From IMG/VR virus record IMGVR_UViG_3300045242_000058, positions 1-44,108 of that record: 44,108 nt of DNA. One strand, written 5' to 3'. Below the pieces are notes generated by a model, which saw only the letters and a program-made list of their open reading frames with translations, was not told the DNA's origin and did no database searches. Numbering within the stretch: position 1 is the stretch's first letter; each line of letters opens with the position of its first letter. Below, piece after piece: positions 1 through 44,108 of the stretch. The DNA comes from a virus. The position numbers were made by a program, and so were the translations under genes.

Positions 1-65
1 TTGCCTGGCGCCGATCGCGATTATGGCCGACACCCCCTACCCCCTCCGGGTCGGGCGCGCGCGCG
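1..65. other. Probable cos/packaging-end region (window terminus)
   Basis: Short non-coding stretch before the HNH gene. With the last 35 bases of the window it forms a roughly 100-nt gap between the HNH gene and the small terminase gene if the ends are joined. In HK97-type cos phages the cohesive-end site lies beside terS and an HNH gene. The stretch is very GC-rich with alternating CG around 55-65. No overhang sequence can be identified from this window, so the assignment is positional only. Confidence 0.3.
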
Positions 66-470
66 TCAGCCCTCGTGGGCACCCCCTTTCTCGGGGTGTC
101 GCCGGTTGTGGCACGCCTTGCAGCACGCGAGCAGGTTGGAGGGCACGTCGCGCCCGCCCGCAGCGCGGTCGAGCCGGTGATCGACGGTGTTCGCCGCGGT
201 CAGGCAGCCTGGCAGGCGTAGCCGGCAGCGATGGCCATCGCGCTCGAGCACCGCGGCGCGCAGCTTGCGCCACTCAGGTGAGTGATAGAACGCGTAGCGA
301 GCGTTGCGTGCACGGGTCTCAGCGGCGGTCGGGACACGACGAGGAACCGGCTGATGGACGGGTGCGCGGTATGGCATCAGGCACTTGGCACAGGGTTGCT
401 CAGGCTTCCGCCGAACGATTCCCGCCAGAGTGGTGATTCCATAGCAATCGGCACTTTCCCTTGTCAACAT
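66..470 (-). CDS. HNH endonuclease (terminase-associated)
   Basis: A 134-residue protein with a C-terminal HNH nuclease fold. The motif YHSPEWRKLR (about 62-71) precedes the core, followed by paired cysteines C82/C89, the DH pair D97-H98, the central N112 and the final CxxCHNRRH block (C117, C120, H121). The cysteines probably bind structural zinc. In many cos phages an HNH protein encoded next to terminase is needed for specific DNA cleavage during packaging. Here the gene would lie directly upstream of the small terminase if the ends join, so that role is likely. The start is uncertain: no clear ribosome-binding site precedes the ATG at 470, and an in-frame ATG at 377 would keep the whole HNH core. 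The 117 nt upstream hold no evident gene and could carry a late promoter. Confidence 0.85.
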   Translation of the reverse strand: MLTRESADCYGITTLAGIVRRKPEQPCAKCLMPYRAPVHQPVPRRVPTAAETRARNARYAFYHSPEWRKLRAAVLERDGHRCRLRLPGCLTAANTVDHRLDRAAGGRDVPSNLLACCKACHNRRHPEKGGAHEG

Positions 471-587
471 ATTGAGACGACCGCGAGGATCGGCGTTTTA
501 TCCACATGCCCTTTCCCGGCCCCCGGAAGCCGCTACACGGCACGGAGGCCGTTTCCCCACCCAAAGCCTTCCCGACCACGCTCCCTG

Positions 588-1199
588 TCACGAGGCGAGG
601 CCGTGGCCGGCCGCGAGCTGGCGATCAATCTCGCCGGCATAGTGATCCGCCAGGACGTCGAGCACGCCGAGTAGCCGGCCCATCTCGACCTGAGCGTTGT
701 GGCCAGGCGGCCGGGCGCACCACGTTTGGAGCGAGCAGTTGAACAACACCACGGCTGTCAGCAGCTCGCGCTGCGACGGCGCCAGCCGGGTGAGCGCCCG
801 CTGCGCCTCCGCCATCGCCGCCGCCTGTCGCAGAGCCGCCCTGGTGGGTCCGTTGACCGGCCCGAACACGGCACCGAGCCCGGCGAGATCCAACACGCCA
901 CTCGCGCCGATCACCGCCAGGTCAACGGCGGCCCTGAGCAGGTCTGCGGCCGCGATGTGGCGCTCAGTGACCTGGCTGCCATGGGCGCGTGCCATGCGGC
1001 GCAGCGGGCAGTAGGTCCGATAGCCGCTGATCTCGCGCGGCCGGTGCTGGGCGTTCGGCCGGACGTCGTCAGGATCCCGCCAGGCCCCGCGCATGACCGC
1101 AGTGGGGCCGCCATCGTGAACCCTCTGGCGCACAGCCGGCGGGCCCACGGGATCCACGCGCTGAGCAGGACGCAGACGCCGGCTCATTGGGCAGGCCAT
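588..1199 (-). CDS. DUF6456-like phage regulator (putative)
   Basis: A 203-residue protein. From about residue 68 it has the layout PLRRMAR...ITERHxAAADLLR followed by a long alanine-rich helical part and a final segment LLTAVVLFNCSLQTW...LLGVLDVLADHYA. This resembles the DUF6456 proteins of alphaproteobacterial phages and prophages, which carry a helical DNA-binding-like domain. It is the first gene upstream of HNH and terminase in the leftward late transcription unit, a common place for a late-gene activator. Function is inferred from resemblance and position only. The N-terminal 55 residues are arginine- and proline-rich and may not all be translated. Confidence 0.6.
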   Translation of the reverse strand: MACPMSRRLRPAQRVDPVGPPAVRQRVHDGGPTAVMRGAWRDPDDVRPNAQHRPREISGYRTYCPLRRMARAHGSQVTERHIAAADLLRAAVDLAVIGASGVLDLAGLGAVFGPVNGPTRAALRQAAAMAEAQRALTRLAPSQRELLTAVVLFNCSLQTWCARPPGHNAQVEMGRLLGVLDVLADHYAGEIDRQLAAGHGLAS

Positions 1200-1267
1200 G
1201 TAAAGTGCGGCATCGGAACATGCATGTTGTTCAATCCGGCTCCTGTTTACACTACATGTTGGCCCGA

Positions 1268-1296
1268 TTGACGCAAATTAGGGGACTCCTGATAGT
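1268..1296 (+). promoter_or_regulatory. Putative promoter of the 1306-1915 gene pair
   Basis: TTGACG at 1268-1273, a 17-nt spacer, then GATAGT at 1291-1296. Transcription would begin about 2-3 nt before the ATG at 1306, giving an almost leaderless message, and no Shine-Dalgarno sequence is visible there. A 12-bp perfect palindrome AACATGCATGTT lies upstream at 1217-1228, with a further CATGTT half at 1255-1260, in the divergent gap between two genes. It could be an operator. Confidence 0.45.
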
Positions 1297-1305
1297 TACC
1301 CCTGC

Positions 1306-1590
1306 ATGGCCATTTTTCTGATTCTGCCAAAGACTCCTGCCGCACGTGCAGCCGTGCAACCGAAGCTCACCGAAGCGTTCCCCGGGCAGTTCCTCGCGTT
1401 AGAGGCGGGCGCCTGGCTGCTCTCTGCGCCGAGCACGTCACAGGACGTATCGCACCGCCTCGGGATCACAGGAACCACCGGCCCCGGGCTGTCGGTCATG
1501 GTGTTCACCATCGCGAGCTATTTCGGCAGGGCGCCCACGGCCGTTTGGGAGTGGCTCAAAGAAAAGCAGGAGAACGGGGCGGGTGCCTAG
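1306..1590 (+). CDS. Small conserved-type protein of unknown function
   Basis: A 94-residue soluble protein that I do not recognise by name. It begins MAIFLILPKTPA and ends in a segment with FGRAPTAVWEWLKEK. It has no signal peptide. It is the first gene of a two-gene rightward cassette standing between the leftward regulator gene and the end of the leftward replication operon. It has its own promoter-like sequence immediately upstream. It overlaps the next gene by 8 nt, which suggests the two proteins act together. An isolated, separately promoted pair of this sort is typical of accessory (moron) genes expressed from the prophage, but no function can be read from the sequence. Confidence 0.65.
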   Translation: MAIFLILPKTPAARAAVQPKLTEAFPGQFLALEAGAWLLSAPSTSQDVSHRLGITGTTGPGLSVMVFTIASYFGRAPTAVWEWLKEKQENGAGA

Positions 1591-1915
1591 CGAGATGTCG
1601 CCCCGTGAAGCCGAAGATGCTCCTCCCCAGCCTCGGCAACTTCCCGACGTTGAGACGCCGCTCTACGGAAGGCCAGCCCACGAGGCATGGATGCTGGAAG
1701 CGTTCATGCAGATGCAAAGAACGCTGGGCGAGCTGAACGCCTCAGTTGCCAATCTGAAGACCGCCTCGGACAAGCAGAGCGGCAAGCTCGAGAGGATTGA
1801 GAAGATCATCTACGCTGCAACGGTGGTTGTGATAATCGCCACCGCTGTTGGTGGCTTCTTTGCGAATAAGCTGTGGAACGTAATGGTTCGCATGCTTCTA
1901 TCCGCGCACGGATAG
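1583..1915 (+). CDS. Coiled-coil protein with one C-terminal membrane segment
   Basis: A 110-residue protein. The N-terminal 35 residues are proline-rich, residues about 40-75 are predicted coiled coil (LGELNASVANLKTASDKQ...), and residues about 77-100 form one hydrophobic segment (IIYAATVVVIIATAVGGFFA). The layout recalls XhlA-type haemolysin/holin partners, which are coiled coil plus a C-terminal anchor, but the resemblance is one of architecture only. The GTG start at 1583 is chosen because AGGAG lies at 1568-1572. An ATG at 1595 is possible but has poorer spacing. It overlaps the preceding small gene, so the two are co-translated. It could be a membrane-tethered exclusion protein or a lysis accessory. 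Confidence 0.6.
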   Translation: MPSEMSPREAEDAPPQPRQLPDVETPLYGRPAHEAWMLEAFMQMQRTLGELNASVANLKTASDKQSGKLERIEKIIYAATVVVIIATAVGGFFANKLWNVMVRMLLSAHG

Positions 1916-1967
1916 CCAGGCGTTCAATCATGCCACGCGGCGCGAGGGAATGCGGTCGAGCTCCTCG

Positions 1968-2126
1968 TCACCAGAACGACCCCGCAGCTTCGGCCTCGAG
2001 CGCACGCAGGTAGCGCAGCAGCTCGCGCATCAGGTCGCGATCGAGGATCAGCACCGCGGGCGCATTGGACGCCATCACCACGGCCTCGAATGTGGCGAGA
2101 CCGGAGGGTGGTTCGTGGCGCCTCAT
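1968..2126 (-). CDS. Small protein, last gene of the leftward early operon
   Basis: A 52-residue protein whose ATG (2126) overlaps the stop of the upstream gene in an ATGA junction, so it is translationally coupled. It has a hydrophobic stretch (TFEAVVMASNAPAVLILD) and then a charged leucine-rich helix (LMRELLRYLRALEAEA). I do not recognise a family. A longer reading in this frame extends upstream to 2387, but that part overlaps the preceding gene and has the biased composition of a shadow frame. Confidence 0.5.
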   Translation of the reverse strand: MRRHEPPSGLATFEAVVMASNAPAVLILDRDLMRELLRYLRALEAEAAGSFW

Positions 2127-2611
2127 TTCACCACGTGCCCCGCGCGCCGCAGCCCGCCCGGCAATGGGTTGACTGCGTCGAGTTGCGCCGGCGAGAGATA
2201 ACGCGGACGCGGCGGCGCCGGCTCGCGCTCGGCGTACGGGCTTCGCATGTTCGCGACGATCGTCTCGACGCACCGGTGCACGTAGGCGCTTTCCTCCGGC
2301 GTCGGCGGCGACCTCGGCGGCGGGATCTCGGGCGGCGGTAGCGCCGCCAATGGCGGACGATGCTCGCGCCACCATTCGGCGAGCCACGCGGCAAGCTCGC
2401 CGTATGTCGGAAACCCCTTGACAGCGCGGGCGGCGACGTATTCCAGCGAAGCCGTCGTGAACGCGCCGTCCGGGAAGCGGTCCATCAGCATCGGCACGTA
2501 GGCCGCGAGCTTCATTTCGGCTTCCTGGCGGCTGATCCTAACCGCGGATAACACGGCCAATGAAAGGCACCACTGGCGCACCACCGGGACGTGAGTTTGC
2601 TGCTTGGGCAT
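2123..2611 (-). CDS. Replication accessory protein (putative helicase-loader-type)
   Basis: A protein of up to 162 residues. The conserved-looking core starts near ISRQEAEMKLAAYVPMLM and includes FPTYGELAAWLAEWWREHRPP, followed by a proline-rich linker and a C-terminal helix. In related alphaproteobacterial phages a protein of this layout follows the replication initiator gene, in the position of lambda P, which suggests a role in helicase recruitment. This is inference from context. The start is uncertain: from 2611 it overlaps the upstream gene by 74 nt, and a GTG at 2554 or an ATG at 2515 would shorten the overlap. The GTG at 2554 keeps all of the conserved-looking part. Confidence 0.6.
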   Translation of the reverse strand: MPKQQTHVPVVRQWCLSLAVLSAVRISRQEAEMKLAAYVPMLMDRFPDGAFTTASLEYVAARAVKGFPTYGELAAWLAEWWREHRPPLAALPPPEIPPPRSPPTPEESAYVHRCVETIVANMRSPYAEREPAPPRPRYLSPAQLDAVNPLPGGLRRAGHVVK

Positions 2612-3191
2612 CTAGCTCCTCTCTGAGCAGGTCACAGGCTTCGTTGATGCTGGGTTTTTTCTTCCCCCCACCATTTTCAGCGCCGCGTCCGTCCGCCCCC
2701 CGCTGGCGGGGGGCTACGGGGGGTGGCTCTGATTTTTTTTGTGAAGTTGCTTCTTCTGCTTCTGCCTCTACGTTAAGCACCAGCTTATCCACCTGCTTAT
2801 CCTCGCCGTTTGAATTTTCCGGCCTCGGCGCGCGAGTTAGGGTAGGATTTCCACCGCGCGACCCGGCCTGACTTTTGATGGCGTGCTCGGACCAGTCTCG
2901 GACCATGCGCCTACTCACGATGGCACCGCGGTCGGACCGGGATAGGACCCCGTTGCGCTCCAACTCCGCAACGAGAAGCCGGACTTGGCTGCCTTGCGCG
3001 CCGACGATCCGGGCGAGTTGAGGGATTGTTGGAGGCTTGCCGGCGACGAGGACGTGTCCGTAGGGATCGGCGCTTGCCGCGATGCACAGCATCCTCATCC
3101 AAAGCCCCTGCGCGGCTAAGCTGCAGAGGCGCAGCGCCGGGTCGTTCTCCCAGTCACCCCACCATAGCTTGGACCAGCGCAGCTTAGACAT
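2538..3191 (-). CDS. Phage replication initiator (helix-turn-helix)
   Basis: A 217-residue protein. The N-terminal part (KLWWGDWENDPALRLCSLAA, then LWMRMLCIAA) and a winged-helix region at about 50-100 (IPQLARIVGAQGSQVRLLVAELERNGVLSR) match the DnaD/lambda-O-like initiators that open the replisome at the phage origin. A long charged linker rich in E, K, G and P follows (about 120-185), then a C-terminal helix (INEACDLLREELDAQ) that could bind the helicase or its loader. It is the main replication gene of the leftward early operon, 3 nt from the nuclease gene upstream. A phage origin is often inside such a gene, but I could not make out clear iterons. Confidence 0.7.
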   Translation of the reverse strand: MSKLRWSKLWWGDWENDPALRLCSLAAQGLWMRMLCIAASADPYGHVLVAGKPPTIPQLARIVGAQGSQVRLLVAELERNGVLSRSDRGAIVSRRMVRDWSEHAIKSQAGSRGGNPTLTRAPRPENSNGEDKQVDKLVLNVEAEAEEATSQKKSEPPPVAPRQRGADGRGAENGGGKKKPSINEACDLLREELDAQAANSRPGGAPVVPFIGRVIRG

Positions 3192-3194
3192 TGG

Positions 3195-3815
3195 TCAGGC
3201 TTCCTGGTCTGGTCGCCATTGCACGTCAGAGGTCGCGCGCGCCCACAATTCCAGCGTGTAGTCGCCATACGATTCAGGCCACGCGAAATGCTCTAGGTCA
3301 TCAAGCTTAATATCCTTGCTACAAACGCGACCCACGTCTGTTGAAGTTATCCAGCCGATCGGGTGTGTGACTATCGCCACGATCTCCGGCCAAAACCTCG
3401 GTCGGTCATCATCTGCCACCCAACCCAGCAGCGCGCGCTTTGGGACGAGGCCCCCTTCATGCCAGGGCATGGCGACCCAACCGAGCTGGACAACGTCGCC
3501 CTTGTGGATTTCTGGCGCCACCCTGGTAAGCAATAAACTCATCGGCTTCGCGCTGCTTAACAATCCGCGCTCTTTGCAAGCACCGACCATCTTCGCCCAT
3601 ACATCGGCGTCGAACTCGGTCAGCGGCTTGACCTCGACCAAACAATTAAGATCGGTCAACAGAAAATCCGGCGACCAAGCACCCAAGTCGAACGGCTCAT
3701 ATTCGTGCGTGAGGCCAAGGCGATCGAAGAACGCAGCCCATCGCGCCTCTAGACGGCTACGGTACGTCCGGCCCCGGTATTCCGTCGGGATCGCGGCAAT
3801 AGAGTAATCCACCAT
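3195..3815 (-). CDS. PD-(D/E)XK-type nuclease-like protein
   Basis: A 206-residue protein. It opens with a helix (RSRLEARWAAFFDRLGLTHE) and then the nuclease signature SPDFLL followed after about 10 residues by VEVKP, that is PD-Xn-ExK. This is the catalytic core of restriction-endonuclease-like folds. The C-terminal half has tryptophan-rich segments with no known motif. The ATG at 3815 is chosen because GAGGGGGG lies about 6 nt upstream; an earlier in-frame ATG at 3872 would overlap the previous gene by 44 nt. It sits next to a second nuclease-like gene in the replication operon. Possible roles are DNA processing in replication or attack on host DNA. The substrate is unknown. Confidence 0.65.
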   Translation of the reverse strand: MVDYSIAAIPTEYRGRTYRSRLEARWAAFFDRLGLTHEYEPFDLGAWSPDFLLTDLNCLVEVKPLTEFDADVWAKMVGACKERGLLSSAKPMSLLLTRVAPEIHKGDVVQLGWVAMPWHEGGLVPKRALLGWVADDDRPRFWPEIVAIVTHPIGWITSTDVGRVCSKDIKLDDLEHFAWPESYGDYTLELWARATSDVQWRPDQEA

Positions 3816-3828
3816 CACGCCACCCCCC

Positions 3829-4263
3829 TCATGCTGCGACTCTCCCCTTTGTTGGGACGCCCCATCGGTCAAGGGCGGCGAACACCTCCGTCACCCTCTC
3901 GCAAGTCGCGATCCGCATGCCCGCCGCCTCGAGGCGCGGGAAGACCTCGCGCTGACCCTCGACGTAGCGGAGCGTGCCGCGGCGGTTGCGCACGAAGCGG
4001 GCGTGGCTCAGCTGTCCGCCAGGCCGCTTCAGTTCGATACCGTAAAGTGTGCCGTGCAGGATCAGGATGTCGGGCCAGTTCCGCTTCAGGCCGAGGCGCG
4101 CGAGCTTGGCGGCGAACCGCACCGGCAACGGCATGTGCCCGGCCGGGAAGGTGGTCCACTCCGCCGGTGGCTTCAGCAGCCGATCGAGCGCGTCAGCGAC
4201 GGCAGCGTGCAGATCATCTTCCGGAATTGTGGGCGAACTCAGCCTGAATGGGGCCCGCGGCAC
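3829..4263 (-). CDS. VRR-NUC-type nuclease
   Basis: A 144-residue protein. An N-terminal acidic helix (PEDDLHAAVADALDRLL) precedes the core NWPDILILHGTLYGIELKR, where WPD and the ExK pair form the PD-(D/E)XK active site. LSHARF and a C-terminal helix follow. This matches small phage VRR-NUC nucleases, which are thought to cut branched DNA such as Holliday junctions or replication forks. It lies between a small helical protein gene (8 nt gap) and the second nuclease-like gene (13 nt gap), so it is part of the same message. The family assignment rests on motif order and length. Confidence 0.75.
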   Translation of the reverse strand: MPRAPFRLSSPTIPEDDLHAAVADALDRLLKPPAEWTTFPAGHMPLPVRFAAKLARLGLKRNWPDILILHGTLYGIELKRPGGQLSHARFVRNRRGTLRYVEGQREVFPRLEAAGMRIATCERVTEVFAALDRWGVPTKGRVAA

Positions 4264-4270
4264 GGGCTGA

Positions 4271-4663
4271 TCAATGAGCCGGTTGACCTGCCTCCGAGCC
4301 AGGCCGCTTGCGCGTGCGAGCAGCCCCGTTCGGCTTCATCTGGCCAGCGATCTCCGTCTGACCTTTCAGCCACGCCTTGTGCCCATTGGCCCAGGACTTA
4401 TCCCAGGCGACATGCTCGGCGGACCCCGCAGTATTTGGGTTGATGTCGCGCTCATGACCGACCGCGAATTTTTCCAGCAGCTTCAGGGCATCGAGGTCGA
4501 TCCCGGCGCTCTTGGCCGACTTTTTGGCCCTGGCGACCGCCATACCGGTGTCGGCATGGGCACGCTTCAAGTCACGGATCTCACGGTAGTGCCTCAGGAA
4601 GACGTCGGGCGGTACGTTGTGTGACGGGGCCTCGGCCGGTGATGTGTCTGTTCCTCGTGCCAT
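4271..4663 (-). CDS. Small charged helical phage protein
   Basis: A 130-residue protein with a basic and acidic helical core (YREIRDLKRAHADTGMAVAR and then AKSAGIDLDALKLLEKF), a central GHERDINPNTA region and a basic tail. The core recalls the layout of the alphaproteobacterial DNA-binding protein GapR (DUF2312), which has a coiled-coil helix followed by a short helix after a G-x-D/N turn. The similarity is not strong enough for an assignment. Its place among replication genes suits a DNA-associated protein. The tail (ARTRKRPGSEAG) is disordered and positively charged. Confidence 0.6.
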   Translation of the reverse strand: MARGTDTSPAEAPSHNVPPDVFLRHYREIRDLKRAHADTGMAVARAKKSAKSAGIDLDALKLLEKFAVGHERDINPNTAGSAEHVAWDKSWANGHKAWLKGQTEIAGQMKPNGAARTRKRPGSEAGQPAH

Positions 4664-4707
4664 TTCTGTCCCCCGGTTGGATTTTGGTCAGGTCAAACCT
4701 CTCGCGG

Positions 4708-4839
4708 CTACAACTGCTCGAGCCGCCGCATCAGCGCTCTATGCGCTGCCTTAGCCCACCGCTCCCACCGACCGGCCGCTTTCAGGCATCGATCCCACCT
4801 CCAGCGGCAGAACCGCGACCATTGCCCGAGAAACCACAT
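4708..4839 (-). CDS. Small basic tryptophan-rich protein (putative)
   Basis: A 43-residue reading frame starting at an ATG with AGAAGG about 7 nt upstream. It is rich in W, R and A (MWFLGQWSRFCRWRW..., ending LMRRLEQL). It overlaps the end of the upstream HTH-protein gene by 58 nt. Small basic phage proteins often bind host enzymes. The good ribosome-binding site and otherwise empty position support it, but its size and composition leave real doubt. Confidence 0.35.
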   Translation of the reverse strand: MWFLGQWSRFCRWRWDRCLKAAGRWERWAKAAHRALMRRLEQL

Positions 4840-5186
4840 GGCCTGCCTTCTCTGAGTTCGATTTCGTGTTGGCGTCGGCTGGCACGTGCCGCGGCAGTCC
4901 GTTCGCTCATCTGCTGCACTCGTGCATCGCACTCGCCGATGGCAGCCGCCTTCAGGGCCGTCCATTGGTCCGGCGTGACGAACAGCACCTCTCGGTAGAA
5001 AAACGCCTTGGCTCGCGACGGGGAAATACTGAGATCGCGCGCGGCTTGCCGGATGGCATCAGACATTGAGCGACAGGTTGCGGCGCGACGCGCCAGAACC
5101 GCGTCGCGAACGATCTCGACGCACTGTTCAAGCCACGTGTCGCGGTTCTTCAAAGAAAAATCATGACTGGTAGCCATTTTCTCCAT
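4782..5186 (-). CDS. Helix-turn-helix DNA-binding-like protein
   Basis: A 134-residue protein. The central segment SMSDAIRQAARDLSISPSRA then KAFFYRE reads as a helix-turn-helix followed by a helix, and is preceded by an N-terminal helix that begins near TWLEQCVEIV. The C-terminal third is basic and glycine-rich. It is the second gene of the leftward early operon after the Cro-like gene, the place where lambdoid phages keep a CII-type regulator. A role as early regulator is plausible but not shown. An alternative start (ATG at 5177) has GGAG just upstream. Confidence 0.6.
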   Translation of the reverse strand: MEKMATSHDFSLKNRDTWLEQCVEIVRDAVLARRAATCRSMSDAIRQAARDLSISPSRAKAFFYREVLFVTPDQWTALKAAAIGECDARVQQMSERTAAARASRRQHEIELREGRPCGFSGNGRGSAAGGGIDA

Positions 5187-5291
5187 CCGTCAGGTTGCTT
5201 TCACCGAAACGGAACAGAGAGCGTGAACGAACCCGCGCGCAAGCTTGGCGGCAGAGCGCGAGAACGATGAGGGCAGCAGGGCGCGGCGGGA

Positions 5292-5347
5292 ACCGCACCC
5301 GCTCCCGAGCCCGACCGAAATGCCCGCAAGCTAAGAGCGGGTGCGGT
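5292..5347 (-). promoter_or_regulatory. 13-bp perfect inverted repeat after the Cro-like gene
   Basis: Bases 5292-5304 (ACCGCACCCGCTC) and 5335-5347 (GAGCGGGTGCGGT) are perfect inverted repeats enclosing 30 nt. In the leftward early transcript this would form a strong GC stem ending at the Cro stop codon. No U-run follows, so it is not a simple intrinsic terminator. It could be an attenuator, an antitermination site or an mRNA-processing hairpin. The 5187-5346 gap has no other evident feature. Confidence 0.5.
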
Positions 5348-5610
5348 CATGCGTCCTCTGAGCATGAAATGCCAGACACATCGACATCCACCGGTCGCTG
5401 GCGTCCCCTCTCTGCAGTATGTGCTTCGAACACGTCCAGGGTGATGTGTCTGGTAGCTTCGGACACTGAGGCGGAACGCGTCAGGGCGGGCCAATACCGA
5501 GGCGGAATGCCGATTCTGTACCATTGGCTGACGGCGTTGCGGTCGATCGCCACAATGCCAGCAACCACTCGGGATCCGCCAAGGGCAGCGATGATTTCCC
5601 TGGCCGTCAT
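5347..5610 (-). CDS. Cro-like transcriptional regulator
   Basis: An 87-residue protein. Residues 1-45 form a compact HTH of the small Cro/YdaS-like type (MTAREIIAALGG, then VAIDRNAVSQWYRIGIPPRY and WPAL). This family occurs as first early gene in many proteobacterial phages, where it counters the CI repressor. The C-terminal half is hydrophilic and probably disordered. It is transcribed leftward and divergent from the repressor gene. A 17-bp palindrome lies 11 nt upstream, within the predicted promoter. The ATG lies 6 nt from the likely -10 element, so the message is probably leaderless, and no Shine-Dalgarno sequence is present. Confidence 0.75.
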   Translation of the reverse strand: MTAREIIAALGGSRVVAGIVAIDRNAVSQWYRIGIPPRYWPALTRSASVSEATRHITLDVFEAHTAERGRQRPVDVDVSGISCSEDA

Positions 5611-5616
5611 CCAGCG

Positions 5617-5645
5617 ATAATGACAAATGGTTTGTCAGCCGGCAA
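5617..5645 (-). promoter_or_regulatory. Putative leftward early promoter
   Basis: On the minus strand, TTGCCG (plus 5640-5645), a 17-nt spacer, then CATTAT (plus 5617-5622). Each element matches consensus at four of six bases. The first operator palindrome lies across the spacer, so repressor binding would block RNA polymerase. Confidence 0.5.
5621..5637. promoter_or_regulatory. Operator palindrome O1
   Basis: TGACAAATGGTTTGTCA, with two perfect 7-bp arms around a 3-bp centre. It shares the GACAA-N7-TTGTC pattern with four other sites at both ends of the repressor/accessory gene pair. It overlaps the predicted leftward promoter, so it is a likely CI/Cro binding site. Confidence 0.7.
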
Positions 5646-5666
5646 GGACCACTCGACAGCTACGTC

Positions 5667-5683
5667 TGACAAAACTGTTGGCA
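5667..5683. promoter_or_regulatory. Degenerate operator O2
   Basis: TGACAAAACTGTTGGCA has one perfect arm and a second arm with two mismatches to the O1 pattern. Its centre is 46 bp from the O1 centre and 23 bp from the O3 centre, so the three sites lie on a 23-bp grid (about two helical turns). This spacing would suit cooperative repressor binding. Confidence 0.5.
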
Positions 5684-5689
5684 AGCTTG

Positions 5690-5706
5690 GGACAAATAAT
5701 TTGTCC
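5690..5706. promoter_or_regulatory. Operator palindrome O3
   Basis: GGACAAATAATTTGTCC, a 17-bp palindrome that is perfect apart from its central base. It ends 3 nt before the first plausible start codon of the repressor gene. It contains AATAAT, which could be a -10 element for a leaderless repressor message, so bound protein would give autoregulation. Confidence 0.7.
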
Positions 5707-5709
5707 ATC

Positions 5710-6207
5710 ATGGCTGCCATGTCGAAGGATCCCAAAAATGTCGAGATGGGCCGCAGGATAGCTGCAGCGATGCGCGAGTGCGGCCTCGAGCCGAGCGACA
5801 AGGAGTTAGCTCGCAGATTGAAAATGACGGGTCAGGAGAGCGCAGTTAGGAATTGGTTGAATGGGTCTTCGCGCCCATCGCTGGATAACGCTCGGAAGAT
5901 AAAGGATCTGCTTAGTGTCGGTCTTGATTGGCTGTATGATGGTGACGAAGTTGGCTTAAGTGGAGAGAAACGCTTACGGCTGAAGGAGGCGCTCGCCTCG
6001 CTTCAGCGTGACGCCAAACGCGGGAGGCCACCGAAAGAACAGCCGCCCACCCGCTCACTCCAACCCAAAGGATCTACCCCACCGCGCCCTATTCAGGGAG
6101 GTCGCGTCCACGAAAATCAAGTTAGGATCGACCGTGTAGACGATCGATCCCCGGGGCGCTGCGGCGAGGTCGTGCGCATGCCGGCACGCGGTGGTGGCCG
6201 GCAATGA
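5710..6207 (+). CDS. CI-like repressor (HTH, no LexA-type peptidase domain)
   Basis: A 165-residue protein. Residues about 10-75 form an HTH of the repressor type (GRRIAAAMRECGLEPSDKEL, ARRLKMTGQESAVRNWLNG, LDNARKIKDLLSVGLDWLYD). The rest is basic and proline-rich, with no S24 serine-lysine autoprotease signature, so RecA-stimulated self-cleavage is not expected and induction must work another way. The ATG at 5710 or 5719 is chosen because the in-frame DNA further upstream is the operator region. Neither ATG has a Shine-Dalgarno sequence, which suggests leaderless translation. The gene is divergent from the Cro-like gene and ends in an ATGA overlap with a secreted-protein gene. Confidence 0.75.
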   Translation: MAAMSKDPKNVEMGRRIAAAMRECGLEPSDKELARRLKMTGQESAVRNWLNGSSRPSLDNARKIKDLLSVGLDWLYDGDEVGLSGEKRLRLKEALASLQRDAKRGRPPKEQPPTRSLQPKGSTPPRPIQGGRVHENQVRIDRVDDRSPGRCGEVVRMPARGGGRQ

Positions 6208-6575
6208 GGGCGCTGGCCATGGCACTCATAGTGGCCACTTCGCCTGCCTTGGCTGACGATCATCAATGGTATGTCGGCCAAACCAGCGGAGAGCTGTGCA
6301 CTCCGATTCATGGATCTGGCGCAGCAATCGAAACACGGCTGTTCGGCGCAGCCGGCATCCAGTCCCCGTGGGATTACGAGCGCTTCCTCAATGAATGGGG
6401 TGAATTCCACGACGACGCCGGCAACTGGTATTCCGGCAAGGTAACACTAGAGGCTGGCAATGGCGGCGGAGTGTTGCAGTATCGTATAAGGTCTCCCGGC
6501 AGGCCGGACGGGTTCAAGCTTATTTTTGATAGCCGTGATCATTGCGAGTTCATTATGCGTGGCATCCGCCACTGA
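6204..6575 (+). CDS. Secreted protein co-expressed with the repressor
   Basis: A 123-residue protein with a clear N-terminal signal peptide: MRALAMALIVATSPALA, with probable cleavage before DDHQ. The mature part is about 106 residues, with two cysteines (one near the N-terminus, one in DHCEF near the C-terminus) that could pair in the periplasm. I do not recognise the fold. The ATG overlaps the repressor stop codon (ATGA), so the protein should be made in lysogens from the repressor message. That is the usual place for lysogenic-conversion or superinfection-exclusion genes. Function is unknown. Confidence 0.65.
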   Translation: MRALAMALIVATSPALADDHQWYVGQTSGELCTPIHGSGAAIETRLFGAAGIQSPWDYERFLNEWGEFHDDAGNWYSGKVTLEAGNGGGVLQYRIRSPGRPDGFKLIFDSRDHCEFIMRGIRH

Positions 6576-6638
6576 TGCCGCCCGCGGGCGCCGCGACCGC
6601 CGGAGGCTGGCGAAGAGTTTAGTCTGGGCGCCATTTGA

Positions 6639-6655
6639 CGACAAGAAACTTGTCG
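6639..6655. promoter_or_regulatory. Operator palindrome O4
   Basis: CGACAAGAAACTTGTCG has perfect 7-bp arms around AAA and the same 17-bp size and GACAA/TTGTC core as O1 and O3. It lies upstream of the predicted rightward early promoter, so the repressor probably also controls the recombination operon. Confidence 0.65.
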
Positions 6656-6672
6656 ACATGGCAAATTGGCCG

Positions 6673-6702
6673 TTGACTAGCGACAAACCAATTGTCATTT
6701 AT
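6673..6702 (+). promoter_or_regulatory. Putative rightward early promoter with operator O5
   Basis: TTGACT at 6673-6678, an 18-nt spacer, and ATTTAT at 6697-6702. The palindrome-like CGACAAACCAATTGTCA (6681-6697) fills the spacer, with matching GACAA/TTGTC cores, and its centre is 42 bp from that of O4. Transcription would start near 6709 and run into the Gp157 gene at 6741. An operator inside the promoter spacer is the usual arrangement for direct repression. Confidence 0.55.
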
Positions 6703-6740
6703 GTCCATCACCGCGCTCCAGCCGATGGAGACCGCGCCAC

Positions 6741-7340
6741 ATGTCAGACATTCGCGGTCCCGGTCCTGCCACGATCGAGCGTTGCATTGCGGCCTGGCAG
6801 CGCACCCGCGCGGCGATCGACGCCGATGGCGAGTTGGCGCAGGACGAACAACCGATAGAGGCTGCACTCGACGCTGACCCCAACACCTTGACGCCTGAGG
6901 AGTTGGTTCGGCGCCTGGTGCGCGCGGTGGTGTTCGCCGAATCCCGCGAGGATGAATCGAAGCTGCTGGTTGCCGCCCTGCAGGGCCGCCAGCGCCGCTA
7001 TGCCAATCGAGCGGCATGGCTGCGCGATGAACTGCTGGAGGTGATGGTCGCGCTGGAGTGGAAGAAGCACGCCGCACCCTACGGCACTGTCAGCGTGCGG
7101 GCTGGCACTCTGTCGGTGCTGATCCTCGATGAGCAGGCGTTGCCCGACGATTACTGCCGGATCGAGCGCAAGGCTGATCGGGCGAAGATCCTGGCCGATC
7201 TGAAGCAGGGCGTGGTGATCGAGGGCGCGCAGCTGACCAATGGCGCGCCGGGGATCACGCTGCGCCGACCTCGCGCCATCGCCGATGATTCGCCAGCGCT
7301 CGCAATCGCCGACCAGTCAACCGACGCAACGGAGGAGTGA
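6741..7340 (+). CDS. Gp157-family protein
   Basis: A 199-residue protein. The central coiled-coil region (about 60-115, RRYANRAAWLRDELLEVMVA) is followed by a beta segment APYGTVSVRAGTLSVLILDE, then LPDDYCRIERKADRAKILADL, IEGAQLTNG and ITLRR. This is the characteristic order of Siphovirus Gp157 proteins, which sit beside recombination or single-strand-binding genes in many phages. It is the first gene of the rightward early operon and ends in a TGATG overlap with the Bet gene. A role in DNA metabolism is likely from context, though the biochemistry of the family is not settled. GGAG lies 10 nt before the ATG. Confidence 0.8.
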   Translation: MSDIRGPGPATIERCIAAWQRTRAAIDADGELAQDEQPIEAALDADPNTLTPEELVRRLVRAVVFAESREDESKLLVAALQGRQRRYANRAAWLRDELLEVMVALEWKKHAAPYGTVSVRAGTLSVLILDEQALPDDYCRIERKADRAKILADLKQGVVIEGAQLTNGAPGITLRRPRAIADDSPALAIADQSTDATEE

Positions 7341-8647
7341 TGGCGCAGGCAGCCCGACAGCAAGTTGCGATCACGCGCTTTCAGAAGCCGCCGGTGTTTG
7401 GCGGCACTGACTCGGTGTGGCGGGTGCTGTGCGACCTCTACCCCGCGGCCGAGACGCCGGAGGTGGTGATGGCGGTGGTCGAGTATTGCGCCGCGCGCAA
7501 GCTGGATCCGATGAAACGGCCGGTGCACATCGTGCCGATGTACAACCGCCGCCTGCGCCGCAAGGTGCAGGTTGTGCTTCAGGGCATCAACGAGATTGAG
7601 ATCACCGCGTCGCGCACCGGCAAGTGGGCGGGCATGGATCCGCCGAAATGGGGCGAGCCGGTTGAGCGGAAATTCCACGGCGTGTTCGAGAATGACGACG
7701 GTAGCACGCGCACAGTCGACGTGACGATGCGCTATCCCGAATGGTGCAGCGTGACGGTGTATCGCATGTTGGGTGAGCAGCGCGTGGCGTTCACCGAGCA
7801 GCTGTTCTGGGACGAAAGCTACCAGCGCACCGCGTACAACAGCGAGGTGCCGAACGCGCGCTGGCAGGTGGCGCCGCGCCAGATGCTGCACAAATGCACG
7901 AAGGCCGCGGTGTTGCGAGCAGCCTTCCCGGAAGAAGGCTTTGGCCCCTCGGCAGAGGAAATGGATGGCGGTGTCACCGACGCCGGCGGCTTCGTCATCG
8001 ACGGGGTGGCCGAGGCGTCGCCGGTCGTCGAACCACCGTCGCAGCGGGTCGCGCAGGACAAGGCCGAGGAGGACCAGGGCGAGCGGGACTTCCGCGCCGA
8101 GATGGAGCGCGAGCAGCAGGCCGAGCGGGACCGGCAAGCAGAACGCGACCGCCAGGCCGCTCGCTACCAGTCGCCCGCAGGCCAGCCGGACGACGGGGCT
8201 GAGGACCCGCTGGCCGGGTTGATGGAGCCGAACGGCACCATCTGGTTGAAGAACCTCACGGCTCTCCTGGCGGGCGCTACGAGCCTGTCGCAAGTCGTCG
8301 AGATCGCCGGTCATCAGCGCGTCATCGCGTCTCTGCAAACCGCGCCGACGCTAATCAAGGATCGGATCAACGAGCTGCTGAAGCAGGCGCACGACTTGCT
8401 CGCGGCGCCGGGGGCACCGGCGGACGATGATCATCGGCCGAACCGCGAGGCGCCCGGCTGGGACCTCGACCAGACCGGCGAACTGCTCGCCGAGATCGAG
8501 GAAATGGACGCCGACGCGCTCGATACCCTGGCGCGTAGCAAGGCATGGGCAGCAAAAACGCGCGATCTCATCCCGCCCGATCTCGATCGCATCAACGAAG
8601 CGATCGCGCTGCGCCGCACCGTCCTGAAAGGAGACAAGCCGACATGA
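7340..8647 (+). CDS. bet: Bet/RecT-type single-strand annealing protein
   Basis: A 435-residue protein. Residues about 1-200 carry the Bet/RecT core: VMAVVEYCAARKLDPMKRPV, then VVLQGINEIEITASRTGKWAG, the aromatic YPEWCSVTVYRM, AFTEQLFWDESY and WQVAPRQMLHKCTKAAVLRA. Such proteins form rings or filaments on single-stranded DNA and anneal complementary strands. The C-terminal half is unusual: an acidic/glutamine-rich coiled coil (about 250-275) and then a separate helical domain to the end, making the protein longer than lambda Bet (261 residues). No Exo/RecE partner was found beside it, but nuclease-like genes exist in the leftward operon. GGAGGAG precedes the ATG. Confidence 0.9.
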   Translation: MAQAARQQVAITRFQKPPVFGGTDSVWRVLCDLYPAAETPEVVMAVVEYCAARKLDPMKRPVHIVPMYNRRLRRKVQVVLQGINEIEITASRTGKWAGMDPPKWGEPVERKFHGVFENDDGSTRTVDVTMRYPEWCSVTVYRMLGEQRVAFTEQLFWDESYQRTAYNSEVPNARWQVAPRQMLHKCTKAAVLRAAFPEEGFGPSAEEMDGGVTDAGGFVIDGVAEASPVVEPPSQRVAQDKAEEDQGERDFRAEMEREQQAERDRQAERDRQAARYQSPAGQPDDGAEDPLAGLMEPNGTIWLKNLTALLAGATSLSQVVEIAGHQRVIASLQTAPTLIKDRINELLKQAHDLLAAPGAPADDDHRPNREAPGWDLDQTGELLAEIEEMDADALDTLARSKAWAAKTRDLIPPDLDRINEAIALRRTVLKGDKPT

Positions 8648-8862
8648 GCAGCAGGCACAAGCCAGACCACGAGATGCACATCATGCAGCGTGGTCTGCGC
8701 GATCTTGCGGAGTTGCCACCTGGAGGGCGTCGTCGTGTGCTGGCCTATTGGTGTGCGCGTGCCGACGCGCTGCCCGAGGTCGGCAACGGCCAGCACGGCG
8801 AGCAGCAATTGGACATCGAAGACGCGCCGATGATGCCGCACCTCAAGGGCGCGGCGGCGTAA
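8644..8862 (+). CDS. Small early protein
   Basis: A 72-residue protein of unknown function, starting in an ATGA overlap with the bet stop codon. It has one helical stretch (RGLRDLAELPPGGRRRVLAY) and an acidic C-terminus. It is part of the tightly coupled rightward early operon. Confidence 0.6.
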   Translation: MSSRHKPDHEMHIMQRGLRDLAELPPGGRRRVLAYWCARADALPEVGNGQHGEQQLDIEDAPMMPHLKGAAA

Positions 8863-8868
8863 TTGCCC

Positions 8869-9090
8869 ATGCCGGACCTACTGCCGATCACGTTGCAGGA
8901 CATGATCGACGAAGTAGAGCGCGAGCTCGGCATGCGCGAGCGCTTGTATCCGCAATGGAAGGCCGCCGCCGGTCGTAACAAGCGCAACCAGCTGGACCGC
9001 CAATGGGACGTGATGGAGGCAATTCTCAAGCATTTGCAGGGGGAACGCGATGGACCAGGTCGACAGATGGGTGGACGGCAGGCGTCGTGA
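8869..9090 (+). CDS. Small conserved-type early protein
   Basis: A 73-residue helical protein (ITLQDMIDEVERELGMRERL, then WDVMEAILKHLQ). Proteins with this helix-loop-helix layout occur in early regions of many proteobacterial phages, but no function is known to me. It starts 6 nt after the preceding stop codon and overlaps the next gene by 41 nt. Confidence 0.65.
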   Translation: MPDLLPITLQDMIDEVERELGMRERLYPQWKAAAGRNKRNQLDRQWDVMEAILKHLQGERDGPGRQMGGRQAS

Positions 9091-9253
9091 CGGGTGCGCG
9101 CTCGTCTGGGGTATTGACGGTTGGCTGATCATGCCCGGCGACGAAGGCCTGCCGGTCGCGCATTGTCCGTGCTGCGGTAAGCCGTTCGGCACCGTCAAGG
9201 CAGCGCAACTGGTGGCGGACTTTCTCTACCCGATGCAGGAGCCGGGCGGTTGA
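9050..9253 (+). CDS. Small zinc-ribbon-like protein
   Basis: A 67-residue protein with a CPCCGKPF knuckle near residue 43 and a preceding conserved-looking GWLIMPGDEG. Only one cysteine pair is present, so any zinc site would need the nearby histidine or a partner molecule. It overlaps both neighbours (41 nt upstream, a TTGA junction downstream). Confidence 0.6.
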   Translation: MDQVDRWVDGRRRDGCALVWGIDGWLIMPGDEGLPVAHCPCCGKPFGTVKAAQLVADFLYPMQEPGG

Positions 9254-9336
9254 ACGTGCGCGCGTTCGTCCACGCCGCGCTGCTCGCGATCCTGCTTTGG
9301 TCGCTCATTCTCGTATTCATCGAGTTGGATATGTGA
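9250..9336 (+). CDS. 28-residue single-membrane-segment micro-protein
   Basis: The TTG at 9250 overlaps the previous stop codon (TTGA), with AGGAG at 9237-9241, 8 nt upstream. The product is almost entirely one hydrophobic helix (AALLAILLWSLILVFIE). It ends in a TGATG overlap with the next gene. Translational coupling on both sides and the good ribosome-binding site support it, but its size means moderate confidence. Confidence 0.5.
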   Translation: MNVRAFVHAALLAILLWSLILVFIELDM

Positions 9337-9566
9337 TGACGCTCCCGCGCTGCCGGTGCGGACGCAAGGCGATCGCGGTGGCGCCAGGCAGGGCGCCGGT
9401 CTATGCGCCGGGCGACGTCCTGATCGATCGCGGTGAGCGGATCCAGGCCTGGTGCACCGCCTGCGCAGTCGCGCGTGGGTGGCTTGTCACGCCAGCGCAG
9501 CCGAGCGCAGCGGCGGCATGCTCGACGCCGCGAGGCGCGCGGAAAATAGCGCGAGCGGACCAATGA
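9336..9566 (+). CDS. Small zinc-ribbon protein
   Basis: A 76-residue protein with CRCGRK near the N-terminus and CTAC near residue 44, giving a four-cysteine zinc ribbon. The C-terminus is alanine-rich and basic. It begins at an ATG overlapping the preceding stop codon and ends in ATGA (9563-9566). The new ATG opens a frame that runs through the first CGCNN array. Confidence 0.6.
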   Translation: MTLPRCRCGRKAIAVAPGRAPVYAPGDVLIDRGERIQAWCTACAVARGWLVTPAQPSAAAACSTPRGARKIARADQ

Positions 9567-9578
9567 ACTCCGAGACGC

Positions 9579-9780
9579 CGCGTCGCTACGTTCCGCGCCG
9601 CCCCGCTCCGCAGCGCCGCGCTACACCCCGCACCGCACCGCATCGCTCCGCCCCGCGCCGCAGCGCACCGTGCCGCAGCGCCCCGCCGCTCGCCGCACCG
9701 CACCGCATCGCTCCGCCCCGCGCCGCAGCGCACCGTGCCGCAGCGCCCCGCCGCTCGCCGCATCGCAACGCAACGCAACG
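9579..9780 (+). repeat. CGCNN pentanucleotide array 1 (40 units)
   Basis: Forty consecutive 5-nt units plus CG, in unbroken register; 34 of 40 begin with CGC. The last three units are CGCAA. Units 11-23 (9629-9693) are repeated exactly as units 24-36 (9694-9758), a 65-bp tandem duplication. By my count the plus strand is about 54% C and 27% G. The array begins 13 nt after an ATGA stop/start overlap and ends 17 nt before the ATG at 9797. A frame opened by that ATGA (9563) crosses the array without a stop and is in frame with the 9797 gene, so a 273-residue fusion product is possible. Confidence 0.95.
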
Positions 9781-9796
9781 TCCAATGGAGAGAACA

Positions 9797-10384
9797 ATGC
9801 GAATCTGCAAAGCCTACCTCGAGAACATCCCTGGCTCGCCCTACAGCCAATCAGCCCAGCACGACGAGCCGAAGCTGGAACGCGAGTCACACGACGACTA
9901 TGACGAGCGCACCTGGCGCAAAAAATGCACCGTCAACGACAAGGGGCAAATCTGCGTGCCGGCGATGGCGCTGAAACAATGCGTCGATCTGGCTGCGCAG
10001 AAGCTCGGGGAGAAAATCCCCGGGCGGCGTGGCGCCACCTACAAGAGCTTCTTCACCAGCGGGGTCATCTGCGGCGCCGACATGCCGATCAGCAACGGCA
10101 AGGCGATTACCCCTGACGATGCCGTCATGGTCAAGATCAACGCCAATGCCGACGGAGTCCGCGGATCGGGGAAGCGGGTCAAGCGTCGCTTCCCGGTGTT
10201 CGACAAATGGCACGGCGTCGCCGAGTTCACCATCGTTGACGACATCATCACGCAGGAGGTCTTTGAGCACCACCTGAAAAGCGCAGGGATGATCGTTGGC
10301 ATCGGCCGCTATCGCCCGGCCAACGGCGGGGCCAATGGCAGGTTCCGCGTTACCCGAGTCGAATGGCAGAACATGAGCCTATGA
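9797..10384 (+). CDS. Conserved phage early protein with RAMP-like glycine-rich end
   Basis: A 195-residue protein. It has an N-terminal beta strand (MRICKAYLENIPG), a DDYDERTWRKK segment, IPGRRGATYKSFFTSGV in the middle and a C-terminal IGRYRPANGGANGRFRV. The last motif resembles the glycine-rich loop of Cas7/RAMP folds, and whole proteins of this layout occur in early operons of other proteobacterial phages without known function. Binding of single-stranded nucleic acid is a reasonable guess from context next to bet. The ATG at 9797 is preferred because GGAG lies 6 nt upstream; an in-frame ATG at 9784 and the coupled ATG at 9563 are alternatives. CGCNN arrays flank the gene on both sides. 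Confidence 0.7.
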   Translation: MRICKAYLENIPGSPYSQSAQHDEPKLERESHDDYDERTWRKKCTVNDKGQICVPAMALKQCVDLAAQKLGEKIPGRRGATYKSFFTSGVICGADMPISNGKAITPDDAVMVKINANADGVRGSGKRVKRRFPVFDKWHGVAEFTIVDDIITQEVFEHHLKSAGMIVGIGRYRPANGGANGRFRVTRVEWQNMSL

Positions 10385-10385
10385 G

Positions 10386-10637
10386 GTCGCCTCGGCGCAC
10401 CGCGGCGCCACGCACCGCCTCGCAACGCTCCGCAGCGCAAGTCTCCGCCACGCTCCGCGTCGCTACTCCGCGCCGCGCAACGCATCGCTCCGCGCCTAGC
10501 CGCAGCGCATCTCTGCGCTCCGCAACTCGCCTCACCGCCACGCCCTGCGCCGCAGCGCTCCGGATCGCAGCGCCGCGCGACGCCCCGCTCCGCAGCGCTA
10601 CTCGTCGCCCCGCATCGCACCGCCCCGCAACGCAACG
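10386..10637 (+). repeat. CGCNN pentanucleotide array 2 (50 units)
   Basis: Fifty consecutive 5-nt units plus CG with no slip in register over 252 nt; 39 of 50 begin exactly with CGC and most others keep two of the three bases. The last two units are CGCAA, followed by the next gene's ribosome-binding site. The array starts 1 nt after the ATGA at 10381-10384. The frame opened there stays open to 10665, 14 nt inside the next gene. Unlike array 1, no long internal duplication is visible. Confidence 0.95.
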
Positions 10638-10651
10638 ACAGAAGGGATCAC

Positions 10652-11161
10652 ATGAAAGCCTTTGAACGATCACAGACCACCGACAGCCTTGTCAGGTATC
10701 TCGCCCAACACGAGAAGGAAGCCCTGATCGACTACAAAGAGCTGACGCAGATCGCCGGGATCACAGTCACACCTCGCACGACTAATCTCACATCGGCCCG
10801 CAAGATTTTGGAACGTGACCATGCCCAGGTGTGGATTTGCGTCGCTCCCGCCGTTGCCCTTTACCGGCTGAATGACGCGGAGATCGCCGCCCGGCAACGC
10901 GACTGGTATCTCAATGGCGCGCGTAACAAGCTGTCGGCTGGCGCACGGCAGGCCGATGTCGTCGAACTGGAAGGGCTTGACCTCAAGCAGCAGGCGCGGT
11001 TTGCGACTGACTCGATCGTTCGTGAGATCGCCCGCGACGCTCTGGCGAGGGCGACGCACCGGCAGATCGAGAAGGTCGCGCGCGGCACGTCGAACGACCT
11101 GCCAGCGTTCAACGCCGTGGAGTGGATGATAAGCCTCAGCCCCCGGCGGGCAGCAAAATGA
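10652..11161 (+). CDS. Early protein of unknown function between two arrays
   Basis: A 169-residue protein. The N-terminal half reads like a winged-helix-type fold (LVRYLAQHEKEALIDYKELT, then LTSARKILERDHAQVWICVA), followed by a long helical C-terminal region ending in a helix near AFNAVEWMISL. I do not recognise a named family. GAAGGG lies about 7 nt before the ATG, just after the last CGCAA unit. The stop overlaps an ATG (ATGA at 11158-11161) that leads into array 3. Its place beside bet and between arrays suggests a DNA-associated role. Confidence 0.65.
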   Translation: MKAFERSQTTDSLVRYLAQHEKEALIDYKELTQIAGITVTPRTTNLTSARKILERDHAQVWICVAPAVALYRLNDAEIAARQRDWYLNGARNKLSAGARQADVVELEGLDLKQQARFATDSIVREIARDALARATHRQIEKVARGTSNDLPAFNAVEWMISLSPRRAAK

Positions 11162-11167
11162 GATCAC

Positions 11168-11336
11168 CGCCCCGCTTCCCCCGCAGCTCGGCGCTCCGCA
11201 TCGCGTCGCAGCGCCACGCACCGCACCGCTCCGCAGCGCTCCGCAGCGCAACTCCGCGCCGCGCTCCGCTACGCTGCGCCTCGCCCCGCTCCGCATCGCT
11301 ACGCTGCGCCTCGCCCCGCTCCGCAACGCAACGCTC
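11168..11336 (+). repeat. CGCNN pentanucleotide array 3 (about 33 units)
   Basis: Two units (11168-11177), a 4-nt phase break, then 31 units in perfect register (11182-11336), 29 of which begin with CGC. Units at 11267-11296 recur at 11297-11326 with one base changed, a 30-bp duplication. CGCAA-CGCAA and a CGCTC unit close the array. It begins 6 nt after the ATGA at 11158-11161. The frame opened there runs to 11577, overlapping the next gene in another frame. Confidence 0.95.
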
Positions 11337-11380
11337 GGAAGACAGCACCAGGGCAGTCGCGAACATGATCACAAACCCTC

Positions 11381-11794
11381 GTGGATATGGTGCATGGCGT
11401 CCTGACCTTCTCAGGGTTCAGCATGCCGATGGCGCGCTGGGACGCTGCCACGGATACGGTGACGTTCGACTGGCCGGCAATCGAGAAGGCGGCGGCGGAG
11501 AAGGGTGGCTCGCTCGAAGGCATGACGCTCTTTTGCAGATTGATAGAGGATCACAAAAAACGCTCGTTTGCAGGTGATCCCATGTTGGATGAATGGCAAC
11601 CGATGACTACTGCGCCGCGCGACGGCACCCGCGTCCTGGCTTATGCCGCTGAAGATGCGGCGGACACGCAGCCGCAGATAGTCAAATGGAAAGACGGGAT
11701 GTGGATCATCGCTTGGGATGGCGAGACGTGGCGTTACGGCGAGCCGTTCACGCACTGGATGCCACTGCCCGAGCCGCCGGCTTCCAGGCAGTGA
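11381..11794 (+). CDS. DUF551-domain protein with an N-terminal extension
   Basis: 137 residues from the GTG at 11381. The C-terminal 70 residues are a clear DUF551 domain: WQPMTTAPRDGTRVLAY, then WKDGMWIIAWDG and the closing THWMPLPEPP. The N-terminal 67 residues (ARWDAATDTVTFDWPAIEKA, SLEGMTLFCRLIEDH) are not known to me and may be a separate domain. An internal ATG at 11582 with AGGTGA upstream could start the DUF551 domain alone, and an ATG at 11423 is another possible start. It follows array 3. DUF551 proteins are common in phage early regions and have no known function. Confidence 0.65.
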   Translation: MDMVHGVLTFSGFSMPMARWDAATDTVTFDWPAIEKAAAEKGGSLEGMTLFCRLIEDHKKRSFAGDPMLDEWQPMTTAPRDGTRVLAYAAEDAADTQPQIVKWKDGMWIIAWDGETWRYGEPFTHWMPLPEPPASRQ

Positions 11795-11818
11795 ACCCCT
11801 CGATTGCAGGAGTGGCCA

Positions 11819-12022
11819 ATGACCGAGACGCGCGATCAGTCTCCCCTGACGATCTATTTCCGTCCGTGCCGGGTGTGTGGCGGATTGATCGGCTGCCTCC
11901 GCGAAGACGCCACGCCGATCTGTCCTGAGTGCGATGCCAAGCCCGAACCCATGTGCCTGACCCAATCCCAGCAACGGATCATGGACCGCGCCCGGCGGCG
12001 CTCGCTGCGGATCATCGCGTGA
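11819..12022 (+). CDS. Small zinc-ribbon protein
   Basis: A 67-residue protein with CRVCGG and CPEC pairs (a four-cysteine zinc ribbon) and a basic C-terminal helix (QQRIMDRARRRSLRIIA). AGGAG lies 8 nt before the ATG at 11819, which sets the start. Confidence 0.65.
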   Translation: MTETRDQSPLTIYFRPCRVCGGLIGCLREDATPICPECDAKPEPMCLTQSQQRIMDRARRRSLRIIA

Positions 12023-12062
12023 TGGCTACCTCCGATAATCGACGTTGTGAGAGGTAAGTCCG

Positions 12063-12287
12063 ATGGCTGACTGGCCCAAGCCGACATGGGAGCCGCTATG
12101 GTGTTCGTGCAAGGCGTGCGGCCATTGGTGGGACGACTGGCAGCCCTGCATGGTGCCGGTCGCCACCTGGGTCGCGCACATCAAGACGCTGCATTGCCCA
12201 GCGTGTGGCGCCAACCGCGGCAGGGTTATGCTGCGCACCAAGCCGCTGGATCAGAGGCCAGAGGCTACCATCGACAAGACCAGTTAG
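12063..12287 (+). CDS. Small zinc-ribbon protein
   Basis: A 74-residue protein with CSCKACGHWW near residue 14 and CPACGANRG near residue 45. The pairs are separated by a tryptophan-rich segment. It is probably a structural zinc fold. It is the fourth small cysteine-knuckle protein in this operon. Confidence 0.65.
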   Translation: MADWPKPTWEPLWCSCKACGHWWDDWQPCMVPVATWVAHIKTLHCPACGANRGRVMLRTKPLDQRPEATIDKTS

Positions 12288-12301
12288 CGGATGAAACCCC
12301 G

Positions 12302-12535
12302 GTGACCCCTGGTGAAGCCTACGCTCGCGGCACCCTGGTCAGGGTCATGGCCGACGGCACGCACCCATTTGTCGCTGGGCTCATCTTCGACCACGACACC
12401 CAGCGCGTCATCGTCGCCGCGCCGATCCTGCGGCATTTGATGGGCATCCACGCGGACAAGCTGCGCGCCGGGTTCAAGCGCCTCGGCTGGCGGGCGACGA
12501 TCGTGCGACGTGTAACGTCCACAAATGACGATTAG
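12302..12535 (+). CDS. Small early protein
   Basis: 77 residues from the GTG at 12302. It contains ARGTLVRVMADGTHPFVAGL and HLMGIHADKLRAGFKRLGWR, a plausible small alpha/beta fold. The GTG overlaps the stop of a four-codon frame (ATG at 12291), which may act as a coupling leader. No strong Shine-Dalgarno sequence is visible, and the family is not recognised. Confidence 0.55.
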   Translation: MTPGEAYARGTLVRVMADGTHPFVAGLIFDHDTQRVIVAAPILRHLMGIHADKLRAGFKRLGWRATIVRRVTSTNDD

Positions 12536-12562
12536 CGAGCTGTCGAAGGGGAGCATGTTGTG

Positions 12563-12757
12563 ATGGCGGAAACATCTGACGCCCCGGAGCAAATTATGCT
12601 AAAGGATTCGGGCTGCGCCCCTGGCTTAGAGGGGGTGGCGGGATCGGTTGCCTCCGATCCCGCTTATCCCGTGGGTCACGCGGCAAACAGAGTACTGGAG
12701 ATATCTGATGCCCGTAACGACCGGAACCGCGCGCACGAGAGCGCGCTGCAATCATGA
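12563..12757 (+). CDS. Small protein upstream of excisionase (putative)
   Basis: 64 residues, ending in an ATGA overlap with the excisionase gene. The composition is hydrophilic with no motif. The downstream coupling and the otherwise empty position support it. A GC stem-like segment lies in the middle of the gene, so part of this may instead be regulatory DNA. Confidence 0.4.
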   Translation: MAETSDAPEQIMLKDSGCAPGLEGVAGSVASDPAYPVGHAANRVLEISDARNDRNRAHESALQS

Positions 12758-13119
12758 TACCGCAACGCCCAGCGAGCGGCAACGAGCCGCGGTGGCTCAA
12801 CCCGGACAGTGCCGCCGCCTATATCGGCGTGCGCGTCGAGCGACTGCGTCCACTGGTCAAGGCGGGCAAGCTACCATCACCAAGCTATCACCTCGGGCCC
12901 AATCAGCCGCGCTTCGATCGGCTTGCGCTGGATCGAGTGTTCAGCGGGGAGGCCGGTAGCGGTGCGCAAGATACCAGCGCCATCTTCCAACGGGTTGCCG
13001 CCGACATCGCCTCTCGAGGACGGCTGGCAGATCAAGAGGCGCGTCCTGGCCGACGGAACCGTCAAGGAATACCGCTACGCCAAGCGCACGGCAAAGACGG
13101 GGCAGCCTCGGGCCGGTGA
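12754..13119 (+). CDS. Excisionase-like MerR-type HTH protein
   Basis: 121 residues. The N-terminal 65 carry an Xis-like winged helix: PRWLNPDSAAAYIGVRVERL, then LVKAGKLPSPSYHLGPNQPR, FDRLALDRVF. Such proteins bend attP DNA and turn integrase toward excision. The C-terminal part overlaps the integrase gene by 158 nt and is biased (R, G, Q), so it may have little function. It starts in ATGA coupling with the preceding gene and lies directly upstream of int, as expected for a recombination directionality factor. Confidence 0.65.
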   Translation: MIPQRPASGNEPRWLNPDSAAAYIGVRVERLRPLVKAGKLPSPSYHLGPNQPRFDRLALDRVFSGEAGSGAQDTSAIFQRVAADIASRGRLADQEARPGRRNRQGIPLRQAHGKDGAASGR

Positions 13120-14035
13120 CTCACTCGCTTCACTGATCGAAAACTACCAACGCAGTCCGAAGTGGCTGAAGCTGGCACCATCGACCAAGCAGATGTATGC
13201 GATCTATCTGCGCGAGCTTTTCCAGGCCGGCGATGCTGTCGTTGCAACGATCAGGCGCCGCGACATCATAGCAATTCGTGATTCGATCGCGGCTCGTCGC
13301 GGACATGGCGCGGCGCACGGGTTCATCAGAGCGGCGTCGGCGTTGTTCACCTGGGCGCGCAGGGCGGAATGGATCGAGTCCAGCCCCGTCACTGACGGCG
13401 CCGAGGACTTGGAGCGCGGTCACCTGCCGGCATGGACCATGGAGCAGGCGCAGATCGCAATGGAGCGGTTGCCGGAGCATCTGCGGCGGGTGGTCGTGCT
13501 GGCGCTCTATACCGCCGCGCGACGCACTGATCTCTGCTCGATGACGTGGTCAGCCTACGATGGAACCCACCTGACCTTCATGCCGCAGAAGACGCGGCGA
13601 CATCGCCACCCGGATGACCCACAGGTGGTGCCGTGCTGCGCGGCACTGAAGGCCGAGCTCGACGCCTGGCGGCGTGACGCAGTGGCTGGGATCGGCAATG
13701 CGACGATCTTGACCGACGCGCAAGGCAAGCCATGGAAGCCGACGCTGTTGTCTCACTATCTGCCGGCGGCCCTGGTCAAGATCGGCCTGTCGAATGAACT
13801 CAATGTGCACGGGCTTCGCAAATTGGCGGCGGTGCAGCTCGCCGAGGCGGGGTGGACAACCCACGAAATCGCCGCGGTCACCGGACACCATACGCTGGCG
13901 ATGGTGCAATTCTACACCGAGGCCGCGAACCGCAAACGGCTGGCGGATGCGGCGATGCAGCGCACGAAGGGCACCCTTCATGCGTTTCCCGGAACATTTC
14001 CCGCTCACGGGAAAGACGTCAAGGAAATCAGATAG
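12962..14035 (+). CDS. int: Tyrosine integrase
   Basis: 357 residues from the GTG at 12962, which has GGGGAGG about 8 nt upstream. The core-binding domain is at about 50-140 and the catalytic domain follows. The active site is complete: R187 in TAARRTDL, K210 in the MPQKTR beta hairpin, H283 and R286 in HGLRKLAA, H309 in TGHHTLAM and the nucleophile Y318 in QFYTEA. It is the last gene of the rightward early operon. The enzyme would join attP, probably in the AT-richer region just downstream, to a host attB. Longer in-frame readings upstream lie within the excisionase gene and look like shadow. Confidence 0.9.
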   Translation: MRKIPAPSSNGLPPTSPLEDGWQIKRRVLADGTVKEYRYAKRTAKTGQPRAGDSLASLIENYQRSPKWLKLAPSTKQMYAIYLRELFQAGDAVVATIRRRDIIAIRDSIAARRGHGAAHGFIRAASALFTWARRAEWIESSPVTDGAEDLERGHLPAWTMEQAQIAMERLPEHLRRVVVLALYTAARRTDLCSMTWSAYDGTHLTFMPQKTRRHRHPDDPQVVPCCAALKAELDAWRRDAVAGIGNATILTDAQGKPWKPTLLSHYLPAALVKIGLSNELNVHGLRKLAAVQLAEAGWTTHEIAAVTGHHTLAMVQFYTEAANRKRLADAAMQRTKGTLHAFPGTFPAHGKDVKEIR

Positions 14036-14046
14036 ATAATGCGAGC

Positions 14047-14091
14047 AATATTCGTTCAGATCAGATTACGTTACTGATTTCGCTGAATATT
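14047..14091. other. Possible attP region (AT-rich, inverted repeat)
   Basis: Just after int is a locally AT-rich stretch in an otherwise GC-rich genome. It contains inverted 7-mers AATATTC (14047-14053) and GAATATT (14085-14091). attP commonly lies beside int, and AT-rich bendable DNA is typical of arm/IHF sites. No core sequence or tRNA-gene fragment can be recognised. The 14036-14268 gap otherwise holds only the terminator described separately. Confidence 0.35.
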
Positions 14092-14167
14092 TCCCACAGG
14101 TGCCGGCCGCTTATGGACGTGGCCTCCGAGGCGTAGAGCGCCACGACAGGCCGGAATGGCAGGCATG

Positions 14168-14198
14168 AAAAAGGCCCCGGCGCGTGAGCACCGGGGCC
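14168..14198 (-). terminator. Intrinsic terminator of the leftward late operon
   Basis: GGCCCCGG (14173-14180) pairs with CCGGGGCC (14191-14198) around a 10-nt loop. On the minus strand the stem is followed by five T residues (plus-strand AAAAA at 14168-14172), the classic rho-independent form. It lies 70 nt after the last late gene and prevents late transcription from entering int. Confidence 0.8.
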
Positions 14199-14268
14199 AA
14201 GGAAGGTCTCGTACGGAGATGCAAATAGTCCCGTGCCGCACTATGCCACGGCGGCAGCTTCCCTCACA

Positions 14269-14379
14269 TCACAAGTCACCGTCATCGGACGGCGGGGGCG
14301 GCGCAGCGGCGTAGAGGACGGCCCAGACCAGCACGCCCCACACCACAACGAGCGCGACAGCCGCCAGGACGCAGATCAG
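14269..14379 (-). CDS. Small membrane protein, possible CTG start
   Basis: A 36-residue reading frame with one hydrophobic helix (CVLAAVALVVVWGVLVWAVL) and a proline-rich acidic tail. The only early start candidate is CTG at 14379, which overlaps the previous stop codon (CTGA) and has GGAGGA about 6 nt upstream. Conventional start codons occur only inside the helix. The very good Shine-Dalgarno placement argues for it. It is the last gene of the late operon and could belong to lysis. Confidence 0.4.
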   Translation of the reverse strand: MICVLAAVALVVVWGVLVWAVLYAAAPPPPSDDGDL

Positions 14380-14621
14380 GGTCGATCCTCCGGTTTCTCC
14401 GCGTCCAATCCGGCCCACACGTAGCCGATGCCTGGGCAGGTCAGAATCATCGCCGGCCCGACCGTCTCCCTGATTTGGTGGACGTGCGATCGCAGGCACG
14501 CCAGCGCCCGGAGCTTCCGGCGTTCCTCCGGCCAGAGCGCGGTGTGGAGTTCGTCGTACGCCACGACCTCGCCGGTCCGCGCGAGCAGCAGACTGACCAG
14601 TCGCGATTTGACACGGCCCAT
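14376..14621 (-). CDS. OmpR-type winged-helix DNA-binding domain protein
   Basis: An 81-residue protein that is essentially one Trans_reg_C (OmpR/PhoB-type) winged helix: SRLVSLLLARTGEVVAYDEL, LRSHVHQIRETVGPAMILTC, then GIGYVW at the wing. It has no receiver domain and no membrane segment. Such a stand-alone output domain could bind host or phage promoters. Its position at the end of the late operon, between two membrane-protein genes, is unusual. The ATG shares its A with the upstream stop codon (TGATG). Confidence 0.7.
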   Translation of the reverse strand: MGRVKSRLVSLLLARTGEVVAYDELHTALWPEERRKLRALACLRSHVHQIRETVGPAMILTCPGIGYVWAGLDAEKPEDRP

Positions 14622-15256
14622 CACCAGACGGCGAGACGCATCGCATGGTCCTCCATGACGAGCTTGGCCTGCGCCTCGGTGGTCAGGTCCGGCGGCTCCT
14701 GCCACGCGATGACCAGCGCCCCGACCATGACCCCAAACAGCGGGGGCACCTGAATCATGCACAGCCGGTCGATGTGATAGCGCGCCGCCGCGGCCGCGCC
14801 CTCGGCGTTCGGCGAGCCGGGATTGACGCTGAAACACGTCGGCTCGTTGCGCAGGAACTTCACCAAGAACGCGGGATCAGTCTGCTCGGAAATCGCCGGA
14901 TGCGGGCCCCCGAGCGGGATCCAGACATGACCGTCCTTATCCAGCCCGTCGCGCACGATCGCCACGTTGTCGCTCAGCCGGACCTCGAGGAGCATCACAC
15001 CGAAGGCGTGCGCGTCACGGATGATCACCGGCGCCGCCTGCGTGAACGCCTGCATGTCCAGATGCGGCGTCACCCGCCGCGCCAGGATGGCCTGGGCGAT
15101 CTGCGCACGCATTTCGTAGAGCGTGTAACCGATGCCGCCGACCACCATGATGGCGAGCAGCCCGACGACCTTCCAGGGGCGATCGAGGCCAGAGAGCAAC
15201 GCGGAAAGGAACCCCGCCGCGCCGCTATAATCCCGGCGCGGCGGATCGTCGGCCAT
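14621..15256 (-). CDS. Membrane-anchored protein near the end of the late operon
   Basis: A 211-residue protein with one membrane helix at about 29-47 (VVGLLAIMVVGGIGYTLYEM), then a helix and a soluble domain of about 150 residues ending in a hydrophobic beta segment (LFGVMVGALVIAW). The soluble part recalls a GAF-like sensor fold by its pattern, but I cannot confirm this. It lies after the tail-fibre genes, where related phages place lysis genes, yet it has neither holin nor endolysin motifs. Confidence 0.6.
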   Translation of the reverse strand: MADDPPRRDYSGAAGFLSALLSGLDRPWKVVGLLAIMVVGGIGYTLYEMRAQIAQAILARRVTPHLDMQAFTQAAPVIIRDAHAFGVMLLEVRLSDNVAIVRDGLDKDGHVWIPLGGPHPAISEQTDPAFLVKFLRNEPTCFSVNPGSPNAEGAAAAARYHIDRLCMIQVPPLFGVMVGALVIAWQEPPDLTTEAQAKLVMEDHAMRLAVW

Positions 15257-15257
15257 G

Positions 15258-16982
15258 TCAGTGGTTCGTCACGTAGGCCATCGACCACTTCCGCCGCGAG
15301 TAGCGGTCGCGAGTGGTGCTGGCCTGCATCTGGCTCAGCAGCCAGTCGTAGCACCCCGCCGCGCCATCGACGCCGGCGAGCGCTTCGAACGCCAGAGCGC
15401 CGAGGGCGTAGCTTGTGTACGTGATGTTGGCGGTGGCCGAGAAGGTGTTGGGGTCGTCGTAGGCGCACGGATCACCCAGACAGCGTTCGTTCATCTCCCA
15501 TGCGTCGGCCCAAGTGGTCACCGATAAGCCGGACGGACCCTCCCTCGTCATAAGCTGGTAGAGCGTCGGCACCGCACGCACCCAGCCCGATGTGCCTCCG
15601 GTCCTCGCTTTGGTGTCCTGAGCTTTCCACTCAAGGATCGGTAGCCAGTCGCTGTGCCCCATCGCCACAACCCAGCCGAGGACGCAACTGAGGAAATCCT
15701 CCTGCCACGGCGCGATGTAGGTCCCAGCCGGCGGCACTGACGTTGCCGAGCCGGGCGAGTTGACGGGCGTTTGCAGTATCCAAAGATCAGCGCATGGCAG
15801 TTCGCTGCCGTTGACGTAGCGGTCCATGAACCATTTCTTCTGGTCATCGAGACGCGCCTTGAACAAGGCTTTCGGCAACAGCCAGTCCGGTACATGGTCC
15901 GGCGTCACGGTCGCGGCCTGAACGAGTGACCGCAACGCCCATGCGACGGCCCTTATCGCATTGCCGAGACTGTAGTTCTGGCGCGCGCCTGGGCTCAGGC
16001 AGATGACGTTGTAGACCGCGCAGAATTGCAGCCACTCCAAATAGTAGGGATCGCCGGTCAGCAAGAACGGCGCGAAGCAGAAACTTCCCATGTGCGCGCT
16101 GTCGAGCACGACCGGGCTGTCAGCGGGGTTCTTCACGAGCGGATCACCGGTCGTCCCGTACATCGTGGCGTTGGGATAGGCGGTCCAATCGAGCGGCGCG
16201 TGGGTGTTCTCGTCGCGGAAATGCAGCGGGATCGACCCGCTGGCCTCTGCCTGCGCCAGCACCGAGGCCCATGCCACGTCGGAGCCGGTGCACAGAAACT
16301 CCGCCTGCGCTTCGGTGCACGCGCCGATCTCGTCGCGCTCTCCGGTCGAGGGGATGTACGCGGTGATCCCGGCGAGGTCCATCGGCCCGGCATACGTGCG
16401 CGGGGTCGATAGCGGAATGGCGCTGCCGAACAACGTCTCGCTGTAGGCCGGCAACATGGAGCCAAGGAAGCCGGCGGCCGGATAGATGATCGGCCTCGGC
16501 GCCGAGAACCAGCGCCAGCTATCGTTCCAGTAATGCGCCGGGACGTCGATCACCGCCAGCATCTCGCTGTCGCGCATGATGGTCGCGACATAGCCTTGCA
16601 TGTGCGCAGGCGCGCCGGTGAAGATTGACCCAAGCTCGAACACGACCTCGTCTCGCGGCGCCCCTCGGTCGCGGCGAAAGAAAACGCGGAACCCCGGCAG
16701 TTCTGGCAGCGTGCAAAGCACGCACCTCTGAATGAAATGGCCGCCAGGCTCCTCGTAGTCGCGCAAGGCCACGCCCGTCTCCTCATCAAAGACGTAGCTG
16801 GCGCCTTGATAATCGACGCGCACGCTGAGCGGGGTGGTGTCATCTTCCGGCGGTGGTGTCGGCTCGGGCGGATCAGGCGGCATGGCCGGCGTCAGCGTGA
16901 CCACCCCGGTGCCGATCATCGCCGCGCCGCCAACGATGCCGGTCACGGCGATCGTAAGTTGGTTCTCGATCGGATCGCTCAT
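15258..16982 (-). CDS. Large tail-associated protein with a probable alpha-toroid domain
   Basis: 574 residues from the ATG at 16982, with AAGGA about 8 nt upstream. An in-frame ATG at 17018 is an alternative. The N-terminus has a hydrophobic stretch (LTIAVTGIVGGAAMIGTGVV) and a proline-rich linker. A beta-rich domain follows (about 60-170), then a long helical part with GSFCFAPFLLTGDPYYLEWL, RAVAWALRSLVQAA and WQEDFLSCVLGWVVAMGHSD. That pattern suggests an (alpha/alpha) toroid like those of polysaccharide-active enzymes. Similar large proteins of unknown function occur near tail-fibre genes of other phages. Binding or degrading of a host surface glycan is an inference. No catalytic residues are assigned. 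Confidence 0.55.
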   Translation of the reverse strand: MSDPIENQLTIAVTGIVGGAAMIGTGVVTLTPAMPPDPPEPTPPPEDDTTPLSVRVDYQGASYVFDEETGVALRDYEEPGGHFIQRCVLCTLPELPGFRVFFRRDRGAPRDEVVFELGSIFTGAPAHMQGYVATIMRDSEMLAVIDVPAHYWNDSWRWFSAPRPIIYPAAGFLGSMLPAYSETLFGSAIPLSTPRTYAGPMDLAGITAYIPSTGERDEIGACTEAQAEFLCTGSDVAWASVLAQAEASGSIPLHFRDENTHAPLDWTAYPNATMYGTTGDPLVKNPADSPVVLDSAHMGSFCFAPFLLTGDPYYLEWLQFCAVYNVICLSPGARQNYSLGNAIRAVAWALRSLVQAATVTPDHVPDWLLPKALFKARLDDQKKWFMDRYVNGSELPCADLWILQTPVNSPGSATSVPPAGTYIAPWQEDFLSCVLGWVVAMGHSDWLPILEWKAQDTKARTGGTSGWVRAVPTLYQLMTREGPSGLSVTTWADAWEMNERCLGDPCAYDDPNTFSATANITYTSYALGALAFEALAGVDGAAGCYDWLLSQMQASTTRDRYSRRKWSMAYVTNH

Positions 16983-17017
16983 GCTATCGTTCCTTCCCAT
17001 GCCGCCGCTGACGCGCA

Positions 17018-17593
17018 TCACTTCGGCGGCTCGGTGTTCTGCGCCACGTTGGCCTGAGCCCGCAGACGCGTGATCTCGTCCTGCAATGCGAAGATCTGCG
17101 CCCGCAGTTGCACCTCAAGCTGGGCGACCAGATTGTCCGCATACCGCTTGGTCACAGCCCCGAGTGCGCTCGTTGGATCGCGCACCAGCGTGACCTCGCC
17201 GGTCGCCCGGCTGATCGTCATTGGCGTGTCGAGGTAGCCGCCCAGGTCGCTGTAGCGGCCGATGGTGAAATTCGCTCCGACGTTGTTGCCGGTCTCGGGG
17301 TCCATGTTGCCGGGCATCAGCGTCCAGCGCGTGTCGCCCGCAGCGCGTCCAGCGATCAATCGCTGACCGCCTACGTCATTGTCGAGGAATAGCTGCGACG
17401 GCCTGCCGCTACCGCCCTGGATGATCTCATACGTGCCGACTGTCAGCGGGCCGTTCAGTACGCCACCGCTGATTGGCAGGAAGGGGCCGGTAGGCGGCGA
17501 CGGTCCCCACTTCACGCCATCCCAACGGTAGGGCGCGCCAGAGTCCGATGTGACCGTGTCGCCAACGGCCGGGTTGTTGGGGAAATCAAACAT
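17018..17593 (-). CDS. Tail-fibre-like protein with C-terminal coiled coil
   Basis: 191 residues. It opens with a short module FDFPNNPAVGDTV...YRWDGVKW, also present at the start of the next upstream gene product. A beta-rich region follows (LPISGGVLNGPLTVG, a tail-fibre repeat pattern). The C-terminal 45 residues form a coiled coil (LVAQLEVQLRAQIFALQDEI) that would drive trimerisation. It overlaps its upstream neighbour by 8 nt. It is probably an accessory fibre or fibre-attachment protein. Confidence 0.65.
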   Translation of the reverse strand: MFDFPNNPAVGDTVTSDSGAPYRWDGVKWGPSPPTGPFLPISGGVLNGPLTVGTYEIIQGGSGRPSQLFLDNDVGGQRLIAGRAAGDTRWTLMPGNMDPETGNNVGANFTIGRYSDLGGYLDTPMTISRATGEVTLVRDPTSALGAVTKRYADNLVAQLEVQLRAQIFALQDEITRLRAQANVAQNTEPPK

Positions 17594-18482
17594 GGGGGAA
17601 CACCACGAGATAGGCGTGCACCAGCGTCAGCGTGTCGGTGCCGACCGCCAATGTGCCGTTGATGTTGATGTAGGTGTCGAGCGTCGTATCCACGGATGAC
17701 TGGATAGGTGGGTTGAGGCTGCTGCCGAAGGGCGCTAGGCCCGTAGTGTTCGGATAATATTGTGAGTTGGTCGCACCTGCGTTTCGTAGATACAGGATCA
17801 TATGCGTGCTTTGGAAACTGCTCGCGACAACCGTTGTGCCGCTGGTCACACCGCCGCTGGTCGAGCCAGCGACCCCAGTAAACCGCACGAGCAGCGACTT
17901 GTTGTTGGCGTTCCCGGTGTGGGTCCACAGGGTCTTTAACTCGGCAGCACCATTGGCCCCGAGCGTGTTGGCGGGGATCCGCAGCGCGGCAAGATTGGTT
18001 TCAGTCGTAACCCCGGTCACCGACACTGCGCCGGTTGTCGTCGCGACGTAAGGCCGCGCGTCGGCATAAGCCTTGGTCGCCGCGTCGTTCACCCCCGAAG
18101 GGCTGCCGAACAGCGTCAGCGGGCCGGTCATCGGCACACCGCCGGCCAGCGGGACGTAGCGGGCATCGGCAGCGGATTGCTGCAGGTAGCGCGTGTCGCC
18201 GCTCACCCATGCGGCGGCCAGCCGCACATAGGCGTTGGTGTCACTCGGCGCGTCGGGGATGTAGTGCGACGGGTTCGCCGCGTTGTAGGGCGTGTAGCCG
18301 AGCCCGAGCGCCACGTCGCCCTGCGTCAGCAGCACGTCTCCCTGGCGGGAGTTGAACGACGTGACGGTGCTGGGCGGCGGCGAGGCTGTCACCCATTTCG
18401 TGCCGTCCCAGCGGTAGTTCGCGCCATTGGCTCCGGTGAGAATGTCGCCAATGTTGGGAGTGTCGGGGAAATCGAAGGACAT
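17586..18482 (-). CDS. Tail-fibre protein
   Basis: 298 residues from the ATG at 18482, which overlaps the previous stop codon (TGATG). The N-terminal module SFDFPDTPNIGDIL...YRWDGTKW is shared with the smaller fibre-like protein downstream. It is followed by a collar-like segment FNSRQGDVLLTQGDVALGLG and typical fibre motifs (LQQSAADARYVPLAGG, MTGPLTL, DAATKAYAD). The C-terminal 150 residues are a Thr/Ser/Asn-rich beta domain, probably the receptor-facing head. Confidence 0.75.
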   Translation of the reverse strand: MSFDFPDTPNIGDILTGANGANYRWDGTKWVTASPPPSTVTSFNSRQGDVLLTQGDVALGLGYTPYNAANPSHYIPDAPSDTNAYVRLAAAWVSGDTRYLQQSAADARYVPLAGGVPMTGPLTLFGSPSGVNDAATKAYADARPYVATTTGAVSVTGVTTETNLAALRIPANTLGANGAAELKTLWTHTGNANNKSLLVRFTGVAGSTSGGVTSGTTVVASSFQSTHMILYLRNAGATNSQYYPNTTGLAPFGSSLNPPIQSSVDTTLDTYININGTLAVGTDTLTLVHAYLVVFPHV

Positions 18483-20281
18483 CAGAGCGTCACCGTTTCG
18501 ATGAAGGGCCATGCCCAGCAGTCAATGGTTTTCCCTTCGCCGCCCCAGCCGTTCGGATAGAGCACGCTCACCGGACCCCGCATCACGAGGTTGCCGCCGA
18601 CGCCGCTGTTCAGACTTGGGTTGGTCCCGCCCGGCCCGTACCACCCGTAGGAGACCTCGAGCACGTCGCCGGCCACGATTGTCTCGGCGATCGTCAGCAG
18701 CACATTCATGCCGCTGATCTCAGGGGTGACGGTTAGCTCGACATTCCGCCGCCGCACGTGGAAGCCCTTTTGCGGCCAGTCCTTGATCCCGTCGATCGGG
18801 TTGTTCTGCCAGGACATCACCGCGGCAGCGAAGTCCGGCCCGGTCGGGCGCGACCACGGCACGGTCAACGTTTGCCGGCTGCGCGTGATCGCCCCGCCGC
18901 TCAGCGGGCGCCAGAGCGGCGTCCAGTCGATGCCGAGGTCTTGCACGCACCAGCGCGCGTAGCCCTCGACCTCGCCCCAGCGGCTGCTGCCGTAGTCACC
19001 CGTGTGGATGTTGTCCGAGCCATTAAATTGGTAGGCGTAGCTCGGCCCGGTGGCATACACGCGGCCTGAGTAGAGGCCGCCCATGCCAGGAGCGTGCATC
19101 CGGCAAAACGTGTAGGTGCCTTGGATCGCATCGCTGAACACCAACGCGGTAGAAATCGCCGACGGCAGGCCATAGTAGAATTTCAGCGGCGCCGGGTTCA
19201 GCGCCAGCGCGTCGAACTCCTGCGTCATCTCGGTGAGGTCATGGACTTTGCCGGCGTTGGTGTTATCGACGCCGCCGCCCTGCGTGTATCCGACGGAGGA
19301 AATCAGCAGTTGGGAATAGCCCGGTGTGGGAAATATGTTGGGCACGGCAGCAAGGATCGTCAGCATGTTGGTCCACGAGACGTCCTTGGCGAGCATCGGC
19401 TCGTCGGCCACGGTCTGCGGCAGCGCGGTGACATAGGTGCCAAGTCCACCCGGCGGCCCGGTCAACTGCTGCGAGAAGATCATGCCCGGCGGTAAAGCGC
19501 CGCCGGATATGCTCTGCCCGACCGCCAGCGTGCCTGACGTGATCGAGGTGACGGTCATCACCCCGTAGCTCGATGTCGCGGTGAACGTCGCAGGGGGATT
19601 GCTGCCGGTGAACGGCGCTTCCAGCGTGGTGAAGGTGGTATTGAGCGAATACGTGCCGACGCCGCCGGGAATCAACTGCTGGATATCGAGGTCGTCAGGA
19701 TTGTCGTCGCGCAGATGCGCGAACCCCTCTGCCTGCGCGGTGTCCGTGTTGGCGTAGATGCGCGTCATCGGATGCACACCCGGCGCGACAATCAGTTGTC
19801 CGCCGGCCACATAGCCTTTCGACACGCTGGACACGGTGAGCGTCGTACCGCTGATCGAGCCGGTGATGGCCGCGCCCGGTGCCAGTCCGCCACCAAGTCC
19901 GCTGTTCCACGTGCTCCCCGGGAACGCTACGCAGAACTCCAGGATCGGCGGCAAGACCTTCACGCCAGCCCGCACGCGCAGAAGTTGCTGCGTGACGATG
20001 GCCGAGCGTCCGATCATGAAGGTATCGCTCGGCGCATAGTGCGTGGTGCCGACCGGCAGGCTGGTCAGGTTGATGCCAGCGCCGCCTGACATTGGGCCGG
20101 GGCCAAGGAACGCGCCCATGCTGGACACCATGAAGGCGATCGGCGCCTGCTCGTTAAGCCCAAACGCGCCGAACGAGGGAAACCCGTTGGACCGCCACGA
20201 CTGACCATAGCTGATGTGACCGTCGAGCAGGATCGGCGCGCGGTAATCACCGAGCGTCCGCTTGTCCGGCTGCACCAGCAT
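18482..20281 (-). CDS. Tail protein with SGNH/sialate-esterase-like domain and inserted beta modules
   Basis: 599 residues. The N-terminus ILLDGHISYGQSWRSNGF resembles the GQS nucleophile block of SGNH/sialate O-acetylesterase-type hydrolases, with S28 as the candidate nucleophile. Conserved-looking blocks return late (HDLTEMTQEFDAL, then SRWGEVEGYARWCVQDLG). Between them lie two copies of a beta-sandwich repeat of the ITGSISGTTLTVSSV / VAGGQLIV / GGVGTYSL type (about 135-215 and 225-280), common in phage adhesins. The C-terminus (about 480-599) is another beta domain. It may remove acetyl groups from a host glycan, but the catalytic His/Asp cannot be assigned with certainty. Confidence 0.6.
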   Translation of the reverse strand: MLVQPDKRTLGDYRAPILLDGHISYGQSWRSNGFPSFGAFGLNEQAPIAFMVSSMGAFLGPGPMSGGAGINLTSLPVGTTHYAPSDTFMIGRSAIVTQQLLRVRAGVKVLPPILEFCVAFPGSTWNSGLGGGLAPGAAITGSISGTTLTVSSVSKGYVAGGQLIVAPGVHPMTRIYANTDTAQAEGFAHLRDDNPDDLDIQQLIPGGVGTYSLNTTFTTLEAPFTGSNPPATFTATSSYGVMTVTSITSGTLAVGQSISGGALPPGMIFSQQLTGPPGGLGTYVTALPQTVADEPMLAKDVSWTNMLTILAAVPNIFPTPGYSQLLISSVGYTQGGGVDNTNAGKVHDLTEMTQEFDALALNPAPLKFYYGLPSAISTALVFSDAIQGTYTFCRMHAPGMGGLYSGRVYATGPSYAYQFNGSDNIHTGDYGSSRWGEVEGYARWCVQDLGIDWTPLWRPLSGGAITRSRQTLTVPWSRPTGPDFAAAVMSWQNNPIDGIKDWPQKGFHVRRRNVELTVTPEISGMNVLLTIAETIVAGDVLEVSYGWYGPGGTNPSLNSGVGGNLVMRGPVSVLYPNGWGGEGKTIDCWAWPFIETVTL

Positions 20282-21037
20282 TTAGAAGCGCAGTCGCAGA
20301 TAGCCGTTGAGGCCGGTGCCGCCGTTGTTGTTCCAGCCGCCGCCACCGCCGCCACCGCCGGAGCCGGCGATCGCTGTCGCGCCAAGTCCTGGCGCGCTGC
20401 CACCCGCGCCACCGCGACCGCCGGCACCGAATGTACCGCCACCTCCGCCACCGCCGCTGCCGAAACCCGTTCCGGTTGACGCACCACCGAACGGTCCGCT
20501 ACCTGCGCCGTTGGCGCCGCCTGCCACGTTGGTTCCACCCGCGCCGCCGCCTGATCCGCCGAGATACCAGGGCGAGACCATGCTGGCGGTTACACCGGCA
20601 CCGCCCTGCCCGATCGGGCCACCCTGGCCGCCCGTGCCGCCAACTGTGCCACTGACCGGCGCATTGCCGGCCGCGCCACCGCTCGCGTTGAACGTGGTCA
20701 GCGCGCCGATGAACCGCATCCCGCCGATGGTCGTGGCGCCGCCTGCTGTCGCGAGGACGCCGCCCACAATGCCACCTGAACCGCCAGCGCCGACCACGAT
20801 GGTCAGCGTGCTCTGCGGGATCAGCACCAGCGGATAGCCGAGCCAGTTGGCACCTGAGCCGCCGCCGCCACCGCCCGACGCCTGCGTCGCGCTGGCCCAG
20901 CCCGCACCACCGCCGCCGCCACCGCCGCACATATCGAGCAGCGCGCCCGTCACATAGGGTGGCACCAGGAACGTGTAGGTGCCGGGCGTCGCCCACTCAA
21001 AGGTGCGGATGCCGCTCTGTGCGTAGGTGATCGGCAC
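20282..21037 (-). CDS. Glycine-rich tail-tip adhesin
   Basis: 251 residues from the GTG at 21037 (AAGGAG upstream). The N-terminus FEWATPGTYTFLVPPYVTG is the lead-in typical of glycine-rich phage tail proteins. The body consists of many glycine runs separated by short polar or aromatic segments and ends in GLNGYLRLRF. Such domains fold as stacked polyglycine sheets with variable loops that contact receptors, as in T-even-type adhesins. It lies between a baseplate-associated protein and the esterase-like protein. Confidence 0.75.
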   Translation of the reverse strand: MPITYAQSGIRTFEWATPGTYTFLVPPYVTGALLDMCGGGGGGGAGWASATQASGGGGGGSGANWLGYPLVLIPQSTLTIVVGAGGSGGIVGGVLATAGGATTIGGMRFIGALTTFNASGGAAGNAPVSGTVGGTGGQGGPIGQGGAGVTASMVSPWYLGGSGGGAGGTNVAGGANGAGSGPFGGASTGTGFGSGGGGGGGTFGAGGRGGAGGSAPGLGATAIAGSGGGGGGGGWNNNGGTGLNGYLRLRF

Positions 21038-21038
21038 G

Positions 21039-22025
21039 TCACCACTCCTTCGCGACGTACTGCGCCGCCGTCACGTCGCCGATGATCGACACGGACGTGA
21101 TCGAGGCGCCGTTGGTCTCGCTCTCGTAGTACGCGCCGGGCGGCAAGTAGGTGCTGCTGTTGGCTGCCGGATCAGCGCTGCCGCCAAGGTCGTTGAACCA
21201 CATATTCGCCGATGACTTGTTCTGCAGCGACCAGCCGCGCCGCTTCGGATTCGCCGCCATCACGACCTGGGCCTGATTGGCGAGCGTGATCGCGCCCGAG
21301 CGGTCGTTCTTGGTGATCCCGTACAATGGCGCCTCGGAGGGTTGGTTGTTGGACGGGATCCATTGGATCGACGTGCCATCGTCGTATCCGATGTAAAGCT
21401 GCGTCCCGACGCTATCGAACCAGAGCTTGCCGGCGACCGGGACTGGCGGCGCATCGGACACCGTGACCGCGCCACCCGAAGCGGCGGTCACTGCGGTCTG
21501 CATAGTCGGCGCGACCCATTGCAAGGAGTCACCATCGTTGAAGCCGATGTAAAGCTGCACCCCCGCGCTATCGAACCAGAGCTTCCCCTGCGCCGGAACA
21601 GGCGGCGTGTCCGAGACGATGACACCAGCAGTCAGCGGCGGAGTGGGCCCGGGATCAGTGCCGGCGGCCACCAGGGTCGGCTTGATCGAGATATGCCCGG
21701 TCATCACCGTGGAGACTTCGCCGAAGCGGTCGATGATCTCGAGTTCGTGGTAGTAGCGTCCCACCAGGTCGATGGTATCGGCGGGATCAAGCATGATCTC
21801 GGCGATCCCGTTCGGCGCGTTGGGCACGGTAATGCCGGTGCCCAGCCCCTTAGTGACCAGGGCGGTCATGCGCGGGCTGCGCGCCAGTCCCCACGTCACG
21901 GTCATGCCGGTCAGATCGACCACGCTGCCGTCGGTGGTGGTGATCGTCACCTGAATCATCTGCGTGTCGCCAGCGGTCATCGAAAAGTTCTGTGCGACCG
22001 GCGGACCTCCGAGCACGTCCAGCAT
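21039..22025 (-). CDS. Baseplate/tail accessory protein with BppU-like N-terminus and repeated modules
   Basis: 328 residues. Residues about 10-115 form an Ig-like domain (TAGDTQMIQVTITTTDGSVV, LTGMTVTWGLA, GRYYHELEIID) like those of BppU-type connectors. Two near-identical modules follow (PPVPAQGKLWFDSAGVQLYI, then PPVPVAGKLWFDSVGTQLYI), each ending in an SLQW/SIQW strand. The C-terminal domain (RRGWSLQNKSSANMWFNDLG) looks like a beta-barrel cap. It probably links fibres to the baseplate. The ATG at 22025 shares a base with the previous stop codon. Confidence 0.6.
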   Translation of the reverse strand: MLDVLGGPPVAQNFSMTAGDTQMIQVTITTTDGSVVDLTGMTVTWGLARSPRMTALVTKGLGTGITVPNAPNGIAEIMLDPADTIDLVGRYYHELEIIDRFGEVSTVMTGHISIKPTLVAAGTDPGPTPPLTAGVIVSDTPPVPAQGKLWFDSAGVQLYIGFNDGDSLQWVAPTMQTAVTAASGGAVTVSDAPPVPVAGKLWFDSVGTQLYIGYDDGTSIQWIPSNNQPSEAPLYGITKNDRSGAITLANQAQVVMAANPKRRGWSLQNKSSANMWFNDLGGSADPAANSSTYLPPGAYYESETNGASITSVSIIGDVTAAQYVAKEW

Positions 22026-22165
22026 CACAGCACCCCCTTGAGATCGACGCGGGTAATTCGCTGGACCTCGAACCGCACGACGCGGACGACGATGACGGAG
22101 CGGGGCGCACCGAGCACGCCGCTCAAGGCGATCAGCGGCGGCGGCGGCACGTCCTGCTCGGACAT
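22025..22165 (-). CDS. Small protein between tail genes
   Basis: A 46-residue frame (from MSEQDVPPPP). It has a hydrophobic middle (SVIVVRVVRFEVQRI), stops in a TGATG overlap and lies 4 nt after the preceding gene. No family is recognised and its start has only a weak ribosome-binding site. Confidence 0.45.
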   Translation of the reverse strand: MSEQDVPPPPLIALSGVLGAPRSVIVVRVVRFEVQRITRVDLKGVL

Positions 22166-22169
22166 GGGA

Positions 22170-22439
22170 TCAGGCGCCGAAATCCGGTGTGATGCCGTAG
22201 GGCTCAAGCACCAGCGTCAGGTTTGCCTCGGTGTCGATGCGCGTGGTCGGATCGTAGCCGACCATCACGACCGCCGCGTCGCGCCATGCGACGTAGGTGG
22301 TGTCCTCGGCGGGCACGTACTGGTTGCGACCGGACGCAAAGCGCCGTGTCTCGTCGCCGGTGAAGTCGCCGTTGCCGTCCAGATGCGGACCGCTACCGCC
22401 GACGATCCAGTACCAGTCGATCGCATTGAATAGCAGCAT
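22170..22439 (-). CDS. Small tail-region protein
   Basis: 89 residues, with a hydrophobic aromatic N-terminus (MLLFNAIDWYWIVGGSG), YVPAEDTTYVAWR in the middle and a short beta C-terminus. Proteins of this kind often follow a fibre gene in Mu-like tails. The function is unknown, and it could be a fibre assembly factor or a minor tail protein. Confidence 0.55.
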   Translation of the reverse strand: MLLFNAIDWYWIVGGSGPHLDGNGDFTGDETRRFASGRNQYVPAEDTTYVAWRDAAVVMVGYDPTTRIDTEANLTLVLEPYGITPDFGA

Positions 22440-22450
22440 GACGGCCTCCC

Positions 22451-23506
22451 TTAGACGTACTGGCCGCCGGTTGTGGTGACCCCTGCGACGGTGCCGGGGA
22501 AATAGTTCGCACCACCGCCGGACGTGTTGATGATGCTGTTGTATCCGGCGAGATAGCGCGTGCCGGTGGCCGTCCCTACGAACGTCACGCTGGCCGCTTC
22601 AATGCGCCCTTGATCCGCATACCAGAGTGCGGTGCTCGCCGCCCAGCCGGTGACGGTGAGGGTCGAGCCGGTCACGTAGATCGTGCCGAATGGCCCGGCG
22701 CAGATGCCATACACGCCGGAGCCGGTGATGGCGTTATTGGTGCCGTTCAGGACGACGACGCCATTCCAGTCAGAGCGCACGCTGAACATCCCCGAGGTAT
22801 TGTCGAACCTCATGTTGCTACATTGCGCCCACCCGCCCCGGGTCGCATTGAGACCAAGCCCCTGGATTTGGGTGATCGTCCACGATCCGCCGGTCGCGCG
22901 GATGGTGAAGCCGTTGAGATACATGAACGCCCGGTCCACCCCGATGCCATTGGCATTGGTGGCGGAAATTATGACGTTCTGGGGGTTTGTCGGATTGCCT
23001 TGCAGGGTCAAGCCGAACGGCAGCATACCGAACGGCATCCCGGGAAACACCGCGAGAAACCCGCCGGCCACGTTGTAGTTGTAGGTCCCGTCAGCAAGCT
23101 GGATGGTGCAGTTGTGGCCGCGCCAGTCGTACTGCGTGTAAATGACATTGATCGCCGCCGCGATGGTCAAGAGCGCGCCGCCCGGCCCCGGTGACAACCC
23201 GTTATTGAGATCGTTGCCGGACGTGGCAACGTAGATGATCATGTCAGACGTGACCTGAATGCGCGGGACAAACAACCGGTTGAGCGCCTTCAAAAGCTGA
23301 CCCCAGTCGGTGTCGTCCGGCGTCAGGCCGGAGGCGGTGATCACCGCCATAAGCTCGTCCTGAATTTGGTTGTAGGCGTAGGCCGGCCAGATGGTGGGCG
23401 CGACACTCCCCGGAATGCCGTTGGTGGCGTATTGCGGCGTGCCGCTGACCGGCGCGATGTCTCGATTGGCAAACGGCACGGTGTTCGCAGCGCGGAGCCG
23501 GTTCAT
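22451..23506 (-). CDS. Tail fibre with beta-helix-like body
   Basis: 351 residues. The N-terminal attachment region (about 1-85) includes YAYNQIQDELMAVITASGLT and DTDWGQLLKALNRLF, frequent at the baseplate end of Mu-like and P2-like fibres. A pectate-lyase-type right-handed beta-helix follows: IIYVATSGNDLNNGLSPGPG (the usual entry into such domains), IQLADGTYNY and repeated short strands with G/N turns to the end. It is encoded directly downstream of the gp48-like baseplate gene, as the fibre gene in Mu. Whether it is enzymatic is not visible. Confidence 0.75.
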   Translation of the reverse strand: MNRLRAANTVPFANRDIAPVSGTPQYATNGIPGSVAPTIWPAYAYNQIQDELMAVITASGLTPDDTDWGQLLKALNRLFVPRIQVTSDMIIYVATSGNDLNNGLSPGPGGALLTIAAAINVIYTQYDWRGHNCTIQLADGTYNYNVAGGFLAVFPGMPFGMLPFGLTLQGNPTNPQNVIISATNANGIGVDRAFMYLNGFTIRATGGSWTITQIQGLGLNATRGGWAQCSNMRFDNTSGMFSVRSDWNGVVVLNGTNNAITGSGVYGICAGPFGTIYVTGSTLTVTGWAASTALWYADQGRIEAASVTFVGTATGTRYLAGYNSIINTSGGGANYFPGTVAGVTTTGGQYV

Positions 23507-23516
23507 GGCGCCCCTC

Positions 23517-24110
23517 TCAGGAGTAGGAGAAGATCAGGAAGGTGTGCGCCGGGGCGAGGCGTTGCAGTTCGCATTGCAGGACGGTGTTGGCCCAGTACTG
23601 GAACGGCTCACCGAGCGCGTTGCGGCCGAACTCGAACTGTTGCAGTGAGAAGGTCGGCGCATTGACCTGCCACGTGTGCGCCCATTCCTCGCCATGAAAC
23701 GGCTGGCCGAACCCCGTGCCGAAATATGAAGGCGTGAACTGCGTAATCGTTATCGGGTAGCCGAGCGAGGCGGCATACTTGACGTAGAAGGCGATGCTCT
23801 GACCACCGCCGGCGGCGAAGCGCGCTGCGACCTGTTCCTGCCGCTGCTGGATGGTCGGCAGCGGGCCGGTGCACGGATCCGGCAACCCGAGTGTGGCTTC
23901 CCACTCCGGCAGCAATTCGACCGGCGCGACCGGGAAGGCGTCCACCAGCAGCGTGCCGGCGCGGCCGCCGCTGCGCGTGTAGGTCGGCGCCAGTGCGGCG
24001 AGCGTCTTCGAGAACACGCTATCGGGTTCGCGCGGCCATGCGCGACCTCGCGGCGCGAGCGCCGCCAACGCTGCGTGGTAGTCATGGTCCGAGTAATGCG
24101 GCGCGGGCAT
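23517..24110 (-). CDS. Mu gp48/YmfQ-like baseplate protein (DUF2313)
   Basis: 197 residues. The N-terminus (YHAALAALAPRGRAWPREPD) and LLPEWEATLGLPDPCTG, then QRQEQVAARFAAGGGQSIAF, are the marks of the DUF2313/YmfQ family (Mu gp48). These proteins connect the outer baseplate to the fibres. The ATG overlaps the stop of the gp47-like gene. Confidence 0.85.
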   Translation of the reverse strand: MPAPHYSDHDYHAALAALAPRGRAWPREPDSVFSKTLAALAPTYTRSGGRAGTLLVDAFPVAPVELLPEWEATLGLPDPCTGPLPTIQQRQEQVAARFAAGGGQSIAFYVKYAASLGYPITITQFTPSYFGTGFGQPFHGEEWAHTWQVNAPTFSLQQFEFGRNALGEPFQYWANTVLQCELQRLAPAHTFLIFSYS

Positions 24111-25258
24111 CAGGTGACGAACGTCACGGTGCCGAGCACCGGCAGGTTGCCGGGCGGCGATGTGACGGCATCGACCGGCGCGTTGATGTCGAAGTCGGCG
24201 AGGCCGGGTATGGCGGCGAGTGCCGTGTAGAAGTCGGACGGCTCAAGCGGCGGCCAGGGCGTGCCGAGCGTCGGATCGACGGTGCCGCCGACCTGACCGA
24301 GCCGCAGGAACATATCCACCAGGGCAGCGGTGATCGAGGACTGCATGGCAGCGGTGTTGTTGGCGCCAAGATCGGCGACGGTGACGTTCACCGGGAAGGC
24401 TATCGGCGCGTTGACATAGACCAGCGCGGTGACCGGCTGCACCGGCAGGATGGCGTTGGCGACGGTTAGCTGATCGCCGGTCGCCGGGGCCGCGCGCGGG
24501 TCGCCGGTTGACACGCCATTGGTCCCTTGGGGAAACCCCTGATGGCTGGCGTTGGCAACGTCCATCATCACGTAGACCGACACCGAGCCGGGGCCCATCA
24601 GCATCGGTGCGATCCAGGCGCGGGTGACGGCGGGCACGGCGAGCGCCCATTCGATGTAGTCCATCCGGTCGCCGCCCTGCGGAGGCGCCGCGTAGACCTG
24701 CAGCATCCGCGTGCGCAGGCTGTCGTCGGTTTCGAGGTCGGTGCCAGCGGTGACCTGGGCGGACGATGTGGAGACTGGTGAGACCCCGGCGATGGCGACG
24801 GCCAGGGTGAACGTGGTCCCGGCGTCGAAGTTGCCGGCGCTGCCGGCGGTCGTCGCGGTCAGGCTCACGACGGCGCTGCCGCTGGCGATGGTCACGGCGG
24901 GGCCGGTGACGAAGCCCACGTTGTCACTGCGGTTCACCGCGGTCGCGGCAGGGATCACCACCCCGTTGGTGCCGGCGAAGGTCGCGGTGCCGGTGGTCTT
25001 GGTCGGCGCCTTGCGGGTGACCCCCTTCAGCGCCGCCCAGGCTTCGAGGAATTCGGCCTCGGCGGTGAAGGGGACCGCCATCCGCGAAATCCAGTCGAGG
25101 AAGCCGTAGTGCAGGTGCGCTAGGCCCGCTTGCACCCAGGCCAGCACGCGCAGCGCGGAGCGGCGCAGCAGACCATCGGCGCCGGGCAGGTCCGACGCCG
25201 TGATGTCCTGCATCGCCTGCGTGCGCAGCGTGGTCAGCGTGGGTCTGCTAAATGGCAA
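24110..25258 (-). CDS. Mu gp47/baseplate J-like wedge protein
   Basis: 382 residues from the TTG at 25258, favoured by GGGGGAG about 5 nt upstream; a longer GTG start at 25291 has poorer support. It contains the helical N-terminus, FTAEAEFLEAWAALKGVTRK, the central beta domain with PAATAVNRSDNVGFVT and the C-terminal DFYTALAAIPGLADFDINAP. This is the standard baseplate J/gp47 pattern of contractile tails. The 116 nt upstream of its start hold no convincing gene. Confidence 0.9.
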   Translation of the reverse strand: MPFSRPTLTTLRTQAMQDITASDLPGADGLLRRSALRVLAWVQAGLAHLHYGFLDWISRMAVPFTAEAEFLEAWAALKGVTRKAPTKTTGTATFAGTNGVVIPAATAVNRSDNVGFVTGPAVTIASGSAVVSLTATTAGSAGNFDAGTTFTLAVAIAGVSPVSTSSAQVTAGTDLETDDSLRTRMLQVYAAPPQGGDRMDYIEWALAVPAVTRAWIAPMLMGPGSVSVYVMMDVANASHQGFPQGTNGVSTGDPRAAPATGDQLTVANAILPVQPVTALVYVNAPIAFPVNVTVADLGANNTAAMQSSITAALVDMFLRLGQVGGTVDPTLGTPWPPLEPSDFYTALAAIPGLADFDINAPVDAVTSPPGNLPVLGTVTFVT

Positions 25259-25374
25259 TGCCGCTCCCCCACGCTGTACGTGCCCCGCCACAGCGCTGCC
25301 AGCGCGCTGTACAGCGTCCCGGCGTCCCCGGCTGCTATGTTACGCGCAGTGTCAGGAGTGCTGCGGCGCGCAGG

Positions 25375-25818
25375 CTACGGGGCAGCAAGCTGGTCCCAGG
25401 CAAACTCGTAAACCGACACGCCGGACGCGCGGGTGACGGCGATGCGCAAGGCCAGCCCGCCGCTGCCGTAGAACTGCGGCACGACATCGACCGCGCTCGC
25501 CACGCCATCGTCGATCAGCCATTGCAGCGCGCGTGTCGCCGTGTCGCGCGCCCAGTTCAGCGTGTCCTGATTCCTGATCCGCCAGAACGCCTGCCACAGC
25601 CGGCTGCCGATCTGGTCCTGCTCATAGGTGTCGGCCCACCAGCCGCGCGGATCGCGCTGCTCGTCCGGCGGCAGGATGTCAGCAGGGTCCGAAACCTGAT
25701 CGGTGAACAGGCTGATGAGGATGGCGCTCTCGAGGTCGTTGCCGATCGCCAACCCGGCGCCGGACATGGCGAAGTCGCCGCGCGCGTTCGGCGCGTCCCA
25801 CAGAAGCGAGATGTCCAT
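25375..25818 (-). CDS. Mu gp46-like baseplate protein
   Basis: 147 residues, with FAMSGAGLAIGNDLESAILI near the start, RGWWADTYEQDQIGSRLWQ in the middle (the GP46 family signature) and a C-terminal strand with SVYEFAW. It corresponds to the gp25-like wedge component of simple contractile baseplates. It follows the spike gene by 1 nt, as in Mu. Confidence 0.9.
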   Translation of the reverse strand: MDISLLWDAPNARGDFAMSGAGLAIGNDLESAILISLFTDQVSDPADILPPDEQRDPRGWWADTYEQDQIGSRLWQAFWRIRNQDTLNWARDTATRALQWLIDDGVASAVDVVPQFYGSGGLALRIAVTRASGVSVYEFAWDQLAAP

Positions 25819-25819
25819 C

Positions 25820-26452
25820 TCAGGTCCCCGGCGTCGGAACAGAGGTGCCAGCGACGGCGGTGCCGGTGCCGTGGCGATGCTGTGTGAGGCTTACGGAGCC
25901 CGGAGTGCCGTGCCTGCCGGTGATCTCGCTGCTGCCTGTGATGTTGCCGCTGACATCGAGAGTGCCGCTGATGCCAAGGTTGCCGACGATCGCCACGTTG
26001 GTGTTGCCGCCGCTCGCGGCCTTGAAAAACACTGTCGGCGAGATGACGGTCACTGAGTTCGTGGACGTGACGGTGATGTTGCCGCCGACCGCGAGTTTCA
26101 CGACGCTGCCGCCATTGTCGTGCAAGACGACCTCGCCGGTCTGCAACCCCTTGTAGCGGTACTGTTGATGACCGGTGGCGACCGCGATGGCAGAGGACCG
26201 CTCGCCGTAGCCGTGCATTACCAGCTTGTCGCCGCCGACCGGCATCGCCGAGGAAAACCCGTAGTGGAACAGGATCGGCAGGTCGTTGCGGACAGACAGC
26301 GCATCGAGGCGAGACTGCACGGTCTGCACGGTGCCGGTGTCGACCGGCGGCATGGTAGTGCGCGCGAAACTGACGCCACCGCGCAAGCGCCGCTCAAGCC
26401 GCTCGATATGGCGTTCCAGCGCCGCCACACGGACCTCGAGCGAGCCTGACAT
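25820..26452 (-). CDS. Mu gp45/P2 gpV-like baseplate spike
   Basis: 210 residues. A short N-terminal coiled coil (LERHIERLERRLRGG) leads to an OB-like domain (LPILFHYGFSSAMPVGGDKL, VMHGYGERSSA) and a C-terminal triple-beta-helix-like stretch (GNITVTSTNSVTVISPTVFF...). The end has LTQHRHGTG, where the histidine pair may hold a metal at the tip. This is the membrane-piercing needle of the tail. The ATG shares a base with the gp44-like stop codon. Confidence 0.85.
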   Translation of the reverse strand: MSGSLEVRVAALERHIERLERRLRGGVSFARTTMPPVDTGTVQTVQSRLDALSVRNDLPILFHYGFSSAMPVGGDKLVMHGYGERSSAIAVATGHQQYRYKGLQTGEVVLHDNGGSVVKLAVGGNITVTSTNSVTVISPTVFFKAASGGNTNVAIVGNLGISGTLDVSGNITGSSEITGRHGTPGSVSLTQHRHGTGTAVAGTSVPTPGT

Positions 26453-27714
26453 CAGGACACTGTGCCCGGGGGCTCAGGTGGCTCAGACGGCTTAAAGTTG
26501 CTTTCCGGCGCACCCATCGTCTCGGCGTTCGGTGCCGGGGCATCTTGCGGGCTCGGCGGCTTCGGCGTCTGCGACTGCTGCACGCCCTCCATGATCTGGC
26601 GATCCCACAGTTGCAGCGGCGAGGGCTCGGGCTTGAACGCATCGGGCGGCATGAGCAGCAGATCGGCGTGGGTGCCGGACTGGTCCTTGCGGTAGGTGAC
26701 GCTGCCGATGATCCACTTGACCTCGCCCAGCTTGTGCGCGGGCGCTTTGATGGTCGCCAGGCGGTTCGGCTGCCACAGCTCGCCCTTGCTGTCGCGCCAG
26801 CTATCGCACGTTATCTGCATGGCCTGGCTGCGGCCGATGCGGCGCGCCATCTCCCAGTTCGCCCGCTCCTTGCCGATGTCGAAATCCGGCGTCACCTGCT
26901 CGGAGACGATGATGCGCGGGCGCTTGCGCGGCATCGTGTCGTCCTTGACGGTCACGCGCTGGTTGCCGGTCGGGTTGATGTCGGCGTACTGCGCGACAGT
27001 GTTCCACACGACGGTGTAAACGCTGTACCGCTGGTCGATGGAGAGCGACGAGGCGGCGGCCTCGATGTTGCCCGGCTCGGTGAAGCCGCTGCCCATCTCC
27101 TTTGTGCCGACGCGGTCGATCACCAACGTGCCTTCGGCGTCCTCGTAGATCAGGAACCCGGAGTAACGCGCGGCGCGCTCAATGATTTCGTAGGAGGTCT
27201 CGCCTAATGCGATCTGGAAGCCTGGGATCGACCGGCCTTTGTCCGAGCCGACCAGCCGCGCCTTCAGCTTGAACGGCGCGCACAGCTTGGTCGCCAGATC
27301 GAGCATGTCGGTCGCGCTCAAGAACGCGCCGATGAGGCCCATGTCGAGCAGGTCGGCCGAGCAGTCGACCAGATCGCAGCACAGGCCACGCCCGGTGATG
27401 GCGACCTCGTGGCTGGTTACCGCGGTGCGGACATCGTAGCGGTCGACGAAGCCGGTCACCACCAGATCGGTGCCGATCTTCACCTTGACCACGCCCTTGC
27501 CCGGCTCGGCGATCATACGCTTGGCGTCGTCGGGATAGGCCTCGGCGGCAGCGAGCGAGAAGGCGTTGGGCAACGACTCCGCGCTGCGCGTGATGCTAAC
27601 CCCTTCCCAGCCGACCAGCTTGTTCGCGCCGATTTCTATCGAGACCTCGTCCTTCGGGTCGGCGGCCTGCCCCCAGCCGAGGAACGACGTGACCGAGCTA
27701 AGGACATCGCTCAT
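26452..27714 (-). CDS. Mu gp44/P2 gpD-like baseplate hub
   Basis: 420 residues. SIEIGANKLVGWEGVSITRS at the start, VVTGFVDRYDVRTAVTSHEV, GETSYEIIERAARYSGFLIY and TLVIDRVGTKEMG follow the order of T4 gp27-like/Mu gp44 hub proteins. Three hub copies carry the spike. The C-terminal 50 residues are proline-rich and disordered. It overlaps the upstream gene in ATGA. Confidence 0.9.
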   Translation of the reverse strand: MSDVLSSVTSFLGWGQAADPKDEVSIEIGANKLVGWEGVSITRSAESLPNAFSLAAAEAYPDDAKRMIAEPGKGVVKVKIGTDLVVTGFVDRYDVRTAVTSHEVAITGRGLCCDLVDCSADLLDMGLIGAFLSATDMLDLATKLCAPFKLKARLVGSDKGRSIPGFQIALGETSYEIIERAARYSGFLIYEDAEGTLVIDRVGTKEMGSGFTEPGNIEAAASSLSIDQRYSVYTVVWNTVAQYADINPTGNQRVTVKDDTMPRKRPRIIVSEQVTPDFDIGKERANWEMARRIGRSQAMQITCDSWRDSKGELWQPNRLATIKAPAHKLGEVKWIIGSVTYRKDQSGTHADLLLMPPDAFKPEPSPLQLWDRQIMEGVQQSQTPKPPSPQDAPAPNAETMGAPESNFKPSEPPEPPGTVS

Positions 27715-29072
27715 GCGGCCAGCGCCTTGAAGCTCAGCGGCATGAACGCGGGATGCGGCACCGCGGCCTCGCCGATGAGTTCGTCCGACCGCGAGGCGTC
27801 GCGGTAGAGCATCTGCGCCAGCGTCAGCGCCGGCAGCGACGTGCGGAATGCGACAGTGGCAACTGGCGGCAGCGACGCGCCACGCCGTGTCAGGTCAGCG
27901 ACCACGCCAGAGCGGAGGTCCTTCAGCGCGGTGTAGGCGTCGTCATCGCCGGCATCTCCGGCCAGGGTGATCTCGGTGTCGAACGCAGCGGCGATCAGCT
28001 TCCGCTGCGCCGCCGCGTCGTCATAGCTGTGCGGCTGATAGCTGGCCGAGGCGCGGGCCAGGTTGGCGAGCGCCACGCGGCGACAGGCGGCCACGACGGC
28101 GTTGCCGACGCCTGCAATGTCGGCACCGATATAGGAGCCGGTGTTGGGAATGACGTAGGTGAACCCGGCAAGGATCAGCAGCACGCGCGTCTGATCGGCC
28201 GGGTCGGTCATCAACTGGCGCATGGTGTCGGTCATCGCATCGAGCGCGTCGATCACGTCCTGCGCCGACGCTTGCGTGGTGCCGCCGATCGCCACCACGG
28301 CCGCGTCGCCAAGCTGCGCCACCTGATCGCGCTCCACGGCGATGTCGGCTTGCAGCGCAGGCACAGTCACGCTGTCCGCCTGGCGTACGGTGGCGTTGCC
28401 GACGTTGTAGCGGCCGAGGGAGAACCCATCGGCGGCGACCATGCCGATCGGCATGGCGACCAGCATGGCCGGGTCGCTGGCGTAGCCCAGCGCGGCATTA
28501 GCGAACGCGGTGCCGGCGGCCTTGCCCGCGCCGATGGTGGAGGCGCTGGCGTGCGATGCGGCGGCGACGCCACCGAGTGACGAGCCGACGCCGATCAGCG
28601 CCGATGCGACTGATGCGAGCACGCCCACCGCCGCGCCGATCAGCGCGACCGGGAATATCTGCTCGCCGGCCTCCATGAATTCAAACTGGACTTCGATGAC
28701 GCGCATCGCGTCGCGCCGCACCGACGTGGCGCAGGATATCAGCGAGCAGCGCAGCGCACCGAGCGTCGGATGAATGAGCATCCCCGGCCCGCGCGCCTCG
28801 CACGCGGCGTCGAGGGCAAGCTGCATGGCCGGGGCGAGGTCGCCGATCAGGTAACCGGAGAACGAGAACTGGCGTGGTGCGCGCCCCATGTCCTCGACCC
28901 AGACCCCGTCACGGAAGGCGTAGTTGTGCACCGCCTGCTTGCGGCCCTTGCGCGTGACGGCGCCAGTTACATGAAACGGGACCCCTCTCCAGAGGGCGTT
29001 CTGCAGCAGCGACATGAAGCCGCCGAAGCTGGTCGGCGGCGCGAAGCCAGTGATGTTCTGGAAGCCCGACAT
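27711..29072 (-). CDS. Mu gpN-like tail/DNA-circularisation-domain protein
   Basis: 453 residues. Residues about 20-105 match the DNA_circ_N domain (ALWRGVPFHVTGAVTRKGRK, APRQFSFSGYLIGD, IEVQFEFMEAGEQIFP). A hydrophobic Ala/Gly-rich region follows (about 145-195), then a helical C-terminal half. Despite the family name, in Mu-like tails this protein (gpN, gp43) is a structural component between tape measure and hub. Its place directly after the tape measure gene agrees with Mu. Confidence 0.85.
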   Translation of the reverse strand: MSGFQNITGFAPPTSFGGFMSLLQNALWRGVPFHVTGAVTRKGRKQAVHNYAFRDGVWVEDMGRAPRQFSFSGYLIGDLAPAMQLALDAACEARGPGMLIHPTLGALRCSLISCATSVRRDAMRVIEVQFEFMEAGEQIFPVALIGAAVGVLASVASALIGVGSSLGGVAAASHASASTIGAGKAAGTAFANAALGYASDPAMLVAMPIGMVAADGFSLGRYNVGNATVRQADSVTVPALQADIAVERDQVAQLGDAAVVAIGGTTQASAQDVIDALDAMTDTMRQLMTDPADQTRVLLILAGFTYVIPNTGSYIGADIAGVGNAVVAACRRVALANLARASASYQPHSYDDAAAQRKLIAAAFDTEITLAGDAGDDDAYTALKDLRSGVVADLTRRGASLPPVATVAFRTSLPALTLAQMLYRDASRSDELIGEAAVPHPAFMPLSFKALAA

Positions 29073-29074
29073 CT

Positions 29075-31255
29075 TCAGGCGACCCCGGCTGTCATGGCGG
29101 TTTCGATGCGTGGCGGGGCGGCGCGCACGGCGCCCTTGGTGTCGACCTGGGCCGACGTGCCCGGCGGCGCGCCGCGCAGGTGCACATCCACCCGCACATG
29201 GCCGTTCTGTTCGCCGCCGTCCTTCGCCGCGACCGCTTTGTCCGTCGCGGGGTGGAAGGCGAACTCGCCGCTCTGCCGGTATTCGTCGAAGGCGCGGTTC
29301 TTGACCATATCGACGCCGCCGACAGATCTGCCGACCGCGCGCTTTACGCCCTCGAAGCCGCCGCCTGCATAGCGGTCCTTGATGTAGACGGCAGCGATCT
29401 TGGCGGCGATCTCCGGGTCGTTGGCGAGGTCTGGATTGTTGACCAGATCAATGCCGAGCATCTTGCCGTATTTTTCGTAATTTCCCTTTCCGGTTAGCTG
29501 GAACAGGCCTCGACCACGGAACTTGTAGCCCTCACCCTCGGCAGTGTTGCCAAGGTTGCGTTTGCCCCACGCGCCACCGTAGACCTTGTTGAAGAACGCC
29601 TCGTCGTTCTGCGCCAGCGACACCACAGCATTGTCGCTCATGTCGTCGAGACGCGCGCCGAAGATATTGCGTATGTAGCCCGCGCCGCGCTTTTGCGCGC
29701 TGCCGCCGTAGCCCATTTCAGAGCGCGGCTGAAATCCGCTTTCGCCGTACGCGGTGGCGGCGATGCCAGCGCGCATCTCCGGGTCCATGATCCCTTGCTC
29801 GTTCATCGCCTGTTGCAGGTAGCCGCGCACGCCCTCGCTCGTCACCGTGCCAGTCACGCCGCTGCCGCTGCCGCTGCCCGCCGCGCCGCTGCCGGCGGGA
29901 TGATACCATTGCGACGGGTCCCATTGCTGGTAGGTGCGACCACCAGGGCCGGCCTCGCCGCTCATCTGCGGCATCCACCAACTGTTGGAGGCAAGCTGTC
30001 GCGTGCCAGGGGCGGCATTGCTCGACTGCGGCCCAGGTGTCCCCTGGCGCTCCCTCTCGATCTTGTCGATCCGCTCTTTCTGTTCCTCGAGGCGCTTGTC
30101 CATCTCGGCGGCGGTCAGCGTCTCGCCCGTCTTCGGATTGGTCCACAAGAACACGTTGCCGGACTCGTCCATCGAGCCCGGCGTGCCGGACGGCTCGAAG
30201 CCGAGGTCGGCAGCACGGGCGCCCTTGACTCCCGTCTCGTAGGCTGCGGCTGCCCCTGCGGCGGTTCCCACTATGGCTCCCGTCACCGGGTTTGCCAGAC
30301 CGAGCAGGCGCAGCACCCAGAGCGCTGGCTTGATCGCCACCAGCCCGGTGACCGCGATGCCGATCTTGGCGATACTGTCGGCGAGGTCTTGGTTGTTCTG
30401 TATCCACGTTGAAGTGCGCTTTAGGATCTCGGTGACCTTCGGCGCGTAGTGATCCACCAGCCGATTGCCGACGCCCTCGATCGTCTCGGTCAGATTGACC
30501 CAGGCATGGTTCATATCCTCGGCGTGCTTGACCATGTCCTTCGACATCACGCCGCCGGTCTTCTCGGCCTCCTTCTGCAGGTCCAAGAACGCCTGCCGGC
30601 CGTTCTTCAGCGCCGGCAGCATCTCAGGGCTGATGCCGAGCGACTCAAGCGTGCGCGCCTGCGTTTGGGCGTCCATGCCCTTGATCGCCTCGGCCACGTC
30701 GCCCAGGACATCGCTGATCTGGCGCATCCGACCGGGAGCGCCGGGATCGACGTTGATCTGCTTGAACGCCTGGACTGCCGCTCCGCTGCGCTGCCACGCA
30801 GCGTCGCCCATGGTCTTTTGCAGCCCCGCCATCGAGCTTTCGAGGGCGGCGGTACTGACCCCGACAAGGCGCACCGCGCCCCGCATCGCGCCGAGCTTTT
30901 CGACCGGCGTGCTGAGTTGGTAAGCGACGTTGGCGGTGCTCTGCCCCAACTCGGCGAAGCGCCGGGTCAGCGCCGCCATGCCGGCGAGCGTCGTGGCGCT
31001 GGTCAGCGCCGACATCGCTGGCACGACCTTGTCGAGCGAGCGGTAGAGATCAGCGGAACTGGTGGCGGCGGTCTTGAAGCCTTCGGTGAGCCGCGTCAGG
31101 CCCGACGTGTCCGCGCCGACCTTGGCACCCTGCGCCGACGTGGCGGCCATCTTCTTGGCCATCGCGTCGAGGCGCTTGTTGATGTCGTCGATCGTTTTTG
31201 ACGCGCCATCTTTGGCGGTAATTGTGACGGAGAAGCCGCCGCTGCTGCCCGACAT
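29075..31255 (-). CDS. Tape measure protein with embedded GH19-like lytic domain
   Basis: 726 residues. The N-terminal 250 are helical (IDDINKRLDAMAKKMAATSA) and there is a hydrophobic segment at about 295-345. A Ser/Gly-rich linker at about 455-475 leads to a C-terminal GH19-like domain (about 480-680): IAATAYGESGF with a candidate catalytic Glu near residue 505, FRGRGLFQLTGKGNYEKYG and DLANDPEIAAKIAAVY. GH19 enzymes cut beta-1,4 bonds in peptidoglycan or chitin. The tape measure sets tail length, and the lytic domain would open the cell wall locally at infection. It is an unusual fusion, and short for a tape measure once the enzyme is removed. Confidence 0.85.
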   Translation of the reverse strand: MSGSSGGFSVTITAKDGASKTIDDINKRLDAMAKKMAATSAQGAKVGADTSGLTRLTEGFKTAATSSADLYRSLDKVVPAMSALTSATTLAGMAALTRRFAELGQSTANVAYQLSTPVEKLGAMRGAVRLVGVSTAALESSMAGLQKTMGDAAWQRSGAAVQAFKQINVDPGAPGRMRQISDVLGDVAEAIKGMDAQTQARTLESLGISPEMLPALKNGRQAFLDLQKEAEKTGGVMSKDMVKHAEDMNHAWVNLTETIEGVGNRLVDHYAPKVTEILKRTSTWIQNNQDLADSIAKIGIAVTGLVAIKPALWVLRLLGLANPVTGAIVGTAAGAAAAYETGVKGARAADLGFEPSGTPGSMDESGNVFLWTNPKTGETLTAAEMDKRLEEQKERIDKIERERQGTPGPQSSNAAPGTRQLASNSWWMPQMSGEAGPGGRTYQQWDPSQWYHPAGSGAAGSGSGSGVTGTVTSEGVRGYLQQAMNEQGIMDPEMRAGIAATAYGESGFQPRSEMGYGGSAQKRGAGYIRNIFGARLDDMSDNAVVSLAQNDEAFFNKVYGGAWGKRNLGNTAEGEGYKFRGRGLFQLTGKGNYEKYGKMLGIDLVNNPDLANDPEIAAKIAAVYIKDRYAGGGFEGVKRAVGRSVGGVDMVKNRAFDEYRQSGEFAFHPATDKAVAAKDGGEQNGHVRVDVHLRGAPPGTSAQVDTKGAVRAAPPRIETAMTAGVA

Positions 31256-31548
31256 CAGCGCCCCCGTTCAGCGTCGTGGACGCCCCGCATGAGCCGGTTC
31301 CAGCGCCGCAGTTCGTGCAGCGGCAGCGACATCGCCCAGGCGAGCCCGTCACCATAGAAGCGCCCGGTGATGGCGAGGCCGATGCGCAGTTCGTCCGACT
31401 CGCCGAGCGACGGCAGGATTTGCGCGCCGCCCCAGATCACATCGGGCAGGCGAACTACGCCGGCAACGCGGCCGGTCTCCGCAAAGGGAGCGGCGGCGGC
31501 GCTCCGGTGAAGGAGTCGAGGTACTGGCCCATCTGGTCGACTAGCCAC
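31255..31548 (-). CDS. Downstream half of the tail assembly chaperone (-1 frameshift product)
   Basis: This 97-codon frame overlaps the end of the gp41-like chaperone gene and is likely reached by a -1 frameshift at 31482-31488. Translation after the slip gives about 77 residues (FAETGRVAGVVRLPDVIWGG..., GESDELRIGLAITGRFYGDG). This mirrors the G/GT pair of lambda and gp41/gp41' of Mu. The in-frame ATG at 31548 is far inside the overlap and has no ribosome-binding site. The frame ends in contact with the tape measure start (shared A at 31255). Confidence 0.7.
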   Translation of the reverse strand: MASRPDGPVPRLLHRSAAAAPFAETGRVAGVVRLPDVIWGGAQILPSLGESDELRIGLAITGRFYGDGLAWAMSLPLHELRRWNRLMRGVHDAERGR

Positions 31549-31787
31549 GCCGGCAAGTTGAGCAGCGCTTCGTACGGCACGTGTTCGCTGCTGATGGTGG
31601 AGATCAGCCGCAGCGTGACCTCCATGCCACCGGACCCACGAACGGCCGTCGCTTTGAGCACGTCCCCGGCGGTCGGCGCACGCAGCGTGACGGTCGGGTA
31701 GGTGGCGGAGCCGAACGCGAGCGGCGCCGCAAGCTCCCAGGTGACAGGCTCAGGCGGCGCGTGCCATTCACCGTTGCTATAGCTCAT
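31455..31787 (-). CDS. Mu gp41-like tail assembly chaperone
   Basis: 110 residues. It has an N-terminal beta part (VTWELAAPLAFGSATYPTVT and LRAPTAGDVLKA) and a helical end (YEALLNLPAWLVDQMGQYLD), the usual tail assembly chaperone layout. It binds the tape measure during tail growth. Its C-terminus contains the slippery heptamer, and a small share of ribosomes should shift -1 to make the long form. It starts in ATGA overlap with the tail tube gene. Confidence 0.8.
   Translation of the reverse strand: MSYSNGEWHAPPEPVTWELAAPLAFGSATYPTVTLRAPTAGDVLKATAVRGSGGMEVTLRLISTISSEHVPYEALLNLPAWLVDQMGQYLDSFTGAPPPLPLRRPAALPA
31482..31488 (-). promoter_or_regulatory. -1 ribosomal frameshift site CCCTTTG
   Basis: On the minus strand the heptamer reads C CCT TTG in the frame of the chaperone gene, which is the X XXY YYZ form. 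Slipping gives CCC TTT, so P-site and A-site pairing are kept. It lies in the overlap of the two chaperone frames, about 12 codons before the first frame ends. Confidence 0.65.
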
Positions 31788-32185
31788 CCGACACCAAGCT
31801 CTTGCACAGTGCCCTGTGCGCCCTCGAAGCGGAAGTCGAAGGTGGCGTCGGCGCCGGACACTGCTGGCCGCGCGATGTACCAGAGATTATGGCCCACGAC
31901 CTGCTTGCCATTCGCCAACTGAACCACAACCGTGGCGTCGGTTAACCCCACGAAGCCCGAAACGTTGACGCTCTGCGCGTCGCGGAACTTGCCGGCGATG
32001 TAGGCGGCCACCGGCAATTCGCGGTAGCCGTCCACGCCGGAGAGCGACGTCATGGTCTCGCGCTCGACCGGTCCGGGGTCCCAACTGAACTCGGTGACAT
32101 TGAAGTTGCTGCCGTTCACCGAGAACGACGTAATGCCCGCGAGCCGACGATTGGTCGGCGTCGAGGGCGCAAGTGTGCCGCTCAT
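31784..32185 (-). CDS. Mu gpM-like tail tube protein
   Basis: 133 residues with GITSFSVNGSNFNVTEFSWD, REEMTSLSGVDGY-like RETMTSLSGVDGYRELPVAA, and a C-terminal beta part (DATFDFRFEGAQGTVQEL). This matches the Tail_tube family (Mu gpM). It polymerises into the inner tube around the tape measure. It lies between the sheath gene and the assembly chaperone gene, as in Mu. Confidence 0.85.
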   Translation of the reverse strand: MSGTLAPSTPTNRRLAGITSFSVNGSNFNVTEFSWDPGPVERETMTSLSGVDGYRELPVAAYIAGKFRDAQSVNVSGFVGLTDATVVVQLANGKQVVGHNLWYIARPAVSGADATFDFRFEGAQGTVQELGVG

Positions 32186-32220
32186 GTCTTGCCTCGCTGG
32201 TTTTCAGGGGGCCGGCGAGT

Positions 32221-32272
32221 GCGCGCGAAGGCGCGCGACCGGATGCAGCGGCCGGGTCGCTCAGTGCATCCG
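32221..32272 (-). promoter_or_regulatory. Two GC hairpins between sheath and tube genes
   Basis: GCGCGC (32221-32226) pairs with GCGCGC (32231-32236) around GAAG. CGGATGCA (32240-32247) pairs with TGCATCCG (32265-32272). Neither is followed by a T-run, so they are not intrinsic terminators. They may tune the sheath-to-tube ratio or stabilise cut mRNA. The rest of the 98-nt gap holds nothing evident. Confidence 0.45.
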
Positions 32273-32283
32273 GGGAGCCGCCG

Positions 32284-33777
32284 CTAGGTGGTTTGGCGGA
32301 ACTGAATCAGGGCCGCGATTTGGATGAGCTGATCGCTGAAGTTAATCGGCAGGTACAGCAACACCTGCCCTTTCTGCCCCTTCCGCGCGTAGCCCTGCTT
32401 GGCAAACGTCGCCACGTCCTGCACCACGAACACCGAGGCGAGATAAGCGTAGATGGCGACCGTGCTCTGGAAGATCGTCGAGGGCGTCGTCGCCGGCGCA
32501 CCGGGCGGGATGGGGGTGCCGTCCTCGACCAGGATCTTGCCGGCAGCGATATACATCGAGGTTAGCTGGCTCTTGATGTAGCGCGCCGAGTAAGCCGCCT
32601 GGAACATCAGGTTGGTTTGCAGGTAGCTGTCGTCGATCTGCCCGCTCGGGTTGGTCTGCCACATGGTGATCGAGCGGTCGATGCGCGACTGACCGGCGGC
32701 GTCGACGAAGAACGTCGAGATGCCATCGTAGAGCAGCACGTTGCGGTTGGCCGGCGTATCGCGCGAGGCGACCGGCGGAGCGAGCAGGTTGAGCGCCTGG
32801 TCGGTCACCCCCATCGCCGGGTTGACGCGGATGCGGATGGCGTGGCTCCCGGCAAAGTCCGCAGCCTCGAGCCATGCCGGCGTCGGGCTGTCGAAGAAGC
32901 CGAGGCACGAGACGTGCTGCGAATTGCGCCCGTTGCCGAACGTGCTGCGCGACGCGACGGTGCCACGGAAAGCTGTGAAGCAATGTCCGTAGAGCATTTC
33001 GATCGCCGACCACCGGCCCGACTGATCGGATAGGAATGCCTCGATTGCCGTCAGGCTGGCCGCATCGGTGTAGGGACAGGCGATAAAATCGAACGGCGTC
33101 TCGCCGCAGTTGGCGAGCCCGGCAGTGAGTGTCGGATTGGTCGTGCCGGCCGTAATCGCCGTGATGGTCACCGCGACACCAGGGGGCAGCACTTCGCCGT
33201 TCCGCGCGCCGTAGTAGTTCACGCGCAGGTCGATGTCGCTGGCAGCGATACCCTTGTGGTCGCAGGTCAGGGTGACAGTGCTGGTCGCAGCCGTCGCGCT
33301 GACCGGCATAGGCATCCCGCTGGCATTGATCGCTGCCGCTATGTTGGTCGCGATCACTGTCGAGGCGTCGCCGTTGTTCACCGCGACCGGGACCGCCACG
33401 CCGCCGACATAAAGCACGATCGTGCCGACGCCGGTTGCCGGGCCGGTGACGGCAATGCTGCCGGTGCCTGCCGTGCCTGCGCCGGCGTCCGCCACCGGCA
33501 GCACCCAGCATTCGCCGAACGGGTCCTGCGCGCGGTAGGCAGCGTACATGTTCGCCAGCATGGAATTGACGCCGGCGAGCGCATTGACCTGCTCTTGGCT
33601 GTAGGCGAGCACCGGCGTGTCGACGATGCCGGTGCCGGCAGTGAGCTTCTGGCCGATCACCAGCGCCCGCAGCGGTTGGATTGCCGTGTTTGCCTGCGAC
33701 GGATCGAACTCGACATAGACGCCGCTCGGGCGCCACGTCTGCGCCGGGAAGTAACGGAATGCGAGAGTGGCGGACAT
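32284..33777 (-). CDS. Mu gpL-like tail sheath protein
   Basis: 497 residues. The N-terminus (PSGVYVEFDPSQANTAIQPL), the insertion domain with repeated beta strands (about 100-220), and the conserved C-terminal part (GFFDSPTPAWLEAADFAGSH, PAMGVTDQALNLLAPPVASR, LYDGISTFFVDAAGQSRIDR) fit Mu-type contractile sheath proteins. The C-terminal helix and strand that link neighbouring subunits are present to the end. Its presence shows the tail is contractile. Confidence 0.9.
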   Translation of the reverse strand: MSATLAFRYFPAQTWRPSGVYVEFDPSQANTAIQPLRALVIGQKLTAGTGIVDTPVLAYSQEQVNALAGVNSMLANMYAAYRAQDPFGECWVLPVADAGAGTAGTGSIAVTGPATGVGTIVLYVGGVAVPVAVNNGDASTVIATNIAAAINASGMPMPVSATAATSTVTLTCDHKGIAASDIDLRVNYYGARNGEVLPPGVAVTITAITAGTTNPTLTAGLANCGETPFDFIACPYTDAASLTAIEAFLSDQSGRWSAIEMLYGHCFTAFRGTVASRSTFGNGRNSQHVSCLGFFDSPTPAWLEAADFAGSHAIRIRVNPAMGVTDQALNLLAPPVASRDTPANRNVLLYDGISTFFVDAAGQSRIDRSITMWQTNPSGQIDDSYLQTNLMFQAAYSARYIKSQLTSMYIAAGKILVEDGTPIPPGAPATTPSTIFQSTVAIYAYLASVFVVQDVATFAKQGYARKGQKGQVLLYLPINFSDQLIQIAALIQFRQTT

Positions 33778-33780
33778 CGC

Positions 33781-33996
33781 TTATGCCTCCCTGGCGGGCT
33801 TCGCCGTCGCTTCTGGCAATTCCGGGTCCGGCGCATCGGCCAGTTCGATGTCGCCGTCGCGCAGCCGCGCGTACCAGTATTGCGTCTCGGGGACCTCGGC
33901 CCCCTCGGCCGGCAACACGCGACGCGGATCCATTGGATCGCGCACGATGAGGCATTCGCCCGGAGCGTCCGGGTTCTCGGCGGGCTTGACGAACAT
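33781..33996 (-). CDS. Mu gp38-like small protein (DUF2635)
   Basis: 71 residues from the ATG at 33996: MFVKPAENPDAPGECLIVRD, then LPAEGAEVPETQYWYARLRD. This is the DUF2635 pattern found directly before the sheath gene in Mu-like phages. The C-terminus is proline- and acid-rich. The function is unknown; it may help tail assembly. Confidence 0.8.
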   Translation of the reverse strand: MFVKPAENPDAPGECLIVRDPMDPRRVLPAEGAEVPETQYWYARLRDGDIELADAPDPELPEATAKPAREA

Positions 33997-34019
33997 GCGG
34001 GGTCTCCGTTGCTGCGGCG

Positions 34020-34622
34020 CTATCGCCGCCAGGGCATCCACCAAGGCCGCGAGCGCAGCGGCTGGACGTCGGTGGCTGACGCGGTGAACACGATCGGTGG
34101 ATCGAGGGTGTTGAACGTGCTGACGATCTCGATCAGCGGGTCGCCGAAGATCGAATACCCGTCGCCATCGGTAAGCTGCACCGCGAGCACGTATTCGTAG
34201 CGCCAGAACAGCCGCGCGCGGTCGAAGGCGAGAAGCGCACCGCCGCCATAGCGCAGGCCGTTGGTGCTATGGGCCGGATCGGGGTTCCAGTTCAGCAACG
34301 CGCCGTGCAGCGCGTATTTCATCGCCTGGACCTGATCCACACCGCCTTGGCCGCGCCGGTCGGCGGTGGCATCGAACTCGACAATCACCCCGACGCGCTC
34401 GGTCACCATCTGATTGACCGCCGGGCCCGCCATCGGGTCGAGGTCGGTCGCCTCGTCATCGAGCGGCATCACCACGGCGGAGGGATACACGAGCGCGCCC
34501 TTGCTGTCGGTGAAGGCAACGATGTGCTCAGTGCCGATGTCGAAGTCGGCGGCACCGCCGACGCGGCCCTGCAACGGGGCGCAGTATTGCCGGCACTGGG
34601 CGATGACGAGGTCGAGGTTCAC
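34020..34622 (-). CDS. Mu gp37-like tail terminator
   Basis: 200 residues. Features of the Gp37 family include FDIGTEHIVAFTDSKGALVY, the central VIVEFDATADRRGQGGVDQV and FWRYEYVLAVQLTDGDGYSI. Proteins in this place cap the tail tube and set the joint with the head. It overlaps the upstream gene by 4 nt. Confidence 0.75.
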   Translation of the reverse strand: MNLDLVIAQCRQYCAPLQGRVGGAADFDIGTEHIVAFTDSKGALVYPSAVVMPLDDEATDLDPMAGPAVNQMVTERVGVIVEFDATADRRGQGGVDQVQAMKYALHGALLNWNPDPAHSTNGLRYGGGALLAFDRARLFWRYEYVLAVQLTDGDGYSIFGDPLIEIVSTFNTLDPPIVFTASATDVQPLRSRPWWMPWRR

Positions 34623-35161
34623 TTCGGCAGCGCACCACGCGCGGCGCGGCTGAACTTGATGTCGGCGATCAGCGCGGCGCCGATGCGCTGGTTGAGCCCG
34701 GCGGCGCTGACTTCCTCAAGCGCGCGCGACAGGAACGGGTGCGGCAGCAGGACACGGGTCTTGTTGACCGCGCTCTTGTTCATCCGCCGCGTGCCGCTTT
34801 TGGTTACGTGGGTGTTGCCCTTGACGTTGCCGCCGCCGCCGCGTGCGCCCTTCTCGAGGAATAGCGCGTAGAAGCCGGCGTTTTTCGCCGCGGCCGCGTC
34901 GATGATGGAGACGGTGCGGCTGTTGCGCGCGAGGCGCACCTTGATCGAGGACGCGAGCACGCCGGTGCGGCTGACCGGCGGCATCCCCGGCGTCGAGACG
35001 TGCTTCTTCTTGCCGCCAATGCGGCGGGCGCGGATCAATGCGCGGGCGCGCGCGGCGACCTCGGCTCCGGCAGCGCGCAGCACCTGTCCCAGCTTCTTGC
35101 GCCCGACCGATAGCTGCATTTCCGGCGGCACGCTGACGGACACGGAGAACAGGTCAGCCAT
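34619..35161 (-). CDS. HK97 gp10/Mu gpG-like head-tail protein
   Basis: 180 residues from the ATG at 35161. The N-terminal helix with GRKKLGQVLRAAGAEVAARA, a PGMPPVSRTGVLASSIKVRL motif, FYALFLEKGARGG and the terminal HPFLSRALEEV form the order seen in HK97 gp10/virion-morphogenesis proteins, which join tail and connector. The loop near 120 is rich in G, N and K. It overlaps the upstream stopper gene by 8 nt. Confidence 0.8.
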   Translation of the reverse strand: MADLFSVSVSVPPEMQLSVGRKKLGQVLRAAGAEVAARARALIRARRIGGKKKHVSTPGMPPVSRTGVLASSIKVRLARNSRTVSIIDAAAAKNAGFYALFLEKGARGGGGNVKGNTHVTKSGTRRMNKSAVNKTRVLLPHPFLSRALEEVSAAGLNQRIGAALIADIKFSRAARGALPK

Positions 35162-35528
35162 CGGCGCGTTTCTCCAACTCGCAGTCGAGCGCCACGAAGC
35201 GTTTGCGGCCCTCGATCTCGCGGATGCGGTGGATGCGGAACATTTCCTCGCGCACCGTCTGGTCCGGCCGCAGCGAGCGGCGGAACACGACATGCGTGGT
35301 GTCGATCCAGTCGAGGAAGCGCAGCGTGACGATATGCGTGGCGCGCACATCGACCTGCATCCCAGCATAGAAGGTCAAGCTGCCGACTGGCTGGATATCG
35401 GCGCGCACTTCGAGGATGTCGCGGAACGTCTCGACGATGCCCATAGTGACCGGGTCGGCGGCCTGTCCACGCTGGGCCACCGTCACCGGCCAGCGCAGCG
35501 TGCCGATTGCAGGGTTGGTGTCCGGCAT
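35154..35528 (-). CDS. Head-tail stopper/joining protein
   Basis: 124 residues of an SPP1 gp16/HK97-type head closure fold: PVTVAQRGQAADPVTMGIVE near the start (the usual 'R-x-G...G' opening), IQPVGSLTFYAGMQVDVRAT and a final FRIHRIREIEGRKRFVALDC. It seals the connector after DNA packaging. It starts 1 nt after the adaptor gene's stop codon. Confidence 0.8.
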   Translation of the reverse strand: MPDTNPAIGTLRWPVTVAQRGQAADPVTMGIVETFRDILEVRADIQPVGSLTFYAGMQVDVRATHIVTLRFLDWIDTTHVVFRRSLRPDQTVREEMFRIHRIREIEGRKRFVALDCELEKRADG

Positions 35529-36164
35529 TCAGACCCACATCAGCCGGTCAGGGTCCAGAAGCCATTGCACCGCCGCCGGCAGATCGGCGGCGACATCGCC
35601 GCGGCTCTCGTAGAGCCATGCCGACAGCATCAGAACTGCCTGCAAAATGTTGCTCGGCACCGTGCTCGGGTCGTCGCCGTAGCCGGCCACGAATATGACC
35701 TCGATGGTGTCGAGTTGCGCGTTGCGCACGCTGCGCCCGTCGGCCAGCACAGTATCCAATCCGACGCGCAGCCGGGGCGGCAGCACGCCGAGGCTGCCGA
35801 TATAGCCGGTGAACGGCGGCGGCACGTAGGGCAGCGTGGCCGGCGGCACGGTGGAGACATTGCCGCGCTCGTCAGTGATGGTAAGCGATACGATCGACTG
35901 CACAGGCGCGCGTGGCAGCTCCAGCGGGTTGTGGAAGAAGTGACGCCCCGGCCGCAGCTTCGGCTCGGGCAATTCGGTGTAGTGCAGCGTTTGGGTCAAC
36001 AGGCAGCGCGACAGATACCGCTCGGCCATTGTGCGGGCGGTGATGGCGTATCCGGTCAGCAGGTCGTCATCGCTTGTGTGGTCGATGCGGCAGTGGCGGC
36101 GCACCTGATCCAGCGTCACCGGCTCGCTTATCGGGGGCACTGTCACGGTCAGGTTGCTTGCCAT
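35529..36164 (-). CDS. Head-tail adaptor (gp6-like connector)
   Basis: 211 residues. The N-terminal helix pair (PVTLDQVRRHCRIDHTSDDD, then GYAITARTMAERYLSRCLL) is the gp6/gp15 connector core. The beta middle (LELPRAPVQSIVSLTITDER) and the C-terminal helix IEVIFVAGYGDD...NILQAVLMLSAWLYESRGD agree with the longer members of this family. It binds under the portal. Confidence 0.85.
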   Translation of the reverse strand: MASNLTVTVPPISEPVTLDQVRRHCRIDHTSDDDLLTGYAITARTMAERYLSRCLLTQTLHYTELPEPKLRPGRHFFHNPLELPRAPVQSIVSLTITDERGNVSTVPPATLPYVPPPFTGYIGSLGVLPPRLRVGLDTVLADGRSVRNAQLDTIEVIFVAGYGDDPSTVPSNILQAVLMLSAWLYESRGDVAADLPAAVQWLLDPDRLMWV

Positions 36165-36218
36165 GCGTCTGCCCCTTTGCCGGATAGCGCCCGGGCCGCA
36201 TCATCCGGTCGAGGTAGC

Positions 36219-36241
36219 GGGCCGCCCTTTTGAGGCGGCCC
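36219..36241. other. GC hairpin between capsid-region and connector genes
   Basis: GGGCCGCC (36219-36226) pairs perfectly with GGCGGCCC (36234-36241) around a 7-nt loop. No T-run follows on either strand. It may lower transcription from head genes into connector genes, or protect the 3' end of the abundant head mRNA. Confidence 0.45.
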
Positions 36242-36253
36242 TGCTTGGGCGGG

Positions 36254-36742
36254 TTAGATGTCAACGTAGCTATTCGGAAGCACGGCGCCCTGGAACGCGC
36301 CGAGGATGTGCAGACGTGCTGACGTGATGTTGCCGGCGGCACTTGCCCCGGTGGTCAGCGCGATGCAGTCATACCCGCCGGCCAGGTCCATGCACGACTC
36401 GCAGGTGATTTCGAAGATGACGATCTTGCCGAAGATGCCGGCGTCCGTGGTGTAGCTCGCCGCCGGCGGGCGCGAGACCAGGGCATCGGAGGCGGTGGTG
36501 TTGAGGTTGCTCCAGATCGGCGTGGCGCCCACCGGCTTGCTGCCGGCACCAGCGACGTTGGTGGCTTGCAGCAAAGATAGCGCGACGGTGTTCGCCGCGC
36601 CCTGCGCCATGTGGATCTCGACGTACGCCTTCATGGCGTTGCGCAGGTTGCGGAACGGGCTCGTGCGGCCGGCGGCGTCGGCGGCCGGGGGCAGCAGCTC
36701 GATCGGCGGGATCTGTGCGACGAGGGAGAATTGACGGGCCAT
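36254..36742 (-). CDS. Putative capsid decoration or minor head protein
   Basis: 162 residues, beta-rich after residue 30, with MKAYVEIHMAQGAANTVALS, GIFGKIVIFEITCESCMDLA and a hydrophobic C-terminus (ARLHILGAFQGAVLPNSYVD). AGGAG lies about 7 nt before the ATG, so it is well expressed. It follows the major capsid gene directly. In other HK97-like phages this position often holds a decoration protein, but no family is recognised. Confidence 0.55.
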   Translation of the reverse strand: MARQFSLVAQIPPIELLPPAADAAGRTSPFRNLRNAMKAYVEIHMAQGAANTVALSLLQATNVAGAGSKPVGATPIWSNLNTTASDALVSRPPAASYTTDAGIFGKIVIFEITCESCMDLAGGYDCIALTTGASAAGNITSARLHILGAFQGAVLPNSYVDI

Positions 36743-36890
36743 GGTGGTGCTCCTGCCGCCCCCCAGCGCGGCGATGAGGAACGAGCGGCGCGATGGGGGA
36801 TCGCGTCACTGATGCGAACGGCGCGGCGGAAGGAACACCGTGCCGATGCCCCCGACCGTGAGAGGAAACGACCGGACGGCCGAAGCGGGA

Positions 36891-38264
36891 TTAGCGGGTG
36901 GCGAGGGTGATGAACGGCGATTTGGTCAGACCCTTCGCCGGGGTGATCGGCACGTACCACATCGGCCGGCCATCGACCCGATAGGTAATGCGGAACACCA
37001 TCTCGTCGGTCAGGAACGCGACGTGCATCGAGTTCGCGGCTTGCACGCCGTTCTTGTCAACCAGCGTGTATTGCGAGAAATCGGCCAGCAGCACGTCACC
37101 CTCGGTCGACAATGCCGAGGCGTACTCGGTGAACACGACCTCGCGGCCGAGCAGCGTCGCATAGGGCGTCTGCGACAACCCGCCAGGGGGCATGTAGACC
37201 AACTGACCGCCGGCGGTGCTGACGCCGATCCCCATGCTGATGAGCTGCGGCAGGGCGTCTTGCTGCACGTACCACTTCGCGTTGTTCATGCTGCGCGCCC
37301 AGAGCCGCGCCCACATCGCGGTCACGTTGTTGGCGGTCAGCGTGCCGCTCGCCTGGCCCGACTCCTTGGGCACCGCGATCTTCGCCCCGGAGTTCATCAC
37401 GCCGAGCGGCATTCCGTTGCCGGAGCCCTCGAAGATCGCGTCCTCGGTCATCCACATGATTTCTTCCGAGAACGCCTGGCTGGCCACCGAGGTCAGCGCC
37501 GCCTGGTCCTGCAGCAGCTCGTCGGTCACGTACATCACCGACATCATCTTCTTGAGGTCGAATTCCACAAGGCGGAACTTCGGCCGCGACGGCGTGACCG
37601 CAGTGCCTTCGCCAACCCAGGCGCTTGAGACGCCCCCCCAGCGCGAGCCGGTGGCGCGGCTGGTCTCGTCTACGCCAGGGATTTTCAGTCCGTTGGCGTT
37701 GGCGCTGATCGGGATTTTGTTGACCTCGCCGATGATCTTCCCGAGGTCGTGCGCGAGCATGAAGATCGACGCGGCGAAATCCACCTGTACCAGGAACCCG
37801 CCGCCGGTTGGATCGACCTCGGCCGCCCCGGTAGGGGCCCGGACGAGGCGCCCGTCGGTGTCGCTGCCCTTGCTCGAGTAGTGCCGGAAGATCGCCTGCA
37901 GCTGCTCACCGAAGCCGCGGAAATGCGTATCCGCGCGCGGGGTGAATTCCAGGCCCTTGCGCGCCAGGCCGAGGTAGTCGTCGAAGCCGCGCAGCTTGCC
38001 GGGCCGTGGATCCATGCCGCGGATCTGCGAGAGCGAGCGCTGCATCGGGTTGATGTCCTCGAGGCCGAGGTCGTCGTTGCCCCCACGCAGCGCCGGGCGG
38101 GCCAACTTGGCCTGCCGCGCCTGGACCTTCTCCATGTCGGCGATCTTGCGCTCGATGTCGGCGATCTCGCGTTCCTTGGTCGCAAAGTCCCTTGTGCCAG
38201 CCAGCGCCGGCAGTTCGTCCACCGCCGTGCCCAGGGCCTGGCGGAGCGCAGCGAGTGTGCTCAT
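36891..38264 (-). CDS. HK97-type major capsid protein
   Basis: 457 residues. The first 100 or so contain a coiled-coil delta domain (KEREIADIERKIADMEKVQA) that probably acts as scaffold and is removed by the protease. The mature part shows the HK97 fold: TGGGFLVQVDFAASIFML, KIPGVDETSRATGSRWGGVS, FDLKKMMSVMYVTDELLQD, EEIMWMTEDAIFEGSGNGMP, LGVMNSG and FRITYRVDGRP at the C-terminus. A strong AGGAG lies 7 nt before the ATG. The protease gene is directly upstream, as usual. Confidence 0.95.
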   Translation of the reverse strand: MSTLAALRQALGTAVDELPALAGTRDFATKEREIADIERKIADMEKVQARQAKLARPALRGGNDDLGLEDINPMQRSLSQIRGMDPRPGKLRGFDDYLGLARKGLEFTPRADTHFRGFGEQLQAIFRHYSSKGSDTDGRLVRAPTGAAEVDPTGGGFLVQVDFAASIFMLAHDLGKIIGEVNKIPISANANGLKIPGVDETSRATGSRWGGVSSAWVGEGTAVTPSRPKFRLVEFDLKKMMSVMYVTDELLQDQAALTSVASQAFSEEIMWMTEDAIFEGSGNGMPLGVMNSGAKIAVPKESGQASGTLTANNVTAMWARLWARSMNNAKWYVQQDALPQLISMGIGVSTAGGQLVYMPPGGLSQTPYATLLGREVVFTEYASALSTEGDVLLADFSQYTLVDKNGVQAANSMHVAFLTDEMVFRITYRVDGRPMWYVPITPAKGLTKSPFITLATR

Positions 38265-38327
38265 GGTCGACTCCTAATTTCAGGGAAGCGGCCTTGCCAA
38301 AGGGCCAGCCGGGGCAGGCACGTGCGG

Positions 38328-39530
38328 TCAGGCGGCGCGGAGCCGGCGTGCCAACGCAGCGGCGCGTTGCAGTTGCTTTGCGCGTTCCTCCGGCTCGGCC
38401 GGATCGTCGGGATCCCCGTCCGGGTCCTCGGCGCTGCCGTCGAGCGATTCCACGACGTCGGACAGCAGCCCGATCGCCTTGCGCGTGCATTCGGTCTCAG
38501 CCTTGCCGAACGCATGGGCCGACTTGATGTGCTTGTGTGCCATCCGCACCGCGTCGTGGTGCTCGGTTGGCAGCTCGTCCTCGGGATCGTCCCCGACCTC
38601 GCGCAGCGTGACGCCGGCGACCGTGGCGAGTTCCAGCAGGCGCTGCACGTTGCGTTCGAGGCGGCGCAGCCGTTTCTCGTTCTCGTCGTCATCGTCGTCC
38701 TGCTTGGTGCCCTTGCCGTGGATGGCGCACTCGGTGCTGTCTTTCAGCCCGCATTCGTCAGCCGCCTTGCGCCCGCAGGTCGCCCCACCAGGCGCCTTGT
38801 CCTCGCTGTCGTCCGGCTTGTCCTCGGGATCATCATCGGCACGACGGCGCGTGCCAGGGCGACGTGCCATAGGCGGCTCCTTTGCTGCTTTGCGGAGGGC
38901 TTCAAGTTCCTTGCGGGGGATCAGTACGCGGCGGGACGCGACGCCGGCGGCGTCGAGTGTGCGCTCGGCCCACTCGGCGAGCGGGCGCGTGTCGATGCCC
39001 TTGCGGCGCGCGGCGATAAGCGCGTTGGCGTTGGCCGGCACCGGGCAGACCGAGATTTCCAGCAGCTCCTGCCGCTTGAAGTCGATGCCCCAGCCGCGGT
39101 CCGGATCGTTCTCCACGAAACTATATTCGATCGGCAGGAAGCCCACCGAAACGGCGTTGACGAAGCCGCCCACGACGAGGCGGTATATGGTGTCGCCGAA
39201 GGCGTAAATCGCGGCATCGACGAACTCGATGTCGCCCATCAGCCGTGCGTCCTCGACCCCGAGATTGCTGGCACGGCCGATCGGCGGAGAGCTGCTGTCA
39301 TGCGCCCAGAGCGCCACCGGGTTCGCCATGAAGTCGTCCGTTTGCCAGCCATCCGGGGCGATGGTGTCGCCCATGCGGTCGACCGAGCCGTCGGAGAACA
39401 CGAAGCGCACCTTGCGCGTGCCGTCCTCGAACGCCCGCGGCTTGGCGGTGCTGACGCGATAGACACCACCCTCCGGCACGCGCTGCGCGCGCAGCCCGGC
39501 GCGAAAGGCGTCGATGCCGATCAGGTTCAT
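38328..39530 (-). CDS. HK97-type prohead protease with long C-terminal extension
   Basis: 400 residues. The serine protease domain is at about 20-180: SDGSVDRMGDTIAPDGWQTD, H77 in LWAHDSS and S128 in NAVSVGFLP as catalytic pair, LLEISVCPVPANANALIAAR at its end. Residues about 225-400 form an extra part: an acidic linker, a three-cysteine segment (TCGRKAADECGLKDSTEC) and a coiled coil (EKRLRRLERNVQRLLELATV). Such extensions can serve as scaffold. The cysteine segment might bind metal. An HK97 protease is usually around 200-230 residues, so this form is nearly double. Confidence 0.9.
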   Translation of the reverse strand: MNLIGIDAFRAGLRAQRVPEGGVYRVSTAKPRAFEDGTRKVRFVFSDGSVDRMGDTIAPDGWQTDDFMANPVALWAHDSSSPPIGRASNLGVEDARLMGDIEFVDAAIYAFGDTIYRLVVGGFVNAVSVGFLPIEYSFVENDPDRGWGIDFKRQELLEISVCPVPANANALIAARRKGIDTRPLAEWAERTLDAAGVASRRVLIPRKELEALRKAAKEPPMARRPGTRRRADDDPEDKPDDSEDKAPGGATCGRKAADECGLKDSTECAIHGKGTKQDDDDDENEKRLRRLERNVQRLLELATVAGVTLREVGDDPEDELPTEHHDAVRMAHKHIKSAHAFGKAETECTRKAIGLLSDVVESLDGSAEDPDGDPDDPAEPEERAKQLQRAAALARRLRAA

Positions 39531-39537
39531 GGAGACC

Positions 39538-39690
39538 TCACCAGAGCGGGGCGTGGCGGAACGCCAGCGGTTCGACCACCAGCACCAGCGCGATCGCCTC
39601 GAGGATCAGCGTCACGACCCAGATCGGCTGCGGCATCCCCGCGAACCACGTGAGCAGGAACAGGCAGATGATCTCGAGCACGTCCACCAT
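39538..39690 (-). CDS. Small membrane protein in the head cassette
   Basis: 50 residues from the ATG at 39690 with GGAGGA upstream. There are two hydrophobic stretches (VLEIICLFLLTWFAG and WVVTLILEAIALVLVVEPL) and a short C-terminal tail. It lies between the portal-proximal genes and the protease gene. A small two-span protein could be a holin-like protein, but nothing else supports that. Confidence 0.5.
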   Translation of the reverse strand: MVDVLEIICLFLLTWFAGMPQPIWVVTLILEAIALVLVVEPLAFRHAPLW

Positions 39691-39777
39691 GGTGATCGTC
39701 CTCCGTCGCAGGTCAGGGCCCGCCATCCCTCGACGGAGGGCGTCACCGTCCGGCCTCACCGCGTGGGGTCTTGGCCG

Positions 39778-39954
39778 TCAGCGCCAGTGCGGTAACGGCA
39801 GCGCGCCGAACACCAGCAGCAACACGATGATGAGCACGACGAGGCCGATGCTGCCGCCGTAGTACCCGGGGCCCCAGCCATAGCGGGGGCCGTAGTAGTA
39901 CCCGCCGCCGCCCAGCAGCAGCACGAGCAGCAGGATCAGCAAGATCAGACCCAT
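39778..39954 (-). CDS. DUF3309-like membrane micro-protein
   Basis: 58 residues: MGLILLILLLVLLLLGGGG-type first helix, a Tyr/Gly/Pro-rich loop (YYYGPRYGWGPGYYGGS), then a second helix (IGLVVLIIVLLLVFGALP) and a short LPHWR end. This is the pattern of DUF3309 proteins, which are common in Alphaproteobacteria. Why one is found in a phage head cassette is unclear. It supports an alphaproteobacterial host. Confidence 0.65.
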   Translation of the reverse strand: MGLILLILLLVLLLGGGGYYYGPRYGWGPGYYGGSIGLVVLIIVLLLVFGALPLPHWR

Positions 39955-39959
39955 CGGGG

Positions 39960-40472
39960 TCAGCCCGGCTTGTGCTCGGGCTCATGGCGCGCCGGCGGCG
40001 GCGGGTTCCTGTGCGCGCCGCGCGCGCCCCGTTCGGCGCCAAGGGCGGGGTCGGCGATGACCACGGCGTTTGATGGCGGGGCCGTCGTAGCGCCGATCGG
40101 GTTGGTCGCGGTGACAACGCAGGTGGCGGTCCTGCCGACGTCATCGACCGTGACGGTATGGGTCGCTGCGTCGGTGCCGACGTTCACGCCGTCGAGCTGC
40201 CACTGGTAGGCGTAGGTATCCGGCTCGCCCTCCCAGTTGCCCATCGTGCAACTGAGCGTGTCGCCGGCCTGCGCGACGAAGGGCACGTCGACGTTGACCG
40301 GCGCCACTGGCAGCGGCGGCAGCACCACCTGTCCGACCGCCAGGACGGCCGCCACCAAGGCTTGATAGTCGCCATTCCGGGCGTGCGACATCTGCGCGTA
40401 GAAGTTCACCGCGACGTTGTGCAGCTCGTCCTCAGTCAGCTCGGGCGCGGCTTTGCCGGTACGCTGGGCCAT
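39960..40472 (-). CDS. Virion protein with Ig-like domain (putative)
   Basis: 170 residues from the ATG at 40472 (AAGGAG upstream). The N-terminal helix (DELHNVAVNFYAQMSHARNG) is followed by an Ig-like domain at about 60-140: AGDTLSCTMGNWEGEPDTYA, YQWQLDGVNV and TATCVVTATNPIGATTAPPS, with two cysteines placed like an Ig disulphide. Ig-like domains on phage particles are thought to bind weakly to surface sugars. The gene lies between portal and protease genes, so it may be a head decoration. Confidence 0.65.
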   Translation of the reverse strand: MAQRTGKAAPELTEDELHNVAVNFYAQMSHARNGDYQALVAAVLAVGQVVLPPLPVAPVNVDVPFVAQAGDTLSCTMGNWEGEPDTYAYQWQLDGVNVGTDAATHTVTVDDVGRTATCVVTATNPIGATTAPPSNAVVIADPALGAERGARGAHRNPPPPARHEPEHKPG

Positions 40473-40491
40473 GTCGGTCTCCTTGTTCGGG

Positions 40492-41826
40492 TTACACGCC
40501 AGGCGCGGGGTCGTCGGCGGGATTGCGCTCCGGATCGCCGTCACCGCCCTGCGACGGTTTGCCGGTCTGGTCGCTGCCGGGCCCTGGCGTCTTCTCTGGT
40601 GGCATCCAGCCGAGCGGCGCCATGTTGGTTGCCTGCAGCACGTCGTCGCCGTGTGCGACATTAGAGAGGCCCTCGCCGCGCCGGCCTTCGTTGACCGACA
40701 TCCACGGCCCCCCGATCGCCTGCCGGTAGGCGGTGAAACGCGACAGCAAATCGGCCTTGAGGAAATGTCCGTAGTCCCAGTCGAGGAACAGATCCTCGCC
40801 GTCGAGGTCGAAGAACAGTTCGCAGCGCGCCTTCCAGCGTTCGCAATACCCCGAGATCGGGCCGTTCAAATACTGCTGGCCCATCTGCACCATCGCCGGG
40901 CCCTCGTTCTCGCCCTCGATGGCGAGCTTGTAGGGCGGTACGTCAAAGGCGCGGGCGATGTCGCGGATCTGGAAGTTGCGGCTCTCGATGAACTGGCTGT
41001 CGACCATCGTCAGGCCGAGCGGTTGCCATTTGACGCCCTGCTCGAGGACAGCAGTGGTGCCGGAGTTGCGCGGCCCGGCTTTGCTCTTTTGCCACTGCGT
41101 CTCGAGCATGACGCGGGCCTCCTTGGTGAGCTTCTGATCGGTCGACAGCATCCCGCCCGTCCGCGCACCCTGACCGACGAAACGCGCCTGGTGTTCCTCG
41201 AGGCCCATCGAGAGGCCGACCGACTCGCGCACCATCGTCAGGCGTGAGGACCCGTAGAGCGAATTCCACTGCGGCATCCAGCGAAGATGCAGCACATCCT
41301 CGGAGGGGATCATGAGCGGCTGCTCGCGAAGCACCGCGAGCTCGTGCAACCCGTTCCGCGTGACCCAGTAGAACCACGAGCCGTCAGGGGCTTCCCATAT
41401 GCCGACGCGATCGGGGTAGAGCGGCACCAGCCGGATCGGCACACCGCGGCCGTTCCTGACCGCCACCGCATAGGCGTTGCCCCGCAAGACGAGCGACGCC
41501 TGAAGCATTTCTTTGAATTCAAACGCCGATTGCCATTCATTCGGCGCGCGAAGCAGGCGGTGCAGATAGTGATCGGTCGCCGGCTCCTTGCCGCCGTTCG
41601 GCAGGCGGCGAAACACGCCGAGCGGGATCTTCGCCACGTCCTCCGCGAGGATGGCCACGCAGGCCATCACCACGACATGGCGCATCGCGCTGATGCCGTT
41701 GACGTCGATGCCGGAACTCGAAGGACCGTAGCCGTCCCACTCGCCGAACAGCCGGTCGGTATCCTTCCCATCGCCGTCGGCGGCGCGTCGATTGGCGAAA
41801 TCTGCGACCCTTTGCCAGAAGCCCAT
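40492..41826 (-). CDS. HK97-type portal protein
   Basis: 444 residues. Family marks include AMRHVVVMACVAILAEDVAK, YLHRLLRAPNEWQSAFEFKE, RGNAYAVAVRNGRGVPIRLV, HLRWMPQWNSLYGSSRLTMV and IARAFDVPPYKLAIEGENEG. It forms the 12-fold channel through which DNA is packaged. The last 40 residues are proline- and acid-rich and disordered. It follows the large terminase gene by 15 nt. Confidence 0.95.
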   Translation of the reverse strand: MGFWQRVADFANRRAADGDGKDTDRLFGEWDGYGPSSSGIDVNGISAMRHVVVMACVAILAEDVAKIPLGVFRRLPNGGKEPATDHYLHRLLRAPNEWQSAFEFKEMLQASLVLRGNAYAVAVRNGRGVPIRLVPLYPDRVGIWEAPDGSWFYWVTRNGLHELAVLREQPLMIPSEDVLHLRWMPQWNSLYGSSRLTMVRESVGLSMGLEEHQARFVGQGARTGGMLSTDQKLTKEARVMLETQWQKSKAGPRNSGTTAVLEQGVKWQPLGLTMVDSQFIESRNFQIRDIARAFDVPPYKLAIEGENEGPAMVQMGQQYLNGPISGYCERWKARCELFFDLDGEDLFLDWDYGHFLKADLLSRFTAYRQAIGGPWMSVNEGRRGEGLSNVAHGDDVLQATNMAPLGWMPPEKTPGPGSDQTGKPSQGGDGDPERNPADDPAPGV

Positions 41827-41841
41827 AGATCAGTCTCCCGG

Positions 41842-43554
41842 CTATTCGAGGATCAGCAGGTCGCGCCCGTCAGCGTACGGCCGCTCGTCCTCCACCATTG
41901 ACCTGCCGACGGCCATAATCAGCGCCGTCAAACCATCGATACGCCCGATCGAGTGCTTCTTGGTGGGCATCCGGTTGTCGTTCTTGTCGGTCTGCACCAT
42001 CAGGTTGCTCGCCATCCAGGACAGCACTTCATTGCCGCCGTGCTCGATGCGCTCAGCCAGCAGCCGCGCCTCGAGCTCCTTGCACGGCGCCGTGTAGCTC
42101 CGGATGCCTTGGATGAACTCGTGCACCGGCAACGCCTGATCTGCGAGGCTGGCGGCGAGCTGTGCCGCGTTCCAGGGATCGAAGGCGATCGACACCGCCT
42201 CGAACAGCCGACAATCCTCGATCACCGCCGCCTGGATCTCATTGTGGTCGATCACGTTGCCGACCGTCGCCTCGATCAGACCGGCAGTGATCCAGCGCTG
42301 ATACTGCACCCGGTCGCGGGCCGACTTTTCCTCGACCGTGTCCCCTGGCATCCAAAAGCGGCAGACGACGCGCCAGCGTTCCCCGTCCTCGACCGGGGGG
42401 AACAGCTTCACCCATGCGGAAAGGTCGATCTTCGAGGACAGATCGAGCGCACCGAAGAACGCGCGGCCGTGCAGCATCGCGGGATCAAACGGACCCTTGG
42501 TATTCCGACGCCACACGTCCATGTCGATCGCCCGCGAGGCGTCCGACGTCCTGATGTTCAACCGCAGCCGCTTGAACGCGACCAGCGCCGGCGGGCTATG
42601 CGCCGCCTTCAAGGCCTGGCGCTTGAGGTCGTCCAGCTTGACGCTGACGCCGAGGTTCGGGTTCGCCTTGATCCAGACTTTCGGATCGTCCCAGGCATCG
42701 CCGTGATCGAGCGTGTAGATCAGCGCCAGGTAGCTGTCGTCCTGCACGGTGCGCTCGAGCACCTGCACCGCGTAGCCGTTCTCTTTGGCGTAGACCGATT
42801 CCGGGTTGTCGTCGCCCGCCGTGGTGATGATCCAGAGCAAGGGCTGACGCCGCGCGCCCATCGCGGTGTCGAGGACATCGAGCACGGCGCGGGTGCGGTG
42901 CTTGTGCAGCTCGTCGATCAGCACGCAATGCGGGTTCAGGCCATCGAGGGTGCGTTCATCCGACGACAGCGGCTCGAACTTGCTCGCCGTGCCGTCGATC
43001 GAGAGGTTGGCCTTGAACACCGCGACCTTCCGGCGCAGGTCGGGGGAGGCGCGCACCATGCGTTGCGCTTCGGCGAAGATGATGAGGGCCTGTTCCTTCT
43101 TGGTCGCCGCCGCGTAGACCTCGGCCCCCGGCTCCTGGTCCGCCACCAGGGCAAAGATGCCGATGCCGGCCGATAGGGTGCTCTTGCCGTTCTTGCGGGC
43201 CACTTCCTCGTAGACCGAGCGGAACCGGCGCGTGCCGTCGCGGCGATACCAGCCGTAGACGCTGCCGACCACGAACTCCTGCCAGGGCGCGAGCACCACC
43301 GGCTTGCCATGCCACTCAGCCTTGCTGTGGCGCAGATAGTCGCTGAAGAACCGTACCGCGTAGCGCGCCCACTCAGGGCTAAAGACCAGGCCGCGCTTGG
43401 TCCCCTTTGCCAGATCATCGAAGTGCCGCTCGCAGGCCAGACGCACGTAGCGGCACGAGGGGATGCGCCCGGTGCAGATGTCGTGGGCATAGGCACTGAC
43501 CGGATCCACCGAGCGTTGCGGACGCCGTGGGAGGGTGACGCGCCGACGGGCCAT
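41842..43554 (-). CDS. terL: Terminase large subunit
   Basis: 570 residues. The ATPase domain has the Walker-A-like ARKNGKST (residues 119-126) and Walker B VLIDELHKH (D214/E215), with the coupling segment LLWIITTAGDDNPESVYAKE after it. The nuclease domain begins near FFGALDLSSKIDLSAWVKLF, where the Asp of GALDLS is a predicted metal ligand, and continues through IAFDPWNAAQLAASLAD. The protein drives DNA into the prohead and cuts the concatemer. The order terS-terL-portal-protease-capsid is that of HK97-like phages. Confidence 0.95.
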   Translation of the reverse strand: MARRRVTLPRRPQRSVDPVSAYAHDICTGRIPSCRYVRLACERHFDDLAKGTKRGLVFSPEWARYAVRFFSDYLRHSKAEWHGKPVVLAPWQEFVVGSVYGWYRRDGTRRFRSVYEEVARKNGKSTLSAGIGIFALVADQEPGAEVYAAATKKEQALIIFAEAQRMVRASPDLRRKVAVFKANLSIDGTASKFEPLSSDERTLDGLNPHCVLIDELHKHRTRAVLDVLDTAMGARRQPLLWIITTAGDDNPESVYAKENGYAVQVLERTVQDDSYLALIYTLDHGDAWDDPKVWIKANPNLGVSVKLDDLKRQALKAAHSPPALVAFKRLRLNIRTSDASRAIDMDVWRRNTKGPFDPAMLHGRAFFGALDLSSKIDLSAWVKLFPPVEDGERWRVVCRFWMPGDTVEEKSARDRVQYQRWITAGLIEATVGNVIDHNEIQAAVIEDCRLFEAVSIAFDPWNAAQLAASLADQALPVHEFIQGIRSYTAPCKELEARLLAERIEHGGNEVLSWMASNLMVQTDKNDNRMPTKKHSIGRIDGLTALIMAVGRSMVEDERPYADGRDLLILE

Positions 43555-43557
43555 CGT

Positions 43558-44073
43558 TCAATGCAGCGAGGGGATCCCGGGTCGTCCTGACAGGTACTCT
43601 TCCAGCGCCATGTCGGCGCGCGCGGTGCGGATGGGCACGGCGTCGGGCAACGGCATGGGAGCATTAGCGAGGCGGGGTCGGGACACCGGCGTGAACCCAA
43701 GCTGCTCGGCTGCGCGCAGCATGAGGGCCGCCTGGCGGTTGAGGATCGACAGGTAGCCCGATGGCTTGCCCTCGACCAGCAGGCCACCAATGGCGAGTTC
43801 CTTCCGCGCCTGCCGGTGCAGGTCGGAGGCGATCACCCACACGCGCAGCGCGCCGGCGTCGATGCGGCGCAGGATCCCGGGCGGCGCGTGCGCGATCGCC
43901 TCGTCCCACTCGGCGCGCTGCTCCGCGGTGAAGTCGTCCGGCGGCTCGAGCGTTGAGGGTTCGGCCGGCTCCATTTTTTGCCGCGTGGCGACCTTGCCGC
44001 GCAGATGCGACGGGTCGCCGTGCAGCGCGTGCAGAGCGGTGGGTTTCGGCTTGCGACCGCGCGGCATGGGCAC
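43558..44073 (-). CDS. terS: Terminase small subunit (P27 family)
   Basis: 171 residues. It opens with the basic RGRKPKPTALHALHGDPS, the mark of P27-family small terminases, and continues with a helical oligomerisation part (FTAEQRAEWDEAIAHAPPGI, LRRIDAGALRVWVIASDLHR). It recognises the packaging site and presents it to the large subunit, whose gene starts 4 nt downstream. The ATG at 44067 is an equally possible start. The gene begins 35 nt from the window end, next to the likely cos region. Confidence 0.9.
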   Translation of the reverse strand: MPMPRGRKPKPTALHALHGDPSHLRGKVATRQKMEPAEPSTLEPPDDFTAEQRAEWDEAIAHAPPGILRRIDAGALRVWVIASDLHRQARKELAIGGLLVEGKPSGYLSILNRQAALMLRAAEQLGFTPVSRPRLANAPMPLPDAVPIRTARADMALEEYLSGRPGIPSLH

Positions 44074-44108
44074 CCCTGGTTTTAATTTCCCGCGCGGACA
44101 CGTGCGCT

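Follow-up and report, generated by a model that had tools for sequence, protein, structure and literature searches.

CGCNN arrays around a predicted RAMP-family gene of an uncultivated phage: a probable VIPR guide locus

Three consecutive gene junctions in the viral DNA examined in this study (IMG/VR record IMGVR_UViG_3300045242_000058, positions 1 to 44,108; the whole stretch of 44,108 nucleotides is hereafter called the window) are occupied by long runs of a pentanucleotide, CGCNN, in which the triplet is held and the two bases after it vary. These runs raise the question of what kind of phage element has this form and what keeps it in place. The preliminary description of the window knew of no described phage element of this kind; that statement does not stand, since the vrRNA array of the VIPR system takes this form, with GGY as the triplet in the main text of the publication (PMC13142463). 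Taking the sequence and structure analyses together, it is very probable that the arrays are vrRNA guide arrays of a phage VIPR system, with the effector Vipr encoded between arrays 1 and 2 and a probable Vap encoded by the gene downstream of it (Table 1).

VIPR was described in a 2026 preprint as a CRISPR-like weapon that phages direct against competing phages, consisting of a phage RAMP protein (Vipr), an accessory protein (Vap) and vrRNAs in which GGY and NN alternate (PMC13142463). The NN bases pair with double-stranded DNA and pass over one target base in every unit, a binding that represses the competing phage; in the targets of SUSP1, the skipped base falls at codon position 3 (PMC13142463). 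The published vrRNA has 9-16 units and, after them, a structured 3' tail that does not vary, guides overlap in some VIPR types, and the seven types are said to use GGY/NN "or a related consensus" (PMC13142463).

Table 1. Features of the CGCNN locus and related sites, in positions of the window
Feature	Position	Strand	Description
bet/recT	7337-8647		~0.9 kb upstream of array 1, small ORFs in between
recT site	7571..7596	-	Matched by guide of related VIPR phage L227/L010; 17/18, 1-nt skip, wobble phase
Array 1	9579..9780	+	CGCNN predicted guide array, ~40 units, end CGCAACGCAACGCAACG; same place in relative G004
vipr	9797..10384	+	Predicted RAMP-family (Cas7-like) guide-RNA-binding protein, 195 aa, phrog_4652
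Array 2	10391..10639	+	CGCNN predicted guide array, 49 units, end CGCAACGCAACG
Predicted first guide of array 2	10391..10445	+	11 units, GG-AC-GG-CA-AC-CT-AA-TC-AG-AA-TC, against prohead protease gene
Candidate vap (gene B)	10652..11161	+	Small winged-helix-like putative accessory protein, 169 aa
Array 3	11168..11336	+	CGCNN predicted guide array, 31-33 units, end CGCAACGCAACG
Own prohead protease site	39037..39068	-	In gene 38328-39530 (-); 4 mismatches to array-2 guide

Periodicity and conservation of the arrays

The locus has the order array 1, vipr, array 2, vap-like gene, array 3, and the arrays look as if they sit between the genes of a single operon. In the best phase, 34 of the 40 units of array 1 and 39 of the 50 units of array 2 begin with CGC, which reproduces the counts first reported, while the count for array 3 is 29 of 33 (an earlier figure of 29/31 omitted two units before a phase break). 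The CGC-run scores of the three arrays (28, 30 and 26, respectively) compare with a score of at most 4 everywhere else in the window on both strands and at most 8 among 1000 dinucleotide-preserving shuffles per array, and the pattern is found on the plus strand only. Autocorrelation gave the same result, with lag-5 identities of 0.69, 0.60 and 0.67 against shuffle means of 0.34-0.38 (maxima 0.45-0.49).

Within the internal units, the triplet is CGC in 80%, CTC in 5% and CAC in 4%, and all 16 NN dinucleotides are used, each at 3-10%. NN also shows some duplication: positions 9629-9693 of array 1 are repeated exactly as 9694-9758, a tandem duplication of 13 units (65 nt), and array 3 contains a shorter tandem duplication. 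The duplicated block of array 1 has the size of one guide. These duplications and the differing lengths of arrays show that copy number changes, as it would in a decayed or slipping microsatellite without function, and uniform CGCNN repeats are common in bacterial genomes among the matches listed. However, decay would affect the five positions alike, in contrast to the strong retention of CGC beside an even spread of NN, and the arrays co-occur with vipr and always lie on its sense strand, which makes this origin very improbable.

The arrays can be compared with those of a close relative, G004, whose terminase shares 98% amino acid identity with that of the window and whose vipr and second gene are 90% and 89% identical, respectively, at the DNA level. 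Arrays are present in the same three places in G004, with the same CGC rhythm and the same ends, but they differ in length and at many NN. A change of NN with CGC kept is the pattern expected if selection had replaced guides. The preliminary description was right to argue against ordinary slippage and for a fixed CGC with free NN under selection, and the comparison with related phages that it proposed is positive in G004. Its alternative of an old repeat decaying in phase is not needed.

Arrays of this family range from 8 units upward, and across 211 of them the last units are enriched in CGCAA (AA at 60, 63 and 39% in the last three units versus 9% overall), making terminal CGCAA units a candidate 3' cap. 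No structured 3' tail or hairpin was seen in the window, no Rfam family was found in window positions 5000-15000 or in 11 array loci, and a promoter and terminator scan of positions 8800-11800 gave no signal above chance. In L017, L026, L051 and L069, and also in L037, L090 and L091, conserved hairpin-forming spacers lie between successive arrays; these are possibly structured vrRNA tails or processing sites, and Rfam gave no match for the spacer loci of L017, L037, L051, L069, L090 and L091. The array element itself is very probably functional.

It is also possible to read the arrays as coding, each specifying a basic Arg/Ala-rich peptide (R-x-A-[SPTA]-x) that starts at an ATGA overlap with the preceding stop, so that the 5-nt period would reflect frame-independent coding. 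Such an overlap precedes all three arrays of the window, all three lie in open frames, and an ORF with a start codon spans at least 80% of the array in 63 of 74 family arrays. Yet the unit itself excludes stops (CGC, NNC, GCN, NCG, CNN), such ORFs also cover 457 of 740 random positions in these GC-rich loci, and a protein repeat would have a period of 15 nt rather than 5 nt. The strict association with vipr and the published form of vrRNA account for the period without coding, and we consider a peptide-coding role highly unlikely.

Genes that accompany the arrays

A scan of IMG/VR for exact (CGCNN)10-type stretches returned 101 stretches, and 91 loci carried degenerate arrays, defined as having at least 6 NN types. 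A homologue of vipr is encoded in 69 of these 91 loci and a homologue of the second gene in 62. Among the 56 loci with a full-length vipr, 126 arrays are in the sense orientation of vipr and none in the opposite orientation, no array overlaps vipr, an array lies within 400 nt upstream of vipr in 40 loci and within 400 nt downstream in 40, and an array lies 3' of the second gene in 24. The association also holds from the protein side, as a search with the protein only, ignoring arrays, recovered 22 loci, all 22 of which have C-N-C plus NN arrays on the sense strand. In L239 (586-2284), a close Vipr relative is accompanied by CACNN arrays in place of CGCNN, and the fixed triplet therefore varies within the clade. 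In L033, CGCNN arrays and a divergent Vipr homologue lie on opposite strands.

The preliminary description had instead tied the arrays to bet, placing the two genes that they surround directly downstream of it. The arrays do flank vipr and the second gene, but "directly" was loose wording given the distance and the small ORFs between bet and array 1 (Table 1). Proximity to recT, together with the position at gene junctions, could suggest repeats for annealing recombination by the nearby RecT/Bet, that is, linkers for module exchange. Nevertheless, five other contigs carrying a relative of the window's recT but no vipr have no arrays, and such a relative occurs in only 3 array loci (a count in which more divergent RecTs would be missed). 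Because bet relatives without vipr carry no arrays, bet is regarded as a bystander, and with the complete strand bias relative to vipr, which is unexpected for a recombination site, a recombinational function is hardly credible.

In bacterial genomes, the matches listed were mostly uniform CGCNN microsatellites, with no tie to vipr as far as seen in those matches. Uniform CGCAT or CGCAC microsatellites occur in many bacterial genomes among the matches listed (for example L127, L152 and L188, Brachyspira; L130, Kitasatospora), low-GC genomes included. They share with the window's arrays a 5-nt period with CGC, but they have mostly one to five NN types and fall outside the vipr-associated set.

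A profile built from 47 homologues of the predicted Vipr matched one sequence in the PDB, 36pp, "SUSP1 Vipr protein" (E=2.7e-12). The AlphaFold model of the protein (pLDDT 95) retrieved CRISPR RAMPs as the first-ranking Foldseek matches (subunits of type VII effectors and of Csm and Cmr; E about 1e-7), and 36pp was absent from the hits of the Foldseek structure library. The predicted fold is that of a Cas7/Csm3-like RAMP. A conserved GIGRFRP..GG.NGRF is present near the C-terminus, and the features by which VIPR is recognised, a RAMP homologue with an RRM core and a glycine-rich loop, are found in this protein. A tblastn search of cultured phages and plasmids found no relatives of the window's Vipr. 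In a maximum-likelihood tree, 40 Vipr proteins with CGC or CGN arrays stand apart from the SUSP1/Medea1/Trine/LittleE group (GGY) on a long branch with moderate support (91/91), and a few long-branch Vipr proteins outside the CGC/CGN group also have CGC arrays nearby.

Gene B is on the same strand as vipr in 50 of 56 loci and 3' of it in 46 of those 50. Its predicted fold is winged-helix-like, with weak structure matches, and its profile resembles the gene that follows SUSP1 vipr only marginally; on these two grounds it is a candidate for Vap, and a DNA-binding accessory role is probable.

Comparison with known systems and candidate targets

Applied to SUSP1 as a control, the periodicity detector recovered YNNGG arrays before and after the vipr genes, in agreement with the published account (PMC13142463). 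The window is identified as a VIPR locus because its Vipr homology, RAMP fold and fixed-triplet/NN arrays match published VIPR. In common with SUSP1-type VIPR, it has a phage RAMP protein of ~195 aa, pentanucleotides of a fixed triplet and hypervariable NN around vipr on the sense strand, a small accessory gene 3' of vipr, and candidate targets in rival phages under the 1-nt skip rule. It differs in its triplet (CGC versus the published GGY), in the placement of its Vipr in a separate clade, in its arrays (31-49 units, uninterrupted and between operon genes, versus the published 9-16 units per vrRNA), and in ending in CGCAA units with no structured 3' tail seen. The locus also resembles Class 1 CRISPR-Cas, with its Cas7/Csm3 backbone, in the RAMP fold of the effector and in having a protein thought to coat the guide RNA at a fixed step, but the window has a single small RAMP and 5-nt units with two guide bases each. 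Neither Cas1/Cas2 nor other cas genes were found among the scanned genes near the locus, nor was a repeat-spacer CRISPR array.

By analogy with SUSP1, the sense strand of the arrays would be transcribed and Vipr subunits would assemble along the RNA, one per 5-nt unit, with the fixed CGC held by Vipr. Each NN would then pair with target DNA, passing over one target base in every unit, and about ten units would define a site in a gene of a competing phage, which binding would repress. It is possible that the 49-unit array yields consecutive guides of ~10-13 units, or overlapping guides.

Targets were searched for in viral DNA outside arrays (~4.4 million strand-bases) by concatenating NN with 0-3 skipped bases; a first scan was swamped by low-complexity guides (bacterial microsatellites) and was redone with viral arrays only. 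With a 1-nt skip, a guide of L033 matches 20/20 in a VRR-NUC-like gene of L010 and L232, whose sites differ from each other at skipped bases only, and 18/18 in L254. Under the same rule, a guide of L227 matches 17/18 in recT of the window, L232 and L033, and a guide of L039 matches 18/18 in the terminase gene of G006. The skipped base is codon position 3 in the VRR-NUC gene of L010 and L232, in recT and in the G006 terminase, as reported in the preprint for SUSP1. Exact 9-unit hits were obtained for 2 guide arrays versus 0-1 per shuffle (mean 0.2, 15 shuffles), and hits with at most 1 mismatch for 9 guide arrays versus about 7 in shuffles, of which 6 versus about 2.6 (maximum 5) were at the wobble position. 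The overall excess over shuffles is modest, and these sequence matches are best described as suggestive of targeting with a 1-nt skip. Apparent matches with a skip of 3 were rejected as targets, since they arose where arrays continue into conserved hairpin spacers (L051/L026).

Among the window's own guides, the first units of array 2 correspond to a prohead-protease motif, ELLE[FL]SVCPVP, when the antisense is translated with skipped bases in the wobble position. A near-match in a protease-like gene of L287 had pointed to this motif before IMG/VR was scanned with 11 of these units. The scan found one exact site (22/22, 1-nt skip), in a Peptidase_S78 gene of L332, a phage whose late genes are homologous to those of the window (45% for a 420-aa late gene product and 44% for the protease). 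The site in the window's own prohead protease gene is the best match of this guide within its own genome despite the 4 mismatches, as would be expected of a weapon that leaves its owner unharmed. Two sites, apparently unrelated and judged to be due to chance, were also found for a 20-base pattern of array 3; given these, the chance rate of a single 22-base hit is put at ~0.1, leaving aside gene, reading frame and kinship.

The 3' end of array 2 matches the major head gene of G004 exactly over 8 units, a candidate that was rejected because the window's own head protein has nearly the same motif and AA-AA is a common array end. For the 13-unit block of array 1, the Walker-A region of terminase contains near-matches (3 mismatches in 26 in relatives and 4 in 22 in the window's own terminase), but shuffled guides give no clearly smaller number of near self-matches, and an exact 11-unit search with this duplicated guide gave no match. 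Units 2-12 of array 2 gave no match, nor did a 13-unit array-2 pattern in 385 genomes.

Variation of the triplet and its implications

The closest matches of the window's integrase (12809-14035) are Komagataeibacter phages phiKX1/phiKX2, at 37% identity, a hint that this temperate phage with a contractile tail has an alphaproteobacterial host. A third triplet is seen in Listonella phage phiHSIC (L252, 2777-3036), where GCA/NN-like arrays lie beside a Vipr homologue. Publication of the noncontiguous VIPR code dates only from April 2026, with GGY/NN in the main text (PMC13142463). CGC/NN is a variant of VIPR, and CGC may already be among the types that the preprint groups under a related consensus. 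We propose only tentatively that the locus represents a VIPR type absent from the preprint, in which a large separate Vipr clade reads CGC/NN and the vipr-vap operon contains long arrays densely packed with several guides and closed by a CGCAA cap. The guides would be directed at conserved genes of close relatives (packaging, head and recombination), the phage's own copies being spared.

The use of CGC/NN in this family, with CAC/NN in L239 and GCA/NN in phiHSIC, suggests co-divergence of the triplet and Vipr, in which case it should be feasible to map the Vipr residues that read the triplet and to test orthogonal VIPR codes. In addition, the candidate guide matches suggest mutual targeting among L010/L227, L232, L033 and the window phage. 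Arrays of this kind are easily found in uncultivated viruses, and if the mutual targeting is true, guide warfare between phages would be readable from metagenomes.
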